Part shown: in pieces, positions 1 to 58,166 of the stretch | Layout: each line of letters starts with the position of its first letter | How positions within the stretch are numbered: the stretch's first letter is position 1 | IMG/VR virus record: IMGVR_UViG_3300036944_001184 | Span: 1-58,166 of that record | DNA: 58,166 nucleotides | Direction: 5' to 3' (one strand) | DNA from: a virus | Position numbers and translations under genes: made by a program | Notes under the pieces: model-generated | The model's database searches: none | Told to the model about the DNA's origin: nothing | The model's input: the letters and a program-made list of their open reading frames with translations, nothing else

Positions 1-3000
1 AGGAATCACGATTCAGTATGACGAATCAGCAAGGGGGATGATGGTCGCCCGACCCAGTGCTCCTGATACGGTGTTCGTGAATCCGCAGCTGCTCGCCCGG
101 GCGATCGAAGGACTCAGCGAGTTCAACGCCCGTCGCTTTGTGCGCGCCGCAGTCAACCACGAGATCGCCCACCTTGCCGCGTTCAGCGCCTTGTCGGACT
201 CCGACATCGACTACATCGCCCTGAACCTGTCGCCAAGCAAGCTGTGGGAAGTGGCTGACCGCTACTACTCGGCGAGCATCCCGGACGCAGCCACCCGGTT
301 CGAAAGAATCCGGGAAGACCGCGCCGCTGGAAAGCTCAGCATCCGCGAGCTGGCCGACGAGTTCGTCCGCATGGAAATCGAGAAGGCCCGCAGCGGCTTC
401 ATCAGCGAAAGCGACTACTCCTTCTATCGCCGCAACCCCAGCATGCTTTCCCGCATGCTGCGTGCACTCGAAGCGTTCATCGCCAAGCTGACCACCCGCA
501 TCCGCGGCATCGAAGACAGCGAGATCGCCGCCTCGGTTCAGCGCGCCACGCGAGTTTACAACCAGCTGGTGTCGCCTGCCGATCCGACTGGTTTCGAGGA
601 GCAGCTCAACGTGCTCCGCCGTGACGATGTCACCGGACGTTTCAGCCTGCCTGTGAAGAACTACGGCAACAACTCCTACGACGTGGGAGGCAAGTTCAGC
701 CGCCTGTTCAAGGGCGATCTGCCAAGCGCCATCAGGGCGCTGGTCGGAACCCGCGACAACCAACTGCGTCTGGTAGCCCGCATCTCCGAACAGTTCAACA
801 ACCAGATGCAGGCGTTCCGCAAGGCAGGAGTCGTCAACGACGAGAACCTGACGCTGGTTCGCAACGCAATGGGCGACACCGGACTGGTGATCTCCAAGGC
901 GCGCATGGCCCAGATCGAAGCGGTGCTGGATGGTGAGATCACGAACATCGAGAAGACGTTCGAGGATTCCGCGAAGACTGAATCGGACAAACTGATTCAT
1001 GATAAGGGTGTGGAAGAAGCAGCCGCGCGTCATAAGGATCGCGTGATCAAGGAGTATCAGCTGGTCGCCGACAAGGCCCGCGCCGCAGCTGCCGAGGCGA
1101 AAGCCAAGCTGCCACCGAAGGTGGTCAAGGTGATCGAGGACGCACGCGCCGCGATCGACAAGGCTTCCGGAAAGATCGCCACCAACCCGTTCACGCCGGA
1201 TGACATCCGCATCGTGATCGACGCCAACATGGGGATCTACCTGACCCGCTCCTACTACGCCTTCACGCAGACTGGATGGACCAAGCTGCTGAAGTCCGCC
1301 GGTATCGCGCAGGTCGGCAACTCCACGATCGACTTCCAGAAGATCCGCGACAACGCCTTGAAGCATTACACCAACAAGGCCAGCAAGAAACTGGAAGCCG
1401 AGATCAAGAAGGCGCATCCGGAGTTCTCGCCAGCAGAGGTCAAGGCTGCGGTCCTGCGTGACACACCCGCCCGGGCTCAGGTCATGTTCGATGAGTTCGT
1501 CGCCAGCATGGACAAGAATGCAGCGAACCTCGCCACTGGGCAAATCCTCGCAGTGGATGTCGAGAAGGCGCTGTTCGAGGAAGGCTCCACGGAACCAGTG
1601 GTGCGCACTGCTCGGGCCAATGAGCTACGTCAGGAGCTTAGCCGCTTCGCCGAGAAGAAGGAGCTGCCCGAGTGGCTGCGTCAGGCCCTCGGCGAAATCA
1701 CCGACCCGGTTGAAGCAGCTACCCGTTCGCTGATCAGCGTCTCCAAGCTCGCCGCCAATCAGGACCTGCTGACAAGCACGCTTGAAGCTGGGCTTGACGG
1801 AGGCTGGATCACCAAGGACCCGATCGTCGCCGACCAGAAGGGCTACGTCAAACTCTCTGGGGCGAACCCGGCGTACGACGCGCCGCTCGACGGAGCCTAC
1901 GGCCCACCCGAGTTCAAGAAAGCGTTCGATACGATCTTCTCGAAGAGCGCCCCTGAGCTGGAAGACACTGCCGATCAGGCGGTGCGGAACGGTATCAAGG
2001 TCCTGCGTGCAACCGCAGGCGGCGCAATGGCCGCGAAGACCCTGCTGTCGGTCGGCTTCTACTCGCGTAACGCAGTGTCCGACTTCGCCTTCTTCGCCCC
2101 ACTGCAAGGCGTGCTGCTGAACCCGGCCAACGTCAAGCGTTGGTTCCAGTCGAAGGGTGCGGCATTCGCCAAGAGCCCCGGCGAGCATGAGGCTTACATC
2201 CGTGAGCTGATCGAACTGGGCGTGCTTGGCGACGACTCCGGAACACAGGCGCTCCGCGATCAGATCGCAGGATACGCCACGGACGCGGAAGCCACACTCA
2301 ACAAGGTGGAGCGCAGCGCGCTTGCTGCACAGGGCGAAGCCTACTGGAAAAAAGCAGGCGGAGTTCCGGCCAAGATCCTGTCTCTTGGGGCAGACCTGAA
2401 CAACACGCTGTCATCCAACCTCCGCATCGGCATGTTCGAGAACGAGCTTGCAGTTCTGCGCGAAGCCTACAAGGGCGATGAGGCTTGGACGGAGGCACGC
2501 CTGAAAAAGGAAGCCGCCGCGAAAGTCCTGCGCACCACGCAGACTCACTCGCAGGTGTTCCCGGTGGTTACCAGCTTCACCAAGTCCGGTCTCGGTTCCC
2601 TGATCGCGCCGTTCGCCCGCTTCAAGGCGGAGGTCGCCCGCATCATGATCGAGACAGTCAAGCTCGCCAGCGAGGAACGCGCCAGCGACAACGAGGTCAT
2701 CCGCAAGCGGGGCAACCAGCGCCTCCGGGGCTATCTAACCACGCTCACCCTGATGCCACTTACCGTGGCAGGCGTGGTCAGTCTAGCGTTCGCCTTCGCT
2801 TTCGGGGACGACGACGATGTGGCGGAAAACAGCATCCTGAGTTACTTCCTGCCGCGCAACGGCGAGGAGCTTCGCCGTGATCAGGCCCTGCGCGCCGGTC
2901 TTGCCGACTGGCAAAAGGGCAACACGGTCTACTTCACGCAGGTGGGTGACAAGGTCCGCTCGCTGGACATGACCTTCATCAACCCGTTCGCGCTCTACAC

Positions 3001-3799
3001 CGACCCGATCATGCGGTCATATGAACTGATCCGCACCGGCAAGGAAGAGGAGATGCCGAAGGTGTTCTCGAAATGGGTGTCCGGTCAGCTGGTTGGTGAC
3101 CAGATCGCGATTGGTGCGGCGATGGAAGCGTTCAACAACAAGGACGAGAAGGGCAACCCGATCACCACGGAGGACACTCCATTCCTTGAGGCGTTGACCA
3201 CCCGCACCACTTACGCGCTGAGCCAAGGCTACAAGCCCCCGGTAGCCAGCTTCGTGCAGAACTTGGTGTCGGGCGAGAAGGGTTCCCGCAAGCCGGTGAC
3301 CGAAGACGACAAGGCGAGCAACCGCAGCGAGATCCTGCTTGGAGAATTGCTCGGCGTTCGCCCCCGCGTTGACGAGGTCAGCACCTTCTACAACCGGGCG
3401 ATCCGTAGCGCGGCGCTGACCTACTCGCAGTCCCGCCGGGCAACCGGAATCCTGAAGTCCCGCTCGCCGCTTGACGAGGATCAGATCACCGATGCAATTC
3501 AGAAAGCCAACCGCGCGCGGGTCTCCGCGTTCGGCACCGCCGCTGAACTGATGAAGGAGTTCGAGAACATGGAGATGACCCGGGGCCAGCTGATCAGCGC
3601 CGGAACAGACGCCGGGTTCTCCAAGGACCGGTTGAACAAGGCACTCGCCAACAGGACTGATCGCTGGACTCCGTCCCGCGACGACCTGAAGGAAGTCTAT
3701 GACGCGGGCCAAAAGGCGGACGGCAACGGCGCGGGTCGCCTGAAGCGGGTAGTGGCGGAATCGCTGAAGTACCCGGCAGTCCAAGTGCTGAATCCGTGA
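1..3799 (+). CDS. Giant internal virion protein, C-terminal 1,265 residues (continues from 54910-58166)
   Basis: This is the second part of a 2,351-residue protein whose first part runs from 54910 to the window end. The last two bases of the window plus base 1 make one codon, and the frame stays open to the stop at 3799. The first internal Met is at 38, but the frame is open from base 2, so that Met is not taken as the start. A zinc-metallopeptidase motif HEIAH is encoded at 158-172 (about residue 1139 of the whole protein). Long helical stretches rich in Ala, Lys and Glu follow, then a hydrophobic segment near 2730-2815. Giant proteins with a metallopeptidase domain next to portal and tail genes are known in phages as polyvalent or internal proteins, often ejected with the DNA. 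That role here is inferred. No lytic transglycosylase or RNA polymerase motif was recognised. Confidence 0.85.
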   Translation, partial: GITIQYDESARGMMVARPSAPDTVFVNPQLLARAIEGLSEFNARRFVRAAVNHEIAHLAAFSALSDSDIDYIALNLSPSKLWEVADRYYSASIPDAATRFERIREDRAAGKLSIRELADEFVRMEIEKARSGFISESDYSFYRRNPSMLSRMLRALEAFIAKLTTRIRGIEDSEIAASVQRATRVYNQLVSPADPTGFEEQLNVLRRDDVTGRFSLPVKNYGNNSYDVGGKFSRLFKGDLPSAIRALVGTRDNQLRLVARISEQFNNQMQAFRKAGVVNDENLTLVRNAMGDTGLVISKARMAQIEAVLDGEITNIEKTFEDSAKTESDKLIHDKGVEEAAARHKDRVIKEYQLVADKARAAAAEAKAKLPPKVVKVIEDARAAIDKASGKIATNPFTPDDIRIVIDANMGIYLTRSYYAFTQTGWTKLLKSAGIAQVGNSTIDFQKIRDNALKHYTNKASKKLEAEIKKAHPEFSPAEVKAAVLRDTPARAQVMFDEFVASMDKNAANLATGQILAVDVEKALFEEGSTEPVVRTARANELRQELSRFAEKKELPEWLRQALGEITDPVEAATRSLISVSKLAANQDLLTSTLEAGLDGGWITKDPIVADQKGYVKLSGANPAYDAPLDGAYGPPEFKKAFDTIFSKSAPELEDTADQAVRNGIKVLRATAGGAMAAKTLLSVGFYSRNAVSDFAFFAPLQGVLLNPANVKRWFQSKGAAFAKSPGEHEAYIRELIELGVLGDDSGTQALRDQIAGYATDAEATLNKVERSALAAQGEAYWKKAGGVPAKILSLGADLNNTLSSNLRIGMFENELAVLREAYKGDEAWTEARLKKEAAAKVLRTTQTHSQVFPVVTSFTKSGLGSLIAPFARFKAEVARIMIETVKLASEERASDNEVIRKRGNQRLRGYLTTLTLMPLTVAGVVSLAFAFAFGDDDDVAENSILSYFLPRNGEELRRDQALRAGLADWQKGNTVYFTQVGDKVRSLDMTFINPFALYTDPIMRSYELIRTGKEEEMPKVFSKWVSGQLVGDQIAIGAAMEAFNNKDEKGNPITTEDTPFLEALTTRTTYALSQGYKPPVASFVQNLVSGEKGSRKPVTEDDKASNRSEILLGELLGVRPRVDEVSTFYNRAIRSAALTYSQSRRATGILKSRSPLDEDQITDAIQKANRARVSAFGTAAELMKEFENMEMTRGQLISAGTDAGFSKDRLNKALANRTDRWTPSRDDLKEVYDAGQKADGNGAGRLKRVVAESLKYPAVQVLNP

Positions 3800-3805
3800 A
3801 CGCAA

Positions 3806-3841
3806 AAAAGCGGCACCCGCCGTGAAGCAGGTGCCGCTTTT
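3806..3841. terminator. Bidirectional rho-independent terminator
   Basis: A perfect 12-bp inverted repeat (AAAAGCGGCACC at 3806-3817, its complement at 3830-3841) has A-rich and T-rich flanks. It can therefore stop transcription from both sides. It lies between the convergent giant virion gene and the end of the leftward accessory operon. Confidence 0.9.
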
Positions 3842-3869
3842 GATGTGTAGTTGTGCGTCTAGCGCGGGA

Positions 3870-4088
3870 TTAGGGGGTCGCCGCCTCGCAATCAAGCGCA
3901 GCGTCTTCCCATTCGAACCCGAAGGTGGGATCTCGGAAGCGGCGCGCCGCTTCTTTTAGCGCGGAGGCCATCTTTTCACGTTGGCGAAAAGCAGCCCGCA
4001 TCTCCTCGTAGTCCTTGATGTCCACCTCCACGAACCCGAGCCCGGTAATCGCGGCTTGGGATCGGTTGTATTTTTCCCAGTCGATCAC
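3870..4088 (-). CDS. Small hypothetical protein (72 aa)
   Basis: The start is taken as GTG at 4088, because it overlaps the TGA of the upstream gene and is preceded by a strong Shine-Dalgarno sequence (AGGAGGTG, 4 bases before the GTG). A longer reading frame from 4157 would ignore that signal. The product begins IDWEKYNRSQ, has a charged helical middle (EEMRAAFRQREKMASALKEA) and an acidic tail. It is the last gene of the leftward accessory operon. No family was recognised. Confidence 0.7.
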   Translation of the reverse strand: MIDWEKYNRSQAAITGLGFVEVDIKDYEEMRAAFRQREKMASALKEAARRFRDPTFGFEWEDAALDCEAATP

Positions 4089-4456
4089 AGTGCACCTCCT
4101 AGCGTTTGGAACAGGGCAAGGGCGCGATGTTCGGCGGAGGCATGAGTTACGTGCCAAGCTCCCGGTATTCTTTCTGAACCCGTTGCAAATATCAGCCTCG
4201 CATGGTAAAAAAGCCGCTCTCTTTCGCTAAGAACTTTCTCTGCCACATGACAAGTGTCGAGGCTCGCGAACAGATCCGGTACGTTATGGCGAAACTGGAG
4301 TTCTCCTGCCGGGTCCATCCACCACTTCTCAGGCATGCAGTATCCCTGAGTCCGTGCCGCTGTATCCGGATGGTCGGGTGGACGCCACCCCATTTTAGAG
4401 GCGACGAACTCGTTGATCATCTGTCGCTGATCCAAGGTAAGTGATTCGTGGTTCAT
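4085..4456 (-). CDS. Phage ABA-sandwich-type protein (123 aa)
   Basis: The product follows the pattern of the small phage alpha-beta-alpha sandwich family. It starts with a helix and Gly-Trp turn (INEFVASKMGWRP), has PDLFASLDTCHVAEKVLSE in the middle, and ends in a helix with AEHRALALFQTLGG. The second half resembles the protein at 35959-36330, so the genome carries two members. The ATG is preceded by AAAGGAGG. The first codons (MNHESLT) come from a run of the genome's dispersed heptamer, so the N-terminus may be recently acquired. The molecular function of the family is unknown. Confidence 0.6.
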   Translation of the reverse strand: MNHESLTLDQRQMINEFVASKMGWRPPDHPDTAARTQGYCMPEKWWMDPAGELQFRHNVPDLFASLDTCHVAEKVLSERERLFYHARLIFATGSERIPGAWHVTHASAEHRALALFQTLGGAL

Positions 4457-4812
4457 GATTCCTCCTTTCTATTCAGGGTGGCGAGGGCTTCGTCAATGGG
4501 GCCAAGTAGGAGGCAATCATCGCAATCGCATTCGGGTTGGACTCTCCATTCTGCATACTCGTTGCGGATCATCCTCAGCAGGTCCGCCAGATTGTCACAC
4601 TGATTTCGTGTCTCTCGGTAGGCTGACTGCTCGACAACCATCGCGTCAACTACAACAGCGTAGGCAATTCTCGCCTCGTCGCGCTCGCGCACTAACTCGT
4701 TGTGCCGCCCGATCATGTCTTCCAAGGACTCTCGGGTGCAGAGGAACAGGGGGCCGCAGTCCGCGAGTGTCAGCATGCCGTCACGGGATCGGTGAATGGT
4801 TGGCGCGCTCAC
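4453..4812 (-). CDS. Hypothetical protein with Cys-rich acidic segment (119 aa)
   Basis: The start is GTG at 4812, overlapping the stop of the HTH gene as GTGA and preceded by AGGAGGTG at good spacing. The product has a helical, probably coiled-coil middle (LVRERDEARIAYAVVVDAMV) and a late ECDCDDC cluster that could bind metal. The family is not recognised. It sits directly downstream of, and is coupled to, the five-HTH protein. Confidence 0.7.
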   Translation of the reverse strand: MSAPTIHRSRDGMLTLADCGPLFLCTRESLEDMIGRHNELVRERDEARIAYAVVVDAMVVEQSAYRETRNQCDNLADLLRMIRNEYAEWRVQPECDCDDCLLLGPIDEALATLNRKEES

Positions 4813-5534
4813 TTCGCCACCTCCTTCCCGACCACGTAATCCCGCTTGAACGAGAACCCATTCCGGCGACCGTAGAATACCACGGTACCCGGCATCAGGT
4901 TCAACGAACCACTTATCATGTCCACCGAATCGCCTCGACGCAATGCCTCGACGACCTGCTCCTCGTTGCTGTTCCTTGGCCTTCCACTTTTGCCTGACTG
5001 GTAGGTGTAGACCAGATCAGGAGTCAGCCCGGTGGCGTAGGCGATCCCCTCGGCGCTGATGCCAAGACCTTGCAGCCTGCGAATCTCGCCTGCCACCTCC
5101 TTCTTGCGTGCGCTGGAGTGTTTCGGAATCACGATTCCGTTGCGGCTGCACACCTGATAGACGGTCTGTATCTTGACGCCAAGCTCGGCGGCGACTTCTG
5201 GCACAGACTTGCCCTGCTCCAGAAGCGCCTGCATCCGGACGGGTTGCTTGGGTTCCTTGGTGCGGAGCCCGCCCTTCAGCTGGAGGGTGCGTACCCGGGT
5301 CTCGGAGAGGCCAAGAGTCTCGGCGATCTGTTCCTCGGTCTTGCCGTCAAGCATCAGCTTGGCGATCTTCATGGTCTTGTTCGCCGCGTTGGATCGCGCC
5401 TGCGGTGGCATCTTGATGTTGTGGTATCTCATGTGGGCTCGGATGTTTCCTTGGTTGGTGCCGAGTTGTTCGGCGATCTCATTCACTGTGCGTCCTGCGG
5501 ATAGCAGGTTCCTGATAAGGGGTTCGTGTTTCAT
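4809..5534 (-). CDS. Tandem helix-turn-helix DNA-binding protein (five HTH units)
   Basis: The 241-residue product consists almost entirely of repeated units of about 45 residues. Each has the shape 'gly-turn, hydrophobic helix, IAxxLG, TxxxVxxh'. Units are near residues 5-40 (VNEIAEQLGTNQGNIRAH), 55-90 (EEQIAETLGLSETRVRTL), 100-135 (VPEVAAELGVKIQTVYQV), 148-182 (AEGIAYATGLTPDLVYTY) and 195-230 (VDMISGSLNLMPGTVVFY). These match the HTH of resolvase or sigma-region-4-like folds, but no catalytic domain is attached. It is inferred to be a modular DNA-binding regulator or nucleoid-type protein. A likely target would be a set of repeated sites, and the genome offers several such families. It overlaps its neighbours by 4 bases on both sides. 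Confidence 0.8.
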   Translation of the reverse strand: MKHEPLIRNLLSAGRTVNEIAEQLGTNQGNIRAHMRYHNIKMPPQARSNAANKTMKIAKLMLDGKTEEQIAETLGLSETRVRTLQLKGGLRTKEPKQPVRMQALLEQGKSVPEVAAELGVKIQTVYQVCSRNGIVIPKHSSARKKEVAGEIRRLQGLGISAEGIAYATGLTPDLVYTYQSGKSGRPRNSNEEQVVEALRRGDSVDMISGSLNLMPGTVVFYGRRNGFSFKRDYVVGKEVAK

Positions 5535-5689
5535 GTGTCTTGTGTGTCGAGTGTTTTGATGTAGTCGCTGACGAGCTTGATGTCGTCACTGTCAGATCCG
5601 CCTACCACCAGTCGGTGGGCAGCGGCGCGGATTTCTGCGGGGCAGGCTACCGAGCCTCCCGCCAATCGGTATAGCAGTTGTTTGTTCAT
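5531..5689 (-). CDS. Small hypothetical protein (52 aa)
   Basis: The ATG at 5689 overlaps the stop of the winged-helix gene (ATGA), which selects this start over a much longer upstream frame full of Gly and Arg. The product (MNKQLLYRLAGGSVACPAEI...) ends in a helical segment, DDIKLVSDYIKTLDTQDT. No family was recognised. The tight coupling to two DNA-binding genes suggests a shared regulatory operon. Confidence 0.6.
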   Translation of the reverse strand: MNKQLLYRLAGGSVACPAEIRAAAHRLVVGGSDSDDIKLVSDYIKTLDTQDT

Positions 5690-5961
5690 GGCTTGTATCG
5701 TCTCTTCAGTTCCTTCACCACGGCTGCTCCGGTTCCCGTAAGTCGGTAAACCGCAGAGCCGTCGCGAAGCCAGTTTGTTTTGGTCAACAGCCCGTCCGCC
5801 TCGGCCCGCTTCAATGCCGACTTGGCGAAGCGAACCGGGACATCGAGCATCGGGGCAGCCTCTTTCGAGGACACCCCATCCACCTCCGCCGCGACCAGCA
5901 CGGCGAAGGTGGAACAACGTCTAGCACCAAGCGTGGCAAGTGCAAGTAGAAACTGTATCAT
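5686..5961 (-). CDS. Winged helix-turn-helix protein (91 aa)
   Basis: The product has the layout of a MarR/ArsR-like winged helix: an N-terminal helix (FLLALATLGARRCSTFAVLV), a recognition region (GVSSKEAAPMLDVPVRFAKSALKRAEADGLL) and a wing with the YRLTGTGAAVVKEL pattern common in phage wHTH proteins. It overlaps the amidoligase stop by 4 bases. It could autoregulate the leftward operon, but no operator was proven. Confidence 0.65.
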   Translation of the reverse strand: MIQFLLALATLGARRCSTFAVLVAAEVDGVSSKEAAPMLDVPVRFAKSALKRAEADGLLTKTNWLRDGSAVYRLTGTGAAVVKELKRRYKP

Positions 5962-7979
5962 ACAGTGGTCTTCCTGCGCGCGTCACTGATGAACTCCTTG
6001 GCGACCAAGAAGTCGAACAGCACCGGGTAAGTCTTGCGCGACTTGGACACGAAGTCCAAGAACGTAGCGGCGTTACCGATGCTGGTCAGGCTGGTGGTTG
6101 CTGGCCGGGTGAAGGCCAGCACCGCCTCGACGAACTCGATGTTGCGGACAAACCCGCCCGGGTCCAGCGTGCCCCGGAAGATCCGGAACTCGATGGTGTT
6201 CGAGCCGGAGGTGTTGACCGCTTCGTATCGGTCGCCGTACTGCGACTTGCCGCTGGTGAGGCGCTTGTCTTGGAACACCGCATAGCGGGAACCCTTGCGA
6301 CCGGCAACCGAGCTGACGATGCGGGACATGTCAGGCGAGTTGACGGTCACCAGAATCCGCCCGATCCACAGCGCACTGAGCGGCTTGCGGCTAACGTGGA
6401 TGTGCATGCCGCAGTAACCGTTGCTCCAGCTGGACATGTGGCGCGTAACCTCCGGGTCGTTGAGCGCACTGGTCCAGATGCGCTTGTGGACAGCAGGCGA
6501 ATCCGGGCGGGTGACCACCTCGAATCCTCCGCACTCGATGCTACCGTCGTGCTTGAAGACTCCGTACTTGGCGAAGTCATCCTTGTCCGACAGCGCGTCA
6601 GCCATGACCCGGGCGCAATCGTCCGTGTCGTAGCCCTTGTCAGTGCCCACCTCCAGTTCGATGCCGAACTTGAGGGCGACGTCCTCCTCGGGCTTCATGC
6701 CAGTAGCGGTGTCGTTCGAGTAGTTGCGGATGCGGGTGCGCGAGCTTCCCGAGCAGCGATGACACTCGCCGTTCTCGACAAGGTGGTTGAGATACCAGTA
6801 GCCGCACTCGCTACAGTAAGTCGCCACTTCATCCAGCTCATGCGCGCGTATCCAAGAATACTCGTGCCCGGTTCGTGAATAGTAGCCGCTTCGGATCTGC
6901 ATGGCCCGGTGCCTCGGGGCACGGTCACCACTCAATGTCGTGACAGCCAGCCCGGTTAAGCTCCACTCCCCTTCCACCAGCTCGTAGGTTGGGTTGTTGG
7001 TTGGCGGCTCCAGAAGGTACTCGTACGGGCTAGACCCATCGGTATGCCAGATGGGAGTAAGTTCGGAAACCGGGTGCCACTTGCCACCATCCACCATGGC
7101 CCGATCCCGGCGACTGCGCACGAACTTCCCAGCGTGAGGCCCGCCAGTAATCGCGAACCCATCACCACGCTTCCCGAAGCTGCCGTCAATGAACTGGATC
7201 AGATCAGCGTGCCCTTCGGGATACCACGTTCCTGATACGGGGACCGCCTTGTCGCGGCGCAAGTACTTCCCTTCCGCGTGACACCACACTGCATCCTCAG
7301 CAGGAACAAGGAAGCGACCTACCTTGACGCAGATAGCTCCATCCTTGCGCGTGGTTCGTGGTAAGCCCGTCATGAGCGCGGGGCTCATGTCGGTGCGCAG
7401 CTCCACGCCCAGTTCGAGAAGCTCCTCGCTGCGGTTTACCACGAGGGAGTTGCGGTCTGCGCTCAGCACGCAAAGCTCCAGCCGCTTGCTGTAGTCCTCG
7501 AACCAGTAGATGGTGCTTCCGTTTGGCAGTACCGTGTTGTCCGCCGAGGAGAGACGCTCCCCGGTGATGCGGTTGAACAAGCCCTTCTCCGGGATCTTGA
7601 GGGCGGTGATGCCCAGCTTGTCAGCGTAGGCCCAGTCGGAGTAGCCTGCGTAGCAGGCACCTGACGGCAGGGGCGAGGTGACTCGGACAAGCCCCTCGCT
7701 CAAGTCGCGGATGGTGTATTCCCCAACCCGTGATCCGATGGATACTGGTTGGCCTTCGTAGGTGTACAGGTATTTCATTTTTGATGCAGTTGGTTGTGTT
7801 GTGTAGTTGTACCAGTTGAGGTGGTCGTTGAGTTGGACTGGCGGGATCTCCGCCCACCCGTCAGGGTTGGTAGCCCCACAGCTCCTTTGTATAGACCGCA
7901 TTCGTCCGTAGAACCCGTCAAGTTGCGCTTGACTAATGTAAGCTAATGGCTCATAAGTACTAGGAGGTTCTTCGGGCAT
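5958..7979 (-). CDS. Amidoligase-family protein 1 (673 aa)
   Basis: The C-terminal 240 residues match the putative amidoligase (glutamine-synthetase/GCS-like COOH-NH2 ligase) pattern. FGIELEVG is near residue 438, DGSIECGGFEVVTRP near 478-492, MHIHVSR near 525-531, and TIEFRIFRGTL near 595-605. The acidic residues of FGIELE and the His and Arg of the later motifs are those expected to bind metal and ATP. The N-terminal part carries repeated Trp/Tyr-rich modules (DAVWCHAEGKYLRRDKAV) and a C-x2-C...C-x2-C zinc ribbon before the catalytic region. The ATG at 7979 starts one base after the stop of the upstream gene. A later Met at 7778 (MKYLYTYEG) is an alternative. A paralogue lies at 9926-11419 and a glutamine amidotransferase lies between them. 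The substrate is unknown. Confidence 0.75.
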   Translation of the reverse strand: MPEEPPSTYEPLAYISQAQLDGFYGRMRSIQRSCGATNPDGWAEIPPVQLNDHLNWYNYTTQPTASKMKYLYTYEGQPVSIGSRVGEYTIRDLSEGLVRVTSPLPSGACYAGYSDWAYADKLGITALKIPEKGLFNRITGERLSSADNTVLPNGSTIYWFEDYSKRLELCVLSADRNSLVVNRSEELLELGVELRTDMSPALMTGLPRTTRKDGAICVKVGRFLVPAEDAVWCHAEGKYLRRDKAVPVSGTWYPEGHADLIQFIDGSFGKRGDGFAITGGPHAGKFVRSRRDRAMVDGGKWHPVSELTPIWHTDGSSPYEYLLEPPTNNPTYELVEGEWSLTGLAVTTLSGDRAPRHRAMQIRSGYYSRTGHEYSWIRAHELDEVATYCSECGYWYLNHLVENGECHRCSGSSRTRIRNYSNDTATGMKPEEDVALKFGIELEVGTDKGYDTDDCARVMADALSDKDDFAKYGVFKHDGSIECGGFEVVTRPDSPAVHKRIWTSALNDPEVTRHMSSWSNGYCGMHIHVSRKPLSALWIGRILVTVNSPDMSRIVSSVAGRKGSRYAVFQDKRLTSGKSQYGDRYEAVNTSGSNTIEFRIFRGTLDPGGFVRNIEFVEAVLAFTRPATTSLTSIGNAATFLDFVSKSRKTYPVLFDFLVAKEFISDARRKTTV

Positions 7980-7980
7980 C

Positions 7981-8238
7981 TCAGTTGCAGTGGTGGTTGG
8001 TGAATGTGTCAAGGTCATCCAGCATTGAGCCATCGTCCCCGAGCATGGTGGTCATGGCGAGGTTGATGGACGATGCCTTGTTGCTGTCGTGCGCCGCTTC
8101 GAACGAGGTGGTCTTCCCGAAGGGGAAAGACCACACAAGGGCGCGGTGCCCGGCTTGTGACTCGGTGAGTGAGAGTCGCAGGGACTCGCGCTTATCTGGC
8201 GTGGTGACGACAATCGCGTCTAGTGTTTCGTATTTCAT
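7981..8238 (-). CDS. Hypothetical protein (85 aa)
   Basis: The ATG at 8238 overlaps the upstream stop (ATGA) and lies in an A/C-rich leader (CAACAACCATG) without a Shine-Dalgarno sequence. The product MKYETLDAIVVTTPDKRESL... is mixed alpha/beta and ends in an acidic tail (DDGSMLDDLDTF). No family was recognised. It directly precedes amidoligase 1 and is probably translated with it. Confidence 0.6.
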   Translation of the reverse strand: MKYETLDAIVVTTPDKRESLRLSLTESQAGHRALVWSFPFGKTTSFEAAHDSNKASSINLAMTTMLGDDGSMLDDLDTFTNHHCN

Positions 8239-8504
8239 GGTTGTTGTGGAGTATCGGTGTTGGTGATCTTGCAAATGAGGATCTGAACTTGGTTGTCTTT
8301 CAGGTTCACTCCGAAGATTCGTTTCATCACGCAGCGGAAAAACGACGTATCCGGTGCGAGGCTGGCGACGTGGCTGCTGATGAACTTGTCCGCGATTTCT
8401 CGCGTGATGAGCCCCTCGTTGACCATCGCAAGCGTGGTGTTATGGAGCGTTCGGGTCATGAGGTCAGCGATCTCGTCGCTGCCGTTGATGGATATAATGT
8501 TCAT
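8235..8504 (-). CDS. Hypothetical helical protein (89 aa)
   Basis: The product begins MNIISINGSDEIADLMTRTL and is mainly alpha-helical, with one Cys in FFRCVMKRIFGVNL and another near the C-terminus. Like its neighbour, it starts in a CAACAACCATG context and overlaps the next gene by 4 bases. No conserved family was recognised. Confidence 0.65.
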   Translation of the reverse strand: MNIISINGSDEIADLMTRTLHNTTLAMVNEGLITREIADKFISSHVASLAPDTSFFRCVMKRIFGVNLKDNQVQILICKITNTDTPQQP

Positions 8505-8701
8505 GGTTGTTGTTTGGTAATGGTCCAGCCCTTGCCCTCGATCGCCTTGCCGGTGCGCCGCTCCGTCGCCTCGCGACCATCGACCGCGTTGTGGTCGTAG
8601 GTCACGGGGGGTTCGGAGGAGGACAGCTCTGGTTGGCAGAAGCAGTCAGGGGATGGGGTGTGTGGTTTGAGGTCGTTCAGTGGGATGATGTGGTAGGTCA
8701 T
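8501..8701 (-). CDS. Small conserved phage-type protein (66 aa)
   Basis: The product contains YHIIPLNDLKPHTPSPDCFCQPEL followed by HNAVDGREATE. I recall this as a recurrent pattern in small phage proteins (NDL-x-PH...C-x-C-x-P...HN-x-x-DGRE). The Cys-x-Cys, His and Asp residues look like a metal site. The ATG at 8701 overlaps the stop of the small membrane protein upstream. Function is unknown. Confidence 0.65.
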   Translation of the reverse strand: MTYHIIPLNDLKPHTPSPDCFCQPELSSSEPPVTYDHNAVDGREATERRTGKAIEGKGWTITKQQP

Positions 8702-8820
8702 GCTCTTGTTGCAATGATGATGGCGAGGGCAACCGCCGCCGGGAGCAGCGTCCTGATGTCCCCGGTGACGAGGAGCAGCAGGACACTGAGGACAAGCCAA
8801 GTGTATAGGATAAGTCGCAT
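8698..8820 (-). CDS. Small membrane protein (40 aa)
   Basis: A 40-codon frame encodes two hydrophobic segments, LYTWLVLSVLLLLVTG and LLPAAVALAIIIATRA, with a short turn between them. It overlaps the next ATG by 4 bases (ATGA) and starts five bases before the amidotransferase stop, so it fits the operon exactly. Two-helix mini-membrane proteins like this are common in phage early regions. A holin-like role is possible but unsupported. Confidence 0.6.
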   Translation of the reverse strand: MRLILYTWLVLSVLLLLVTGDIRTLLPAAVALAIIIATRA

Positions 8821-8824
8821 GGTA

Positions 8825-9841
8825 TCAGACGTGGGTAATGCGCTTCAGGGTTTCATGGTTCGGGATGGAGACGCCGTAGATGTTCTGCAACTCGTCGCGC
8901 AGGACCTCCGCCCCGTCCTTGCGGGAGGCGAGCATCTCCAGATCGTAGAGTGTGTAGCCACACTCGCCCAGCTCGGTGACCATCCACTCGTTCTCCTCGC
9001 CGATCTCGGCGATGATCATGGCGTATGAATCCTCCTCGCTGAGTCCGTCGTCCATTGCCCAGCCACCTTCGGAGACCGTCTCGGAGCGGGCAGAGAGATA
9101 GGCTTCCCAATCCTCTTCATCCATGTCGTCGATCTCCTTGTCGGACAAGGTCTCCTTGACCGGAACGGCGATGACCGGATGATAGGTGGTGGTGCCATCC
9201 GCATTCTTGGTGGTGGTCCAAGCCTGCTTGGGCTTGGCCTTGGCGCTGTACGAGTAGCCGCGCGGGTCGGCACAACGCCAGTCCTCGTAGCTGCTGTTGG
9301 ACCACCAGACTCCGTTCTTCCAGTGACCATTCGCCTCGCCCCAGATGGCGAAGTCGCCGTCCGCATTGAGGAACACCAGCTTGTTGCTGCGACCCACCAT
9401 CATGTCGCCCATCGTAATGAACTCGGGGCGCATGAAGTACTTGTGATCGTTGAGCCAGAACGGGTGCAGGATGTCGCGGCAGATGTGCCACGTATCGCTG
9501 AACGACGGGTTGTCATTGGCTGCCTCGAAGAACATGCCGTTGTGGATCACGGCAGCAGGGCAGCCGCCACCGTCACCGAAGGTACGCAGATCGAACGGAT
9601 GGCAGTTGTCCTGATTGACCTTGCCATGCGTGGAGATGCGGAAGTGGATGATCGCCGCGTACTCGCCGAAGGGTTCGAGCGCCTTCTTGAAATGCTCGAA
9701 CTTGAAGAAGCCCTTCTCGACGATGAGCTGACCGTCAACCGCGACAGCGAAGCCAGCGCCATCCGGGTTGTAGTTCATTCCATTTTCGAGGGCGTTCCAA
9801 TCAGGGGCGATACCGGCTGGTTTGTATAGTGCAAGACACAT
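8825..9841 (-). CDS. Class II glutamine amidotransferase-like protein (338 aa)
   Basis: The start at 9841 gives MCLALYKPAG, placing Cys at position 2, the N-terminal nucleophile of class II (Ntn) amidotransferases once Met is removed. Further family signatures follow in order: NPDGAGFAV (25-33), AIIHFRISTHG (63-73), NCHPF (79-83) and AVIHNGMF (98-104). These residues bind glutamine and form the oxyanion hole in this fold. A C-terminal region of about 150 residues is acidic and unrecognised. The enzyme would release ammonia from glutamine or act as a Ntn hydrolase. Its place between two amidoligases implies that it supplies or cleaves amide nitrogen in the same pathway. Confidence 0.8.
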   Translation of the reverse strand: MCLALYKPAGIAPDWNALENGMNYNPDGAGFAVAVDGQLIVEKGFFKFEHFKKALEPFGEYAAIIHFRISTHGKVNQDNCHPFDLRTFGDGGGCPAAVIHNGMFFEAANDNPSFSDTWHICRDILHPFWLNDHKYFMRPEFITMGDMMVGRSNKLVFLNADGDFAIWGEANGHWKNGVWWSNSSYEDWRCADPRGYSYSAKAKPKQAWTTTKNADGTTTYHPVIAVPVKETLSDKEIDDMDEEDWEAYLSARSETVSEGGWAMDDGLSEEDSYAMIIAEIGEENEWMVTELGECGYTLYDLEMLASRKDGAEVLRDELQNIYGVSIPNHETLKRITHV

Positions 9842-9898
9842 AATGGTAGTTTGTTTTTGTAGTAGTGGTTTGGGTGTTTTCTGCTGCACCCGCAGCGT

Positions 9899-9919
9899 CT
9901 TATCCGTTTTTCCGAATAG
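9899..9919. repeat. 22-bp inverted repeat family, degenerate copy
   Basis: This has TTATCCG, a T-rich loop, then CGAATA, a weakened member of the CTTATCCG/CGGATAAG hairpin family. It sits in the 84-base gap between amidoligase 2 and the amidotransferase. Confidence 0.55.
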
Positions 9920-9925
9920 CGGGGA

Positions 9926-11419
9926 TTACTTGGTGTAGAAGTCCTTCTTCTTGAGGAAGGCAAACAACTCCTTGTAATCCTTGCGCCGCTTGGATACGAA
10001 GTCAAGGAACTTCTCGGGCTCCGCAACATCGCGGTTGCTGGTGGTCGCGGGACTGGTGAAGGCCAGCACCGCTTCGACGAACTCGATGTACCGGATAAAC
10101 GATTCACGAATCAGGGTTCCACGGAACAACCGGAACTCGATCGTCTCGCGGGGCGAGTTGTTGACTGCGTCGTACTTGCGCTCGACTCCGGTCTTCTTGC
10201 CGTTGGTCAGCTTCTTGGTCCGGATCTCCGCGTAGTTGGTGTTGTACCGACCGGACACCTTGGCGACGATCGACCGCATGGAGGGCGAGTTGATCATGAC
10301 AAGGATGCGACCGATCCACAGCGCACTGAGCGGCTTGCGGCTGACGTGGATGTGGACGCCACAGTTGCCACTGTTCCAGCTGGTCAGGTTGCGGCGAACC
10401 CGCGGGTCACTGAGGAACTCCGAGAAGATCCGCTTGTGGACCTCGGGCGCATCGGGGCGGGTGACGATCTCGAAGCCGCCGTCGTTGAGCGAACCGTCCT
10501 CCTTGTAGACCACATACTGGTCAGGGAAGATGGACTCGCACAGCTCGACTCCGTTGTCCGCGTCCCGCCCCTCCACCTCAAGCTCGATGCCGAACTTGAG
10601 CGGCACGTTCTTCTCCGGGCGGAGGTTGGCTGCGGACTTGTCGCTGTAGGACTGGAGCCCGGATGGTGGCGACCAGCAGTTGGTGCAGTTGCCGTCCTCG
10701 GCGTAGTCGTCATTGCTGAACCGCTCGCCGCAGCAGTCGCAGATGAACGTCTCATCGTTGAGCCAGTCACGGCAGTACCAGTCGCCGCACCACTCCTCCA
10801 TCTCGTCGATGAAGTAAGCCTCGTTGGTGCCGTAGCAGTAGGCGACGATGTCATCGTCCGCCCAGCAGTCGTAGTTCTCCATGTAGGTGTAGCCGTCCTC
10901 CGGTTGCTCGGTCACCCATTCGCCACCGCTGCGGCGATCGTAGTAGTTGTAAACGAGGCGGAAGCAGTTGCTCTTCAGGTGGTTCTCTCCGTCAATTTCA
11001 ACAGTCATGGTCTTTGGGTAGTAGTTGGTTTCTTCGTCAAGGGTAACTTCAACAGCATCACTTTTCAGGATTCGTGATCCGTTAAGAGTGATTACTGATA
11101 GGGATTCGTGAACCCACTCGCCGCTTGTGAGGCGCATGTAGTCGCCCGGAATGTCAGAGTCAGGCACAGTAACCAAGCGCACGCTGGTCAAGTGGTCCCA
11201 GTTCCAACCACGGAATACTCTCTGGAAGCTTTCCGTAGTCTCTTCGTCGTACCCGGCGTGTCTCGCGCCTTCCAAGTCCACGAGCTGGACCCCGAAGTTT
11301 TCGATATCCGCCACGCGGACCTTGATGCGTTTGATTATACTGAGGGTCCGGAAGTCCATCTCGATGATGTCTCCCACTTGAACGCGCTTGCCAGTGTTGG
11401 TGTCAATCCATGCTTTCAT
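9926..11419 (-). CDS. Amidoligase-family protein 2 (497 aa)
   Basis: This is a paralogue of the gene at 5958. FGIELEVE (276-283), KEDGSLNDGGFEIVTRP (about 306-322), VHIHVSR (355-361) and TIEFRLFRGTL (426-436) line up with it, and the block HVSRKPLSALWIGRILV is identical. The N-terminal region has Trp/Tyr/Asp-rich modules (GGEWV, CWADDDIVAYCYGTNEAYFIDE) and a zinc ribbon (CDCC ... CTNC). The ATG at 11419 (MKAWIDT) was chosen because it matches the MKYLYTYEG alternative in the paralogue. Where protein 1 has LDPGGFV, this one has LIRESFI, encoded by heptamer-type DNA. It probably acts with the adjacent amidotransferase on an unknown substrate. Confidence 0.75.
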   Translation of the reverse strand: MKAWIDTNTGKRVQVGDIIEMDFRTLSIIKRIKVRVADIENFGVQLVDLEGARHAGYDEETTESFQRVFRGWNWDHLTSVRLVTVPDSDIPGDYMRLTSGEWVHESLSVITLNGSRILKSDAVEVTLDEETNYYPKTMTVEIDGENHLKSNCFRLVYNYYDRRSGGEWVTEQPEDGYTYMENYDCWADDDIVAYCYGTNEAYFIDEMEEWCGDWYCRDWLNDETFICDCCGERFSNDDYAEDGNCTNCWSPPSGLQSYSDKSAANLRPEKNVPLKFGIELEVEGRDADNGVELCESIFPDQYVVYKEDGSLNDGGFEIVTRPDAPEVHKRIFSEFLSDPRVRRNLTSWNSGNCGVHIHVSRKPLSALWIGRILVMINSPSMRSIVAKVSGRYNTNYAEIRTKKLTNGKKTGVERKYDAVNNSPRETIEFRLFRGTLIRESFIRYIEFVEAVLAFTSPATTSNRDVAEPEKFLDFVSKRRKDYKELFAFLKKKDFYTK

Positions 11420-11445
11420 ATCAGTATGTTGTTTCAATTCAGGTA

Positions 11446-11628
11446 TCAGTTCCAGTCAGGGTGAATCTCTCCGCTCTCGGTGACGATCACGGATTGCTTT
11501 TCATGAAGCAGAATCTCCGCATCGGGAGACAGCTTCGGCATGCGGGGTTCGCTGACCCGGCGACCGGCTTGGTCACGGGCAGTGGTGGTGCCGTTGTCGG
11601 CGCGGGTGATGTGGATGAATGGTTTCAT
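11446..11628 (-). CDS. Small hypothetical protein (60 aa)
   Basis: MKPFIHITRADNGTTTARDQAGRR... is a short beta-rich protein (AEILLHEKQSVIVTESGEIHPDW). It starts at 11628, just downstream of an inverted repeat of the TTATCCG family. No family was recognised. Confidence 0.55.
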   Translation of the reverse strand: MKPFIHITRADNGTTTARDQAGRRVSEPRMPKLSPDAEILLHEKQSVIVTESGEIHPDWN

Positions 11629-11635
11629 TGTGTTG

Positions 11636-11657
11636 CTATTCGTTTTATCGGATAAGG
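11636..11657. repeat. 22-bp inverted repeat (TATTCG-TTTTAT-CGGATAAG)
   Basis: A member of the intergenic hairpin family, located between the genes at 11446 and 11658. The right arm is CGGATAAG; the left arm is TATTCG with one G-T-type change. Confidence 0.65.
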
Positions 11658-13028
11658 TCAGGCATCGTTGTGGATCTCGCGATCCTCTGTGTGCATCCGG
11701 AAGCTCCGCGATGGGTCCATCACATCGCGGAACAACTTGTCCGCTGCTATCTCATCCTCCGCTTCGAGGAAGTAGTGCCGCACCTCGGTGATGCGGTACT
11801 TCAACTTCGGGGCAGGGGGTGGTGGGGCAGGCGAAGCCGGGGCGGGTGCTGGCATCGGGAATGCGGGGCGAGCCGCCCGGGGTGTTGCGGGCTGCTGGGC
11901 GCGCGCTTCCTGGTGAATGCGAGAGTGGACGCCTTGCCAGTAATCGTGTCCCTCGGGAGATGCGCCCCAGCTGAAGCCACGACCCAGCGCATCCGATGCG
12001 GAGGTCGCCGCGCCGTCACTTCGGTAGTGCCAGTTTCCGCTCTGGCTTGCCATGTGTCCAAGCGCCACCTCTGACTCAGGAATCGTGTGCAACCATTCCT
12101 CAATCGTGGTTGGCTGGATCTCTTCGACCAGATCGAAGTCGAAGTCACCCGGAGGATTCCACCTACCACGCTCGGTGAACGTCCTGTCCGTTCCGCCTAG
12201 GCGGGCTTCGAACTTGAAGAAGCTGTCCACCCGGGAGGGTGGGAGGCTGCGCATGTATCCGGTTGTCTGCCCATCCCGAGTCCGGTATCGGTAACCCGGT
12301 CTGACGCGGAACTCGCCGAGGGGTGCCGGGGTAGCGGGCGCAGCTGGCGAGGTGAGCAGGTTGCCGTGTTCGTCGCAGGGATCGCAAGACCTGTGAGCCA
12401 TGTCCGCCCGATTAAAACAGGAGCTTACCCAACGGGAACCGGGTTCCCCCCTCGTCTCACCGTTCCCCGATTCAGGCATCCGCCATACCCGATTCGTGAT
12501 TCGGGATCTGAAGTACAGGAACTCCGGTTGAGTGGTTACTGGTTCGGGTTCGGGAGCAGGAGCGAAAGCAGGTTCCGGGGTAAGCGATTCGTGATTCGTG
12601 GTGGGGAAGTACTCGGTCACATTGGCGAGCCCCCAAGTGGATTCGACCATGTCGTGGAGGTTCATGATCGACGCAACCCATGTGCGCCCACCGTCTTCAG
12701 ACCGCCAGCAATCGGTGTCATCAGTCGGGTCACCGGTTACCCGGGTGCGGTAGTGGTCTCCGTTCTGGTGTCTGAAATACCGGTGGGTAGGAGCGGGATC
12801 AGGTGTCGGTTCATTAGCAGGCTCTTCGCCCGGGATAGGTGGGAGTTCGCCAAGGGACACGGCCCGCCAGAAGTCATGCCCCTCAGGGGAATCCTCCCAA
12901 ACGAATCCGGTCACGAATGAATCACGCAGGCCGACGCATTCATCGACCAAGGTCCGGGCTGAGCTGTTGTCGATCGCCCGCTCCATGTAAGCGGCGGGCA
13001 GGGTTTCAAACCATTGTTGTCTCGTCAT
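11658..13028 (-). CDS. Modular hypothetical protein with internal duplication (456 aa)
   Basis: The start at 13028 (MTRQQWFETLPAAYMERAI) was chosen because a similar segment, IEEWLHTIPESEVALGHMA, recurs about 280 residues later. Each copy is followed by a GFVWEDSPEGHDFW or GFSWGASPEGHDYW block, so the protein contains a duplicated domain. Between and around them lie Tyr/Phe/Trp-rich modules (HRYFRHQNGDHYRTRV, PEFLYFRSRITNRVWRM) and Pro/Ala linkers. A related module occurs in the protein at 13315. Heptamer-type DNA encodes NHESLTPEP near the middle. Function is unknown; the layout suggests a scaffold or binding protein rather than an enzyme. Confidence 0.75.
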   Translation of the reverse strand: MTRQQWFETLPAAYMERAIDNSSARTLVDECVGLRDSFVTGFVWEDSPEGHDFWRAVSLGELPPIPGEEPANEPTPDPAPTHRYFRHQNGDHYRTRVTGDPTDDTDCWRSEDGGRTWVASIMNLHDMVESTWGLANVTEYFPTTNHESLTPEPAFAPAPEPEPVTTQPEFLYFRSRITNRVWRMPESGNGETRGEPGSRWVSSCFNRADMAHRSCDPCDEHGNLLTSPAAPATPAPLGEFRVRPGYRYRTRDGQTTGYMRSLPPSRVDSFFKFEARLGGTDRTFTERGRWNPPGDFDFDLVEEIQPTTIEEWLHTIPESEVALGHMASQSGNWHYRSDGAATSASDALGRGFSWGASPEGHDYWQGVHSRIHQEARAQQPATPRAARPAFPMPAPAPASPAPPPPAPKLKYRITEVRHYFLEAEDEIAADKLFRDVMDPSRSFRMHTEDREIHNDA

Positions 13029-13039
13029 TTTCGTAGGAG

Positions 13040-13270
13040 TTAGAGTTCGATGAGGGTGTGGCGGGATTCGACAGGCGAGCCGCAAGCGGTGCCGTCTTGG
13101 TTGTACCAAGTGTTGTTGTCGCCAAGGTAGGTGGTGATTCCACCGTAGCTGGACGAGGTGACGATGGTGACCTGCTCACCTTGACGGTTGCGATAGACGC
13201 GACCGAGGATGGGTGAGGCAGGGGAGGACTGGTCGAGTGTGACCAAGGCGAGTTGGATGTTGGTTTTCAT
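13040..13270 (-). CDS. Hypothetical beta-rich protein (76 aa)
   Basis: The start at 13270 (MKTNIQLALVTL) follows directly after an inverted repeat of the TTATCCG family. The rest, GRVYRNRQGEQVTIVTSSSYGGITTYLGDNNTWYN, looks like a small beta-barrel or SH3-like fold. It resembles the protein at 15663 in general layout. Family unknown. Confidence 0.65.
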   Translation of the reverse strand: MKTNIQLALVTLDQSSPASPILGRVYRNRQGEQVTIVTSSSYGGITTYLGDNNTWYNQDGTACGSPVESRHTLIEL

Positions 13271-13290
13271 ATTCGTTTTATCGGATAAGC
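13269..13290. repeat. 22-bp inverted repeat (TATTCG-TTTTAT-CGGATAAG)
   Basis: A member of the intergenic hairpin family, touching the start codon of the gene at 13040-13270 and nearly identical to the copy at 11636. On the leftward transcript it would form part of the 5' leader. Confidence 0.65.
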
Positions 13291-13314
13291 CTGCTTCTGC
13301 CGCAGGCGAGGGCA

Positions 13315-13734
13315 TCAGTCGATGGAAAGGTCAGGGTTAGGGATTTCGGGAAGGCCCCATCCAAGGAGGTCCGTGAGGCTCATGGTGTCTTCATACCACT
13401 CGGACTCGCTGTGGTCCCGCGCCTCCACCACGCCGGATGGGTGTACCCGCCATGTAGCCTCCTCATTTTGAAAATACCGGTAAGCGGGTTCCTGATCGGG
13501 ATTAGCCAGCAAGGCGAGAGCCGCCCGGATGGCGGTCACGCCGGTCACGACAGACGGATCATAGTCGTCCAGCGGACCCTCCAAACTTGAGATGGACTCA
13601 TCGGAGCCGTCGCTGCCTACTTCAATGTCCGTATAGCGGATGAACCCGACCAGCCCGGAAATGATTTCCAGCGGGGTGAGGTTGCCTGCTTCTGCCGCAG
13701 GCTCGGCTTCTTTTGGTTTGCAGTGTTTGCACAT
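13315..13734 (-). CDS. Hypothetical protein with shared Tyr/Trp module (139 aa)
   Basis: The product starts MCKHCKPKEAEP, a possible metal-binding C-x2-C. It has a helical acidic middle (SDGSDESISSLEGPLDDYD) and then PAYRYFQNEEATWRVHPSGVVEARD, which resembles the HRYFRHQNGDHYRTRV module of the protein at 11658. The pair probably derives from a common cassette. No function can be assigned. Confidence 0.65.
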   Translation of the reverse strand: MCKHCKPKEAEPAAEAGNLTPLEIISGLVGFIRYTDIEVGSDGSDESISSLEGPLDDYDPSVVTGVTAIRAALALLANPDQEPAYRYFQNEEATWRVHPSGVVEARDHSESEWYEDTMSLTDLLGWGLPEIPNPDLSID

Positions 13735-13740
13735 GGTGTT

Positions 13741-13896
13741 TCAGTGGAGGGAGATCAGGATATAGAGGATGGCGAGCATCGCAAGGGCGAAGACCCCGGC
13801 GAGCAGAGATTCCCGAATCCGGAATCCTGCTGCCATGAAAGCGGCAGGGGTTCCGAGAAGGGCGCAGGCGATTGCGGTTTCGATTGCGTAGTTCAC
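13741..13896 (-). CDS. Small membrane protein (51 aa)
   Basis: The start is GTG at 13896, immediately after an inverted repeat of the TTATCCG family. Longer frames would read through that repeat. The product has two hydrophobic segments, AIETAIACALLGTPAAFMAAG and SLLAGVFALAMLAILYILISL. The connecting loop RIRES is encoded by heptamer-type DNA. It is probably an inner-membrane protein of unknown role. Confidence 0.55.
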   Translation of the reverse strand: MNYAIETAIACALLGTPAAFMAAGFRIRESLLAGVFALAMLAILYILISLH

Positions 13897-13920
13897 GTTA
13901 TTCGTTTTTCCGGATAAGGG
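13897..13920. repeat. 22-bp inverted repeat (TTATTCG-TTTTTC-CGGATAAG)
   Basis: A member of the intergenic hairpin family, directly upstream of the GTG start at 13896 and one base before the stop of the next gene. Confidence 0.65.
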
Positions 13921-13921
13921 T

Positions 13922-14125
13922 TTAGATTCTCTTTGATTCAATGATGCCAGCATGCCGACCAAGGGTATCCCGGTCGGTCATCGGGTTCAGCCCCCAATGA
14001 ATGGCGACTTTCTTCTTCGCGGCTTCGTAGCTTTCGGCTTCGTAGCTTTCGGCTTCGAGCACCACGGTGTCGTGCATGTAGGCGTTGTTGACTCCTCCGT
14101 AGAGGTGGGCGACGTAGGTCTTCAT
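13922..14125 (-). CDS. Hypothetical protein (67 aa) with 15-bp internal duplication
   Basis: The start at 14125 (MKTYVAHLYGGVNNAYMHDTVV) is typical of this block. A 15-bp unit is present twice in tandem at 14021-14050, giving EAESYEAESYEA before AKKKVAIHWG. This is a recent in-frame slippage duplication. No family was recognised. Confidence 0.6.
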   Translation of the reverse strand: MKTYVAHLYGGVNNAYMHDTVVLEAESYEAESYEAAKKKVAIHWGLNPMTDRDTLGRHAGIIESKRI

Positions 14126-14126
14126 G

Positions 14127-14258
14127 TTATTTGGTTGGTTTGTAGAGAACCACATCCCGCCCGAGAACCGGGCAAGGTGCGGCGAGTTTGGGGAGAGCCT
14201 TGCGCGAGGCGAGGTAACGGATGGCTGCGTCGATGGACGCTTGTTGCTGTGGGTTCAT
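14127..14258 (-). CDS. Small hypothetical protein (43 aa)
   Basis: A 43-codon frame, MNPQQQASIDAAIRYLASRK and onward, ends one base before the next gene's start codon region. It fills a gap in the operon with the same strand and codon style. The N-terminal half should be helical. No family was recognised. Confidence 0.5.
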   Translation of the reverse strand: MNPQQQASIDAAIRYLASRKALPKLAAPCPVLGRDVVLYKPTK

Positions 14259-14270
14259 GGTGAGAGGGAA

Positions 14271-14298
14271 TCCCTTATCCGTTTTACCGGATAAGGGA
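14271..14298. repeat. 22-bp inverted repeat, perfect long copy
   Basis: An 11-bp perfect stem (TCCCTTATCCG/CGGATAAGGGA) with loop TTTTAC. It is one of the strongest members of the intergenic hairpin family and lies between the genes at 14127 and 14307. Confidence 0.75.
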
Positions 14299-14306
14299 TA
14301 AGTGGT

Positions 14307-14471
14307 TTAGATAGCAGGGATTGGTGTGATCTGGATAAGCCCACCCTTGAGGGTGGACACCTTGAATACCGTTCTAACTAGCTGAATACTAGTTAGAACG
14401 TGGAGTGGATCGGCAGACCAGATGATGGCTGGCTTGCCGCTGCGGAGTTGGGCGAGGGCTTGGTTTTTCAC
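14307..14471 (-). CDS. Possible small protein (54 aa), GTG start
   Basis: An open frame from GTG at 14471 gives MKNQALAQLRSGKPAIIWSADP and ends near 14309. The start context and position in the operon are plausible. However, the frame contains two strong inverted repeats (14341-14356 and 14370-14400), so this stretch may be regulatory DNA instead. The product is a mixed beta/alpha peptide with no known relatives. Confidence 0.35.
   Translation of the reverse strand: MKNQALAQLRSGKPAIIWSADPLHVLTSIQLVRTVFKVSTLKGGLIQITPIPAI
14341..14400. promoter_or_regulatory. Two adjacent inverted repeats (operator-like)
   Basis: CCACCC-TTGA-GGGTGG at 14341-14356 is followed by a perfect 12-bp inverted repeat (CGTTCTAACTAG at 14370-14381, complement at 14389-14400) with a 7-base centre. 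The second repeat is AT-rich and unlike its surroundings. It looks like a protein-binding site or a transcript hairpin. Confidence 0.5.
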
Positions 14472-14495
14472 TTTGTTATTTGGTTTCGGGTTGGG

Positions 14496-14519
14496 CTTAT
14501 CCGTTTTACCGGGTAAGGT
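14496..14519. repeat. 22-bp inverted repeat (CTTATCCG-TTTTAC-CGGGTAAG)
   Basis: A member of the intergenic hairpin family with one mismatch. It touches the stop of the repeat protein at 14519. Confidence 0.65.
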
Positions 14520-15529
14520 TAGCGGCCTGCCTCCAGTGCGGCGACACGCGCGGCGAGGGATTCAAGGGTGACCGGCTCAGGCTCAGGTGTGGGCTCGGGC
14601 TTCTCCTCAGGAATCCCGGTCTCGACCAAGGTTCCGAAGCAAATGGTTCCTGATTCGAGACGCCCGCAAGTGATAAGTGATTCCTCCAGTGTTGGGTTTC
14701 GCCACAGGCAAAGGCCAGCAAAGATGCGAAGTGCCGAGGCGAGGGCTAGCGTGCAAGTAATTGAGAAGCCTGCTTTGATGCCGGAGCCTGCTTTGATGCC
14801 CTCGCCTGCTTCGATGCCCTCGCCTGCTTCGATGCCCTCGCCTGCTTTGATGCCCAAGCCTGCTTTGATGCCCTCGCCTGCTTTGATGCCCAAGCCTGCT
14901 TCGATGCCCTCGCCTGCTTCGATGCCCCAGCCTGCTTCGATGCCCTCGCCTGCTTTGATGCCCTCGCCTGCTTTGATGCCGGAGCCTGCTTTGATGCCCT
15001 CGCCTGCTTCGATGCCCTCGCCTGCTTCGATGCCCTCGCCTGCTTTGATGCCCCAGCCTGCTTCGATGCCGGAGCCTGCTTTGATGCCCTCGCCTGCTTT
15101 GATGCCCAAGCCTGCTTCGATGCCCTCGCCTGCTTCGATGCCCCAGCCTGCTTCGATGCCCCAGCCTGCTTCGATGCCGGAGCCTGCTTTGATGCCCTCG
15201 CCTGCTTTGATGCCCAAGCCTGCTTTGATGCCGGAGCCTGCTTTGATGCCCCAGCCTGCTTCGATGCCCCAGCCTGCTTCGATGCCGGAGCCTGCTTTGA
15301 TGCCCTCGCCTGCTTCGATGCCGGAGCCTGCTTTGATGCCGGAGCCTGCTTTGATGCCGGAGCCTGCTTGAGCACGGATAAACCCTTTCGCGGATAATGA
15401 ACCAGAGAACCGGACGTATCCCATATCGGGGGCGATGTCGATGTTTCCGTCATAGTCATTGACGGGGGTTGCTCCGATGTAAAGGTTGTCGGAGTTGAGG
15501 TCTGCTTTGGTGATGAGTAGTGTTTTCAT
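14519..15529 (-). CDS. GI(K/E)AG hexapeptide-repeat protein (336 aa)
   Basis: The N-terminal 55 residues (MKTLLITKADLNSDNLYIGA...) are followed by about 33 tandem hexapeptides of the form G-I-[K/E]-A-G-[S/E/W/L], encoded by 18-bp DNA repeats. A unique C-terminal domain with several Cys follows, then a Pro/Glu linker and a short coiled coil (TLESLAARVAALEAG). Regular hexapeptides with Ile and Gly suggest a left-handed beta-solenoid or similar stack. Within the array almost all variation falls at two positions: K or E, and S, E, W or L. Related repeat proteins occur in other phages, but I know of no established function. Confidence 0.8.
   Translation of the reverse strand: MKTLLITKADLNSDNLYIGATPVNDYDGNIDIAPDMGYVRFSGSLSAKGFIRAQAGSGIKAGSGIKAGSGIEAGEGIKAGSGIEAGWGIEAGWGIKAGSGIKAGLGIKAGEGIKAGSGIEAGWGIEAGWGIEAGEGIEAGLGIKAGEGIKAGSGIEAGWGIKAGEGIEAGEGIEAGEGIKAGSGIKAGEGIKAGEGIEAGWGIEAGEGIEAGLGIKAGEGIKAGLGIKAGEGIEAGEGIEAGEGIKAGSGIKAGFSITCTLALASALRIFAGLCLWRNPTLEESLITCGRLESGTICFGTLVETGIPEEKPEPTPEPEPVTLESLAARVAALEAGR
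14762..15370. repeat. 18-bp tandem repeat array (about 33 units)
   Basis: The plus-strand unit is GCCTGCTTYGATGCC plus a variable triplet (CTC, CAG, CAA or GGA). Because the period is a multiple of three, several other frames are also open across the array. Those frames are not taken as genes. The array encodes the hexapeptides of the protein at 14519. Confidence 0.95.
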
Positions 15530-15587
15530 TTGGATAAGGTGCCCCGCGTTTCTGCTGCTATGGGTGATGGCTTCGGTTTATGGGAGA

Positions 15588-15611
15588 GCTTATCCGTTTT
15601 ACCGGATAAGC
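15588..15611. repeat. 22-bp inverted repeat (GCTTATCCG-TTTTAC-CGGATAAGC)
   Basis: A perfect hairpin of the intergenic family in the 133-base noncoding gap 15530-15662, upstream of the hexapeptide-repeat gene. A second copy lies at 15636. Nothing else was recognised in this gap. Confidence 0.75.
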
Positions 15612-15635
15612 GGAGAACGATTCAGGAATAAGGAA

Positions 15636-15664
15636 ACCCTTATCCGTTTTACCGGATAAGGGTT
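15636..15664. repeat. 22-bp inverted repeat, 12-bp perfect stem
   Basis: ACCCTTATCCG/CGGATAAGGGT around TTTTAC, the longest member of the family. It overlaps the stop codon region of the gene at 15663. Confidence 0.75.
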
Positions 15665-15866
15665 ATGCTGTCCAAGAATAGCGGCCACCGTTGAATCCGG
15701 TGCGGCGAATGCGGTCATTGCAAGGGTTGTCCGTGCATTCGCCCCGGTAATACCAGACCGTTTGGCCCAGACCGTTCGGAGTCTTGCCCTTGGTTACGTC
15801 ACGGGCGATGAACTCCTTGCCATAGTTGCGGACGACTTGGCCTTCTTTGAGTGTGCTTGATTTCAT
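15663..15866 (-). CDS. Hypothetical beta-rich protein (67 aa)
   Basis: MKSSTLKEGQVVRNYGKEFIARDV... ends in NDRIRRTGFNGGRYSW. The pattern 'L-x-x-GQ-V...F-x-A' resembles small SH3-like phage proteins. It is flanked on both sides by hairpins of the TTATCCG family. Two Cys residues (GECTDNPC) may form a disulphide or bind metal. No family name can be given. Confidence 0.65.
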   Translation of the reverse strand: MKSSTLKEGQVVRNYGKEFIARDVTKGKTPNGLGQTVWYYRGECTDNPCNDRIRRTGFNGGRYSWTA

Positions 15867-15867
15867 G

Positions 15868-15922
15868 ATTCGTGGTAAGTGATTCGTTATTCGTTTTAAC
15901 GGATAAGGGATTCGGGATAAGT
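15868..15922. repeat. Heptamer run fused to a TTATCCG-type hairpin
   Basis: GATTCGT-type heptamers at 15868-15893 lead into a degenerate hairpin (TTATTCG-TTTTAA-CGGATAAG, 15887-15908), then further heptamers. It shows that the two repeat families share the TTATCC core. Confidence 0.65.
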
Positions 15923-15924
15923 GA

Positions 15925-15960
15925 AGCAGGGCTTACCCGATAAAACGGATAAGCCCTGCT
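15925..15960 (-). terminator. Strong hairpin downstream of the 15972 gene
   Basis: A perfect 11-bp stem (AGCAGGGCTTA at 15925-15935, complement at 15950-15960) has a 14-base loop containing a GATAAAACGGA core of the TTATCCG family. It lies 11 bases past the stop of the first leftward gene. It lacks a clear U-run, so it may attenuate or protect RNA ends rather than terminate fully. Confidence 0.5.
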
Positions 15961-15971
15961 ATAGTTAATCC

Positions 15972-16412
15972 TCACGCCATCAGCGCGGCAAGGAGTTCCT
16001 TAACCTGAGTCTTTGTAAGCGAAATCGCAAGTGCTGCTTTTCCAACACTTTCGAGTTGTGCTTCAGAGAACTTCACCTTAGCCTTGCGGGGACGCGGCGC
16101 GCTCTTCCGGAGCACGAAGTCATCCGACACGTCGCGGAGGATGTCCGACATGTAGGTCCGGGAATACCCGCCCTTTTCAGCGGCAGCAAGCGCCGCGTTC
16201 CGGAACTCAAGGACGCCGTGACGCTTCACGCTTCCGTCTTCGTTGTAGTACGTCCAATGTTCTTCGCCCCCATCCTTGGACACGATAAAGGAAAGCCACG
16301 CTTCCCCGAGGATGTTAACAAGCTTGCGCTCTTCCTTGTCGATGACAGCAAGCTGTCCAGTGATAAGGGCGGCAAGGGTTTTGACGAGGGCGGAGTTGAT
16401 TTCGTTTTTCAT
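15972..16412 (-). CDS. Hypothetical protein, first gene of leftward operon (146 aa)
   Basis: The start at 16412 (MKNEINSALVKTL) was chosen because the longer frame reads a Pro-rich leader and heptamer DNA. The product is helical at the N-terminus, has a beta region around GGEEHWTYYNEDGSVKRHG, a basic linker (SAPRPRKAKVKF) and a C-terminal helical domain (SEAQLESVGKAALAISLTKT). It is a candidate DNA-associated early protein. No family was recognised. Confidence 0.65.
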   Translation of the reverse strand: MKNEINSALVKTLAALITGQLAVIDKEERKLVNILGEAWLSFIVSKDGGEEHWTYYNEDGSVKRHGVLEFRNAALAAAEKGGYSRTYMSDILRDVSDDFVLRKSAPRPRKAKVKFSEAQLESVGKAALAISLTKTQVKELLAALMA

Positions 16413-16750
16413 TTGGTTTGGTTTGTTGGAAAGAAAGGCGTCATTGCCTCTCACATAGGGGGGAGGGACGGGGGTCTGGGAACCACGAATCACGAACCAC
16501 TTATCCGGGAAAGCGGATAGCGTTGCCCCTGATACGGGATACGTGATTCATGGTTCATGGTGAGGGGCGGCGGTGGGTAGTGGACTTTTTCTGCTGCGTT
16601 GTGTTGTGTTGTGTATATAGCTTGCAAAAAATTTCTCTGAATTTGGCGGATAAATTTATGGGTATGATTTGCTCAATAACGCGGCAAAAATCTTGAGCGA
16701 CATCTGGCTCAGGCGAGGTCGGTAGGCGAGCATGAAAACGGGGCGAATTT

Positions 16751-16812
16751 GACCCCGAAGCGGGGGTCCCGAGACGCGAAAAATGACCCGTTTTTGCGCC
16801 TGTTTTGACCCC
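16751..16812. repeat. Cluster of GACCC(C) repeats in both orientations
   Basis: GACCCC at 16751 and GGGGTC at 16763 form a 6-bp stem. TGACCC follows at 16784 and TTGACCCC at 16805. Iterated short sites of this type in a noncoding gap are typical of protein-binding or origin regions. Confidence 0.4.
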
Positions 16813-16897
16813 TATTTCGCCGGTTTCTATTGTCCTACGTGGGACATTTAGAATGTAGATATCTGTTAAATGGAAAGTTATTCGTGGTAAGTTATTC

Positions 16898-17023
16898 ATG
16901 GCTAGTGTTGCGGAAATAATCCGAGACTTAAATATAAATGGGTCGTTGGATATTTGGCCAACACGGCTCTCTAACAGAAAAGGTATTTTTGTCCTAGGCG
17001 AGAGGGTGCCCGGAGGCGAGTAA
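16898..17023 (+). CDS. Possible small protein (41 aa)
   Basis: The frame opens with MASVAEIIRDLNINGSLDIW and ends in RVPGGE. Its composition looks protein-like (alternating helix and strand, no low complexity). It lies just upstream of the duplicated hairpin element and shares the rightward direction. No ribosome site or homologue is evident, so this is tentative. Confidence 0.3.
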   Translation: MASVAEIIRDLNINGSLDIWPTRLSNRKGIFVLGERVPGGE

Positions 17024-17061
17024 ACCGCTCAACCCGTAGCAAAAGGCTTATGAAATAGAGC

Positions 17062-17160
17062 ATTAGATTAGCGACACTACACGCTGTCTCCTAAAAAGAA
17101 TAAGAGACTACGCACATGTGTACACGTACATGTAATCTTTTTCCTTCCTCTATCGTAGTG
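17062..17160. promoter_or_regulatory. Duplicated hairpin element, copy A
   Basis: This stretch recurs at 50968-51066. Shared features are ATTAGATTAGC at the left edge, CACTACACGCT, and a conserved centre containing AAGAGACTACGCACATGT. The right arm contains CTTTTTCCTTCCTCTAT and ends in GTAGTG. Outer arms (CACTAC/GTAGTG) and inner arms (AAAAAGA at 17093, TCTTTTT at 17136) are self-complementary. It lies 31 bases before the -35 box of the first rightward gene. It is a candidate regulator binding site, replication element or transcript hairpin. Confidence 0.75.
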
Positions 17161-17191
17161 ACGGGAAAATAATGCCCAGTTGATTTTCTTC

Positions 17192-17220
17192 TTGACGGAA
17201 GCGGGTCGCCGGGCTACCTT
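17192..17220 (+). promoter_or_regulatory. Sigma-70-like promoter of the 17227 gene
   Basis: TTGACG (17192-17197), 17-base spacer, TACCTT (17215-17220), then 6 bases to the ATG at 17227. Transcription would start at or next to the start codon. Confidence 0.55.
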
Positions 17221-17226
17221 TCCGCC

Positions 17227-18120
17227 ATGTTCGAAATCGTAACCGCGCCAGCCGTCGCTCAGGGCACCCCGTCAGACCAGACCTTCACCCTGCCCGAGTT
17301 CCCCGCCCACCGCTTCACCGAATCAGGAATCCCGATTCGGGTTTCAGTTCCCAAGCGCGGTCGCCAAGTGCCCCTCGGCGAAGAGAAGCCCATCCGCGTC
17401 GAAGGCGACAAGGAGTGGTATCGCCTGTCCCACATCAGCGGAGCGAACCGGGTGGTCTCCCGTCAGTCGATTCGCGGAAGGCTGTTCGGGTTCGGCAACG
17501 ACTCCGAGTTCCTGTACGAGATCGCCGAGTTCCCCAACAACCTCTTCGACATCGGGGGCAGCGCCTATCGCCGCAGCAACAGGAAGCCGGTCTCCTTCAT
17601 CGAAACCCACCTCATGGGCGAGAAGCGATATCGCCTGTGGGACGCAAAGCGCGGCAGGTACCGCGGCATCTCCAACGTCACCCTCGCCCGCTACCTCAAG
17701 GGCAAGTGCGCTTTGGACCACGCCTACCTTCCGGAGGACTACAAGGCTGTTGACCAGTTTCCGGGATACGGGTTTCATCCTTCTGGCGACTCCGTGGTGC
17801 GCTACTTCTCCTTCTCCCAAAATATCTCCGCCCCTCGCGAGCTGAAGTTCAGCAACGACTGGAGCGTGGTCATCACCGACATCGACGGACACAAGCACCG
17901 CCTCAACAAGCGCCAGATTGCCGAGCTTGCAGGCAACGAGAACAGCGACTACGCCCCGGAACCCGAGCCCATCTCCGTCTGCCCTGCCGTGTTCACCCGC
18001 TCCACCGACCCACGAGACCTCCTCCTGCCCCAGCATGTCGCCCAGTATGACGCCGAGCAGGCCCGCAAAGCAGATCAAAATTCCAGTGTCTCCCCAGTAT
18101 GGCCTCCACACCTTCGCTGA
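17227..18120 (+). CDS. Hypothetical protein, first rightward gene (297 aa)
   Basis: The product has no recognised domain. Visible features are a basic early segment (RVSVPKRGRQVPLGEEKPIRV), a repeated 'YRL...HISGANRVVSRQSIRG / YRLWDAKRGRYRGISNVTLARYLKG' pattern, and a later DWSVVITDIDGHKHRLNKRQIAEL segment. The repeats look like small DNA-binding units of the NUMOD or HNH-associated kind, but no nuclease motif is seen. Heptamer DNA at 17320-17341 encodes TESGIPIR. It is the first gene after promoter and hairpin copy A, so an early rightward regulator is plausible. Confidence 0.7.
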   Translation: MFEIVTAPAVAQGTPSDQTFTLPEFPAHRFTESGIPIRVSVPKRGRQVPLGEEKPIRVEGDKEWYRLSHISGANRVVSRQSIRGRLFGFGNDSEFLYEIAEFPNNLFDIGGSAYRRSNRKPVSFIETHLMGEKRYRLWDAKRGRYRGISNVTLARYLKGKCALDHAYLPEDYKAVDQFPGYGFHPSGDSVVRYFSFSQNISAPRELKFSNDWSVVITDIDGHKHRLNKRQIAELAGNENSDYAPEPEPISVCPAVFTRSTDPRDLLLPQHVAQYDAEQARKADQNSSVSPVWPPHLR

Positions 18121-18209
18121 CCCCGTTCTGGCGCAGTTTGTCGAAATCCTCCGGCAAACGCGCTACAGACCCCTTCTAGGCCCAGCAAACGGCATCCCAG
18201 CAACTTACC

Positions 18210-18443
18210 ATGAACCCCGAATCACTTACCCCTAACCCCCTACCCGATCCCGAGCATCCGATCGACAAGATCTTCCGAGAGACCGCGGAGGCATTCCAAG
18301 CCGCCTACGACAAAGCCTACGAAACAGACTGCCGCAAGATTTACGCCATGCTCGACGCTGAGTGCGAAGAGCTGCCCATCCCCACCCTGTACACCGGGAA
18401 AGTCGCTTGGATCAACCCGATACCCTTTATCCCCGAACCATGA
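18210..18443 (+). CDS. Small acidic hypothetical protein (77 aa)
   Basis: MNPESLTPNPLPDPEH... starts with codons made by the dispersed heptamer (GAACCCC then GAATCAC). It continues with a helical, acidic body (FRETAEAFQAAYDKAYETDCRKIYAML). The stop overlaps the next ATG. No family was recognised. The 89 bases before it hold nothing I recognise. Confidence 0.6.
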   Translation: MNPESLTPNPLPDPEHPIDKIFRETAEAFQAAYDKAYETDCRKIYAMLDAECEELPIPTLYTGKVAWINPIPFIPEP

Positions 18444-18577
18444 ACCACTTCCAATGGTACCGCCGCTGGCGTGGTGGCAAGTGGGCTCAAGTCACCGGCC
18501 TGATGTGGGGCAGGAACTGGGTCCGAGTCCCCGCCACGAATCAGGAGCCAGTCGATGAGGAGTATCCTGAAAAATGA
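18440..18577 (+). CDS. Small basic Trp-rich protein (45 aa)
   Basis: MNHFQWYRRWRGGKWAQV... overlaps the previous stop by 4 bases (ATGA). It is rich in Trp and Arg in its first half and acidic at the end. Similar tiny Trp-rich frames precede portal genes in some phages, but no family can be named. Confidence 0.55.
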   Translation: MNHFQWYRRWRGGKWAQVTGLMWGRNWVRVPATNQEPVDEEYPEK

Positions 18578-18598
18578 TTCCTGATTCGTGATTCAGGC

Positions 18599-18628
18599 TT
18601 GCATTGAAGCGGCTTACCCCCCGATACT
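18599..18628 (+). promoter_or_regulatory. Sigma-70-like promoter of the portal gene
   Basis: TTGCAT (18599-18604), 18-base spacer, GATACT (18623-18628), then 7 bases to the ATG at 18636. A heptamer run with GATTC at 18576, 18583 and 18590 lies directly upstream. Confidence 0.55.
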
Positions 18629-18635
18629 TCGCCCG

Positions 18636-20861
18636 ATGTCAATGACCGGCTTGAACGAACTCGAACTCCTGAACCTCGACGAGAAGGGCAAACCCCCTGT
18701 CGAGTCTCGCCTCAAGGATGCCGCGTCAGCCGTCGCCATCTACGGGGTCCTCAAGAAAGCCGACGAGAAGTCATCCATCAACCGGGCTCGCGTCCAAGCC
18801 GTCTTCGACGGAGCCCCGCCTTACGACCCCGGTCTTCTGCGCTCCACCGGCCAAGGGCAGCGCACCAACCTGAACTTCGGCGAGGCAGGTCGCTACCTCG
18901 ATGTTGCCGTCTCCGGCTACGTGGACCTGATCAACGCGGTCCAGACCCTCGTCAACGTGACGAGCACGGTCGGCGAGGAAGCCGACAAGATGCACGACGA
19001 GACCGTGATCGCCGAGGAGCTTACCCGCTCGCTGCGCGACTGGCCTGAGTTCCACACCAGCTACCTTCGCCTCGTCAACGAGTTCATCATGCACGGGGTA
19101 GGCATCACCTACTTCGAGAACACGCAGGACTGGCGCTTCCGCGTCTGCGGTTTCGGCGACTGCCTCATCCCCCGCCAAACCGTCGCCAGCGAAGCTAGCG
19201 TTGAAGTCGCCGTCTTCCGGCGCAACTACATGCTCCACGAGCTGTACGCCTTCATCTCCGACGCGGAGAAGGCTACCACCCTTGGCTGGAACGTCGCCGA
19301 GGTCAAGCGCGCCATGCTCACCGCCTCGACAGGCAGTACGGTAGGCGACTCGTTCGGCGAGTGGGAACGCCTCGAATCCCAGCTCAAGAACAACGACCTC
19401 TACAACGGAATCCAGTACACCTCGGTTCCGATCCTCCACGTCCTCGTCCGCGAGTTCAAGGGCACGGTCAGCCACTTCATCGTCACCGAAGTCTCGCCCA
19501 AGGACTTCATGTTCAAGGCAGTTGAACGCTTCGAAAGTCCGGAGCAAGCCTTCGTTTTCTTCACCAACGGGGTAGGCACCAACGGCACCTACCACAGCGT
19601 TCGCGGACTGGGCCAGAAGATTTTCCCGCACGTCCAAGTCAGCAATCGCCTCCGCAGCCAAGCCGTGGACGGGGCGATGCTCGCCTCCTCGGTGATGATC
19701 CAGCCCGACAGCCAGCGCGCTCTCGACGAGCTGAGCCTCACCTACTACGGCCCCTATACGGTCCTCTCGCCGAACATCCAGCTGGTCGAGAAGGCGATGC
19801 CGAACATCAGCCAAGCCGTCATCCCCGTCATCAACGATGTGGCGGAGCAGATGTCCCAAAACTTGGACTTCTTCACGACCCGCGGCGCTGCAACCGGTTC
19901 CCCTTACCGCAGCAAGCTACAGGTCGAAGCCGAGCTGGAAGCTGCCACCCGTCTAACAGCCAGCAACCTGAACCTTTTCTATTCGAGCTGGAGACGCCTC
20001 CTTCGCGAGATCGTCAAGCGTCTGGTCAACGGACCCAAGAGCGATGCCGCCGTGCGCGACTTCTTCGCCCGCTGCGAGACCCGCGGGGTCCCAGAGGGAG
20101 TCATCAAGGCCCTCGACTTTGCATCTACCACCGCAGTTAAGGCAATCGGTTCTGGTAACGCCTCTGCGCGCTCAGCTGCCCTCAATGACCTTGAGCAGCT
20201 GATGCCACTTTTCGACGAGACTGGACGGAAAAACCTTGTATTCGACAGGGTTGCGGCCCGCGTAGGTTACGACAGCGCCGCCCGCTACGCGAGCCCGGCA
20301 GACGTCGCCCGCCCCAACAGCGAGGTCAAGACCGCCGAGCTGGAGAACGCCATCATGGAGATGGGCCGGGCGATTACCGTCCAGCCTACCGAGATGCACG
20401 AAACCCACCTTCAGGTCCAGCTCCCACTGCTCCAGCAGATCATGGCTGCCATCGAAGCCGGGCAGGCAGACCCGATGCAGGTGCTTCCCGTCATGCAGCT
20501 CCTCACCGACCACTGCGGAGCGCACACCGAGTTTCTTTCCTCCGACCCGTCCGCCCAGTCCTTCGCCGCCGGAGCCCGCGAGGTCATGGCGAACGCGGGC
20601 ATGGTCCTCAACAACCTCCTCCGCCAGCAACAGAAGGAACAGCGCGAAGCCCCAGTGGCAGAAGGCGCGGCCCCCACACAGGAAGACCCGAAGATCCAGC
20701 AGCAGCTCCTCAAGAATCAGGAACTTCAACTCCGCATGCAGCTGCTCCAGCAGCAGGCCGAGTCCAAGGAACGCCGCGAGGAAATGAAGTTCCAGCAGGC
20801 TCTCGCCCTCAAGGATGCCACTGCCGCAGCCGCGATGCAGAGCGGAAATTCTTCGCTTTAA
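18636..20861 (+). CDS. Portal (head-tail connector) protein (741 aa)
   Basis: The protein matches T7-like connector proteins in size, gene order and style. An N-terminal helical region (DAASAVAIYGVLKKADEKSSINRARVQ) is followed by a 'TNLNFGEAGRYLD' entry, a long mixed core (PILHVLVREFKGTVSHFIV) and a Gln/Glu-rich C-terminal coiled coil (LLKNQELQLRMQLLQQQAES). The start MSMTGL at 18636 was preferred over an earlier Met at 18588 because the promoter -10 box lies between them. It is followed by a small head protein, scaffold and capsid. The portal is the dodecameric DNA channel at the capsid vertex. Confidence 0.8.
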   Translation: MSMTGLNELELLNLDEKGKPPVESRLKDAASAVAIYGVLKKADEKSSINRARVQAVFDGAPPYDPGLLRSTGQGQRTNLNFGEAGRYLDVAVSGYVDLINAVQTLVNVTSTVGEEADKMHDETVIAEELTRSLRDWPEFHTSYLRLVNEFIMHGVGITYFENTQDWRFRVCGFGDCLIPRQTVASEASVEVAVFRRNYMLHELYAFISDAEKATTLGWNVAEVKRAMLTASTGSTVGDSFGEWERLESQLKNNDLYNGIQYTSVPILHVLVREFKGTVSHFIVTEVSPKDFMFKAVERFESPEQAFVFFTNGVGTNGTYHSVRGLGQKIFPHVQVSNRLRSQAVDGAMLASSVMIQPDSQRALDELSLTYYGPYTVLSPNIQLVEKAMPNISQAVIPVINDVAEQMSQNLDFFTTRGAATGSPYRSKLQVEAELEAATRLTASNLNLFYSSWRRLLREIVKRLVNGPKSDAAVRDFFARCETRGVPEGVIKALDFASTTAVKAIGSGNASARSAALNDLEQLMPLFDETGRKNLVFDRVAARVGYDSAARYASPADVARPNSEVKTAELENAIMEMGRAITVQPTEMHETHLQVQLPLLQQIMAAIEAGQADPMQVLPVMQLLTDHCGAHTEFLSSDPSAQSFAAGAREVMANAGMVLNNLLRQQQKEQREAPVAEGAAPTQEDPKIQQQLLKNQELQLRMQLLQQQAESKERREEMKFQQALALKDATAAAAMQSGNSSL

Positions 20862-20863
20862 CC

Positions 20864-20893
20864 TTGAATCTCTATGCCCTATTCGGGTAATGT
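20864..20893 (+). promoter_or_regulatory. Sigma-70-like promoter of the 20900 gene
   Basis: TTGAAT (20864-20869), 18-base spacer, TAATGT (20888-20893), then 6 bases to the ATG at 20900. Confidence 0.55.
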
Positions 20894-20899
20894 CCATTC

Positions 20900-21253
20900 A
20901 TGGCAGCTCGCAAGACGACCGCAAAGAAAGCGGAAGCCCCACCACCCCGACTCCGTCGAGCCCCCTCGACAAACCAATGGTTCGCGAATCTCGAAAACAT
21001 TGAACGCCTGCGAGGAATCCTCGAAGACCCAGTATTCATCGCCGCCGTCAACCTGTTGCTGAACGCCTCCCGCCTGAACACAGGAAACCTGTTCAAGGTC
21101 CCGGCCCTCATCCCGCTGAAAGCAGCCCAAGTCGCGGGCTACAACGATTTCTACAACGATCTGGTCAGCCTCGCCAAGGCACCCGAAACTTTCAATCCGA
21201 CGCTGCCCGACGAGTGGTCGCATATCGGATCTGAGGAAGAACACGAAGCCTAA
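20900..21253 (+). CDS. Small head-region protein (117 aa)
   Basis: The N-terminus is basic and Lys/Ala/Pro-rich (AARKTTAKKAEAPPPRLRR). It is followed by a helical domain (NQWFANLENIERLRGILEDPVF) and an acidic end. Its position between portal and scaffold suggests a head completion or capsid-associated role, by position only. It has its own leaderless-type promoter and lies 5 bases before the scaffold gene. Confidence 0.6.
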   Translation: MAARKTTAKKAEAPPPRLRRAPSTNQWFANLENIERLRGILEDPVFIAAVNLLLNASRLNTGNLFKVPALIPLKAAQVAGYNDFYNDLVSLAKAPETFNPTLPDEWSHIGSEEEHEA

Positions 21254-21258
21254 CAACT

Positions 21259-22401
21259 ATGTCTGAACAAGAATCCGGAGCCTTCGATAGCTCCTTTGAA
21301 CAAGCCCTCGCCGCTGCGTTTGGGGATATCCCCGAAGTGCAGGAGCCTGAACAGACGCAGGAGGAGGTCACCCCAGAGGTCGAAGACCTGACGGAAGACC
21401 CTGAAGTTGAGAAGGAGACCACCCCCGAAGAGGATGCGGTCACGCTCCCCATTGACGAGGATGAAACCCCACATGAAGAGGAGGAAGAGAAGGTTGATAC
21501 CAGCGGCATGACCAAGTCCGCGGGTCTCCGTTTCAAGGAACTCCGCACCGAACTGAAGGCTGAAAAGCAGGCGCGCATCGCCCTCGAACAGAAGGCTACC
21601 GCTGCGGAAGCCCGCCTCAAGGAGTTGGAAGGAACCGGCAACATCTCCGAGGAACTCAAGCAGAAGATCGCGGCGTACGAGTCCGAGCTTCAGCTGTCCC
21701 GCCTCGAATCGACTGAAGCCTACCGCACCGCGGTCACCGAACCCCTCAAGGAAGTCGCCACGATTGCTGATGCCATTGCCCTCAAGTACGAGATCAACTC
21801 GGACGAGATCCTCGACGCGCTCGCGCTGACGGACCAGACCGAGCAGGACGAAGCCTTCGAGACACTGCTTGCCGGTGTCAACGAACGCGACAAGCTCAAG
21901 ATTTACGCCCTCGCCGAGAAGCTCCCGGCGATCTTCGACCAGCGGCAAAAACTGCACGAGAACAAGGAGCAGGCTCTTGCAGAACTCGAAGCCCGCAAGG
22001 CCGAGAGCGAGCAAGAAGCTGCCGCCCAGCGCGCGGCTGCCCGCAAGGACGCCACTGACCTCGTTGCCCGCCGTGTCGAAGCCAAGTTGCCGTTCCTCAA
22101 GACGATCGCTGGCGTGGACCTTGACGCGATCAAATCCCAGATCATCGAGACCGACCTTGAGTCCCTCGACGTCGCCAACAAGACCTACAATGCTTTTTCG
22201 GGCCGGGCACTGCCCAAGCTCGCCGCGGCGTACAAGGCTGCCCTCGACGAGATCGAGCAGCTGACCAACGACCTCGACGGCTATAAGAAGTCCACTCCCG
22301 GAGTAAATGCACGAGGCAACCAGCAGTCCGCTACACCTTCTGCGGAACCCGGAGTTGCCTTTGCCGAAGCCGTTGAACGAGCCTTCGCCGGAATCAGGTA
22401 A
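21259..22401 (+). CDS. Scaffolding-type capsid assembly protein (380 aa)
   Basis: The protein is highly acidic at its N-terminus (EVQEPEQTQEEVTPEVEDL) and then coiled-coil for most of its length (AEKQARIALEQKATAAEARLKELE), with a basic helical C-terminal part. It lies directly upstream of the capsid gene region. These features fit scaffolding proteins, which guide procapsid assembly and bind the capsid protein by a basic C-terminal end. No protease motif was seen. Confidence 0.75.
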   Translation: MSEQESGAFDSSFEQALAAAFGDIPEVQEPEQTQEEVTPEVEDLTEDPEVEKETTPEEDAVTLPIDEDETPHEEEEEKVDTSGMTKSAGLRFKELRTELKAEKQARIALEQKATAAEARLKELEGTGNISEELKQKIAAYESELQLSRLESTEAYRTAVTEPLKEVATIADAIALKYEINSDEILDALALTDQTEQDEAFETLLAGVNERDKLKIYALAEKLPAIFDQRQKLHENKEQALAELEARKAESEQEAAAQRAAARKDATDLVARRVEAKLPFLKTIAGVDLDAIKSQIIETDLESLDVANKTYNAFSGRALPKLAAAYKAALDEIEQLTNDLDGYKKSTPGVNARGNQQSATPSAEPGVAFAEAVERAFAGIR

Positions 22402-22419
22402 CACGAACCACTATCCTCT

Positions 22420-22450
22420 AACCCTGACTCGCTTATCGCGGGTCAGGGTT
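22420..22450 (+). terminator. Rho-independent terminator after scaffold
   Basis: AACCCTGAC (22420-22428) pairs with GTCAGGGTT (22442-22450), a 9-bp stem followed by TCCTTGT. A heptamer-like GAACCAC lies just before it. Confidence 0.65.
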
Positions 22451-22457
22451 TCCTTGT

Positions 22458-23306
22458 ATGAAAGCCCCGATCGAAGAACGCATCGCTGCACACCCTTTCT
22501 GGACTGGCGAAGTGCTGACAGAAGAACAGTGGAAAGCCCTACTCGAATGGCGGAAGTCGAATCCTGATCTAGTGTTCCGCCATACAGATGAAGTTGCTGA
22601 GGGCCGGTTCTTCAGGAACTATCATCCCCGCTCCCGTAATGGAATCAACGCGGGCACTAAGGAGAGCATGGAGAAAGCCAAGGAGCACAAGAAAAAAGAC
22701 TACCGCGAGAACAAGGAGCGCCACAACAAGAAAAGCCGAGAGTTCCGGGAGAAGAACCCCGGCTACGCCAGCGCGTACATGAAGAAGTGGTTGACCGAAA
22801 ATCATGAGCGACATCGGGCATCAGCTATCGCGTACCGAGAAGCAAACCGCAGTCTATGTGCTGATAGGGCTCGGGACTACTACGCGAGGAACCGGAACAA
22901 GGTAATCGCTCAAAAGACAGCATACACGCGCGAACGGATGGCCCGCGATGAACAGTTTTACTTACAGAAGAAAATGTCCGCCCGCCTCAGAATGGCTCTG
23001 CTCAACGGGCAACACAAGAAGAGCACTCGAATTGATGCCGAATCGGTAGAGTTCCTGCTGTGGCAAGCAAAGAAGCTGGGGGTAGACGTGCGGGATTATC
23101 ATGTGGACCACTTGTTTCCGATCTCTTCTTTTGATTTGTCAGATCCAAAGCACCAGCGGGTAGTGAACCTACCTTGCAATGTGTGGCTCATGTCAGAGGC
23201 GGGTAACTTGAAAAAGAGCGATCGGTTCCCTACTGAAGAAGAGATCGCAGCGCACGGAGACCTACTTGAGGAGTGGACTCGAACGAGAAGCGAAGTTTCT
23301 GCTTGA
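22458..23306 (+). CDS. HNH homing-type endonuclease (282 aa)
   Basis: The C-terminal motif RDYHVDHLFPISSFDLSD...VVNLPCNVWLMSEAGNLKKSD is the typical phage HNH layout. The His pair of YHVDH is followed by N and the NLKKSD end. The middle is strongly basic and repetitive (KEHKKKDYRENKERHNKKSRE), which suits DNA binding. It sits between scaffold and capsid, a place where free-standing homing nucleases often insert. The preceding terminator and the separate capsid promoter mean it may be expressed poorly. The N-terminal 90 residues (KAPIEERIAAHPFWTG) are unrecognised. Confidence 0.8.
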   Translation: MKAPIEERIAAHPFWTGEVLTEEQWKALLEWRKSNPDLVFRHTDEVAEGRFFRNYHPRSRNGINAGTKESMEKAKEHKKKDYRENKERHNKKSREFREKNPGYASAYMKKWLTENHERHRASAIAYREANRSLCADRARDYYARNRNKVIAQKTAYTRERMARDEQFYLQKKMSARLRMALLNGQHKKSTRIDAESVEFLLWQAKKLGVDVRDYHVDHLFPISSFDLSDPKHQRVVNLPCNVWLMSEAGNLKKSDRFPTEEEIAAHGDLLEEWTRTRSEVSA

Positions 23307-23420
23307 ATGTTTTATCTCTAATCGGCTATTCTTCTCGCAGCTGAACGACGAAACTCCTTCGCTGGGTAGGTAACCCTTCTATAAGTAGTCCTAAGCAGAA
23401 TCGGAGATAGGCACTTGTGC

Positions 23421-23464
23421 CGCTGTTACCTTTGACTCCAGTAACGACCAACCGTGTAACAGCG
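23421..23464 (+). promoter_or_regulatory. Capsid gene promoter within a 9-bp inverted repeat
   Basis: CGCTGTTAC (23421-23429) and its complement (23456-23464) enclose TTGACT (23432-23437), a 17-base spacer and TGTAAC (23455-23460). The -10 box therefore lies inside the right arm, which suggests an operator-controlled promoter. The 202-base gap 23307-23508 holds nothing else I recognise. The leader to the ATG would be about 40 bases without a Shine-Dalgarno sequence. Confidence 0.5.
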
Positions 23465-23508
23465 AGTGCTGTTACGATTCTGTTTAATCCCTCTACTTAC
23501 CTACTCCC

Positions 23509-24843
23509 ATGGCTGGATCATTCCCACCCGCTTCTAGTTCTACTGCCGCGATCAACGAGTTGCTTTCCCAAGAAAGCAATCGAATCGGCTCCGATATTCA
23601 CCGCCAGACCCTCGGCATGTCGCCTTGGATGGACCTTATCCGTAAAAGCGAATTTGCTGACGGTCTCGGTTATCAGCGCAACGTGCTGATTTATGACCGC
23701 GCACTTCCGCTCAACGATGGCTCAAATACAGGCACCTTCGATGTGATTGGCCTTAACTGGGCTAACCTTGCTTCGTCCGCCCTTACCTCGGATAACTCGG
23801 CTCTCAATAGCGCCGCGCTTATCGCCGGTTCTTCGATCGACAACGTCGGTCCTTACAACAAGACCGCCCGCATCGACTTCACCCGCAAGCTGAAGAGCTT
23901 CAACCTTCAGCGCGCCACGGTCCAGTCCCCACGCATCAACGTGGAAGACCTCCGCTTCGCCGCCTATCGCCAAGAGCAGCTCGGTGCCATCATGGACATC
24001 CTCAAGGATTCCACGCAGCGCAGCTGGATCGAACGCTACCGCGACGAGTACGAGCGCGTTGCCGCGAACTTCGTTCCCTGCCTTAGCGCCGCTACTCCGA
24101 TCCTCACCACGGTCAACACCGATGGCGACTCGACTGCGGACGACCTCTTCGAAGGTGCTCAGGTCACTGACGTCAAGATCACCACTTCCGGTGCCTCCAA
24201 CGCGGACGTTACCCCGACTGCCAACATCTCCAACAAGGTGCTGGACAAAATCTACTACGCCCTCGTTCGTCAGGGTGGTGGTGCCAAGGCTTACGGTCGT
24301 GAGAACGCCCGCCCGGTCTTTGGTCTGATCCTCAGCTCGGAAGCCAGCTACGCGCTGATGACCGAAGCAGGATTCAGGGATGACGTTCGCTACAACGCGG
24401 CCAAGGTTTCTGACCTGCTCGCCCCGCTTGGAGTTGAGAAGTCCTTCCGTGGCTACTACCACTTGGTCGATGACCTCTGCCCGCGCTACACCATCTCTGG
24501 TGCCACGATCACCCGCGTTCGCCCGGAGGTCTACTCCAGCGGCGTGCTGATCATGAACTCCTCGTACGACACGGCTGACTACGAAGCCGCCTACGTCCTC
24601 CACGAGGAAGTCATGGAATCCCAGATTCCTAACCCGATCACCAGCGGCGGTTCCGGCATCACGTTCAACCCGACCGACTACAAGGGCAAGTTCAGCTGGC
24701 TGAACATCGTCAATGAGACGACCAACCCGGACGGCGTCATCGGCTTCTTCCGCGGCGTCCTCGCCTCGGCCACCAAGCCAATCAAGACGAACTTCGGTTA
24801 CGTCATCCTGTTCAAGCGCACCAGCACCACCCCTGCTGCCTAA
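23509..24843 (+). CDS. Major capsid protein (444 aa)
   Basis: Gene order (portal, scaffold, this gene, small decoration-like gene) and length identify it as the likely major capsid protein. Features include a polar N-terminal arm (GSFPPASSSTAAINELLSQE), a helical segment (LRFAAYRQEQLGAIMDILKD) and a long beta-rich body with ARPVFGLILSSEASYALMT. The 'FGLILSSE...R..NA.KVSDLLAPLGVEKSFRGYYHLVD' stretch resembles the A-domain of HK97-fold capsids in N4- or T7-like podoviruses. Codon usage is even and GC-rich, as expected of a highly expressed gene. A terminator follows immediately. Confidence 0.75.
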   Translation: MAGSFPPASSSTAAINELLSQESNRIGSDIHRQTLGMSPWMDLIRKSEFADGLGYQRNVLIYDRALPLNDGSNTGTFDVIGLNWANLASSALTSDNSALNSAALIAGSSIDNVGPYNKTARIDFTRKLKSFNLQRATVQSPRINVEDLRFAAYRQEQLGAIMDILKDSTQRSWIERYRDEYERVAANFVPCLSAATPILTTVNTDGDSTADDLFEGAQVTDVKITTSGASNADVTPTANISNKVLDKIYYALVRQGGGAKAYGRENARPVFGLILSSEASYALMTEAGFRDDVRYNAAKVSDLLAPLGVEKSFRGYYHLVDDLCPRYTISGATITRVRPEVYSSGVLIMNSSYDTADYEAAYVLHEEVMESQIPNPITSGGSGITFNPTDYKGKFSWLNIVNETTNPDGVIGFFRGVLASATKPIKTNFGYVILFKRTSTTPAA

Positions 24844-24849
24844 TCCCCC

Positions 24850-24884
24850 GAGCCCGGTTCGCCCTAAACCAGCGGGCCGGGCTC
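24850..24884 (+). terminator. Terminator after the capsid gene
   Basis: GAGCCCGG (24850-24857) pairs with CCGGGCTC (24877-24884), followed by a pyrimidine tract. The stem sequence is nearly the same as in the next terminator at 25336, suggesting duplication. Confidence 0.7.
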
Positions 24885-24900
24885 TTCCCCTTTCCCTACC

Positions 24901-25329
24901 ATGCCCACTCTCGACGACGCGCCTATCGTGCGCACCCTCACCTCGCCAGCTGCCGGAGACCTGTTTCAGGTATACGACATCTCGGAACAGCCTACCGGTG
25001 CAAAGGTCCTGCCTTTCAGCTCCATCCTCGGCCTCGGGCTCCTCGCCACCGAAGTTGATGACGCTGTCGCCAACGCGGACACCATCGCCACCAAGATGTC
25101 GGTGGTCACGGGCACCACTCCTACGGTCACGCTCCCTGCGGTCGCTGGTGCTCTCCGTGAAGTGATTGTCCTCAACACCGCATCAGGAAACCTGACTCTG
25201 GATACCCCGGGTTCTGAAAAGATCCTGACCGGTACCGCCGAAGCGGACACCCTCGTAGTCGCCACCGGCAAGTCCGCTTGGCTTCTGTCGAACGGTACCC
25301 GTTGGTACCACGTCTCCAACGACGCCTAA
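24901..25329 (+). CDS. Small beta-rich structural protein, head decoration or fibre-like (142 aa)
   Basis: The protein begins MPTLDDAPIVRTLTSPAAGD and ends with a beta-rich domain (TLDTPGSEKILTGTAEADTLVVATGKSAWLLSNGTRWYHVS), a pattern common in phage decoration and fibre modules. The same ending style occurs late in the fibre at 27502. It is flanked by two near-identical terminators, so it may be an inserted single-gene cassette. Its role on the capsid is inferred from position. Confidence 0.6.
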   Translation: MPTLDDAPIVRTLTSPAAGDLFQVYDISEQPTGAKVLPFSSILGLGLLATEVDDAVANADTIATKMSVVTGTTPTVTLPAVAGALREVIVLNTASGNLTLDTPGSEKILTGTAEADTLVVATGKSAWLLSNGTRWYHVSNDA

Positions 25330-25335
25330 CAACCT

Positions 25336-25373
25336 ACCGAGCCCGGGACGCTGCTACCTTACCCGGGCTCGGT
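25336..25373 (+). terminator. Terminator after the 24901 gene
   Basis: A perfect 12-bp stem, ACCGAGCCCGGG (25336-25347) with its complement (25362-25373), followed by TTCTTAA. Confidence 0.85.
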
Positions 25374-25422
25374 TTCTTAAAGGCCCCGCGGAGCCTTCAC
25401 AAGAATCCGCGACCACTTTCCC

Positions 25423-25650
25423 ATGGACCTCGCCTTCCCTATCCCCGCCGGTATTGAACTGCCAGAACTCGCCGAGGGCGAGACCATCGACTTCATGACC
25501 ACCTACACGGTGTCTGAAGGTATGCTGGTGCCGCTCTCTATCGAGGGCGAGCCAATCGCCGAAGCCGAAGAAGAGTCAGAATCCGAAGAGCCTGAAGAAG
25601 GCGAAAGCTTCGGAGCTGCGATCGAGAAGCGCATGGGAGGCATGTCGTGA
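25423..25650 (+). CDS. Small acidic protein (75 aa)
   Basis: MDLAFPIPAGIELPELAEGET... has a beta-type first half and a Glu-rich stretch (EAEEESESEEPEEGES) near the end. The stop overlaps the GTG start of the lipoprotein gene. Acidic small proteins here may be minor head components. No family was recognised. Confidence 0.6.
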   Translation: MDLAFPIPAGIELPELAEGETIDFMTTYTVSEGMLVPLSIEGEPIAEAEEESESEEPEEGESFGAAIEKRMGGMS

Positions 25651-25784
25651 GACTACTCGCCTGCCTCGCTATCACCCTGATACTCGCCTCCTGTGGCGCG
25701 ACCATCGGGTTTGAAGGACCCTACACGGGTCTCCACTACGACGTCACCATCTCTGCACCGAAAGCGGTGCTCTTGGAAAAATGA
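25647..25784 (+). CDS. Small lipoprotein (45 aa), possible o-spanin-like
   Basis: From GTG at 25647 the product is MRLLACLAITLILASCGATIG and onward. It has a hydrophobic signal peptide and a lipobox LASC, so Cys16 would be lipidated. It overlaps both neighbours by 4 bases and precedes the holin-like gene, which fits a lysis cassette. Small outer-membrane lipoproteins (Rz1-type o-spanins) act in the last step of lysis in Gram-negative hosts. This one lacks the usual Pro-rich tail, so that role is tentative. Confidence 0.65.
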   Translation: MRLLACLAITLILASCGATIGFEGPYTGLHYDVTISAPKAVLLEK

Positions 25785-26122
25785 ATGACTGGCTCATCAA
25801 GTCGATCGGATCTTTCGTACTAGCTGGGGCGTTCTACGCCTCGTCCGCTTTCACGAATCTGGCATCAGAAATCACGACTGGTGAACCACACTCACTTATC
25901 ACGAATGGCGGACAACTTACCGTCGTCGGGATTCTCGCCTTCGCAGTGGTGACATTGTGGAAGGGCGTTCAAGACCTCCAAAGGGAAGTGCGCACCTCGC
26001 TCCAGAGTCAGATCATCAATCAGCAGGGCGAGCTTCAGAAGTCCCACGAAAGCCGCGAGGCGTACACAGAGGCTCTCAATAACCTCATCGCCGAGATCCG
26101 TGCTGGTAGAACCGACAAGTAA
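25781..26122 (+). CDS. Holin-like membrane protein (113 aa)
   Basis: Two hydrophobic segments, IGSFVLAGAFYASSAF (residues 8-23) and LTVVGILAFAVVTLW (about 47-61), are followed by a charged coiled-coil tail. Size and topology fit holins, which open the inner membrane at lysis, and the amidase gene is nearby. The loop between the segments (NLASEITTGEPHSLITNGG) is encoded by heptamer-type DNA at 25854-25904, including GAACCAC and TTATCAC. It overlaps the lipoprotein and DUF1353-like genes. Confidence 0.65.
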   Translation: MNDWLIKSIGSFVLAGAFYASSAFTNLASEITTGEPHSLITNGGQLTVVGILAFAVVTLWKGVQDLQREVRTSLQSQIINQQGELQKSHESREAYTEALNNLIAEIRAGRTDK

Positions 26123-26591
26123 GCTACGCTATCGGGAACTCCCCGCCAAGTTTGGCAGCAAGTATCGCTTCGAACTGATCGAAGATTTTTCTGTTCGCGT
26201 TGACCGCAAGCTCGGTACGCATTCCTTCCGCGACAAACGTGGCGCTGAGTGGCTGAGCTTCGACGGCGACACGATCACCGTTCGCCGGTTCTACAACTGG
26301 AATGGCTCCTCGCCAAAGATCGCGGTTGCGGGCAAGTGGATCGGCACGCCCGACACTGTCTCGAACCTCGCGGGTTCTGTCGTTCATGACGCCCTCTACC
26401 AGTACCTCGACGCCCACTGCTTCCCGCTGGATCAGGCGGATGCCAACACTATTTTCTACGAGCTGATGAAGCGCGAAGGTTTCGCCTTGTCGGGCGTCTA
26501 CTTGGGTGCAGTCGCCACTCTCGGCTACCCGTGGAAGTTCTTCGGAGACTTCTTCAAGAAGCCCCCGGAGTGCCACTATCACGGGGATTGA
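26100..26591 (+). CDS. DUF1353-like protein of the lysis region (163 aa)
   Basis: The start is GTG at 26100, overlapping the holin-like gene by 23 bases. Later segments RRFYNWNGSSPKI, SVVHDALYQYLD and DANTIFYELMKREG match the pattern of DUF1353 proteins, which have a conserved HD-A-LY and Asp. Members often sit beside phage lysins. Biochemical function is not established. The first 20 residues contain a basic stretch. Confidence 0.6.
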   Translation: MLVEPTSKLRYRELPAKFGSKYRFELIEDFSVRVDRKLGTHSFRDKRGAEWLSFDGDTITVRRFYNWNGSSPKIAVAGKWIGTPDTVSNLAGSVVHDALYQYLDAHCFPLDQADANTIFYELMKREGFALSGVYLGAVATLGYPWKFFGDFFKKPPECHYHGD

Positions 26592-26593
26592 GG

Positions 26594-26622
26594 TTGTATT
26601 GCTGTGCCCTTTCAGGTATCAT
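26594..26622 (+). promoter_or_regulatory. Sigma-70-like promoter of the amidase gene
   Basis: TTGTAT (26594-26599), 17-base spacer, TATCAT (26617-26622), then 6 bases to the ATG at 26629. The -10 box is part of a GTATCAT heptamer. Confidence 0.65.
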
Positions 26623-26628
26623 TTGCCC

Positions 26629-27186
26629 ATGAAAGTCGCAATTTGCGTAGGCCATAGCCGAGATGGAGATGACGGAGCAGAATCCGTATCAGGAATCACG
26701 GAATGGGCATACAATGACACGCTGGCTGGCTTCCTGAAGGAGGCTCTTCGCCTGCGCGGAATCGAGTCTGAGATCATCGACCACTACAAGGGCGGTGGAT
26801 ACTCTGCCGCGATGCGTGATGCCGCGGCTCAGGTTGCCGACTACGGCGCTGATCTCGCCCTTGAGCTTCACTTCAACAGCGCGGACTCCAGCGCCAACGG
26901 CTTCGAGTATCTTTTCTGGCACAGCTCCAACAAGGGCGCTCGCCTCGCCGCCAGTCTGATCTCCACGCACACCAAGAGCTTCTCTGGTTTCAAGAACCGC
27001 GGACCCAAGCCGATCGACGCCAACGATCGCGGCGGCAGCTTCCTCCGCCTTACGCACTGCCCGGCTGTGATCTGCGAACCTTTCTTCGGTTCCAACGAAC
27101 GCGAGTGGGACTTCTACTCCGTCAACTACTCCAAGCTCGCCGAGGCTTACGCCGACGCGATTGTTCTCTACAAAGATGGCCACTGA
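26629..27186 (+). CDS. N-acetylmuramoyl-L-alanine amidase endolysin (185 aa)
   Basis: The product is a single Amidase_3-type domain. ICVGHS gives the first zinc His (His9), TEW the Glu ligand (Glu25), LELHFNS the second His (His81), and VICEPFFGSN the catalytic Glu (Glu150). It would cut the lactyl-alanine amide bond of peptidoglycan. No signal peptide or wall-binding domain is present, so it depends on the holin for access. Codons for VSGITEW, including Glu25, coincide with a heptamer run at 26686-26706. A promoter ending 6 bases before the ATG suggests a leaderless mRNA. Confidence 0.9.
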   Translation: MKVAICVGHSRDGDDGAESVSGITEWAYNDTLAGFLKEALRLRGIESEIIDHYKGGGYSAAMRDAAAQVADYGADLALELHFNSADSSANGFEYLFWHSSNKGARLAASLISTHTKSFSGFKNRGPKPIDANDRGGSFLRLTHCPAVICEPFFGSNEREWDFYSVNYSKLAEAYADAIVLYKDGH

Positions 27187-27502
27187 AATCGACCGCACCA
27201 TCAGCCGGGATAGTGATTACGGATTCGCGATCACCTTCTTGGACGATAACGACGATCCCGTAACCGGGGTCGATTTCACTTGTGCCGTTCGCCTGAAGTA
27301 CAAGACGCCGATCGTCACAAGCTTTGAGGTCGCCGAGGATGCGCCCGGCGTCTACACGTTCGTGCTCACCCGCGCCAAGACCCGCCTGCTTTCGCCCAAC
27401 CTGACCTACACCTACGATGTCGCCTACAGCCGCGACGGGGCAGTGACCCGCCCCATCTACGGCAATCTGACCATCCTCGGTGACATTTCCCCAATCGACT
27501 AA
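27176..27502 (+). CDS. Small beta-rich tail-associated protein (108 aa)
   Basis: The start at 27176 (MATEIDRTISRDSDYGFAIT) overlaps the amidase end by 11 bases. The product has an Ig- or baseplate-upper-protein-like strand pattern (FLDDNDDPVTGVDFTCAVRLKY ... YGNLTILGD). Such small domains often precede fibre genes and may cap or anchor the fibre. No family is certain. Confidence 0.6.
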   Translation: MATEIDRTISRDSDYGFAITFLDDNDDPVTGVDFTCAVRLKYKTPIVTSFEVAEDAPGVYTFVLTRAKTRLLSPNLTYTYDVAYSRDGAVTRPIYGNLTILGDISPID

Positions 27503-30126
27503 TGCCTCTCCTCGTAGACTCTGCTGGTGATGACGTGACGCTGATCCTATCGGATGTCGGCGCTACAGGTCCGTCTGGAACCATCACGGTTGGAACTACC
27601 ACCACGTTGTCCGCTGGGGCGAGCGCCACTGTAACCAACAGCGGGACGTCTACTGCGGCGGTCTTCAACTTCGGTATTCCTCGTGGGGCTACTGGCGCAA
27701 CCGGAGCCGCAGGCCCGAACACGGTTACTACCTCGACCACGACTGACCTAAGCGGGTTGCTGAAAGGTACAGGAGGCAACATTGCACTCGCTGTGGCCGG
27801 GAGCGATTATGTGCATCCAACAGTGGCAGTTATCATTGACCCTGAAAAATCTATTGTCGTTTCACCTGACGGTACTGACGGCGATAGGGGCACGGCACTA
27901 CTGGCTGCTTATGCGGCAGCTAAATTGCTGACTCCGGGAGGCGCAGCCCTGTCTCGGACTAACCGGGCTCAAGTGGTCCTACCCCCAGGCAAATACAAGA
28001 TTGATACCACGTTGATTCTCGACACGGATTTTGTCGATCTGGTTGCACTCGTTCCCGAAAAAGGCGGGGACCGACAGCCCACAGACACGGATCTCCCGAT
28101 GGCCAACCCGACCGAGACCATCGTGGTCAACAGCAGGGACTCCTTCCGGCCATCGCCCACACTGGTCTACACCGAGACGGTGAAAATCTCGACCATCTTG
28201 CAGGACTGCAATGACACCCGCCTTGTGGGGTTCAGCATCGCCCAACTTTCCGCAGGATGGAGAGCCAATGAGGATGTCTATACATCGGTCGGAGCTTTCA
28301 AGATCGGCGACGTTGACAACAGCGCGTCTATCTACGACACGATGTACTTCTGGACGGTCTGCACCGAGAACTTCTTCGGGGGTGGAGTTGCTGCTTATCG
28401 GGATTTCGATGGTGGGTGGACAAACTGCATCGGGAATGGCTTCTCATTCGTAATTGGGAAAGGCACGTTTGACCCAACCTTTGAGACCAGTGACGTATAT
28501 GACGGCAAGTTTCGTGCCCGGATGCGTGACTGCCAAGGTGGCGTATTTTCATTCATCGGTGACGGGCTTGAGGACCCTTCGGCGGATAACGCTGCCATCG
28601 GCTGCAAGCTCATTCGATGCAAGGCCATCGGCAAATGGTCGGACGCGGATACAGATTCAGGGAAAGGATCGTTCGGCGGCTGCGGTTTCGTCGGGGTGGA
28701 CATAGATGCGGCTTGCTACCTTGAGGAGTGTGAAGCCGGAAACGGGTCGTTCGGTCTCGGGAAGCAAGTGTCCGCTGAAATCGTTCGGTGCGTGGGTGGG
28801 GATTTCTGTTTTGCCTCAGACGGAATCTTCTCAGGCGTGGCGGTTGATTCATCGGCAGGACTTTCTTCCTTTGGTGGGACGAACACCAACACGACTACCT
28901 CTTACTGCGACGGTGAACTGCTTCGATGCACCTACAAGGCAGGAAGCTGGCCCACCAACTTGGCGGGCGCTATTCTCACAAATTGCAGCGTCACCCAAGT
29001 CACCACCAATCGGGATTGTATCCGACTTCTGGATGGTAATTCGGTGCTGACCAACTGTGATTTTCGGGTGGTCTCTGGTGGAACCGGGGTCCCAATCAAC
29101 GCGGCCACCGCGAAGTCAGCCGCGATCTACCATTGCCGCCTGAACAACGTCGCATTTGACCCGGACGGACTCGGATCAAATGTCACGAATATCGCGGACA
29201 GTGTGATCAACGGTAATGCCGAAACCTCATCAGCGGCTCTTGGGCTCAAGAGCGCCACCACCACGGTTTCTGTTGCATCGGCGACCGCGCCAACAGCCAG
29301 ACAGGCGTTGGTCGCAACGAGTGGAACGGCGGCAGCATGGACGACTTACGGTGACCTATGCACGGTTGGGCCAAGTGAAGTCTCGATCACTGGCACCACC
29401 ACACTGACAAGCGCCGCGTTCGGTAAGCAGCACGTCTGCTCGGGTACGTCTTCGGATTATGCGGTCACCCTGCCTACCGCTTCAGGGAATGCAGGGCGCA
29501 TCACCTCTCTCCGAATGTCAGCGGCTCTTACCAAGTTCGTGACAATCACGGCGGCTGGCTCCGACCTGATCGACGGCACCTCCACCCGGATCATGTGGGC
29601 TCAAGAGTCCGCTGTTCTGCTTTGCGATGGGGCTAACTGGACGAAGATTGCAGGCAAGCCACGCCCCATGTCTTTTGTCGGACAGAACACATCGGGAGTG
29701 ACCGTTTTGAACGAGGAACTGACACCGATCAGCGCCGCCACTCCACTGTCCAACCCGACCGGAGCGATGACAACCACCTTGTCAGGCTCCACGGTTGTTA
29801 TCATTCGCAGGCCGGGCAAGTATGCGGTGTCCACGACCATCTCGATGACGCGAGCCGGGTCCGCTCCCGGGTTTATATCTTACAACTTCCCGCTGAAAAA
29901 TTCAGTGGATACGACGTTCTCCAACCCCCAGTTCTCGTCACTTGTCCCAACAGCAACCGATGGAGCCGCGACTTTTTCGGTCATCAATCTCACCTCGAAT
30001 ATTGACTTCGCCCTGTCCGACACCATCTGCATGGGCGCTTTCCAAGCGTCAGGAGCGACCATGACCACCATCACCGACGCCGAGCTTTGCCCGACAATCT
30101 CAGTTGTTGAATGCCCCGATTGGTGA
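27502..30126 (+). CDS. Tail fibre/spike with probable beta-helix domain (874 aa)
   Basis: The N-terminal part (MPLLVDSAGDDVTLILSDVG) resembles the next fibre gene. It is followed by a short collagen-like stretch (RGATGATGAAGP near residue 55) and a pectate-lyase-type entry (VVSPDGTDGDRGTALLAAYAAAKLLT...VVLPPGKYKI). A long region of short strands with Gly and Asn (right-handed beta-helix style) runs to about residue 560, then beta-rich C-terminal modules. Such proteins bind, and sometimes cleave, host surface polysaccharide. Catalytic residues cannot be named by eye. It begins on the last base of the previous stop codon. Confidence 0.75.
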   Translation: MPLLVDSAGDDVTLILSDVGATGPSGTITVGTTTTLSAGASATVTNSGTSTAAVFNFGIPRGATGATGAAGPNTVTTSTTTDLSGLLKGTGGNIALAVAGSDYVHPTVAVIIDPEKSIVVSPDGTDGDRGTALLAAYAAAKLLTPGGAALSRTNRAQVVLPPGKYKIDTTLILDTDFVDLVALVPEKGGDRQPTDTDLPMANPTETIVVNSRDSFRPSPTLVYTETVKISTILQDCNDTRLVGFSIAQLSAGWRANEDVYTSVGAFKIGDVDNSASIYDTMYFWTVCTENFFGGGVAAYRDFDGGWTNCIGNGFSFVIGKGTFDPTFETSDVYDGKFRARMRDCQGGVFSFIGDGLEDPSADNAAIGCKLIRCKAIGKWSDADTDSGKGSFGGCGFVGVDIDAACYLEECEAGNGSFGLGKQVSAEIVRCVGGDFCFASDGIFSGVAVDSSAGLSSFGGTNTNTTTSYCDGELLRCTYKAGSWPTNLAGAILTNCSVTQVTTNRDCIRLLDGNSVLTNCDFRVVSGGTGVPINAATAKSAAIYHCRLNNVAFDPDGLGSNVTNIADSVINGNAETSSAALGLKSATTTVSVASATAPTARQALVATSGTAAAWTTYGDLCTVGPSEVSITGTTTLTSAAFGKQHVCSGTSSDYAVTLPTASGNAGRITSLRMSAALTKFVTITAAGSDLIDGTSTRIMWAQESAVLLCDGANWTKIAGKPRPMSFVGQNTSGVTVLNEELTPISAATPLSNPTGAMTTTLSGSTVVIIRRPGKYAVSTTISMTRAGSAPGFISYNFPLKNSVDTTFSNPQFSSLVPTATDGAATFSVINLTSNIDFALSDTICMGAFQASGATMTTITDAELCPTISVVECPDW

Positions 30127-30153
30127 TGCTGGAGCCCGAACCACTTATCACTT

Positions 30154-31077
30154 ATGCCGATTGACCGAGTCACTCTCATTGTTTCCGATGCAGGAATTCC
30201 GGCTCCGCACGCGGCTTCTCACCAGTCTGGTGGCGGAGACGCCCTTGCTCTCGCCGTTGGTCAGATCGCCAGTGTTCCGACAGCACGACTCCTCGGTCGT
30301 TACACCGCAGGAACTGGAGTCGCCCAGACCATCTCTCTCGGCAGTGGCCTCACTCTTCCGTCTGGTGTTCTGACCCTAGGTGCGGAAATACTCGCCGTAT
30401 CAGGCGTGGCGACTACCGGATACCTGAAGCGCACTGGCACGGCAACCTACACGAGCGCGGCTACAGTTCCCTACTCTGATCTCGCCTCAATCCCCGCCGC
30501 AATCGACGCTCTGGACGGACTCACTCCTGCGGCCAATAGATTTCCATACTTCACGGGCAGCTCATCAGCTGCTCTCGGCACTGTGTCTGCTTTCGGTCTC
30601 ACACTTGTGGACGACGCGGACGCTATCGCCGCGCGCACTACTCTTGGCTTGGGCACCCTCGCCACCCAGAACGGAACCTTCAGCGGCACATGTTCTGGCA
30701 CGAACACCGGGGACCAGACGATCACCCTCACGGGCGACGTGACCGGCTCCGGGACTGGGTCTTTCTCCGCGACGATCGCCAATGATGCGGTGACCTACGC
30801 CAAGATGCAGAACGTCTCTGCAACGGACAAGATCCTCGGCAGGTCCACTTCTGGTGCAGGTAACGTGGAAGAGATCACTTGCACACCAATTGCAAGGACT
30901 TTCCTAGCCGCCGCGGACGCCCCTAACCAGCGCGCTGTTCTGGGTCTGGAAACTATCGCCCTCCTTCCAGCGCCCACAGGCCCTTACGCAGACGACACCG
31001 AAGCAGCCGCGGGCGGTATTGCCGTGAACTGCTTGTACTACACAGCCGCTGGAGTCATTCAAATTCGCCTCACTTAA
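30154..31077 (+). CDS. Tail fibre protein (307 aa)
   Basis: The opening MPIDRVTLIVSDAGIPAPHAASHQSGGGD includes the 'HAASH-x-x-GGGDAL' motif common in phage fibre proteins. Later repeats (LLGRYTAGTGVAQTISLGSG and KILGRSTSGAGNVEEIT) are the typical 'LLGR-x-x-x-GTG-x-x-E-x-I' fibre modules. Heptamer-like GAACCAC and TTATCAC lie just upstream at 30137-30150. The stop shares a base with the next ATG. It probably forms part of the adsorption apparatus with the 874-residue fibre. Confidence 0.75.
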   Translation: MPIDRVTLIVSDAGIPAPHAASHQSGGGDALALAVGQIASVPTARLLGRYTAGTGVAQTISLGSGLTLPSGVLTLGAEILAVSGVATTGYLKRTGTATYTSAATVPYSDLASIPAAIDALDGLTPAANRFPYFTGSSSAALGTVSAFGLTLVDDADAIAARTTLGLGTLATQNGTFSGTCSGTNTGDQTITLTGDVTGSGTGSFSATIANDAVTYAKMQNVSATDKILGRSTSGAGNVEEITCTPIARTFLAAADAPNQRAVLGLETIALLPAPTGPYADDTEAAAGGIAVNCLYYTAAGVIQIRLT

Positions 31078-32621
31078 TGTCTATCTCAATCTCAGACCTC
31101 TCGCCAGTACGGCAGAAGCTCAAGGCGTTCGTTACCCCGGACGTCGCGGACTACATCGTGTCTGAAACCGTGGACACTTCCAAACGGGAGATCCCCGAGT
31201 TCGGAACCCCACACCCGAACGATAAGAGCTACCCGAACCACATTTTCTGTTTCGCCCAGCCAACGTCGGACGAGCAGGGGCTTCTTTACCGGTTCTTCTA
31301 CGCCGCGCCGCGGGAGAATCAGGACGAGTACAACTGGGAGCACACGGTCGCCGACATCGGCGGCAACAAGTTCAGCGCGGTCACCCGCACCTATGTCAAC
31401 CTTCGTGACGGCTACGTCCCACTCACGCCGACCATGGGCACCGCGATGCCTGACGCTCCGGCGGGCTTGTTCACCGAAGAGTTCATCCTCGCCTCCCGCG
31501 AAGAAAAACGAATCGGGGATCGGGAACTCGATTCAGTATTCATTGTTGAGCAGCTGACTTACGTCAAGCGGGTCACAATCACCGAGGTCACTGTCCGCCC
31601 AAAGACCGGCAAGGGGGACGTCGATGTCACCACGCTGTACTACCGTGGGGAAATCTACTCAGGAAGCACCACGATTGAAGACGCGGTGGACACCTTCGAC
31701 TGGGACGCGAATGGTGATGGCACTTTCAAAAGTGTCAACCAGCTGTCGGAAAACTGGTTCGCGGTTACTGACAAGACTTTTATCGACACGGATACCATCT
31801 ACCGGAGGACCTCTTCCAAACTTCGCCCGCCGCAGTTCTTCTGTCCGCAGGCAGTCAGCACGGACACCGTCACTACTGTATCGACTGGGGTCCCCTCAAC
31901 TGCAACTGCGGGCGACCAACAGGAGATCGTCGTCGATAAAGTCGGCCTAGTTCAGACGGTTTCCACTACCACCCAGTCGGGCAGCCCAAGCACTCTGGTA
32001 GGGACGGACCTAGACGAGCGGACTGGAGCCACGTTCACCGTGACTCAGGAGTCGGTCCTCAAGGCTGCGGTCGCTCCAACCTCGGTCACTTCCGATGGTC
32101 AGCTTGTCACCTACCGGGCGGTGGATGCCTGCCAAGCCATCAGGGAAACCCGGACTGTGTTCAGCACTGAGATCCGCGAGTGGGACATGATTGTCAACTA
32201 CGAGTGGCCCCCGGTCCTTACGGATTTTGCTTTCACTTTCTGGACTCAGAACGCTGGGCGCATGATCGCGCTTCCGGACTTCACTTACAAGCAGGGCTTC
32301 TCTGGCCCGCAGGTAGCGCATGTTCGCCAATGGGTTCAGCTCGATCCGCCTACGGTCACGTCGCCCAATCAGATGATCCCGCAAGGGGCGAAGTTCAACT
32401 CTCCGTTGGTGGACTTTACAATCCCGCCGTGCCTGCATGAGGAAATCACCGGCACATGCTTCATCGGCGCGGACGATCCGGAATGGAACGAGGCTACATA
32501 CAGCAAGGTTTTTCCGGCCACCAATTTCACTGACTGGCCCGACAGCATTGTGTGGACCGAGTCCGACCCCTTCAATGGTGGCTATCGAGTTACTGAGTAC
32601 ACTCTCCCACGACCAGAATGA
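31077..32621 (+). CDS. Virion protein of unknown function (514 aa)
   Basis: A beta-rich protein without signal or membrane segments. Visible pieces include PHPNDKSYPNHIFCFAQPTS, a GDVDVTTLYYRGEIYSGSTT stretch and a long Thr/Ser/Val-rich region. It lies in a tight run of overlapping genes between fibres and the glycosyltransferase-like gene, so a tail or receptor-binding role is likely. The segment NRIGDRELDSVFIVEQ-like (near 31510-31545) coincides with heptamer DNA. Expression is probably from the upstream fibre transcript. Confidence 0.65.
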   Translation: MSISISDLSPVRQKLKAFVTPDVADYIVSETVDTSKREIPEFGTPHPNDKSYPNHIFCFAQPTSDEQGLLYRFFYAAPRENQDEYNWEHTVADIGGNKFSAVTRTYVNLRDGYVPLTPTMGTAMPDAPAGLFTEEFILASREEKRIGDRELDSVFIVEQLTYVKRVTITEVTVRPKTGKGDVDVTTLYYRGEIYSGSTTIEDAVDTFDWDANGDGTFKSVNQLSENWFAVTDKTFIDTDTIYRRTSSKLRPPQFFCPQAVSTDTVTTVSTGVPSTATAGDQQEIVVDKVGLVQTVSTTTQSGSPSTLVGTDLDERTGATFTVTQESVLKAAVAPTSVTSDGQLVTYRAVDACQAIRETRTVFSTEIREWDMIVNYEWPPVLTDFAFTFWTQNAGRMIALPDFTYKQGFSGPQVAHVRQWVQLDPPTVTSPNQMIPQGAKFNSPLVDFTIPPCLHEEITGTCFIGADDPEWNEATYSKVFPATNFTDWPDSIVWTESDPFNGGYRVTEYTLPRPE

Positions 32622-33196
32622 ACAACGTAGAAATTCCTTCGCCCGGGCAGGACCAGAGCGGGCAGGCACAATTTCCAACTGGCGCGACTTCGCGGATGGG
32701 TCGGGAATCCGGACTTCCGCGGCCTTCTTTTCCTGAAGTGGGGCGCATCCCCAAGACTCCATTTGAGATCGAGGTTCGGACTACCAGTCAAACGGGAAAG
32801 GCTTTTCCCTTCTACGAGAGCCTCTACCCACACGCTTTCTACGGCCAGCGCACCGAGTCTGGGGTGCTCATCTACCCGGGGTTGCTTATTGCGTACATCG
32901 AGAGCAGCCAAGGGGGTACGGCGGTCCAGACATTCTACGAGCCAGACGGTTTGACGACATCTCCGCTGTTCGTCTCTGCTGGGAGCGGAGATGCTGTGTG
33001 CCTCAAGTTTGACATCGACGCTACAAGCTACGCGATTACTAATGTCTTGGTCGAGGTCGGCACGCCCGGGCTTTTTCCGGCTGGGGCCGGGGGAACCTGC
33101 GCCGTAGAGATCGGCACCGTTACGTCAAATGGGTTTGCCCAGAAGCTTCGCAGCGATTTCTACTACACCAGCATCTACTCCGACGATGCCCCATGA
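32618..33196 (+). CDS. Hypothetical virion-region protein (192 aa)
   Basis: It starts with a polar, Pro/Gln-rich N-terminus (MNNVEIPSPGQDQSGQ), then a beta-rich body (FYESLYPHAFYGQRTESGVLIYPGLL). It overlaps both neighbours by 4 bases and so is co-translated with the preceding virion protein. No family was recognised. A minor tail component is the most likely role. Confidence 0.6.
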   Translation: MNNVEIPSPGQDQSGQAQFPTGATSRMGRESGLPRPSFPEVGRIPKTPFEIEVRTTSQTGKAFPFYESLYPHAFYGQRTESGVLIYPGLLIAYIESSQGGTAVQTFYEPDGLTTSPLFVSAGSGDAVCLKFDIDATSYAITNVLVEVGTPGLFPAGAGGTCAVEIGTVTSNGFAQKLRSDFYYTSIYSDDAP

Positions 33197-33828
33197 TCGG
33201 CCTTCTGGTATTCACCTGCGCCAAAGATCGGTTGCTCACGCCGCTGTGCATCGAGGCGTTGCAGCGCGTCCCGGACGCAAGGATTATCGTCTGTGACGAC
33301 GAGCAATTCCCGTCCGGTGTCGAAGGTTACCCGGTCATCCCGTGGAGCATGCGCGGCGAAGGCGGCTGGGCAGGGGGCATCACCCGAGCACTCGCGGAGG
33401 CGCACCGCAGGTTCCCGGAGTGCGACGCTTTCGCCACGGTGGACGCCGACATCGTGATTCTCGATCCCAGCTTCTTCGATCTCCCCGAAGGCTGCGCCGT
33501 GCGCGGGTGCCCTCGCCCACAGAATCGTGGCTGGTTCTCGTTGCGGGTGTTCTGGGCGGAGATGGTGCCACTGCTCCAAGGACTTTCCGGGCAGGAGGAG
33601 GACAAGGTCATCGGTGAGGCCCTGAAGCGGGAGAGCTACGGTCGGTTCGTGGAGGACGGAATGCTCGTCGCCTCGCAGGAGATGAACCCTTCGATGGCTG
33701 CGTTACAGCGGCTCAGAGCCCACGCGGTTCACGTTGGGCAGTTCTATGGCGATCACGAAACCCGTGAGAAAGCCCTGATTCAAGCAGAAAACATTGTTCA
33801 AGCCCTGCGTAGCGAAGTCGCGCCTTGA
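33193..33828 (+). CDS. Glycosyltransferase-like protein, GT-A fold (211 aa)
   Basis: The N-terminus GLLVFTCAKDRLLTPLCIEALQ has the strand-turn start of GT-A glycosyltransferases. AFATVDADIVILDP (near residue 80) gives a D-x-D motif for metal-nucleotide-sugar binding. A later HAVHVGQFYGD segment may be the C-terminal His ligand. It lies between two structural genes, overlapping the first by 4 bases. It could glycosylate a tail protein or modify host surface sugars. The sugar and acceptor are unknown. Confidence 0.6.
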   Translation: MIGLLVFTCAKDRLLTPLCIEALQRVPDARIIVCDDEQFPSGVEGYPVIPWSMRGEGGWAGGITRALAEAHRRFPECDAFATVDADIVILDPSFFDLPEGCAVRGCPRPQNRGWFSLRVFWAEMVPLLQGLSGQEEDKVIGEALKRESYGRFVEDGMLVASQEMNPSMAALQRLRAHAVHVGQFYGDHETREKALIQAENIVQALRSEVAP

Positions 33829-33853
33829 ATCCCTTATCATTTACCAGTATCCT
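33825..33853 (+). promoter_or_regulatory. Sigma-70-like promoter of the 33860 gene, built from heptamers
   Basis: TTGAAT (33825-33830), 17-base spacer, TATCCT (33848-33853), then 6 bases to the ATG at 33860. From 33827 onward the sequence reads as 7-base units (GAATCCC, then TTATCAT), and the -10 box lies within the fourth unit. The -35 overlaps the previous stop codon. Confidence 0.65.
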
Positions 33854-33859
33854 TTCACC

Positions 33860-34846
33860 ATGCCTGCACTCACTGCCGCACAGATTTCCCAGCAACTAGG
33901 CCAGTACATCGAGCCGGGTGGGGACTTTCTTGCCGCCCTGAACCAAGTACTGCCAAGAGTCTATTCGATGGGCTTCTGGCGTGATACCATGTACGAGATC
34001 CAGCTGGACGCTGGCAATGGTTACGTGAGCCTTCCAGAGGACACCGAGTCGGTCCTGTCGGCGACTGTGGACAACCTCCCTCGCCCGGTGCGCAACATGT
34101 GGCACGACATCCGCATGATCGGAAGGCAGGAACAGGTACCCGGGTACTACGGTCTGATTGACCTTGGCTACTCGCCTGTTGCAGTGGACCTGACCACGGC
34201 TTACGGGGTTACTGACGAGGCGGACCTTGACTTCATTTTTGCGGATGGGTTTAGCATTTTCAGAGCTGGGGAGCAGACCGAGCTGACCTTGGAAGAGGTC
34301 GCGGGATCAACGATCGAAGTGAAGGCCCTCAACTCATCTACCGGGCAGTTTTCCACTGGAAATATCGGTTTGAATGGTGACGGCCCAGATTGCCTCATCG
34401 TGTTCGACAACGAAACTTTTCAAAGAGTGCTGTCCGTTTCTTACTCGGACCTCCCGTTTGACATAGACGTGAGGGTCACATTCGATAATGTGGACTACAC
34501 GACGATCGCCTCGCTCCCTGCTGGAAGCGGGGTCACCCAGTTCCGTCGCTTCAAGGTCACTGACGCCCGTACCGATTCAGTAGTCACGCTTCTCGTAAAA
34601 CGGAAAGCCCCATACCTGACTTCTGGTGAGGGGATCGTGCATCTCGGAAACATCAACGCCCTCAAGCACGCTCTGCTTGGGCGGATCGCCGAGGACAACG
34701 CTGACGTTCAGCGCGCCAATTACCACTGGGGTGTATGCAAGCAAATGCTCGAAGAAGAGCTGGATGCTTCACGCGGTTCCGCCCGACCGATGATCCAACT
34801 ATCCGGCTTCGGTGAAGGAGCCTCTCGCCCATTCAACCTCTACTAA
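33860..34846 (+). CDS. Structural protein, probable tail adaptor/tube component (328 aa)
   Basis: The start MPALTAAQISQQLGQYIEPGGD at 33860 was chosen by the promoter spacing, although a Met at 33794 is in frame. The order 'LNQVLPRVYSMGFWRDTMYEIQLDAGNGYVSLPEDTESVLSATVD' at the N-terminus, and the helical C-terminus that counts array positions (NALKHALLGRIAEDNADVQRANYHWGVCKQMLEEEL), resemble head-tail adaptor proteins of podoviruses. The middle is a beta domain. I rate the tail assignment as moderate. Confidence 0.65.
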   Translation: MPALTAAQISQQLGQYIEPGGDFLAALNQVLPRVYSMGFWRDTMYEIQLDAGNGYVSLPEDTESVLSATVDNLPRPVRNMWHDIRMIGRQEQVPGYYGLIDLGYSPVAVDLTTAYGVTDEADLDFIFADGFSIFRAGEQTELTLEEVAGSTIEVKALNSSTGQFSTGNIGLNGDGPDCLIVFDNETFQRVLSVSYSDLPFDIDVRVTFDNVDYTTIASLPAGSGVTQFRRFKVTDARTDSVVTLLVKRKAPYLTSGEGIVHLGNINALKHALLGRIAEDNADVQRANYHWGVCKQMLEEELDASRGSARPMIQLSGFGEGASRPFNLY

Positions 34847-34847
34847 C

Positions 34848-35099
34848 ATGCTAGTCAAACAACCCGCCCGATTCTACGGGGCCGTAACCGAAGTAGGAAC
34901 AACCGCAATCACGGGGCAGTTCTCCGAGATTCATTGCATCACCGCCACCACGTTCGCCACGTTGACCGATCTGACGCACAGCGGAGATGTCGCGACCGGG
35001 TTCGCCTATCCCGCAGGATTCATCCTGTACGGGAACTTCACGGCGTTCACCCTTACGAGCGGCTCCGTGCGCGCTTACGTCGCCGGGCCTCTTGGTTGA
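34848..35099 (+). CDS. Small beta-rich structural protein (83 aa)
   Basis: MLVKQPARFYGAVTEVGTTAITGQFSEI... is short and beta-rich, with a Thr/Gly-rich end (AFTLTSGSVRAYVAGPLG). This style resembles small fibre or head-decoration modules. The last 47 bases overlap the convergent peptidase gene. A weak hairpin (GCCTC at 35087, GAGGC at 35098) spans the stop and could act as terminator. Confidence 0.6.
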   Translation: MLVKQPARFYGAVTEVGTTAITGQFSEIHCITATTFATLTDLTHSGDVATGFAYPAGFILYGNFTAFTLTSGSVRAYVAGPLG

Positions 35100-35484
35100 G
35101 GCGGGCTTCCTTCTTCTCTATCAGCTCTCCGATCCTCTCGATCGTTGAGCTGAAGAAGTATGCGTAGGCTTCATCGTTCGCCGGGTCAAACTTCTGCCCG
35201 CGCTCGGCGAGCAGGATATTGCAGGCGTGGAAGCATTCATGCGCCAGCGTGCCCCAGCTGGAGGGGTCGGACCTCCAAGCTCGCAGGTAGATCAGCACGT
35301 CCGCGCCCCCACGAGGACCGTCGAACTGCACGCACTGGCCCTCTGTCTCGGACTCGTCTTCAAGGAAGGTCTCGTACTGCTGCTCCAGAAGCTTGACGAA
35401 CTTCGGCAGGTCCAGCCCCCACACCACGTCGATCGTGGCATTCCAGCAGGCGTCGAATACGCGGACCTTCCTTGAGTGTCTCAT
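35053..35484 (-). CDS. Zinc metallopeptidase-like protein (143 aa)
   Basis: GTLAHECFHACNILLAERG contains the HExxH zinc motif, and DEAYAYFFSSTIERI about 20 residues later supplies a likely third ligand Glu, as in gluzincins. The C-terminal end is very basic (RRRKRARSRS). Small peptidases of this type are found in many phages, but their substrates are unknown. It is the last gene of the leftward replication operon and overlaps the opposing structural gene by 47 bases. Confidence 0.7.
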   Translation of the reverse strand: MRHSRKVRVFDACWNATIDVVWGLDLPKFVKLLEQQYETFLEDESETEGQCVQFDGPRGGADVLIYLRAWRSDPSSWGTLAHECFHACNILLAERGQKFDPANDEAYAYFFSSTIERIGELIEKKEARLNQEARRRKRARSRS

Positions 35485-35747
35485 TGATCGTAGAGTCCTT
35501 TCACGATGGCGTCACTGAGCTGGGTCGGCGAGCCGCCGAAGGACTCCGCCGCATCCTTTGACACTTGTTCGATCCACTCGCCAAGCACTCCTTCCGGGGG
35601 TTCGCCGACGAGATTGACGTTCATTTTCACGTCTCCGGTATTCGTGATTGCGACTTCCACGTAGGAGCCCTCGAACGCGATGAAGTACAGTCGCACTTTT
35701 GGGGAACCCGGGAATACGGCTTGCGAGATTCGTGGTTGGGTTAGCAT
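35481..35747 (-). CDS. Hypothetical protein (88 aa)
   Basis: The product has a beta-rich middle (KVRLYFIAFEGSYVEVAITNTGDVKMNVNLVG) followed by a helical part. It overlaps the peptidase start by 4 bases. The N-terminal MLTQPRISQAVFP codons coincide with a heptamer-like stretch. No family was recognised. Confidence 0.6.
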   Translation of the reverse strand: MLTQPRISQAVFPGSPKVRLYFIAFEGSYVEVAITNTGDVKMNVNLVGEPPEGVLGEWIEQVSKDAAESFGGSPTQLSDAIVKGLYDQ

Positions 35748-35750
35748 AAG

Positions 35751-35957
35751 TTATTTGAGAGGCAGATGCACGTAGATTTTCATTGTCCCTGCATTGGCGT
35801 CACAACTCGCCCATAACCCCATCTCTTCGATAGCTTTTTCTCTAGTTGGGTGGCGCTCGCCGCTTTCCCATCTGGACCCGTCAGGACGGAAGCCGCGCAC
35901 AAACCAAGTGCGTTTGCGCGGGCTAGGGACAGCAAAGTCTGGATGGATTTGGGTCAT
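35751..35957 (-). CDS. Small hypothetical protein (68 aa)
   Basis: MTQIHPDFAVPSPRKRTWFVRGFRPDGSRW... alternates Trp/Arg strands and a short helix (TREKAIEEMGLWASC). It looks like a compact alpha/beta domain. Spacing of 3 bases to the next gene fits operon membership. No family was recognised. Confidence 0.6.
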   Translation of the reverse strand: MTQIHPDFAVPSPRKRTWFVRGFRPDGSRWESGERHPTREKAIEEMGLWASCDANAGTMKIYVHLPLK

Positions 35958-35958
35958 G

Positions 35959-36330
35959 TCAATCTTCCCAGAGTCCTTTGGTTAGCAGGAATGCCTCTGC
36001 CCACTGTGCAGCAGTCGCGCGGTAGACGACCCACGGTTTTTCGTAGCTAGACCAGCCTATTACTCCGGCTGTTAGCCGGTCGTGGAACTGTTCCAGTTGC
36101 TTACTGTCCAAGGTCATGACCGCTTCGCGCATCGCGTTGAGGTCTTCAGTGTACTCTTCCCAGAATATAAATTCAGGGTCATAGCTAAGCCCTACAGCCC
36201 CACCGGGGTACTCGGTTATAATACACTTCTTGCCTGCTTTATCTTTTATCTCATACCCGTCTTCAGTAATACATACTAAGTGAGTTCCACAAAGCTCGGC
36301 CAATAGTAGCGTTTGTTTTCGTATAGTCAT
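35959..36330 (-). CDS. Phage ABA-sandwich-type protein (123 aa)
   Basis: The start MTIRKQTLLLAEL at 36330 was chosen because it lies 5 bases after the primase-helicase stop. The end 'EYTEDLNAMREAVMTLDSKQLEQFHDRL...YRATAAQWAEAFLLTKGLWE' closely follows the phage alpha-beta-alpha sandwich family (DLNAMHEAE...ATA-x-Q-x-AEAFL). A paralogue is at 4085. DNA here is AT-richer than its neighbours, which may mark recent transfer. Function is unknown. Confidence 0.7.
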   Translation of the reverse strand: MTIRKQTLLLAELCGTHLVCITEDGYEIKDKAGKKCIITEYPGGAVGLSYDPEFIFWEEYTEDLNAMREAVMTLDSKQLEQFHDRLTAGVIGWSSYEKPWVVYRATAAQWAEAFLLTKGLWED

Positions 36331-36334
36331 CGTG

Positions 36335-38470
36335 TTAATCCTCTTCGTCGTCGTATTTCTTATCGAGGTCAATCGTGTACCGCTTGCCCTTGCCGCGCGA
36401 CTCGGAAGTCACGGGCCTAGCATTCGGCATACCAGTGTTGAAAGCTTCTTCAGCAGAAGCCAGCCCACGGGCGAGAGCGTATTGGTCACGACTGAAGCTG
36501 AGACCACTGAGGTCCGCGTAGTCGTTGAACAGCGAGCGCAGCATGGTCGCGGTGCCTTTCCACTCGGAAGCTCCGGTCGCGTCACGGTGGACACGGGCGA
36601 ACATTTCGATCGCCTCGATCGCCGGGGCGCGGCTGCCGTTGTCACGCGCTGCGTTCATGATGAACGGGTGCATGTAGTGGCCCACACCGAAGCGGGCGCT
36701 GCCGGTAATCTGCTCGGGCACTTCCCAGTCCAGCAGGAACCGCGCAAAGTAGGGCATCTCATCGGAGATGATCTTCTCAAGCTCGTGGTTCGGTGGGAAC
36801 TTCGGCTTGTGCTTGGTGCTGACCCGGAATCCTAGAAGCTTGTCGGCGTTGCTCACGTCCAGCGAGGGGACCACAGCGAGGGACTGCACGTCCTCGTTGA
36901 GCGAGATGATGATTCGCCCCGCCCATGGAATACGCACGCTGTCCTGATACTTCGCCATGACGTCGATCATCGGGTTGGCGATGCGCGCCTTGAGAAGCTC
37001 GGTGAACTTGCGGTGGTCCGCAGCGTTGGTCGCCGAGGCGGTATCGTCGATCGACCACACCGGGTTCTCGGCCAGCTCCTTGTTGAACTGGGTCCGGGCT
37101 TGCAGGTAGTCGCTGGCAGTCGCCGCGCCGCCCAGAAGACCCGCGAGGATCTTGTTGCTGAAGAGGGTTTTGCCCATTCCGGTCGGCCCGACTAGGATCA
37201 CAGCCTGCCCTTGGTAGAGGTAGCCGTAGTGAAGCGACTCGTAGGCGCGCTTCATCCACGCGAACAGGTAGTCAGCCGGGTTGGAGCCGTCTGGGTCGTC
37301 CAAAAAGTTCTGGAAGAAGCCCGAAAGGAACGGGAAGTCCTTTTCAGTGGCGGCTTCGGCGGGGATTACCGACTTGTTGCGGTTGCTGTTGAGCACAATC
37401 GAGCCGTTTACCTTCACGATCCGGTCTTTCTGGTGAAGGATCGGGGCGCACCCGTGGATTCGGTTGTGCGCTTGGATGTGGAGCAGTGCTTGCTCGACCT
37501 CTGACACCCGTTGACCCTTCTTTTTCTCCGCCGCAAGGCCGATTGACCGCAGTTCCATGGTCAAATCCTCCTTGGGGAAGTCAAAAAGTCCGTTCGCCGT
37601 AAAGCGGTAGTACCTTTTGCCGTCGTACCAGATGTCAGAGACCGCTGTGTTGACCTTCTTCTGCTCGAACGCAGACACGAAAGCCCCACCAAGGATCTCA
37701 GACCAGCTGACGAAGCCCTTTCCGGCGCGGTCGCTGAAGCAGATGATGCCGTGGTCACCCACCTGCCCACCCTCGCGTTCGATCCCGTCGTCAATCCAGA
37801 ACAACGGGACGCGGGAACCCATCTTCAGGCCATTCGGCAGCCTGTGCGCCCAGCGCCTGACACATTCCTCCTCGACTGCGTCGATCGGGATGTTGATGTC
37901 AGTGCCGATGGTCTTCTTGGAGGTAGTGCTGAACAGCGCCTTGGTGATGAACTCAGGCGGGACGAACTCGCCCGTCTGCGTCCAGTCGAAACCCACCTCG
38001 TAGTACTGCGAGGGGTTCAGGGAGCAGTTGTCGAAGCCCGCCGCGAGCGCCGGAGCGTTGATCGCCTTGGCGAACTCGGACAGGAAGGGCTTGATGTACT
38101 CCTCCGAGATGACCAGAGGCTCAGTGAACAACCAGACAAGGCGGAAGTTGCCGCTGCGCGTCCTGTGCGCATAGGTCGGCATGAGCACCATGCGCGGATT
38201 GGTCTTCAAGCGAAGCTCGAAGTCGTCGTAGGCCGGGACGTCGTAGTCTCCGATAAACCCGGAGACACGAGCCACGGGATTATCGACCTTGATTCGGATG
38301 TTGGGGTTCACCCCCTCGCAGAGGGAGTAGAAAAGGTGGTTCGTGTCCGGAAGACCCTGCCATCTGCGCAGTTCCTCCTTGGTGGTGGCAGGGCAGTCGC
38401 CCTTGAAGTTGTAAGGATCGGGAACGAGGTCAGCCCGATCGCTTCGATGGTTCTTGATGCAGCGGAACAT
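36335..38470 (-). CDS. Primase-helicase-type replication protein (711 aa)
   Basis: The C-terminal half has a P-loop (VILVGPTGMGKT, residues 424-435), a SIDD Walker B-like acidic motif about 45 residues on, and RIIISLNEDV further along. This suits a superfamily 3 or related phage helicase (DUF5906 type). The N-terminal 300 residues (SGFIGDYDVPA ... RSGNFRLVWLF) resemble primase/polymerase-type domains with acidic residues in a GDYD motif. It would unwind and prime phage DNA. It lies just downstream of the DNA polymerase, with a 43-base gap. Confidence 0.75.
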   Translation of the reverse strand: MFRCIKNHRSDRADLVPDPYNFKGDCPATTKEELRRWQGLPDTNHLFYSLCEGVNPNIRIKVDNPVARVSGFIGDYDVPAYDDFELRLKTNPRMVLMPTYAHRTRSGNFRLVWLFTEPLVISEEYIKPFLSEFAKAINAPALAAGFDNCSLNPSQYYEVGFDWTQTGEFVPPEFITKALFSTTSKKTIGTDINIPIDAVEEECVRRWAHRLPNGLKMGSRVPLFWIDDGIEREGGQVGDHGIICFSDRAGKGFVSWSEILGGAFVSAFEQKKVNTAVSDIWYDGKRYYRFTANGLFDFPKEDLTMELRSIGLAAEKKKGQRVSEVEQALLHIQAHNRIHGCAPILHQKDRIVKVNGSIVLNSNRNKSVIPAEAATEKDFPFLSGFFQNFLDDPDGSNPADYLFAWMKRAYESLHYGYLYQGQAVILVGPTGMGKTLFSNKILAGLLGGAATASDYLQARTQFNKELAENPVWSIDDTASATNAADHRKFTELLKARIANPMIDVMAKYQDSVRIPWAGRIIISLNEDVQSLAVVPSLDVSNADKLLGFRVSTKHKPKFPPNHELEKIISDEMPYFARFLLDWEVPEQITGSARFGVGHYMHPFIMNAARDNGSRAPAIEAIEMFARVHRDATGASEWKGTATMLRSLFNDYADLSGLSFSRDQYALARGLASAEEAFNTGMPNARPVTSESRGKGKRYTIDLDKKYDDEED

Positions 38471-38513
38471 TTAGTGTGCGGAAGTGTGTGGTGGTTTGGC
38501 GGCTAGGTCAAGC

Positions 38514-40262
38514 TCACTTTTCGTAGCGGTCGAGGATTTTCCCCTCCGCGGACAGCGGAATGTCGGAAATCCACTTCGGCGGGGTGCTCATGATCTCCAA
38601 GCAATCGCTCAGGCACTGCTCGGCCATTTCTTCCGGGACCTCAATCACTACTTCGTCGTGGACGTGGAGGATGAGCGGGTAACCCGCCTCCTCGATCCGC
38701 CTAACACATGACATAAATATATCCCTAGCTAATGCTTGACATAAATTCTCCACCAAACTTCCGAACCATAGGCGAACAGTCATCGGGCTGCCGTTCTTGA
38801 CCAGCGTGGCGGTTGTGGATCGTCCACCGCTGGCTGCAACGTCGCGGTAGATGAGGCGGTTGCCGGATGGCAGGACAAACTCCAGCACTCCGTCCTTGCG
38901 GGCGGCAGTCAGGCTATTGTTGAGGTCCTTCCACAGGCGAACCACTGCCTTCATGTTCTTCTTGTAGAGGGCAGTGAAGGACTCCGCTTCCTTGAGTGAC
39001 TGCCCGGAAATGGATGCGATCTTCGCCGCGCTCGCCCCGTACTGGGTACCTAACCCAATGGTTTTGAACGTGTTACGAAGAACAGGATCATGTTTCTTGA
39101 GCGATCCGCGGTCCTTGGACCACATCTTGAACATCACCGCAAAGGCTTCGTAGATGTCATCAGGGGATTCCCGAATCAGGTCCATCGCCTTGTGATCCTG
39201 CGCCAGCCACAGGATGACGCGCACCTCGATCTGCGAAAGGTCCACCACTACCAGCTTATTGCCGGGTGCGGCGGAGATCATTCCGCGAATGTTGGCTCCG
39301 TGAAGCGTGGTTCGGCTCAGGTTCTGGAGGTTGCCGTTGGAGCCACCTCCAGAAAACCGCTTTGTGTGCGCGCCGCAATACATCATGCCACCGTAGTAGC
39401 GCCCGTCCAGTGTGCCACGCTCGAAGCCTTCCAGCTTCTTGATCAGCGCGTTGACGCTGCGCCAGCTGCGGACTGCGGTCGCCCATGGGAGCTTCTCACC
39501 ATAGGTCTCGATCCAGCTATCCGCCTCTTCGCTGTCGATGGCGAGGCTGGCTGGTGGGTCAATGCCGTACTTGCGGCACTCCTCAGCGAACGCCTTGGGC
39601 GAGAGGAGCGGCTTGTCGCCCGCCCACGGGATCATCGCCTCGGCGTCGAACAACACCTGCTTCGTGTTGCGCAGGTTGTTGTGGAGCATGTCGAGATCCA
39701 TCGGCAAGCCGCGGCGCATCATCCGCCGGGTGTGACAGGAGATCCATTTCTCCTGCTCGGGCCAGCTCTCGGAAAGCTCATCCCACACACGAAGACAGTA
39801 CCGGGAATCCTTGAGGGCGTATTCAGTGACCTCTGCCTTGAATTCGGGCGACATGAGTTCCCAGCGCCGGTTCTTCATGTTGTCGCGGGTGGTCTTCGGC
39901 ATCTCCTCTTTCCAGATCCACTTGACTGCGCCCTTGAGCGAGCGGGGGATGTTGAAGTAGGCGCACAGGTCGGCGGTGCAGTGCCATTCCGCGAAGGCCA
40001 CTTCGGGGTACCAGCCCTGCTCGACTCCGAACAGGTAGAGGGTTTCGTCGAAGGCCGCGTTGTGGGAGATCACGCGATGCCCTTCGAGCATCTTCCAGTC
40101 AAAAAGCTTGGGGTGTCCGCAGAACTCGTAGCCGTCGCTGCCGACGACTGACACCATGTAAGCGTCGAAGTCCGGGTGTGAGAAATAGCCTCGGTTGCCG
40201 AGGACTCGGACAGAGCATTCGTCCGAGTAGAAAGTTTCAAAGTCTACTGCGTAGGTGTTCAT
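38514..40262 (-). CDS. Family A DNA polymerase with 3'-5' exonuclease (582 aa)
   Basis: The start MNTYAVDFETFY at 40262 puts the exonuclease motif (DFET, Asp7 and Glu9) at the N-terminus. Polymerase motifs follow: DLSQIEVRVILW (motif A), RNTFKTIGLGTQYG (motif B, with Lys and Tyr-Gly) and HVHDEVVIE (motif C). These are the T7-like and PolA active-site residues. Length is shorter than T7 polymerase (704 aa), with no thioredoxin-binding insert evident. Heptamer-like DNA encodes LIRESPDDIYE in the palm. Confidence 0.9.
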   Translation of the reverse strand: MNTYAVDFETFYSDECSVRVLGNRGYFSHPDFDAYMVSVVGSDGYEFCGHPKLFDWKMLEGHRVISHNAAFDETLYLFGVEQGWYPEVAFAEWHCTADLCAYFNIPRSLKGAVKWIWKEEMPKTTRDNMKNRRWELMSPEFKAEVTEYALKDSRYCLRVWDELSESWPEQEKWISCHTRRMMRRGLPMDLDMLHNNLRNTKQVLFDAEAMIPWAGDKPLLSPKAFAEECRKYGIDPPASLAIDSEEADSWIETYGEKLPWATAVRSWRSVNALIKKLEGFERGTLDGRYYGGMMYCGAHTKRFSGGGSNGNLQNLSRTTLHGANIRGMISAAPGNKLVVVDLSQIEVRVILWLAQDHKAMDLIRESPDDIYEAFAVMFKMWSKDRGSLKKHDPVLRNTFKTIGLGTQYGASAAKIASISGQSLKEAESFTALYKKNMKAVVRLWKDLNNSLTAARKDGVLEFVLPSGNRLIYRDVAASGGRSTTATLVKNGSPMTVRLWFGSLVENLCQALARDIFMSCVRRIEEAGYPLILHVHDEVVIEVPEEMAEQCLSDCLEIMSTPPKWISDIPLSAEGKILDRYEK

Positions 40263-40289
40263 GAATTTGGGTGGTCTGTAGAAAGTAAA

Positions 40290-40320
40290 GCGGGTGGATA
40301 GCGACCTGCTACCCACCCGC
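40290..40320 (-). terminator. Rho-independent terminator upstream of the polymerase gene
   Basis: On the minus strand GCGGGTGG and CCACCCGC pair, extended by TAGC/GCTA with one bulge, followed by TTTACTTTC. It would attenuate transcription coming from the SSB-like gene before it reaches the polymerase. Confidence 0.7.
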
Positions 40321-40331
40321 CCTTTTGCTGC

Positions 40332-40607
40332 TTAGTTGCTGCCGTGGTTGAACTGGACGATGTTGTCTGGTTCAGGGAATGGCAACTCAAGCTGCTCCGG
40401 CTGCTCGGTAGGGGAGTCCGAGTTTTCATCCAGCCAGTCGTCCAGAATGCTCTTCGAGCAAAGCAGCCCGTGAAGGCGTGCCTGTGCTGCGGCGAGCATG
40501 TGTGTCAACTGGGTGATGGTGCCGTCCATCTCGTCGATGTCATTCTGCATCTCTTGGACGGTCGCCTTGACGAGGTCCTCTGGCAGAGGTGGGACAAAGG
40601 TACTCAT
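40332..40607 (-). CDS. Small coiled-coil hypothetical protein (91 aa)
   Basis: The first 55 residues are helical (VKATVQEMQNDIDEMDGTITQLTHMLAAAQARLHGLL) and probably form a coiled coil. The C-terminal part is acidic and Pro-rich (SDSPTEQPEQLELPFPEPDNIV). It shares one base with the SSB-like gene. The acidic tail could contact replication partners; this is inference. Confidence 0.6.
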   Translation of the reverse strand: MSTFVPPLPEDLVKATVQEMQNDIDEMDGTITQLTHMLAAAQARLHGLLCSKSILDDWLDENSDSPTEQPEQLELPFPEPDNIVQFNHGSN

Positions 40608-41287
40608 TACTGGGCACCTCCCGAGAGGCGGCTGGCGAAGGCCGCGGTTTCAGGTCCAACGATTCCCTTGCTTGGGGACAGCGAAGGAACGTACCACTTG
40701 TAGGCACCCTTGGTCACAAGATCGCTGGAGAGGTTCCAGACGATATCGCTGACAGGCTTGCCGGGGTTGAACGCCTCGAAGGTGGCGAGACGCTTGAACG
40801 TGGTGTCGTACGCCTTCTTCTGGGCGAAGAACTTGCCGATCGCCCACTGTTCGCCATCGAGGTCGAACGGGAACGCATCCGCGTCCTCAGTGTCCGACGT
40901 CTTCTGGATGAGGAGGGAGATGTAAGCGCAAGTGATGAACTTGAACTCGTTGTCCTCCTCGTTGTAGTGGCGGTCTGCTTCTTCCTGCGAGTGCAGGAAC
41001 ACTGGTTGCTGGTCGCTGTCGAACGGGATGTCCTGCTTCCAGTACTTCTGTGCCGCAATGACAATCGCGGGAACCTTGATTCCCGGACGGTAGAGGATGC
41101 TTTCCCGATTCAGGACGATCGAACCCACTGGGGCTTCGAAGTCGAGGTCGGTCATCTTCTGGACGAACTGGAGGCGCGGCAACTCAATGTCACTGGCTGC
41201 GTAGGCCGCAGCGGGGGCTGGGGCGGCGGCAAGCGCAGTGGTTTCTTCGGGGGCTTCAGCGGTTGATACGAATAATTTGGTAGCCAT
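40607..41287 (-). CDS. Single-stranded-DNA-binding-like protein (226 aa)
   Basis: After an Ala/Pro-rich start, IELPRLQFVQKMTDLDFEAPVGSIVLN opens a beta-rich domain typical of phage replication-associated proteins with OB-like folds. The end has GAYKWYVPSLSPSKGIVG. Position between RecB-like nuclease and polymerase supports a role in binding ssDNA during replication or recombination. No motif proves it. The start lies in a CAACCATTATG context, an A/C-rich leader. Confidence 0.5.
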   Translation of the reverse strand: MATKLFVSTAEAPEETTALAAAPAPAAAYAASDIELPRLQFVQKMTDLDFEAPVGSIVLNRESILYRPGIKVPAIVIAAQKYWKQDIPFDSDQQPVFLHSQEEADRHYNEEDNEFKFITCAYISLLIQKTSDTEDADAFPFDLDGEQWAIGKFFAQKKAYDTTFKRLATFEAFNPGKPVSDIVWNLSSDLVTKGAYKWYVPSLSPSKGIVGPETAAFASRLSGGAQ

Positions 41288-41371
41288 AATGGTTGTGTAA
41301 CGGTTTGTGAGAGGGAGCTTTGCCGGATGGCTTGGGAAGGACGTGCTCCGAGGACGCCCTGTCAGGGAAAG

Positions 41372-41686
41372 TTAGGGCTTCTTAGCTTCGATGCGGGACT
41401 GAATGACCTTGAATTCACCCGCCGTGACGTTGCCAGTTCCGGCATATGCCGGGACAAGGGTGTCTCGTATTTCCCGCAGTCGGGTCTCCGTTACTCCAGA
41501 GGCTCTTGTAGACTCTATGATCGCGAGAACGGCTTTATAGACTCTGGAAAATACGTAAAGGGCGAGGAGGCCGCTCCCCAAGTCTTTCAAGAAATCCAAC
41601 GCAAGCCAGCCAATGCCGATCTGCTTCGCTCCTTCAGTGACTCCATCCACGGATTGGAGGACCAGTTTTAGTTGTTCGATGTCCAT
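41372..41686 (-). CDS. Membrane-associated hypothetical protein (104 aa)
   Basis: One long hydrophobic segment, IGWLALDFLKDLGSGLLALYVFSRVYKAVLAII, lies near residues 24-56 and is followed by a soluble helical part. It may anchor replication functions to the membrane. No family was recognised. The 84 bases between it and the SSB-like gene hold nothing I recognise. Confidence 0.6.
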   Translation of the reverse strand: MDIEQLKLVLQSVDGVTEGAKQIGIGWLALDFLKDLGSGLLALYVFSRVYKAVLAIIESTRASGVTETRLREIRDTLVPAYAGTGNVTAGEFKVIQSRIEAKKP

Positions 41687-41711
41687 GATTCGGTGTGTTG
41701 TGTGTCAGGTA

Positions 41712-41993
41712 TTACCAGAAGCGGTCTTCAGCGGCTTCAGCAGCCTCGTCGGAAAGGGTGTCCCAAGTTTCGGCGTCCACGTCAATCTCGCCAACTTCCG
41801 CCCACGCCTGCTGGAGGTTTCCAATCAGCCCGTAGAGCTGGCACGCAGCAATTCCGCCCAAGGTGTTCTCAGTCTCAGGTCCTTGGATTCCTTCCAGAGA
41901 TGTACACCCCGGCGAAGACTCAACTCGCATTTCCCGTCCGTCGATCTTGAGGGAGGCGCTGTAGCTGTTGTTAAACTCGATCTCGATTTTCAT
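41712..41993 (-). CDS. Acidic hypothetical protein (93 aa)
   Basis: MKIEIEFNNSYSASLKIDGREM... has a beta-rich first half and a very acidic helical end (DVDAETWDTLSDEAAEAAEDRFW). Such acidic proteins may mimic DNA and inhibit DNA-binding host enzymes, but that is speculation. It lies 4 bases from the RecB-like gene. Confidence 0.6.
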   Translation of the reverse strand: MKIEIEFNNSYSASLKIDGREMRVESSPGCTSLEGIQGPETENTLGGIAACQLYGLIGNLQQAWAEVGEIDVDAETWDTLSDEAAEAAEDRFW

Positions 41994-41997
41994 GCTG

Positions 41998-43137
41998 TTA
42001 CTCCTTGGTAAGGGTTACTCGTTCAGACCCAATCTCGACAGCTCCGGAAGCGACCATCGCCTCCTCGAACTGCTCAGCGTAGGCGGTCTTCTGCCCTCGC
42101 TTGGCAGTAGAAGAATACAAATCGCGGACCTTGGCAACAGGAAAATCAGCGAGAGCCAAAATTTCTTTCGGGTCCATGCCGAGCTTCTCCGCTACGTTCA
42201 GGAAATCCGCAGGGCTGGTCACCTTGCGGGTGCAGCCCATCGACCGGATCTTAAAACCCGTAGGAGGAATCCCGTCAAGAGCTGCAAGGACTCCCTTGCG
42301 CTTGATTCCTTCAGCCCACTTCTCGACGATCGAAGCGATCGTGTAGAGCTTGCCGAGGGTATCCGGGTCTTCAACTTCGGAGGAACGGATCGGTCCTTCA
42401 GGCAACCACTCGGGCTCGTACTTCGCCGCGATCTCGAAGGCGAGGTGGCCGAGGGCGGGGCAGCGCCCTTCCTGTGCGAACTGGCAGTAGTCGCATCCTT
42501 GATTGGGGTTCAGCTCCTCAAGAGGTGGCTGCCGGTCCTTCTCCCAGCGGAGGCGAGTGATCTTGCCTTCGAGGATGACCGTGGCGACCTTGTCCTCCAG
42601 AGCTTCCAGCTGGTCGCGGGTGAACGTACCATGCAACTCCTGCCCGCGTTGCGGAATCAGGAATACGCTGTGGATGGTGTTCACTTCAGGCCAGCGTTGG
42701 AAGACCCCGATGGCGTAGTTGAACGCCTGCCAGTTGTCCGCCACCTCGTCGATCTCGCCGATGCCGGTCTTGTGGTCAAGGTTGAGACAGGTATCGCCTC
42801 CGATGACCACGAGATCCGACGTGCCGAAGTTGCTGGACCCATAGGGGAGTTCCATGTCCAAGGCGACTTCCTTGTGGATCTCCACCGGAGTGTCGCCAAA
42901 GATGTTTTGAATCCAGCGTTCCTCGCCCTCGATAAGCTGGTCATAGATGGCGATTTCAGACTCATCGTGGAGTCCTGAAAAGTCGCGCATCTCTACTGCT
43001 TCGTGAATCCTTGTGCCTTTCTCTGAGGCGGCGCTGGTACCGCCACGAGACTTCCATCCCCGGCACGCCGAGACGTACTTCAGGGAGGAGGGTCCGAAAG
43101 AGTGATGGCCTCGTGAGGCGTGGTCTACTTGGTTCAT
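41998..43137 (-). CDS. RecB-like PD-(D/E)XK nuclease (379 aa)
   Basis: The order of motifs matches phage RecB-family nucleases (DUF2800-like). GTRIHEAVE (near residue 41) is followed by FGTSDLVVIGGDTCLNLDHKTG (D...D-x-K, near residue 105-125), QAFNYAIGVFQ, and a CDYCQFAQEGRCPAL cluster that resembles an iron-sulphur site. It may process DNA ends during recombination or degrade host DNA. It overlaps the phosphoesterase gene by 4 bases. Confidence 0.8.
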   Translation of the reverse strand: MNQVDHASRGHHSFGPSSLKYVSACRGWKSRGGTSAASEKGTRIHEAVEMRDFSGLHDESEIAIYDQLIEGEERWIQNIFGDTPVEIHKEVALDMELPYGSSNFGTSDLVVIGGDTCLNLDHKTGIGEIDEVADNWQAFNYAIGVFQRWPEVNTIHSVFLIPQRGQELHGTFTRDQLEALEDKVATVILEGKITRLRWEKDRQPPLEELNPNQGCDYCQFAQEGRCPALGHLAFEIAAKYEPEWLPEGPIRSSEVEDPDTLGKLYTIASIVEKWAEGIKRKGVLAALDGIPPTGFKIRSMGCTRKVTSPADFLNVAEKLGMDPKEILALADFPVAKVRDLYSSTAKRGQKTAYAEQFEEAMVASGAVEIGSERVTLTKE

Positions 43138-43658
43138 GCGTGTAGTGGTGAGTGATATTCAGATACCCAAGCTCGGAGTTCGTCAAGGTTGATCATCGGC
43201 CTGCCGAACTTGGGGTAGATGTTTTCAGGGCAGATGTTGAAATAGCGCGGGTCGCCCAGCGTGGCGCTGTGGACGTGCCCGTGGATGTTGGGCTTGCCCC
43301 GGAGTTCCTGATCGTGGATAGGCGGGTGGCTGAGCCACATGCCCTTGTACTTCAGGAGTCCGTGGATCTGCTTGTAGACTTCCAGTTCTTGTGGGCTGTG
43401 GACATCGTGGTTACCCTTGATCAGGACCTTCCGCCCCGGCATTGCGTGGACAATGCCGAGGCTGCGCTCATTGAAGGCCATGTCGCCGAGGCAGAAGACA
43501 ATGTCTGATCTGTCCCCGGCGGTTTTCTTGCTAACGACGCTGGTCCAGCATTCAGTGATCCACCGCACGTTGTCGGCCTCCGAAACAATCGGGCGATCGG
43601 CAAAGTTTGCGATGTTCTCATGCCCAAAGTGGGCATCCGAAATAAACCAGCAGGACAC
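43134..43658 (-). CDS. Metallophosphoesterase (174 aa)
   Basis: The start is taken as GTG at 43658, giving VSCWFISDAHFGHENIANF, just after the upstream stop. A longer frame upstream is out of phase with the neighbouring real gene and lacks family sequence. Calcineurin-like motifs are in order: SDAHFGH (D-x-H), FCLGDMAF (GD-x-x), KGNHD (GNHD) and PNIHGHVH (GH-x-H). It is the small phage type of phosphoesterase. The substrate is unknown, and possible targets are nucleotides or RNA ends. Confidence 0.85.
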   Translation of the reverse strand: MSCWFISDAHFGHENIANFADRPIVSEADNVRWITECWTSVVSKKTAGDRSDIVFCLGDMAFNERSLGIVHAMPGRKVLIKGNHDVHSPQELEVYKQIHGLLKYKGMWLSHPPIHDQELRGKPNIHGHVHSATLGDPRYFNICPENIYPKFGRPMINLDELRAWVSEYHSPLHA

Positions 43659-43659
43659 G

Positions 43660-44058
43660 TTAGAGGATATCGTTGAGTTCACCAATGGCGTCGAAGATGA
43701 GTGGAGTCGCTTCGCTATCTGGAGAAGACAAGGCCAGCGCAGCGACCAACATTTCGCGAACCGCGAACAGGCGGGCTCCCGGGCAGTCGCACTCTTCGTC
43801 CTCGTCAGGCTCGCACTCATGGGCGATGATCGCCTCGACCTGCTCGTCGTTGAGGGAAGCGTGGGCGAACACGTTGGTTTCTCCGACGCGGCGGTAGCCG
43901 AATCCGGCATGTAGTTCTTCGTTGGTAGCGCCAGCGCCGGAGGCAACTTCTGCTTCCTCAGCGGAGATTGCCACAAGGGCGTTCACCGAATCAGGAATGT
44001 CGAGAGTGAGTCCGTCGCGGGGGCCTCCGAGGAATAGGCAGTCAGTGGTGTCGTTCAT
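43660..44058 (-). CDS. Hypothetical protein with acidic Cys-rich segment (132 aa)
   Basis: The product starts MNDTTDCLFLGGPRDGLTLDIPDSV, a 'GGPRDG' opening seen in some phage proteins. It has an acidic Cys cluster, HECEPDEDEECDCPG, possibly binding metal. Heptamer-like DNA encodes PDSVN. It lies one base upstream of the phosphoesterase start. Function unknown. Confidence 0.65.
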   Translation of the reverse strand: MNDTTDCLFLGGPRDGLTLDIPDSVNALVAISAEEAEVASGAGATNEELHAGFGYRRVGETNVFAHASLNDEQVEAIIAHECEPDEDEECDCPGARLFAVREMLVAALALSSPDSEATPLIFDAIGELNDIL

Positions 44059-44070
44059 GGTATGGTAGGT

Positions 44071-45423
44071 TCAGGTTCCGTGTAGGGCTTCCAGATTGGA
44101 GAGCTTCTTGTGGATCGCTTGCAAGACGTACTCCTCAATCGTGCCGCTGGCAACCAAAATCTTTTGGAGCGCGTCACTTTTTGAGTTTGCCCGGTGGATT
44201 CGACCGAGTACCTGCTTGAAAGTCTTGGCGTTAAAGGAGAGAGAGATCAGCGAGACTCTCGGAAACTTCCCGTGCGTGTCCTGCAATCCGTCGATGCCGG
44301 TGCCTCCGGCTTCAGAGTTCAGGACGATGACGCGGAGCTTGTCGTCGCGGAAGCGGTCCACGTAGTCCTGCCTCTCTTCGGCGTTCTGTCCACCGTTGAC
44401 GAAGCCGACTTCCATTTTGAGCGTGGCTTCCAGTGCAGGCACCAAGGCGTCCAGCGTCTCGCGGAAGTTCACGAAGATGACCACCGACTTGTGCTCCTCG
44501 ATCATGTCCTTGGTCATCTCGACGATGTCCGGGACTTTCAGCGCCTCGGTGAGCTGCCTCGCCCGCAGCATGCGGGTCAGCAGCATGGTGACTTTGGCAT
44601 CTTTGTCCCTCGCCTTGGCGCGGTCCTCCTTCTCGAAGGTGTCCATGTGGTCCATCAGCTCGTCAATCACATCGGTCGTGACACCTGCTTCCTCGTAGAA
44701 CTTCTTGATCTTGGCGACTGCGCCGAACTCGATCGGGTCTTCAAGAACCCAGTTCTCGCGGAAGGCTTCCGGCAAGTCGCGCTCGGTGATGCGGACAGCT
44801 CGGTCCTTGTAGAGGCGATCGTGAAGAGGCAGGAGCTTCTTGACTGGCCCGGGCCTCCAGTTCTTCCACTGGTCTTGGAAACAGCCGAAGGACTTCATCC
44901 ACTTGTCCCAGCTGGGCAGCAGCTCGGTGCCGCGGTTCAAGCCATGCAGTTCCAAGGCGTAGCCGATCGCCCGCATCTCGGTCGGGTCTTCCGCCGCAGT
45001 CGCGGACAGGAGCAGCGTGCGCACGCCCTGCATCTTCGCCGAGATCAGCAGCTGGCTGCTCTGGGTAAATGGCGACTTACAGCGTTGACATTCGTCGAAC
45101 ACCACCAGCGTATCTTCCGGCAGATCCCAGCGCATGATCTTCTTCGTCACCTTCTTGAGGTGCGCCGACCCGTTACGGATCTTCTCGTAGTTCGTCACGA
45201 ACACCGGCTCAATGCCCCACTCTTCCAGCTCACGCCTCCACGAAGGAAGGGTGGCCTTTGGAGCGATCACGGCGATCGGGCAGTGGAGCTTTCTGGCCAC
45301 GGCACACGCCATGACGGTCTTGCCTGAACCGGTACAGGACGAGTTCAACGCGCTTCCACGCTCGATGATCGAGGATACCAGAAGCTTGACTGCCTTCTCT
45401 TGGGCTGGGAATAGGGTCTTCAT
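44071..45423 (-). CDS. SF2 (SNF2-like) DNA helicase (450 aa)
   Basis: Helicase motifs are in order: NSSCTGSGKTVMA (motif I, about residues 27-39), IAPKATLPSW (Ia), VVFDECQRCK (motif II, DECQ), LLLSATAAED (III), then VVIFVNFRETLDAL (IV), VIVLNSEAGGTGIDGLQD (V) and FKQVLGRIHRANSKS (VI). The V-VI pattern and GRIHR are typical of SNF2-like ATPases found in phages. It probably remodels or translocates on dsDNA during replication or recombination. It overlaps the next upstream gene by 4 bases. Confidence 0.9.
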   Translation of the reverse strand: MKTLFPAQEKAVKLLVSSIIERGSALNSSCTGSGKTVMACAVARKLHCPIAVIAPKATLPSWRRELEEWGIEPVFVTNYEKIRNGSAHLKKVTKKIMRWDLPEDTLVVFDECQRCKSPFTQSSQLLISAKMQGVRTLLLSATAAEDPTEMRAIGYALELHGLNRGTELLPSWDKWMKSFGCFQDQWKNWRPGPVKKLLPLHDRLYKDRAVRITERDLPEAFRENWVLEDPIEFGAVAKIKKFYEEAGVTTDVIDELMDHMDTFEKEDRAKARDKDAKVTMLLTRMLRARQLTEALKVPDIVEMTKDMIEEHKSVVIFVNFRETLDALVPALEATLKMEVGFVNGGQNAEERQDYVDRFRDDKLRVIVLNSEAGGTGIDGLQDTHGKFPRVSLISLSFNAKTFKQVLGRIHRANSKSDALQKILVASGTIEEYVLQAIHKKLSNLEALHGT

Positions 45424-45701
45424 TCTACTTCAAGAATCCAACGATCATTCGCGTTGACGATCGCCGTGATTTTCTTCTGCGGTGCTTCGCGGTTGAAGTC
45501 ATTCAGATGGTGCCCGACGCTGACGAACGGCCCGCCCGGAGGATCAACGAACCGGAAGACCCGCCCTTCCGAGGTGTCCTCGAAACCGCACCGGGAGTAT
45601 TCGGCGCAGACTCCAACCAGCTCGACGTAGTAGGTTCCGTCTTCCTGTTCGTGGAAGATCATGGAAAGGCCATGGCGACCTTTGATTGGGAAGGAGTTCA
45701 T
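45420..45701 (-). CDS. Hypothetical protein (93 aa)
   Basis: The start MNSFPIKGRHGLSMIF at 45701 was preferred to an upstream Met, because the latter overlaps the DUF1599 gene end by 68 bases. The product is beta-rich (DGTYYVELVGVCAEYSRCGF ... RVFRFVDPPGGPFVSVG). No family was recognised. Confidence 0.6.
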   Translation of the reverse strand: MNSFPIKGRHGLSMIFHEQEDGTYYVELVGVCAEYSRCGFEDTSEGRVFRFVDPPGGPFVSVGHHLNDFNREAPQKKITAIVNANDRWILEVE

Positions 45702-45705
45702 CGCG

Positions 45706-46137
45706 TTAAAGGGAACCAGCGCCCCAGCTGGTAGCGAAGTCTTCAAGTTTAAACACCGGCGGGTTGGGGTCAACGATGTCCACGAAACCAGAAGGCCCGC
45801 CAGCGTAAGTCTTCTTCGCGGCGGCGGCGATCCGCTCCTCCCTGAGCAACCCCTTCATGAGAATCGCATAGTTGACCAAGTCATCGCAAGCATCGTCCAC
45901 GGATTCCCCATCCACGGCGCAGACTCCGTTCTTGATGAAGGCGCGCACACGCTGGAGCTTGTCTGTAGAGCGTAGGATAATACCCATCACTGGGTGAACT
46001 CCGTAGGCTTCGGCAATCCGGAAGTTGGCAAAGGGGTCGCCGTCGCCTCCGGAGTAGTCCATGTTTTTCTGCCGCATGATCTCACGGCATCGGGTGGTGG
46101 TCTCTTCGTGGAGAGACAAGAGGTTGTCTAGGTTCAC
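45706..46137 (-). CDS. DUF1599/Nmad1-type nucleotide-associated protein (143 aa)
   Basis: KNMDYSGGDGDPFANFRIAEAYGV, GIILRSTDKLQRVRAF and ESVDDACDDLVNYAILMKGLL are the signature helices of the DUF1599 (nucleotide modification-associated domain 1) family. This family is related in style to all-alpha nucleotide pyrophosphatases. It may act on free nucleotides, perhaps in making or policing modified bases. No thymidylate synthase or base hydroxylase was found beside it. It overlaps the next upstream gene by 4 bases. Confidence 0.75.
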   Translation of the reverse strand: MNLDNLLSLHEETTTRCREIMRQKNMDYSGGDGDPFANFRIAEAYGVHPVMGIILRSTDKLQRVRAFIKNGVCAVDGESVDDACDDLVNYAILMKGLLREERIAAAAKKTYAGGPSGFVDIVDPNPPVFKLEDFATSWGAGSL

Positions 46138-46322
46138 TGCTTCTTGGGGTCAGGTAGTTGTCTCAAATACTCGCGCATGTCATCGCGCGCTTGGGGGTCC
46201 GTGTAAAGGTCAATCTCGCCGTTGCGGGTGAAATCCACCCACCGCGCTACCGGGCGCATGACTTGGATTCCGTAGAGCACGGAACCGTCACGCTGGGGGA
46301 ACTCCGTTGCTTTCGTCTTCAC
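46134..46322 (-). CDS. Small hypothetical protein (62 aa)
   Basis: MKTKATEFPQRDGSVLYGIQVM... is a compact strand-rich peptide with a basic end (DMREYLRQLPDPKKQ). It overlaps the upstream gene by 35 bases and the downstream gene by 4. No family was recognised. Confidence 0.55.
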   Translation of the reverse strand: MKTKATEFPQRDGSVLYGIQVMRPVARWVDFTRNGEIDLYTDPQARDDMREYLRQLPDPKKQ

Positions 46323-46491
46323 GCTGGTTGGTCAGGTATTTCTGTTTCCGGTATTCGGGATCATGAGCCACGAGCCACTTGTGCAGCGCCCGGTCAACGT
46401 CTGAGAAGTTGTGGTCGTCCCCGCGAGCTGGCTCACGGAATCCGACTGTCGCTTTGGGGTGGCGGTATCGCCGTTTAGTAGGTCCAGCCAT
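46288..46491 (-). CDS. Small basic protein (67 aa)
   Basis: MAGPTKRRYRHPKATVGFREP... is rich in Arg, Lys and His. Its start region (17 bases, 46474-46490 on the plus strand) is repeated at the start of the HAD gene, so both proteins begin MAGPTK. It may bind nucleic acid. Family unknown. Confidence 0.55.
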   Translation of the reverse strand: MAGPTKRRYRHPKATVGFREPARGDDHNFSDVDRALHKWLVAHDPEYRKQKYLTNQREDESNGVPPA

Positions 46492-46497
46492 GGTTGT

Positions 46498-46962
46498 TCA
46501 GAGAGTCAGGGCGGCGATGATGGCTCGTTCAGATTCTTCCGTGAGCCCTGTGTAGCAGTCAGTTTGAACCAGCTTGTGCCTTAGGTGCGCCATGTCAGAC
46601 CCGTCGTCTACAATGCAGAACCTTTCCGGGGTGCCGTGCTCGTCCATCCATGCTTGGATCTCGTGACCCCGCTCCTTGGCGAGATACAGCCCATTCATCT
46701 TGCGGCGAACAAGATCAGGAGTGGAGTCAAGTATGGAGAGCCCTAGGATGTCAAAAGCCGCGAGGAGTTCTCTCATGGCAAATGGGTAGATCCGCCAAGT
46801 TGACGAAAGTACAATCCGGCAATCGGTTTGGTCCACAATGTTTACCAGCCGGGCGAGTAGGTCTTGCTCTAACCGCATGTGTGACTTGCCACAGCGGTTT
46901 AGAACGCCGTCCACGTCTAGGAATAGGACAGGGAATTTCACGAGCTTAGTAGGTCCAGCCAT
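46498..46962 (-). CDS. HAD-superfamily phosphatase-like protein (154 aa)
   Basis: The start MAGPTKLVKFPVLFLDVDGVLN at 46962 gives HAD motif I (DVDGV). Motif II is VLSSTWR, Lys lies in VRRKMNG, and the distal acidic motif is CIVDDGSD. The pattern with 'LSSTWR' fits HAD domains related to RNA-repair or phage nucleotide phosphatases. The upstream frame to 47040 lies in the resolvase-like gene and is not used. The real overlap is 17 bases. Confidence 0.8.
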   Translation of the reverse strand: MAGPTKLVKFPVLFLDVDGVLNRCGKSHMRLEQDLLARLVNIVDQTDCRIVLSSTWRIYPFAMRELLAAFDILGLSILDSTPDLVRRKMNGLYLAKERGHEIQAWMDEHGTPERFCIVDDGSDMAHLRHKLVQTDCYTGLTEESERAIIAALTL

Positions 46963-47260
46963 TTTGAAGGATCTTTGCGAAGGAATCCAGACGGATGACC
47001 ACCACGGGAACCCGGCGATCCTCCATGAGGACTGCCGCATCTACGTGTTCGGTCAGCGCCGAGGTGATGATGGCGGGCAGCGCCTTGCGCGCCTTGACTT
47101 GGATGCGGCACCCGGCGGACTTCACGTCCACCTCTTCGTGCTCACCCATCGCCCTGCCGTTGGAGCCCCAAGCGCGCTTGGCGTCCAGTCCTTGGGATTC
47201 CAAGTACTTGACCAGCTTGACTTCAGCGCGATTGCCTTTTGCTTTTGAGGGGCTTGCCAT
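46946..47260 (-). CDS. Holliday-junction-resolvase-like nuclease (104 aa)
   Basis: KGNRAEVKLVKYLESQGLDAKRAWGSNGRAMGEHEEVDVKSAGCRIQVKARK has the PD-(D/E)XK layout of archaeal Hjc-like resolvases: an early Glu, then E-VD and Q-VKAR (the E-x-K pair). It would cut branched DNA before packaging. Size is normal for the family. It lies among replication genes, which supports the call. Confidence 0.75.
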   Translation of the reverse strand: MASPSKAKGNRAEVKLVKYLESQGLDAKRAWGSNGRAMGEHEEVDVKSAGCRIQVKARKALPAIITSALTEHVDAAVLMEDRRVPVVVIRLDSFAKILQNGWTY

Positions 47261-47445
47261 TACGATTCAAGGGAGTTGTGTTCAAGATACTCAGCGAGAT
47301 CTGACAGGTTGTCGAAGTCGCACAGGGTCTCGAACATACCATCTTGCAGACGCCCCGAGCCATCGGAGTACATCTCTAGTGTGCAGCTAGCAAAGTGCTC
47401 GCCCTCGAAAGCTTTGAAAAGGTTTAATAGGTGCTCTGCTTCCAT
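47260..47445 (-). CDS. Small acidic hypothetical protein (61 aa)
   Basis: MEAEHLLNLFKAFEGEHFASC... ends in a helical, acidic part (DFDNLSDLAEYLEHNSLES). It shares one base with the resolvase gene. No family was recognised. Confidence 0.6.
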   Translation of the reverse strand: MEAEHLLNLFKAFEGEHFASCTLEMYSDGSGRLQDGMFETLCDFDNLSDLAEYLEHNSLES

Positions 47446-47447
47446 GG

Positions 47448-47558
47448 TCAGTAGTTGTGTACGTTGTCAGGACCCCCGAAGTTGTCGGAGTCATCGCCGG
47501 GATCGTATAGAGCGATTACCAACATCACAAGAAGAATCAGCGCAATTGCCTCACTCAT
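47448..47558 (-). CDS. Tiny membrane protein (36 aa)
   Basis: From ATG at 47558 the product is MSEAIALILLVMLVIALYDP and a short acidic tail. It has one transmembrane helix and a soluble end. It overlaps the upstream stop by 4 bases (ATGA), which supports translation. Function unknown. Confidence 0.55.
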   Translation of the reverse strand: MSEAIALILLVMLVIALYDPGDDSDNFGGPDNVHNY

Positions 47559-47743
47559 TTTTCGTAGGTGGTGATCAGGCGTTCGAGTTCGGAGACCGTG
47601 TGCTCGTCGGCCATCGGGTTCTGCACAATCAGCTTCAGGCGTTCGATGATCGCCTTGCGCTTTTTGCGTTCGTCATTGACCATGTCCAGCAGCTTGTCGA
47701 ATCGCTGGGTCACGGCGGGTGGGTAGGAGTAGGTTGCGGTCAT
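47555..47743 (-). CDS. Small helical hypothetical protein (62 aa)
   Basis: The body RFDKLLDMVNDERKKRKAIIERL is a charged helix likely to form a coiled coil. It is linked by 4-base overlaps on both sides. No family was recognised. Confidence 0.6.
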   Translation of the reverse strand: MTATYSYPPAVTQRFDKLLDMVNDERKKRKAIIERLKLIVQNPMADEHTVSELERLITTYEK

Positions 47744-47976
47744 GATTTCGAGAACCCCGATTCAGGGTCGGTTAGAACGTCTTCAAGTGATTCGTGCTTG
47801 AGGCCACGGATTGTTTCGCAGTACTGGCTTTCGGCGACTTGCTGGAGGAGTCCAGCGGAAACGTCGAACGGCGAGAAAGGTTTCGCCGCAGGCTCCTTCT
47901 TCCTGAAGATTGAATCGTAATTCGTGGCGAAGGCATTCCGATCCTTGACCCGGTTCCAGCTTCCTTTGTGACTCAT
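47740..47976 (-). CDS. Hypothetical protein (78 aa)
   Basis: MSHKGSWNRVKDRNAFATNYDSIF... is polar, with a basic start and an acidic end. Heptamer DNA gives the peptides KHESLEDVL and DPESGFSKS. It overlaps both neighbours by 4 bases. No family was recognised. Confidence 0.6.
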   Translation of the reverse strand: MSHKGSWNRVKDRNAFATNYDSIFRKKEPAAKPFSPFDVSAGLLQQVAESQYCETIRGLKHESLEDVLTDPESGFSKS

Positions 47977-48218
47977 GCCCTCCTCCAGATTCCTACTTTG
48001 TTTTCCGTTTCATCCAAGCGCACCGAGAACTTGCGTCCGGTATCACTTCCAACTCGCGCGGCATGCCGCCGCAGCGTGGACACATGGGCTGGCCCGGCGA
48101 CTGGCATGACGACCGCTTGGCCGACTTCCAGTTTTCGAATGGCTGCGCCCAGTTCAGAGAAAGATCCTTTGCGGCGACCCGCTCGGGAAGGTGGTAGGGG
48201 TGTTGCTACGATTTGCAT
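47973..48218 (-). CDS. Small DNA-binding-like protein (81 aa)
   Basis: The start MQIVATPLPPSRAGRRKG at 48218 was chosen over a Met at 48257, whose extra Cys-rich leader reads intergenic DNA. The rest, AAIRKLEVGQAVVMPVAGPAHVSTLRRHAARVGSD...KVGIWRR, follows a common small-phage-protein pattern (aLrkLevG.s...R..A...G..f..r...R.WR) that may fold like an HTH or AbrB-type unit. Function unknown. Confidence 0.6.
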   Translation of the reverse strand: MQIVATPLPPSRAGRRKGSFSELGAAIRKLEVGQAVVMPVAGPAHVSTLRRHAARVGSDTGRKFSVRLDETENKVGIWRRA

Positions 48219-48266
48219 TACGCCGCAACAGATACCCCACCCCGAACCCACAGTCAATGAAAATGT

Positions 48267-48821
48267 TCAGAAATTTTCGTCATCCTCTGGATCGACCACT
48301 TCCGCCTCCACAACCGCCCTTGCTGGCTGCGCTTGCAGAACCTTCAAGTCGATGCTGATTCGTCCTCCGACTCCAGCTCCTCCCTTCTTGCCGCTGATTC
48401 CAAGGCTATCCCGAACCATGCTGTCGAGTCTCTGAATATCGCTGACGTTCTTTGGGATGATGACTCCGCTGTTCAGGACTTGCTGAAGGATCTCGGTGCC
48501 CTTGGCTGCGATGAAGGCGTTGTACTGGTCAGCCGGGGTCGCCGCAGTCTGAACCGCGGTCGCCAGTGCGTGATCCCGTTTCTCGGACTCTTGGATCTTC
48601 ACCAGTGGAATCGACTCGTCAGTCTCGATCGGCAGGACGAACTGGGTGTCGTCCACCAGTTCCTCGGGCTTGTCCTTGCGGACTGCCTTGGCATCCCTCG
48701 CCCAGCGCGTGATGGTCTGGGTGGAAACGCCTACCGCCTTGGCGATGGATACGGTCTTGTGCCCGTCACGCCAGAGCTTGAGGGCTTTCTTCTTTACTGC
48801 GGTGGGGTGGGCGATGGTCAC
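48267..48821 (-). CDS. Terminase small subunit-like protein (184 aa)
   Basis: The N-terminal 45 residues form a helix-turn-helix (KKKALKLWRDGHKTVSIAKAVGVSTQTITRWARD), as in small terminases that recognise the packaging site. A central helical part (AFIAAKGTEILQQVLNSG) probably makes the oligomer, and the end is acidic (EAEVVDPEDDENF). It lies next to the large terminase but on the opposite strand, an unusual arrangement. The assignment rests on HTH, size and position. Confidence 0.65.
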   Translation of the reverse strand: MTIAHPTAVKKKALKLWRDGHKTVSIAKAVGVSTQTITRWARDAKAVRKDKPEELVDDTQFVLPIETDESIPLVKIQESEKRDHALATAVQTAATPADQYNAFIAAKGTEILQQVLNSGVIIPKNVSDIQRLDSMVRDSLGISGKKGGAGVGGRISIDLKVLQAQPARAVVEAEVVDPEDDENF

Positions 48822-48994
48822 AGCGGTTCGTATCCGTTGAAAAGGTATTCGTGAAGCAGTTCCTGCTGGGGCGAATCATCAGTCAGTCGCAGGCGGCGGT
48901 TGAGCTTGTCGAGGATTTCCTCGATATCGGCGCGGGCTTCTTCGAGGTCGGACTGGTTCGCGATGAACCATGTTAGGAAGCGTTCTTCATTCAT
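48818..48994 (-). CDS. Small helical protein (58 aa)
   Basis: The start MNEERFLTWFIANQSD at 48994 avoids an upstream frame that runs into the large-terminase gene. The product is helical (LEEARADIEEILDKLNRRL) and ends overlapping the small-terminase start. It is the first gene of the leftward replication block. A possible promoter is TTGTGC-17-TACCAG on the minus strand, 9 bases before the ATG. Confidence 0.55.
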   Translation of the reverse strand: MNEERFLTWFIANQSDLEEARADIEEILDKLNRRLRLTDDSPQQELLHEYLFNGYEPL

Positions 48995-49054
48995 ATAGTC
49001 TGGTATTGACAGCTCGAACCATGCACAATTCCCGGGTCCCTTGCAAGAAAAATT

Positions 49055-50809
49055 ATGACCCGCCTTCAACTTCAGGCCGATGGCAGCTGGGAAATCAGCG
49101 GATTGACCATCACGCCGTGCAATGTGCTGACCGCCTACCTCTACGCTTTCCGCCACCATGAACTACCCGGAGTCCGGGAGCACTGCTTCTGGGAGATTGC
49201 TGACATTCTCTGGAACAATGATCAGGAGAAGCCGCTTTGCGTCAAGCACAAGTGGGCGGAGCAGACGGTGCGCGCCTGCGTCCGTGAAAAGTACCTCGCC
49301 CTCGGCGGGTCCGCTGGCTCCGGCAAGTCCTACACCCTAGCCGCCTACGCGATTGTGGAGTGGCTCTGCGCCCCGTCCGAGACGCTGGTGCTGGTCACAT
49401 CCACCACGCTTCAGGCATCACGAACCCGTATCTGGGGCGCGATCATCAAGCTTCTCGATGCCGTTGACGGAATCCCGATCAAGGTCCGTGACTCGATCGG
49501 ATCAGCAGCCTACGTCACGCCTGACGGAACCATCCTTGAAACGGCTGGCATTCGCCTGATCGCCGCTGAGAAAAAGCAGACTCGCGATGCCGTGGGTAAG
49601 TTGATCGGGATGCACAACGAGCGCGTGGTTCTTATCGCCGACGAGCTATCGGAATTGTCCGAGGCGATCGTGCAGGCGGGGCTGTCAAATATGACGCAAA
49701 ACCCCTACTTCAGACTGCGCGCTGCGTCCAACCCGAACTCGCGTTTTGACGCCTTCGGAATCTGGTCTGAGCCTGCTGGTGGTTGGGATTCCGTCGATCC
49801 GCACACCGCGCTGAAATGGCGCACAAAGTACGGCGGATTATTCCTTCGTTTTGATGCAGAACAGTCGCCAAACTTGGACTTTGATGAGCCCCCTTACCCC
49901 TACCTCCCGACCCGCGAGGGCGTGGAGACCAGCAAGGAGCAGATGGGCGCAACCAGCCGAGGCTACATGCGAATGTATCGCGCCATCTTCTTCGACTCCG
50001 ACGAGGCAGAGGGCATTTACACAGAGGCGGAGCTGAACAGGTCCGGGGCGTGCACTTCGGAGCAGCTGACCGGCGTGGTGAAGATCGCTGCGCTCGACCC
50101 GTCCTTCACCAACGGCGGAGACGACACGGTCCTGATGTTCGGCGAGCTGGGTTACGACAACCTTGGGCAGTATGTCATGCAGTTCAAGGAATACGTGAAG
50201 CTCTTCGACGATGCCAACAACAAGGCGGTGCCGCGCACTTTCCAGATCGTGCAGCAGGTCAAGGCGCAGTGCGAGAAGCGCGGCATCTTGCCGGAGAACC
50301 TCGCCGTTGACGCCACCAGTGCAGGCAATCCGTTCTGCGACGTGTTGGCGACTGAGTGGTCCCCGCAGATCCTGCGGGTCAACTTCCAAGGAGCCGCGTC
50401 AGGCAAGCGGGTCTCGATGAACGATCGCCGCGAGGCGAAGGAGCTTTATGTGAACCGCGTCAGCGAGCTGTGGTTCGTAGGCAAGGAGCTGATCCGCTGC
50501 CGCCAGCTGCGGGGCATCCCGAACGAGATGGCGAAGGACATGTGCGCTCGGAACTACGAAACCGTGAAAGGCGGCGCGGGCTTGCGCATGAAGGTTGAGA
50601 GCAAGGCGGACTTCAAAAAGCGCATGACTCACTCGCCCGACTTGGCGGATGCGGGCTTCATCATGCTCGAATTGGCCCGCGAGAGGTACAGTTTTCTCGC
50701 CACCGAACCAATAAAAAACGACGACGGGCTGGCCCCGTTGAGGAGAAATTATACCTCCCGAAAATTAGATGCGATCAGTAATTCACCACATAGCATGCTG
50801 CTAGAATAA
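49055..50809 (+). CDS. Terminase large subunit (584 aa)
   Basis: Packaging ATPase motifs are clear: Walker A GGSAGSGKS (residues 84-92) and Walker B VVLIADEL (Asp196, Glu197). A coupling-type SNP segment follows (RLRAASNPNSRF). The nuclease domain has IAALDPS (Asp348), LAVDATSAGNP (Asp419) and HSPDLADAGF near residue 535, the three acidic residues of the RNase H-like nuclease. It cuts and pumps DNA into the procapsid. The upstream TTGACA at 49008 may be part of a promoter, but no -10 is at proper spacing. It diverges from the small subunit. Confidence 0.95.
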   Translation: MTRLQLQADGSWEISGLTITPCNVLTAYLYAFRHHELPGVREHCFWEIADILWNNDQEKPLCVKHKWAEQTVRACVREKYLALGGSAGSGKSYTLAAYAIVEWLCAPSETLVLVTSTTLQASRTRIWGAIIKLLDAVDGIPIKVRDSIGSAAYVTPDGTILETAGIRLIAAEKKQTRDAVGKLIGMHNERVVLIADELSELSEAIVQAGLSNMTQNPYFRLRAASNPNSRFDAFGIWSEPAGGWDSVDPHTALKWRTKYGGLFLRFDAEQSPNLDFDEPPYPYLPTREGVETSKEQMGATSRGYMRMYRAIFFDSDEAEGIYTEAELNRSGACTSEQLTGVVKIAALDPSFTNGGDDTVLMFGELGYDNLGQYVMQFKEYVKLFDDANNKAVPRTFQIVQQVKAQCEKRGILPENLAVDATSAGNPFCDVLATEWSPQILRVNFQGAASGKRVSMNDRREAKELYVNRVSELWFVGKELIRCRQLRGIPNEMAKDMCARNYETVKGGAGLRMKVESKADFKKRMTHSPDLADAGFIMLELARERYSFLATEPIKNDDGLAPLRRNYTSRKLDAISNSPHSMLLE

Positions 50810-50967
50810 CGAACCACTTATCATGTATCATTTATCCCTAGTCACGAACAGGTGGATATTATCCACGTATTGTCGTCACCAACAGCTGTTTGAAGTGCTC
50901 GTGCGACTCAATTTCTGAAGCGTGAAAAGTGAATCGTGGTAAGGGATTCGTGGTAAGTGAGTCGGAA
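50810..50967. promoter_or_regulatory. Noncoding gap with DnaA-box-like palindrome
   Basis: After the heptamer run, TGGATATTATCCA at 50853-50865 is a palindrome containing TTATCCACG, one base off the DnaA box TTATCCACA. AACAGCTGTT at about 50881-50890 is a second palindrome. More heptamer-type units lie at 50930-50960. This is a candidate origin or control region. No gene longer than 31 codons is open here. Confidence 0.45.
50811..50852. repeat. Heptamer run in perfect register (six units)
   Basis: From 50811 six 7-base units follow without a break, beginning GAACCAC and TTATCAT. It is the clearest example of the dispersed heptamer family, immediately after the large-terminase stop codon. Confidence 0.85.
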
Positions 50968-51066
50968 ATTAGATTAGCTTCACTACACGCTCTCTCCTTA
51001 AAAGAATAAGAGACTACGCACATGTATGCAGGGGAACGTATTCTTTTTCCTTCCTCTATTGTAGTG
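50968..51066. promoter_or_regulatory. Duplicated hairpin element, copy B
   Basis: Second copy of the element at 17062-17160. Outer arms are CACTACA (50981-50987) with TGTAGTG (51060-51066), 7 bp. Inner arms are AAAAGAATA (51000-51008) with TATTCTTTT (51039-51047), 9 bp. Differences from copy A fall mostly in the loop after CACATGT and at pairing positions. It ends 61 bases before the -35 box of the 51164 gene. Confidence 0.75.
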
Positions 51067-51127
51067 ACGCTAATGTAATGCTCAGTTTTCTTTTAGGCTT
51101 CGGCGGAATGGGGTCGCAATTTTTATG

Positions 51128-51157
51128 TTGACCTCGCCGCGGTTTTCGTGCGATAGT
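51128..51157 (+). promoter_or_regulatory. Sigma-70-like promoter of the 51164 gene
   Basis: TTGACC (51128-51133), 18-base spacer, GATAGT (51152-51157), then 6 bases to the ATG at 51164. Confidence 0.6.
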
Positions 51158-51163
51158 CCCGCC

Positions 51164-51631
51164 ATGTCAGCGACACGCTCCAAGTTTCTCCCTTCGATCG
51201 GCGAAGACCTTCGCCTGTCCGACGTACTCGCGCCAACCGCATGCTTCCTCAGCTTCGCCTTCGGGTTTGCTGTGCGCTGCCTACTCGTGTTGACTCTGGT
51301 CGCGCTGCCTCTTTCCGCCGAGCCCGCCTCGAAAGTTTCCCCGAACAACACCTCCCACGCCTCTCCACGATGCGCACCAAGGGAGGTTCCTTTTCTCAGC
51401 AGACCTCCCGCGCCTCTGCCTGCAAGCGCACTTCGGGAGGTATTTCTACCCAAGTGCCCTGTTGTCGCCCCCGCCAAACCCCAAGGCCCGGTTGCGGAAC
51501 GCCCTCCCCGGGTTGACCGCAACTGGCCCGAGCGGCGAATGGCCTACTCGCCTGACCTCCGCGACCCGAACAAGTGGGTGCGCGAGCAGGAGAAGCAGGC
51601 ATGGCGATTCGTGGATTCCATTGGCAAATGA
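51164..51631 (+). CDS. Membrane or secreted Pro-rich protein (155 aa)
   Basis: The start MSATRSKFLPS at 51164 was selected by the promoter position. A hydrophobic stretch of two parts (CFLSFAFGFAV and CLLVLTLVALPLSAEP, about residues 27-56) is a signal peptide or membrane anchor ending in a possible ALPLSA cleavage site. The rest is Pro/Arg-rich and polar. It could be an envelope-associated or lysis-related (spanin-like) protein, but no family is recognised. It is the only clear gene between the terminase and the structured RNA region. Confidence 0.55.
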   Translation: MSATRSKFLPSIGEDLRLSDVLAPTACFLSFAFGFAVRCLLVLTLVALPLSAEPASKVSPNNTSHASPRCAPREVPFLSRPPAPLPASALREVFLPKCPVVAPAKPQGPVAERPPRVDRNWPERRMAYSPDLRDPNKWVREQEKQAWRFVDSIGK

Positions 51632-51765
51632 TTTCGCGCCTGATGCAAACGGTGTGGGCTTGGGCCTCAAACAACGACCACCGCGACAGCCGGAGAGACG
51701 GCTTCAACTTTCTGACAGTAGCCAGAGCGGGACCGCAAGGCCGAACCAGTCTGGTTCTTCTTTCT

Positions 51766-51836
51766 GCCGAATCGTCCAACCCTAGGACCCCCGGACAGTA
51801 CCGGGGAAATGTGGGTCTGAAATCCCACTTCGGCTC
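51766..51836 (+). ncRNA. tRNA-like cloverleaf with non-canonical loops
   Basis: Stems appear in tRNA order. The acceptor is TGCCGAA/TTCGGCT (6 of 7 pairs), the D-stem GTCC/GGAC, the anticodon stem CCCCG/CGGGG with an 8-base loop, a 4-base variable part, and the T-stem GTGGG/CCCAC with an 8-base loop TCTGAAAT. No normal anticodon or encoded CCA is present. It could be a decayed tRNA or a structural tRNA mimic. Confidence 0.4.
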
Positions 51837-51948
51837 CTGACTTTCAGCCAATGGCAAAAAGAGTTGCTGGGTAGCTCCCAGCTGATTTGGGTTACGGGCA
51901 GCGGTCCTCCCCCAAAAAGAACGACAAAAGGAGCGCACAAATTTCAAC

Positions 51949-52023
51949 TGCGGGGAGAGTGCTGGTTCTCCCGGGGTCTCATAAGCCGCCGTGACGCGAG
52001 TTCGATTCTCGCCCCCGTAACCA
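51949..52023 (+). tRNA. tRNA-Met-like gene (anticodon CAT), divergent
   Basis: The acceptor stem TGCGGGG/CCCCGTA pairs fully with one G-T wobble and is followed by A and an encoded CCA. The T-arm is canonical (GCGAG, loop TTCGATT, CTCGC). The anticodon loop CTCATAA gives CAT. Weak points are the D-arm, which has a 3-bp stem GAG/CTC and no T at position 8, and one G-G mismatch in the anticodon stem. It may serve as Met or, if modified, Ile tRNA, or it may be degenerating. Confidence 0.6.
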
Positions 52024-52150
52024 ATTTCAAAGGTCCGCCTCTGGAGAATCCGGAGGAGCGCACGGGTCCTGAGGACGTGAAAAAGCAGCAAGAGCCCAGC
52101 CAAGTCTTTGGACTCAAACTGAGCAGGCTGGAGCCGCAAGCACGAAAGGC

Positions 52151-52179
52151 TTGCTCCGGACGCGGTAACCGGTTACAAT
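52151..52179 (+). promoter_or_regulatory. Sigma-70-like promoter of the 52189 gene
   Basis: TTGCTC (52151-52156), 17-base spacer, TACAAT (52174-52179), then 9 bases to the ATG at 52189. The spacer contains the palindrome GTAACCGGTTAC, whose last bases run into the -10 box, so a bound protein could block it. Confidence 0.6.
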
Positions 52180-52188
52180 TTCCTCACC

Positions 52189-52470
52189 ATGAGTAAAGAT
52201 CCCCGCCTTGAACGCGCTGGAGTTTCCGGCTTCAACAAGCCGAAGCGCACGCCAAGCCACCCGACCAAGTCGCATGTCGTGGTCGCCAAGGCCGGAGACG
52301 AGGTGAAGACGATTCGCTTTGGGCAGCAGGGTGTCTCCGGGTCCCCCAAGAAAGAGGGCGAATCCCGGGCTTACCGCAAGCGCCGCGAGTCTTTCCGAGC
52401 CCGCCACGCAAAGAACATCGCCAAAGGAAAGCTTAGCGCAGCGTGGTGGGCTGACAAAATTAAGTGGTAA
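52189..52470 (+). CDS. Small basic conserved phage protein, DUF6321-like (93 aa)
   Basis: The whole sequence follows a family I recall as DUF6321: RAGVSGFNKPKRTPSHPTKSH, then a KTIRFGQQGV segment, and an end with FRARHAKNIAKGKLSAAWWADKIKW. Members are widespread in phages of very different hosts and always small and basic. Function is unknown, but the strong basic charge and conservation suggest nucleic acid binding or virion association. It has its own promoter. Confidence 0.75.
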   Translation: MSKDPRLERAGVSGFNKPKRTPSHPTKSHVVVAKAGDEVKTIRFGQQGVSGSPKKEGESRAYRKRRESFRARHAKNIAKGKLSAAWWADKIKW

Positions 52471-52497
52471 TTAATCATGTGACTTTAATTACTCCTA

Positions 52498-52806
52498 ATG
52501 CCCTACCTCGACCCAGAGAAACACCGCGAGTCCCGGCGCAATTCGGCGCGGCGGAACAAGGACTGGTTCTTCGAGTACAAGAATACCTTGTCCTGCACCG
52601 ACTGCGGTTTCTCGCACGGCGCGGCGATCCACTTTCACCACCTGCGTGATAAGGTTGCAACCATCGCCACCATGGTGAACAAGGGCGTCAAGCGCGAGGC
52701 GATCATGGCCGAGATCGAGAAGTGCATCCCCCTCTGCGCCAACTGCCACGCCCTTCGCCACTACAACGAGGATTACCACGCCGCTAGAAACGCCCAGTTC
52801 AACTAA
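52498..52806 (+). CDS. HNH nuclease-like protein (102 aa)
   Basis: CTDCGFSHGAAIHFHHLRDK is followed about 30 residues later by CIPLCANCHALRHYNED. This is the zinc-binding HNH layout: C-x2-C, the H-HH motif, and C-x2-CH. The N-terminus MPYLDPEKHRESRRNSARRN is the common opening of small phage HNH proteins. HNH genes beside terminase can assist packaging cuts, or may be free-standing homing nucleases. The large terminase lies 1.7 kb upstream. Confidence 0.85.
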   Translation: MPYLDPEKHRESRRNSARRNKDWFFEYKNTLSCTDCGFSHGAAIHFHHLRDKVATIATMVNKGVKREAIMAEIEKCIPLCANCHALRHYNEDYHAARNAQFN

Positions 52807-52847
52807 GATTTAGATTGACTTGAGTATTGAATGAATCCCGAATCACG

Positions 52848-52853
52848 TATACT
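52848..52853 (+). promoter_or_regulatory. Probable -10 box (TATACT) of the 52862 gene, within a heptamer run
   Basis: TATACT lies 8 bases before the ATG at 52862. From 52833 the DNA is in 7-base units (GAATCCC, then GAATCAC), and the -10 is in the third. The -35 is weak: TTGACT at 52815 is too far away, and TTGAAT at 52828 leaves only 14 bases. Confidence 0.45.
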
Positions 52854-52861
52854 ATTCCGGG

Positions 52862-54028
52862 ATGGCAGTTACCCGCTCCCTTTCTTCTCCTTCTCAGGTT
52901 CTCAAACGCGAGGCTCGCCGTGCTCAGCGGGCGGGATTTCGCGGGGTTGCAGAAAAACTCTACGGAGAAGGTGTCGCTACCTCTCTTGAGGAGAAAGAAG
53001 CCCGCGGCTCAAACATCCGCTCCTACGAGGAAGAAGTCGCCCGCGACCGGACCCAACAGCGGGCCGCAGACCTTTCCAATGCTCAGCGAGCCGCCCTGTT
53101 GCGCGGCGAAACTCCTGCAAGTGCCCCCGAGTCCACGCAGTCGCCTGCCCGCTCGACAAACGCTTCTCTGAACGAAGCGCGCCCGGGCGAAACCGCCACG
53201 CAGTTCTACGCGAGGCAGCGCGAATCCCGGATGGGTACTCCCAAGCCTGCCGCCCCCGCCGCTACAGCTTCGCAAACCACTCAACAGCCCGCCCCAGCTC
53301 CCAAGCCTGCTGCCCCGATCGACTACCTCGACACCAGTGGTTCGCCCATGGTCGAGCAGACTCGCGCGGAAAAGGACATGGTTCGCCGGGAGGCTCTACA
53401 GAGTGCCTACGACAGGCTCACCAATCCAACAGGCGCAGCGGGCAGCATGGCGGAAGTCAGCGCGCAGCAAGCCAAGGCGTCTGCCGCCCCCGCAGCCCCG
53501 ACTACTCCAGCTGGACCCACCATGTCTGAGCTTGTTTCCGGTTTGCGCGAGTCCTTTGATCGCCGGAACGCCATCAACAGCGAGGCCAGCAGAAAGGCGG
53601 ACATGGGACGGACAGAAAAAGAAATTAGTGACCCCCGCTCTGAAATGGGTCTTGACGATGTAAAAATAGCCCGCGTCGAAGAGGAAATAGCCCGCATCAA
53701 AGAGGAAATAGCCCGCAACGAAGGGGGAATAGCTCGCAGCAACGCAGAAATAGCTCGCAGCAACGCAGAAACAGCTCGTCTAGAATCCGAGATTTCTCCC
53801 GGAGCGGCTCGTTTTACGGGACGCCTGATTCGGGATGCAGCCACAGAAGTCGGCTCTGCGGCTATTCGCGGCCCCCAAGTCGCCTCTGAAGCAGTTAAGA
53901 GCACGGCCTCTGGAATGCTTGAAGCAAATAGGCGACTCTTGCGAGGAGCTAAAAAAACCGCTTCAGAGAGCGCAGCAGGCTTCCTCCGCAGCCGCCGCGA
54001 GTTTATCGAGGGACTCCAAGGCCAATAA
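52862..54028 (+). CDS. Internal virion-type coiled-coil protein (388 aa)
   Basis: The protein is Ala/Arg/Glu-rich. It has a helical N-terminus (VLKREARRAQRAGFRGVAEKLY), Pro/Ala linkers, and a run of heptads IAR-x-x-x-E (positions 53663-53796, six units) that should make a regular coiled coil. It is the first of three consecutive genes leading to the giant internal protein, the usual place of podovirus internal core proteins. Assignment is by position and composition. The 21-bp repeats indicate recent growth of the coil. Confidence 0.65.
   Translation: MAVTRSLSSPSQVLKREARRAQRAGFRGVAEKLYGEGVATSLEEKEARGSNIRSYEEEVARDRTQQRAADLSNAQRAALLRGETPASAPESTQSPARSTNASLNEARPGETATQFYARQRESRMGTPKPAAPAATASQTTQQPAPAPKPAAPIDYLDTSGSPMVEQTRAEKDMVRREALQSAYDRLTNPTGAAGSMAEVSAQQAKASAAPAAPTTPAGPTMSELVSGLRESFDRRNAINSEASRKADMGRTEKEISDPRSEMGLDDVKIARVEEEIARIKEEIARNEGGIARSNAEIARSNAETARLESEISPGAARFTGRLIRDAATEVGSAAIRGPQVASEAVKSTASGMLEANRRLLRGAKKTASESAAGFLRSRREFIEGLQGQ
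53663..53796 (+). repeat. 21-bp tandem repeats coding IARxxxE heptads
   Basis: About six units, each containing GAAATAGCYCGC, encode seven residues apiece in frame within the coiled-coil protein. Confidence 0.8.
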
Positions 54029-54031
54029 GTT

Positions 54032-54877
54032 ATGCCAGTTTCAGACACCGCAGCCTTTACTTCAAATCTGTTTGGGTCCATCCGATCCAACCCAGCCCTG
54101 TCGCCGCGAGCACGAACCGCACTCACGTCGAGCATCCTCGATCAGCAGGAGAAGATCCAAGACGAAGCCCTCAAGCGCAGGCAGCAAGCCCAGCAGATTG
54201 AATTGGGCAACATCCGTCTGGAGGGTGATCGCCTTGCCTTGGAAGAAGCCCGCCAAGCCGCGCAGGTCAAGCGGGATGCCATCGCCCAAGCGCCTGTCGC
54301 CATGCAGACCTTCGAGAGCATCCTTGACGATCCGGCACTCGACCCCAAGACCAAGCGCGCCCGCATTAACCGCGCCGCGATGGGCTTCGCCAGTTCGCTG
54401 ACCTATTCGCCAGAGCTTCAGGCGAAGTATCGTTTTGCTGCGCAGGCGGCAGAGCCTGAAATTTCTGACGGCGAAACACTGACCCCGTATCAGATCACGT
54501 CGCTCAGGAATCAGGATCTCGATAGGCAAGAGAAGGCGCAGGAGAAAGCCGAGAAGCTTTCCAAAGAGCAGAAGGAGGAGCAAGAGAAAGCCAAGAAGGC
54601 GGAGCTTGAGTTCCTCGACCGCATCAAGGACATCCAGATCGGACCTGAGTACGACCCCAACCAGCAGGTGCCAAAATTCAAGACCCTCAACGACAAGGAG
54701 CTTGTATTGGACATCATTGATCGCTACGATCCCGCAACTTCTGATGCCTACCGGGATAAGTCCGACAGCGAGATTTATTCCGCTGCCGCCCAGATCCGAC
54801 GCAAGGCTTTCCGACAGACCGTTTCTCCAGCCGCTGCGGCGGCACCCAAAGTTGATGACCGATCCCGGTTTCGCTAA
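54032..54877 (+). CDS. Internal virion-type protein (281 aa)
   Basis: MPVSDTAAFTSNLFGSIRSNPALSPRARTAL... is mostly helical. It has a long charged coiled coil (DRQEKAQEKAEKLSKEQKEEQEKAKKAEL, residues about 165-195) and an Ala/Pro end. It lies 3 bases after the coiled-coil gene and 32 bases before the giant gene. Like its neighbours it is probably an internal core or ejection protein. No enzyme motif was seen. Confidence 0.6.
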   Translation: MPVSDTAAFTSNLFGSIRSNPALSPRARTALTSSILDQQEKIQDEALKRRQQAQQIELGNIRLEGDRLALEEARQAAQVKRDAIAQAPVAMQTFESILDDPALDPKTKRARINRAAMGFASSLTYSPELQAKYRFAAQAAEPEISDGETLTPYQITSLRNQDLDRQEKAQEKAEKLSKEQKEEQEKAKKAELEFLDRIKDIQIGPEYDPNQQVPKFKTLNDKELVLDIIDRYDPATSDAYRDKSDSEIYSAAAQIRRKAFRQTVSPAAAAAPKVDDRSRFR

Positions 54878-54909
54878 GACGAAACCCTAACCACCCAAGC
54901 TGCACCCCG

Positions 54910-57900
54910 ATGCCCGACACATACACCGACTGGTCCGCCAAGAATCCGATTGCCGACCCAGTCGAATCGCTTCGTAGTTTCAACGATTACAGCCGCGCCG
55001 AATACCTCCGCGCGGGCCAGCTCACACCAGAGCTGAACGAGGAGATGGACAACAATGCGTTTCAGTTCGCAGTAGAGAAAGGGCTGATCCCCGCTCCTGC
55101 CGACGAAGCCGCTCTTCAGGAATCCTTCAAGTCCTTCATCCTTCGCCCGCAGTCGGACAGCGTTCTCGCCCTCGCAGGCGACAAGCTCTCGGACGAGGGC
55201 AACAACGAAGGCGCACTCAAGGTCAAAGGCTACCTCGCCGCGAAGCGTCAGGCAGGCACCCCGATCATCACCGATCAGGAAGAATACGCAGCCCGCCTCG
55301 AATCCCTCCGCAAGGAAGCGGAGCCTTTCTTGGATGAGAACTCCCTGAACAACGCGAAGCGTTACGCAGTCACCACTGGCAAGGCGAAGTTCGCCACCGT
55401 GATCGAAGATGGTCGCTACCGTGTGGTCGCCGATCCGGCCCTCGGAGAACTGGACGACGCCACGATCGCCGCGTACTCCGCAGCCAACCCGGACCTGATC
55501 GACAGCCGCGCGCTGCCACAGATCCAGCAGTCCTTCCGCAAGATCCCCGGGCTTGACGTAACTCCTGCCCAGCTGGAGCGCAAAGGCGATATCGAGTCGC
55601 AGATGCTAGCACTTGCCAACCGCGACCCGGACGCAATGCGCGACTTGCAGTCCGCAATCAAAGGCTTCAAGTCGGACAACCGGACTACTGGTAAGACGGT
55701 TATTGATTCCGTTTTCGGGATTCCTGCTGCCGTGATCAAGGGAATCGGGGAAGGGATTCAGTTCGCCACGACCGGCGTTGCCCCGAAAGGTGATGGCGTG
55801 ATTCCTGATACCGTGGAAGCGGTTGCGGATCGCCTGTCCCGTTCCGAGCTTGGCCGGTTCGCCACCATGCCCGAGATCGCTGAGGCTGTCCGCGACTTCG
55901 CCACTACCAGCGGCGTAGACTCGGTTGAGTTCGACGAGAAAAATCCTGCTTCCGCAGCCCGCCGTCTTTCCACTGGGATGTACGCAATCCCGAAGCGTAT
56001 TCAGGTCAACAAGGATCTCTTCAACAAGACGCTCGAAGCCCTGCCTCTCTCCAAGGAGCAGAAAGCCCAGATGACCGAGAAGCGGGATGCCAGCCTCAAC
56101 GCATACGCCAAGGAGCTTATCCCGCAGCTGATCCAAGCAGACGGGAGCCTCGCCGACGTGTACCAGACGGCGCGGGACGCGGGCAAGTCAGACGGCGAGA
56201 TCATCGAGCAGATTGCCGCGAGCGGTAAGTACAACGGTGCGGCCAACCGCGCCGAAAGCCTCGGCCTCGCTGCTTTGCGGACGGTGACCGATTTGATTCC
56301 CGCCGCAGGGGCGCTGATGCCCTTTGGCTTCGGCAGCCAAGGAGTGAAGGATCTAGGCTTCAAGATCAGCCAAGACATCGGTGAAGAGCAGGCAGCCAAC
56401 GCGGCCCTTGCTGGTGTGTTCGGCAAGGACTTCGGGTGGGGCCAACAACTTGTCGAGCAGCTCCCGCAGCTCGCCGCAGACATCTTCGTATCCCGTGGCG
56501 CGGGTCGCGCTGCTGGAGCCGCAGGCCGGATCGCATCGACTGGTGGCAAGGTTGCGGCGCGTAGTCTTCTTGGCGTCGAAGCCGCCGAGGCCCTCGCCAA
56601 CTTCTCCAAGCGCACTGCTGGCCGCGCGGTATCTGTTGTCGGCAAGACCGTGGCAGACGACTTCGCCAAGGCGCTCAAGGCAGCTCCGAACGAAATCGGC
56701 TGGCTCACTTCCCAAGGAGCCCGCGAGTTCGGCGCTACCTACTCCAGCACCCGCAGTTCACTGGAAGCCCAGCGCGCCCCGGACGGCTCGAAAAAGTTCA
56801 CCCCTGAGCAGGTGGAGAACATGTCCACCGAAGCGGCGGCGCTCTCTGCGTTCTGGTCGAACGCGATCACGCTTGGCATGAACCGCATTGGCGGCGGCAA
56901 GCTGGCTGGTGTGGAAACCCTCGCCACGGGTCGCGGCGTCAGCATGAGCAAACTCAAGGGCTACTACGACGACGTAGTTGCCGGAGTCGAGAAGCTCGCC
57001 CCCGAGGTCCGCTCGCAGATCAGCCTTGCTGACTTCGACACCTTCGCCCGCGACGTGGTGAAGTCTGCCATGTCCCCCGCAAAAGGAGTGCTCTACGGAG
57101 CCCTTGGTGAAGGCGCGGAAGAGTTCATCCAGAATGTCGCTGGCGATGTGGTCGAGTCCGCAGTCACCGGCAAGAACTTTGACCTGACCGACAGCGCCCG
57201 CGCTGCGGCTCTCGCCGCGTCCTTTGGCTTCGCCCTCGGCGGCGGCAGCAAGGGTGTGGAACTTCTCGAACAAAGGTATCTCTCCGACCCAGCTTACAAG
57301 CAGGCTGAGTTCGAGGCAAGCTACCTGTCCCGCACGATCGACAACCTCAAGGCGAACGGCGCTCCGGCTACGGCGACCTTCCTTCAACGCCAGCTGGACC
57401 TCGCCCAGCAGAACAAGGAGACCATCCGCACCCGCCTCACGCAGTTCGCTGCGGACGAGGAAGCCGCTGCGCAGGCGCAAGCTGCTGCCGACGCGACGGC
57501 GGACACGCAGACCGCTGATCAGATCCGCCGTACCCGCGAGCTTCAGACCACCGCTGCCCGCCTCGACACCCTTATCACGAAAGTCGAATCAGGAATCCCG
57601 GAATCCGAACAGACGGATAGCCAGAAGGAAGTCCTCGCCCAGCTCCGGGCGCGTCGTTCCGGAATCGACGATCAGATCAAGCAGGTCGGGTCAGTAATTG
57701 TTTCTGGAGGAGCCCAAGCCGAAGCTTTGGGGCTGGGCGCTGGACGCCGGGTTTCTAGTGCTATCGAACCCGTGGCTACACTGGCCGCACCCCCACAGAA
57801 TCTTTCGCCCGTCGAAGGTGTACCAGTCGAAACCGCTGGACAATTTGAGTTCCCGTTCATGGCTCGCTGGAATGACCTCGGCGTTCGCCTTGGTGGTGCA

Positions 57901-58166
57901 GTCGAGATTGCCCCCGAAGACGCCCAGCTCATCGACAAGGCGCAGATGGAGTTCGGCTTCGTGCCCGAGGCTGAAGAAGCTTCCCGCGAAGCGCAGCTCT
58001 CGCCATCCGAGCGTTCTCTGAAAGTCCTGTTCGACAACACCACTCCTGAAGAACGCGCAGCATTCCAGCAGCGCAGCTTTGCACGTCAGGGCAGGTACCA
58101 GCAGATCGGTTCCAGAGTCGCGGAAATTGATAACGAAATCACGATTCGTGATTCCGGGATAAGTGA
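54910..58166 (+). CDS. Giant internal virion protein, N-terminal 1,085 residues (continues at base 1)
   Basis: The frame opens at ATG 54910 (MPDTYTDWSAKNPIADPVES) and has no stop to the window end. Joined to base 1 it continues to 3799, for 2,351 residues in all. The part here is helical and Ala-rich. It has hydrophobic stretches near residues 265-275 (VFGIPAAVIKGIGEGI) and 455-470 (LIPAAGALMPFGFGSQG), and Gln-rich coils around residue 830. Heptamer DNA encodes KVESGIPESEQ and the junction segment TIRDSGISEGITIQYDES. It is likely an ejected internal protein, with the metallopeptidase domain in the second half. Confidence 0.85.
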   Translation, partial: MPDTYTDWSAKNPIADPVESLRSFNDYSRAEYLRAGQLTPELNEEMDNNAFQFAVEKGLIPAPADEAALQESFKSFILRPQSDSVLALAGDKLSDEGNNEGALKVKGYLAAKRQAGTPIITDQEEYAARLESLRKEAEPFLDENSLNNAKRYAVTTGKAKFATVIEDGRYRVVADPALGELDDATIAAYSAANPDLIDSRALPQIQQSFRKIPGLDVTPAQLERKGDIESQMLALANRDPDAMRDLQSAIKGFKSDNRTTGKTVIDSVFGIPAAVIKGIGEGIQFATTGVAPKGDGVIPDTVEAVADRLSRSELGRFATMPEIAEAVRDFATTSGVDSVEFDEKNPASAARRLSTGMYAIPKRIQVNKDLFNKTLEALPLSKEQKAQMTEKRDASLNAYAKELIPQLIQADGSLADVYQTARDAGKSDGEIIEQIAASGKYNGAANRAESLGLAALRTVTDLIPAAGALMPFGFGSQGVKDLGFKISQDIGEEQAANAALAGVFGKDFGWGQQLVEQLPQLAADIFVSRGAGRAAGAAGRIASTGGKVAARSLLGVEAAEALANFSKRTAGRAVSVVGKTVADDFAKALKAAPNEIGWLTSQGAREFGATYSSTRSSLEAQRAPDGSKKFTPEQVENMSTEAAALSAFWSNAITLGMNRIGGGKLAGVETLATGRGVSMSKLKGYYDDVVAGVEKLAPEVRSQISLADFDTFARDVVKSAMSPAKGVLYGALGEGAEEFIQNVAGDVVESAVTGKNFDLTDSARAAALAASFGFALGGGSKGVELLEQRYLSDPAYKQAEFEASYLSRTIDNLKANGAPATATFLQRQLDLAQQNKETIRTRLTQFAADEEAAAQAQAAADATADTQTADQIRRTRELQTTAARLDTLITKVESGIPESEQTDSQKEVLAQLRARRSGIDDQIKQVGSVIVSGGAQAEALGLGAGRRVSSAIEPVATLAAPPQNLSPVEGVPVETAGQFEFPFMARWNDLGVRLGGAVEIAPEDAQLIDKAQMEFGFVPEAEEASREAQLSPSERSLKVLFDNTTPEERAAFQQRSFARQGRYQQIGSRVAEIDNEITIRDSGIS
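58137..58166. repeat. Heptamer run at the window edge, continuing into 1-30
   Basis: AATCACGATTCGTGATTCC and the bases after base 1 (GGAATCACGATTCAG) are one continuous in-frame repeat stretch in the giant gene. The window break falls inside it. Confidence 0.75.

Follow-up and report, generated by a model that had tools for sequence, protein, structure and literature searches.

A near-obligatory couple of amidoligase and glutamine amidotransferase in phages, and its two-ligase variant

Phage genes for an amidoligase and a glutamine amidotransferase (GATase) have for more than a decade carried annotations as putative genes of metabolism or of the cell wall, and no tested activity was found for them in the literature consulted. 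The locus presented here, in which two such ligases flank a single amidotransferase, raises the question of what the three proteins do together, and with which partners.

The module and its genes

The DNA analyzed, hereafter the window, covers an entire IMG/VR virus record (58,166 bases). A terminal repeat was not found in it, so that it is possibly a fragment. It originates from a tailed phage, and its gene content includes a DNA polymerase, a helicase, an exonuclease, an endolysin and a terminase. The region had no megablast match among phage records, and the only relatives containing the whole module were two IMG/VR contigs (L003 and L004). A preliminary description, made from the letters alone, had reported three minus-strand open reading frames, two paralogous ligases around a class II amidotransferase, and these are indeed present at that place. 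They are transcribed on the minus strand in the order Lig2, GAT, two or three small genes, and Lig1:

9926..11419, minus strand: Lig2, Amidoligase_2-type ligase
8825..9841, minus strand: GAT, class II (Ntn) glutamine amidotransferase, 338 aa, with Cys2 after the Met
8501..8701, minus strand: 66-aa phage protein, phrog_2864 (unknown function), between GAT and Lig1
7981..8238, minus strand: 85-aa protein of unknown family, lying just upstream of Lig1 and conserved in both relatives
5958..7778, minus strand: Lig1, second Amidoligase_2-type ligase, paralogue of Lig2; ORF open to 8033

The two small genes were missing from the list of the preliminary description. The one coding for the 66-aa protein is conserved in both relatives.

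Start codons were examined for the three large genes. For Lig2, the start is most likely the ATG at 11419, the listed TTG at 11437 being mechanical; residue numbers below nevertheless refer to the 503-aa ORF from 11437. For GAT, the best start is the Met-Cys (MC) at 9841. M1 and C2 are invariant in alignments A1 and A4, and the picking of starts favoured MC, so that its count of 81 is not an independent one. For Lig1, the first 85 residues of the ORF, compared with L003, exhibit no synonymous excess (pN 0.43, pS 0.43). The true start is thus probably the ATG at 7778, giving a protein of 606 aa. Part of the frame upstream of 7778 is overlapped by the separate, well-conserved 85-aa gene, and this upstream frame is unlikely to be coding.

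Lig1, Lig2 and GAT are all under purifying selection, with dN/dS values between the window and L004 of approximately 0.33, 0.31 and 0.21, respectively. The most constrained gene of the module is that of the 85-aa protein (98% and 89% identity in the relatives, dN/dS approximately 0.05-0.09), which is confined to the three phages having the ligase-GAT-ligase trio.

Families, folds and conserved residues

The two ligases can be assigned to the Amidoligase_2 family (PF12224). Their own scores were 21.2 bits (Lig1) and 19.6 bits (Lig2), against a curated cut-off of 22, and the family matched 48 of 49 aligned ligase homologues at E up to 0.01. The motifs FGIELE, HIHVSR and TIEFR-FRGTL, noticed earlier, are present in both. 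Among the 49 homologues, Lig1 included, E285, E287, D314, E323, H362, H364, R397, E434 and R436 are invariant. The corresponding motifs (GxExE, DGS, E, HxH and TxExR) are invariant or nearly so, and both window ligases retain all the invariant residues. The ligases are predicted to form amide bonds in an ATP-dependent manner.

Profile searches of PDB sequences gave nothing firm for the ligases: the wide alignment A3 had no match, and the narrower alignment A2 had mostly chance matches to zinc ribbons, with YbdK at E 0.66. A fold model of Lig2 was thus used. In order, the protein consists of a beta-rich N-terminal region, a CxxC zinc-ribbon-like segment and a catalytic core, of which the core (approximately residues 276-503) was modelled with confidence (pLDDT mostly above 90) and the N-terminal part with low confidence. 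The best fold match of the core was YbdK/glutamine synthetase (Z 12.0 over 213 residues for YbdK, approximately 11.8 for glutamine synthetases), at a sequence identity of only 10-17%. GmaS followed at Z 10.9, and Foldseek gave 5.9e-6 against the YbdK/glutamine synthetase fold. As modelled, the Lig2 core has the GS/GCS-type catalytic fold, to which Lig2 adds the ribbon, the beta-rich part and a partner GATase. The comparison was run on the Lig2 model; the Lig1 core is 56% identical to that of Lig2.

The window GAT scored 15.5 bits with the GATase_4 profile, against a cut-off of 23, and 39 of the 41 GATs in the alignment matched the family with E up to 0.01. A profile of ten GATs retrieved the GlmS glutaminase from PDB at E 4e-13. 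The GAT model, with an Ntn domain (residues 1-186) followed by a variable helical C-terminal part, matched GlmS (Z 14.2 over 173 residues), EgtC (Z 14.0) and PurF (Z 12.5). Invariant residues in the 41 GATs are C2, R68, T71, H81, P82, H100, N101, G102, S115 and D116, H72 being nearly so, and the stretch R..TH...HP...HNG aligns with the active-site motifs of GlmS in its part up to HNG. The motifs MCLALY, RISTHG, NCHPF and HNG pointed out in the preliminary description, and its Cys2, are in place. The model and profile thus place GAT in the GlmS/PurF-type Ntn glutaminase fold, with the fold and signature residues of these glutaminase domains. Unlike them, GAT is a separate protein, not fused to a synthase, and its C-terminal part differs. 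For ligases and amidotransferase alike, profiles, folds and residue conservation agree with the assignments first proposed: the Lig2 core matches GS/YbdK, GAT matches the Ntn fold, and the expected catalytic residues are kept.

The fold match to EgtC, as strong as that to GlmS, suggests another role for GAT, which would be a gamma-glutamyl hydrolase rather than an ammonia donor; the ligase would add a gamma-glutamyl-like group, later trimmed or removed by GAT. In GlmS, an Arg and an Asp hold the glutamyl group, and their conservation in GAT is compatible with such a role. Class II domains that neighbour an ATP-dependent ligase are however more commonly glutaminases, and the GAT sequence profile matches GlmS and PurF, EgtC not being among the matches listed to E 0.1. 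Cyclotransferases do exist in related phage clusters (StenR_269; LUZ24-like phages, PMC3890496), but gamma-glutamyl cyclotransferase (PF06094) was found in only 2 of the 41 records carrying the pair. All in all, the hydrolase role seems unlikely, and we infer that GAT acts as a glutaminase.

Linkage of ligase and amidotransferase

We quantified how often the ligase travels with a GAT. A ligase profile, seeded mostly with GAT-linked ligases, detected 343 relatives in viral contigs and 474 matches in bacterial genomes, and the best-scoring 80 of each were kept. A same-strand GAT ORF adjoined the ligase in 80/80 of these viral loci and in 75/80 of the bacterial ones; in 3 of the 5 exceptions, no more than 500 bases separate the ligase from the end of the contig. 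Gaps had a median of 20 bases in viruses and 93 in bacteria, and the two genes overlapped in 11/86 of the viral set. Loci collapse to fewer independent groups (90 loci make 47 groups). Distances among ligases and among GATs were correlated (Mantel r = 0.915 for 147 pairs, at most 0.074 in 999 permutations); shared inheritance alone could also yield such a correlation. In many phages and bacterial mobile elements, ligase and GAT thus come together almost obligatorily. Two distant annotated phage ligases (L013 and L014) had no GAT within the flank fetched, which indicates that the coupling belongs to this branch rather than to all amidoligases.

Neighbours of the pair were also clustered. Apart from ligase and GAT, every family near the pair was limited to 8 or fewer of the 47 viral locus groups. 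In Bacillota, neighbours read from their sequences, not by family search, are relaxases, resolvases and integrases, which suggests that most of the bacterial copies reside in mobile elements.

The trio is a variant conserved within a single phage lineage, and its two ligases arose by duplication. Lig1 and Lig2 form sister clades, each with orthologues in both related contigs (support 100/99), and the duplication therefore predates the split of the three phages. Ligases have been duplicated separately in two other lineages: L028, L029 and L054 have two ligases, each with an adjacent GAT, and Ruminococcus-type elements (L096, L098, L100, L106 and L112) have ligase-ligase-GAT clusters. This recurrence in three lineages makes it plausible that a ligase pair in one phage serves two steps or two acceptors, as previously suggested. 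For the window, the simplest reading is that one GAT serves both ligases, and the trio phages would offer a natural comparison of two ligases probably using one glutaminase. The near-obligatory linkage, the short gaps and the co-divergence give strong support to the idea of one pathway for the three proteins.

The pairing is already known from OM43 phages, Marvin and LUZ24-like phages, in line with the remark that such families cluster in some phages (PMC10580990, PMC3890496). In particular, the authors of the OM43 phage study report the same gene pair, an amidoligase (PF12224) and a GATase, in MEP401 and MEP402, and repeat proposals of cell-wall modification (for phiEco32) and secondary-metabolite synthesis (for Marvin) (PMC10580990). 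The pair of MEP401/MEP402 and of Marvin-type mycobacteriophages resembles the window in order, strand, adjacency and families, but it has one ligase instead of two, approximately 25-36% identity to the window, and different N-terminal parts. What the present analysis adds is a quantification of the coupling, evidence on the folds, the variant with two ligases and the 85-aa neighbour with its tight conservation.

The LUZ24-like/phiEco32-like cluster, of which StenR_269 is an example in our set, gathers an amidoligase, a COOH-NH2 ligase, a GATase, an ATP-grasp protein and a gamma-glutamyl cyclotransferase (PMC3890496, PMC11945000). The role usually proposed for it is modification of the cell wall, an idea that later papers credit to Iyer et al. 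2009. The amidoligase and class II GATase are common to this cluster and to the window, whereas the window lacks the ATP-grasp and cyclotransferase genes: it had no match to PF13535, PF08443 or the StenR_269 ATP-grasp protein, with positive controls that did match, and cyclotransferase was found neither in the window nor in its two relatives. Within this record, the reported lack of both partners is thus confirmed. For the COOH-NH2 ligase (PF14395), the search of the window gave no match, and no positive control matched either. A known anti-phage defence system was also considered, and is ruled against by the PADLOC profiles, which match none of the three proteins.

Proposed mechanism and possible acceptors

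With a near-obligatory pair and no third partner, what has to be explained comes down to two proteins, which can be purified and assayed. In glutamine-dependent synthetases, ammonia from a glutaminase is passed to an ATP-activated carboxylate. We propose that the core of the module is probably a split enzyme following the same logic, here with the GS-fold ligase and the class II glutaminase on separate proteins. The N-terminal cysteine of GAT would take ammonia off glutamine; the GS/GCS-fold ligase would use ATP to phosphorylate a carboxylate and then couple the ammonia to it. GAT and ligase would form a complex. Lig2 and GAT would be the ancestral, adjacent pair, and Lig1, a diverged duplicate, would probably use the same GAT to act on another carboxylate or another substrate. 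The host would probably supply the acceptor, since no third phage gene accompanies the pair; its presence in phages and mobile elements alike, again with no constant third gene, suggests a common host molecule. A more specific version, in which the two-part enzyme amidates one defined host carboxylate, and in which the second ligase of the trio lineage shares the glutaminase, acts on a different carboxylate and has the 85-aa protein as substrate, carrier or regulator, seems distinctly unlikely as a whole.

Which host molecule? AsnB/LtsA-type enzymes, which have a class II domain, amidate peptidoglycan stem peptides, and GatD, a class I glutaminase, belongs to a comparable pair. Amidation of stem peptides by this pair, MurT-GatD, is described in PMC3267633. 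By analogy with these enzymes, our first guess, tentative and perhaps wrong, is that the stem-peptide carboxylates of a peptidoglycan precursor are the substrate, in which case infected or element-carrying cells would have an altered cell wall. A small metabolite is a further candidate acceptor.

The same mechanism could act on a protein of the host or phage, tagged or amidated on its side chains or at its C terminus; RNA polymerase, a translation factor and the 85-aa protein would be examples of such targets. PafA and Dop, GS-fold enzymes acting on proteins, are among the fold matches, and the CxxC ribbon together with the beta-rich N-terminal part could bind a macromolecule. The strong constraint on the 85-aa protein points in the same direction, but this protein, confined to three phages, cannot be a general substrate, and an acceptor cannot be read from fold similarity. 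We consider a protein acceptor possible but somewhat unlikely. Were the pair to amidate either peptidoglycan or a host protein, it would constitute a general way for phages and mobile elements to alter their host.

Phage DNA is another candidate acceptor compatible with the split synthetase: the ligase would amidate a carboxylated base, as in CmoA-CmoX-CmoY. These systems provide a precedent for phage amide ligases linked to glutamine and acting on DNA carboxylates, some with a glutamine-hydrolysing domain, which is carried by the second ligase cluster (PMC12783734). Yet the Cmo ligases are AMP-forming homologues of asparagine synthetase and not of the GS fold, and many copies of the pair are also found in Bacillota, in elements of the relaxase/recombinase type. 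The CmoA and CmoX partners are absent from the window, CmoA was found in 0/41 records with the pair, and C5-methyltransferase (PF00145), absent from the window, was over cut-off in only 4/41. With its partner genes absent, a hypermodification system of the CmoA type was rejected, and DNA as the acceptor appears very unlikely.

Two further minus-strand genes lie downstream of the module:

5686..5961, minus strand: 91-aa ORF, with weak sigma-70 region 4 / winged-helix-like matches
4809..5534, minus strand: 241-aa multi-HTH DNA-binding protein

The 91-aa ORF overlaps the end of Lig1, and its position next to the module is conserved; the multi-HTH gene is found at the same place in L003 and L004.

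N-terminal region of Lig2 and the genes upstream

Of the two paralogous ligases of the module, Lig2 has an orthologue in the related contig L004 which lacks the first ~144 residues present in the window ORF. There, the upstream gene ends shortly before the start codon of the orthologue. Since this shortened version starts so close behind its neighbour, the N-terminal region of Lig2 is dispensable or variable. The genes described in this section are:

L004:7995-9077, Lig2 orthologue
11658-13109, minus strand, 483-aa protein just upstream of Lig2
14519-15529, minus strand, protein rich in repeats of the GI(K/E)AG type
L003:4903-5565, pentapeptide-repeat protein of the A(N/D)LS type

The 483-aa protein contains small phage domains (phrog_16354/25460), repeated, and its version in the related contig L003 is much shorter. 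Near the position corresponding to the GI(K/E)AG-repeat protein, L003 encodes the A(N/D)LS-type protein instead.

A small protein between GAT and Lig1

7981-8238, minus strand, 85-aa protein between the amidotransferase GAT and the second ligase, Lig1

Searches of Pfam, PHROGs, phage records and other viral contigs gave no homologue of this protein. It is 98% and 89% identical to its counterparts in the two relatives, with a dN/dS of 0.05-0.09 relative to them.

Other observations in the window

46498-47040, minus strand, protein matching HAD_SAK_2, the Swiss Army Knife RNA repair HAD domain, at E 4e-29

When start regions were read by eye over the whole window, few predicted genes had a clear Shine-Dalgarno sequence upstream, a scarcity that may be informative on the host.
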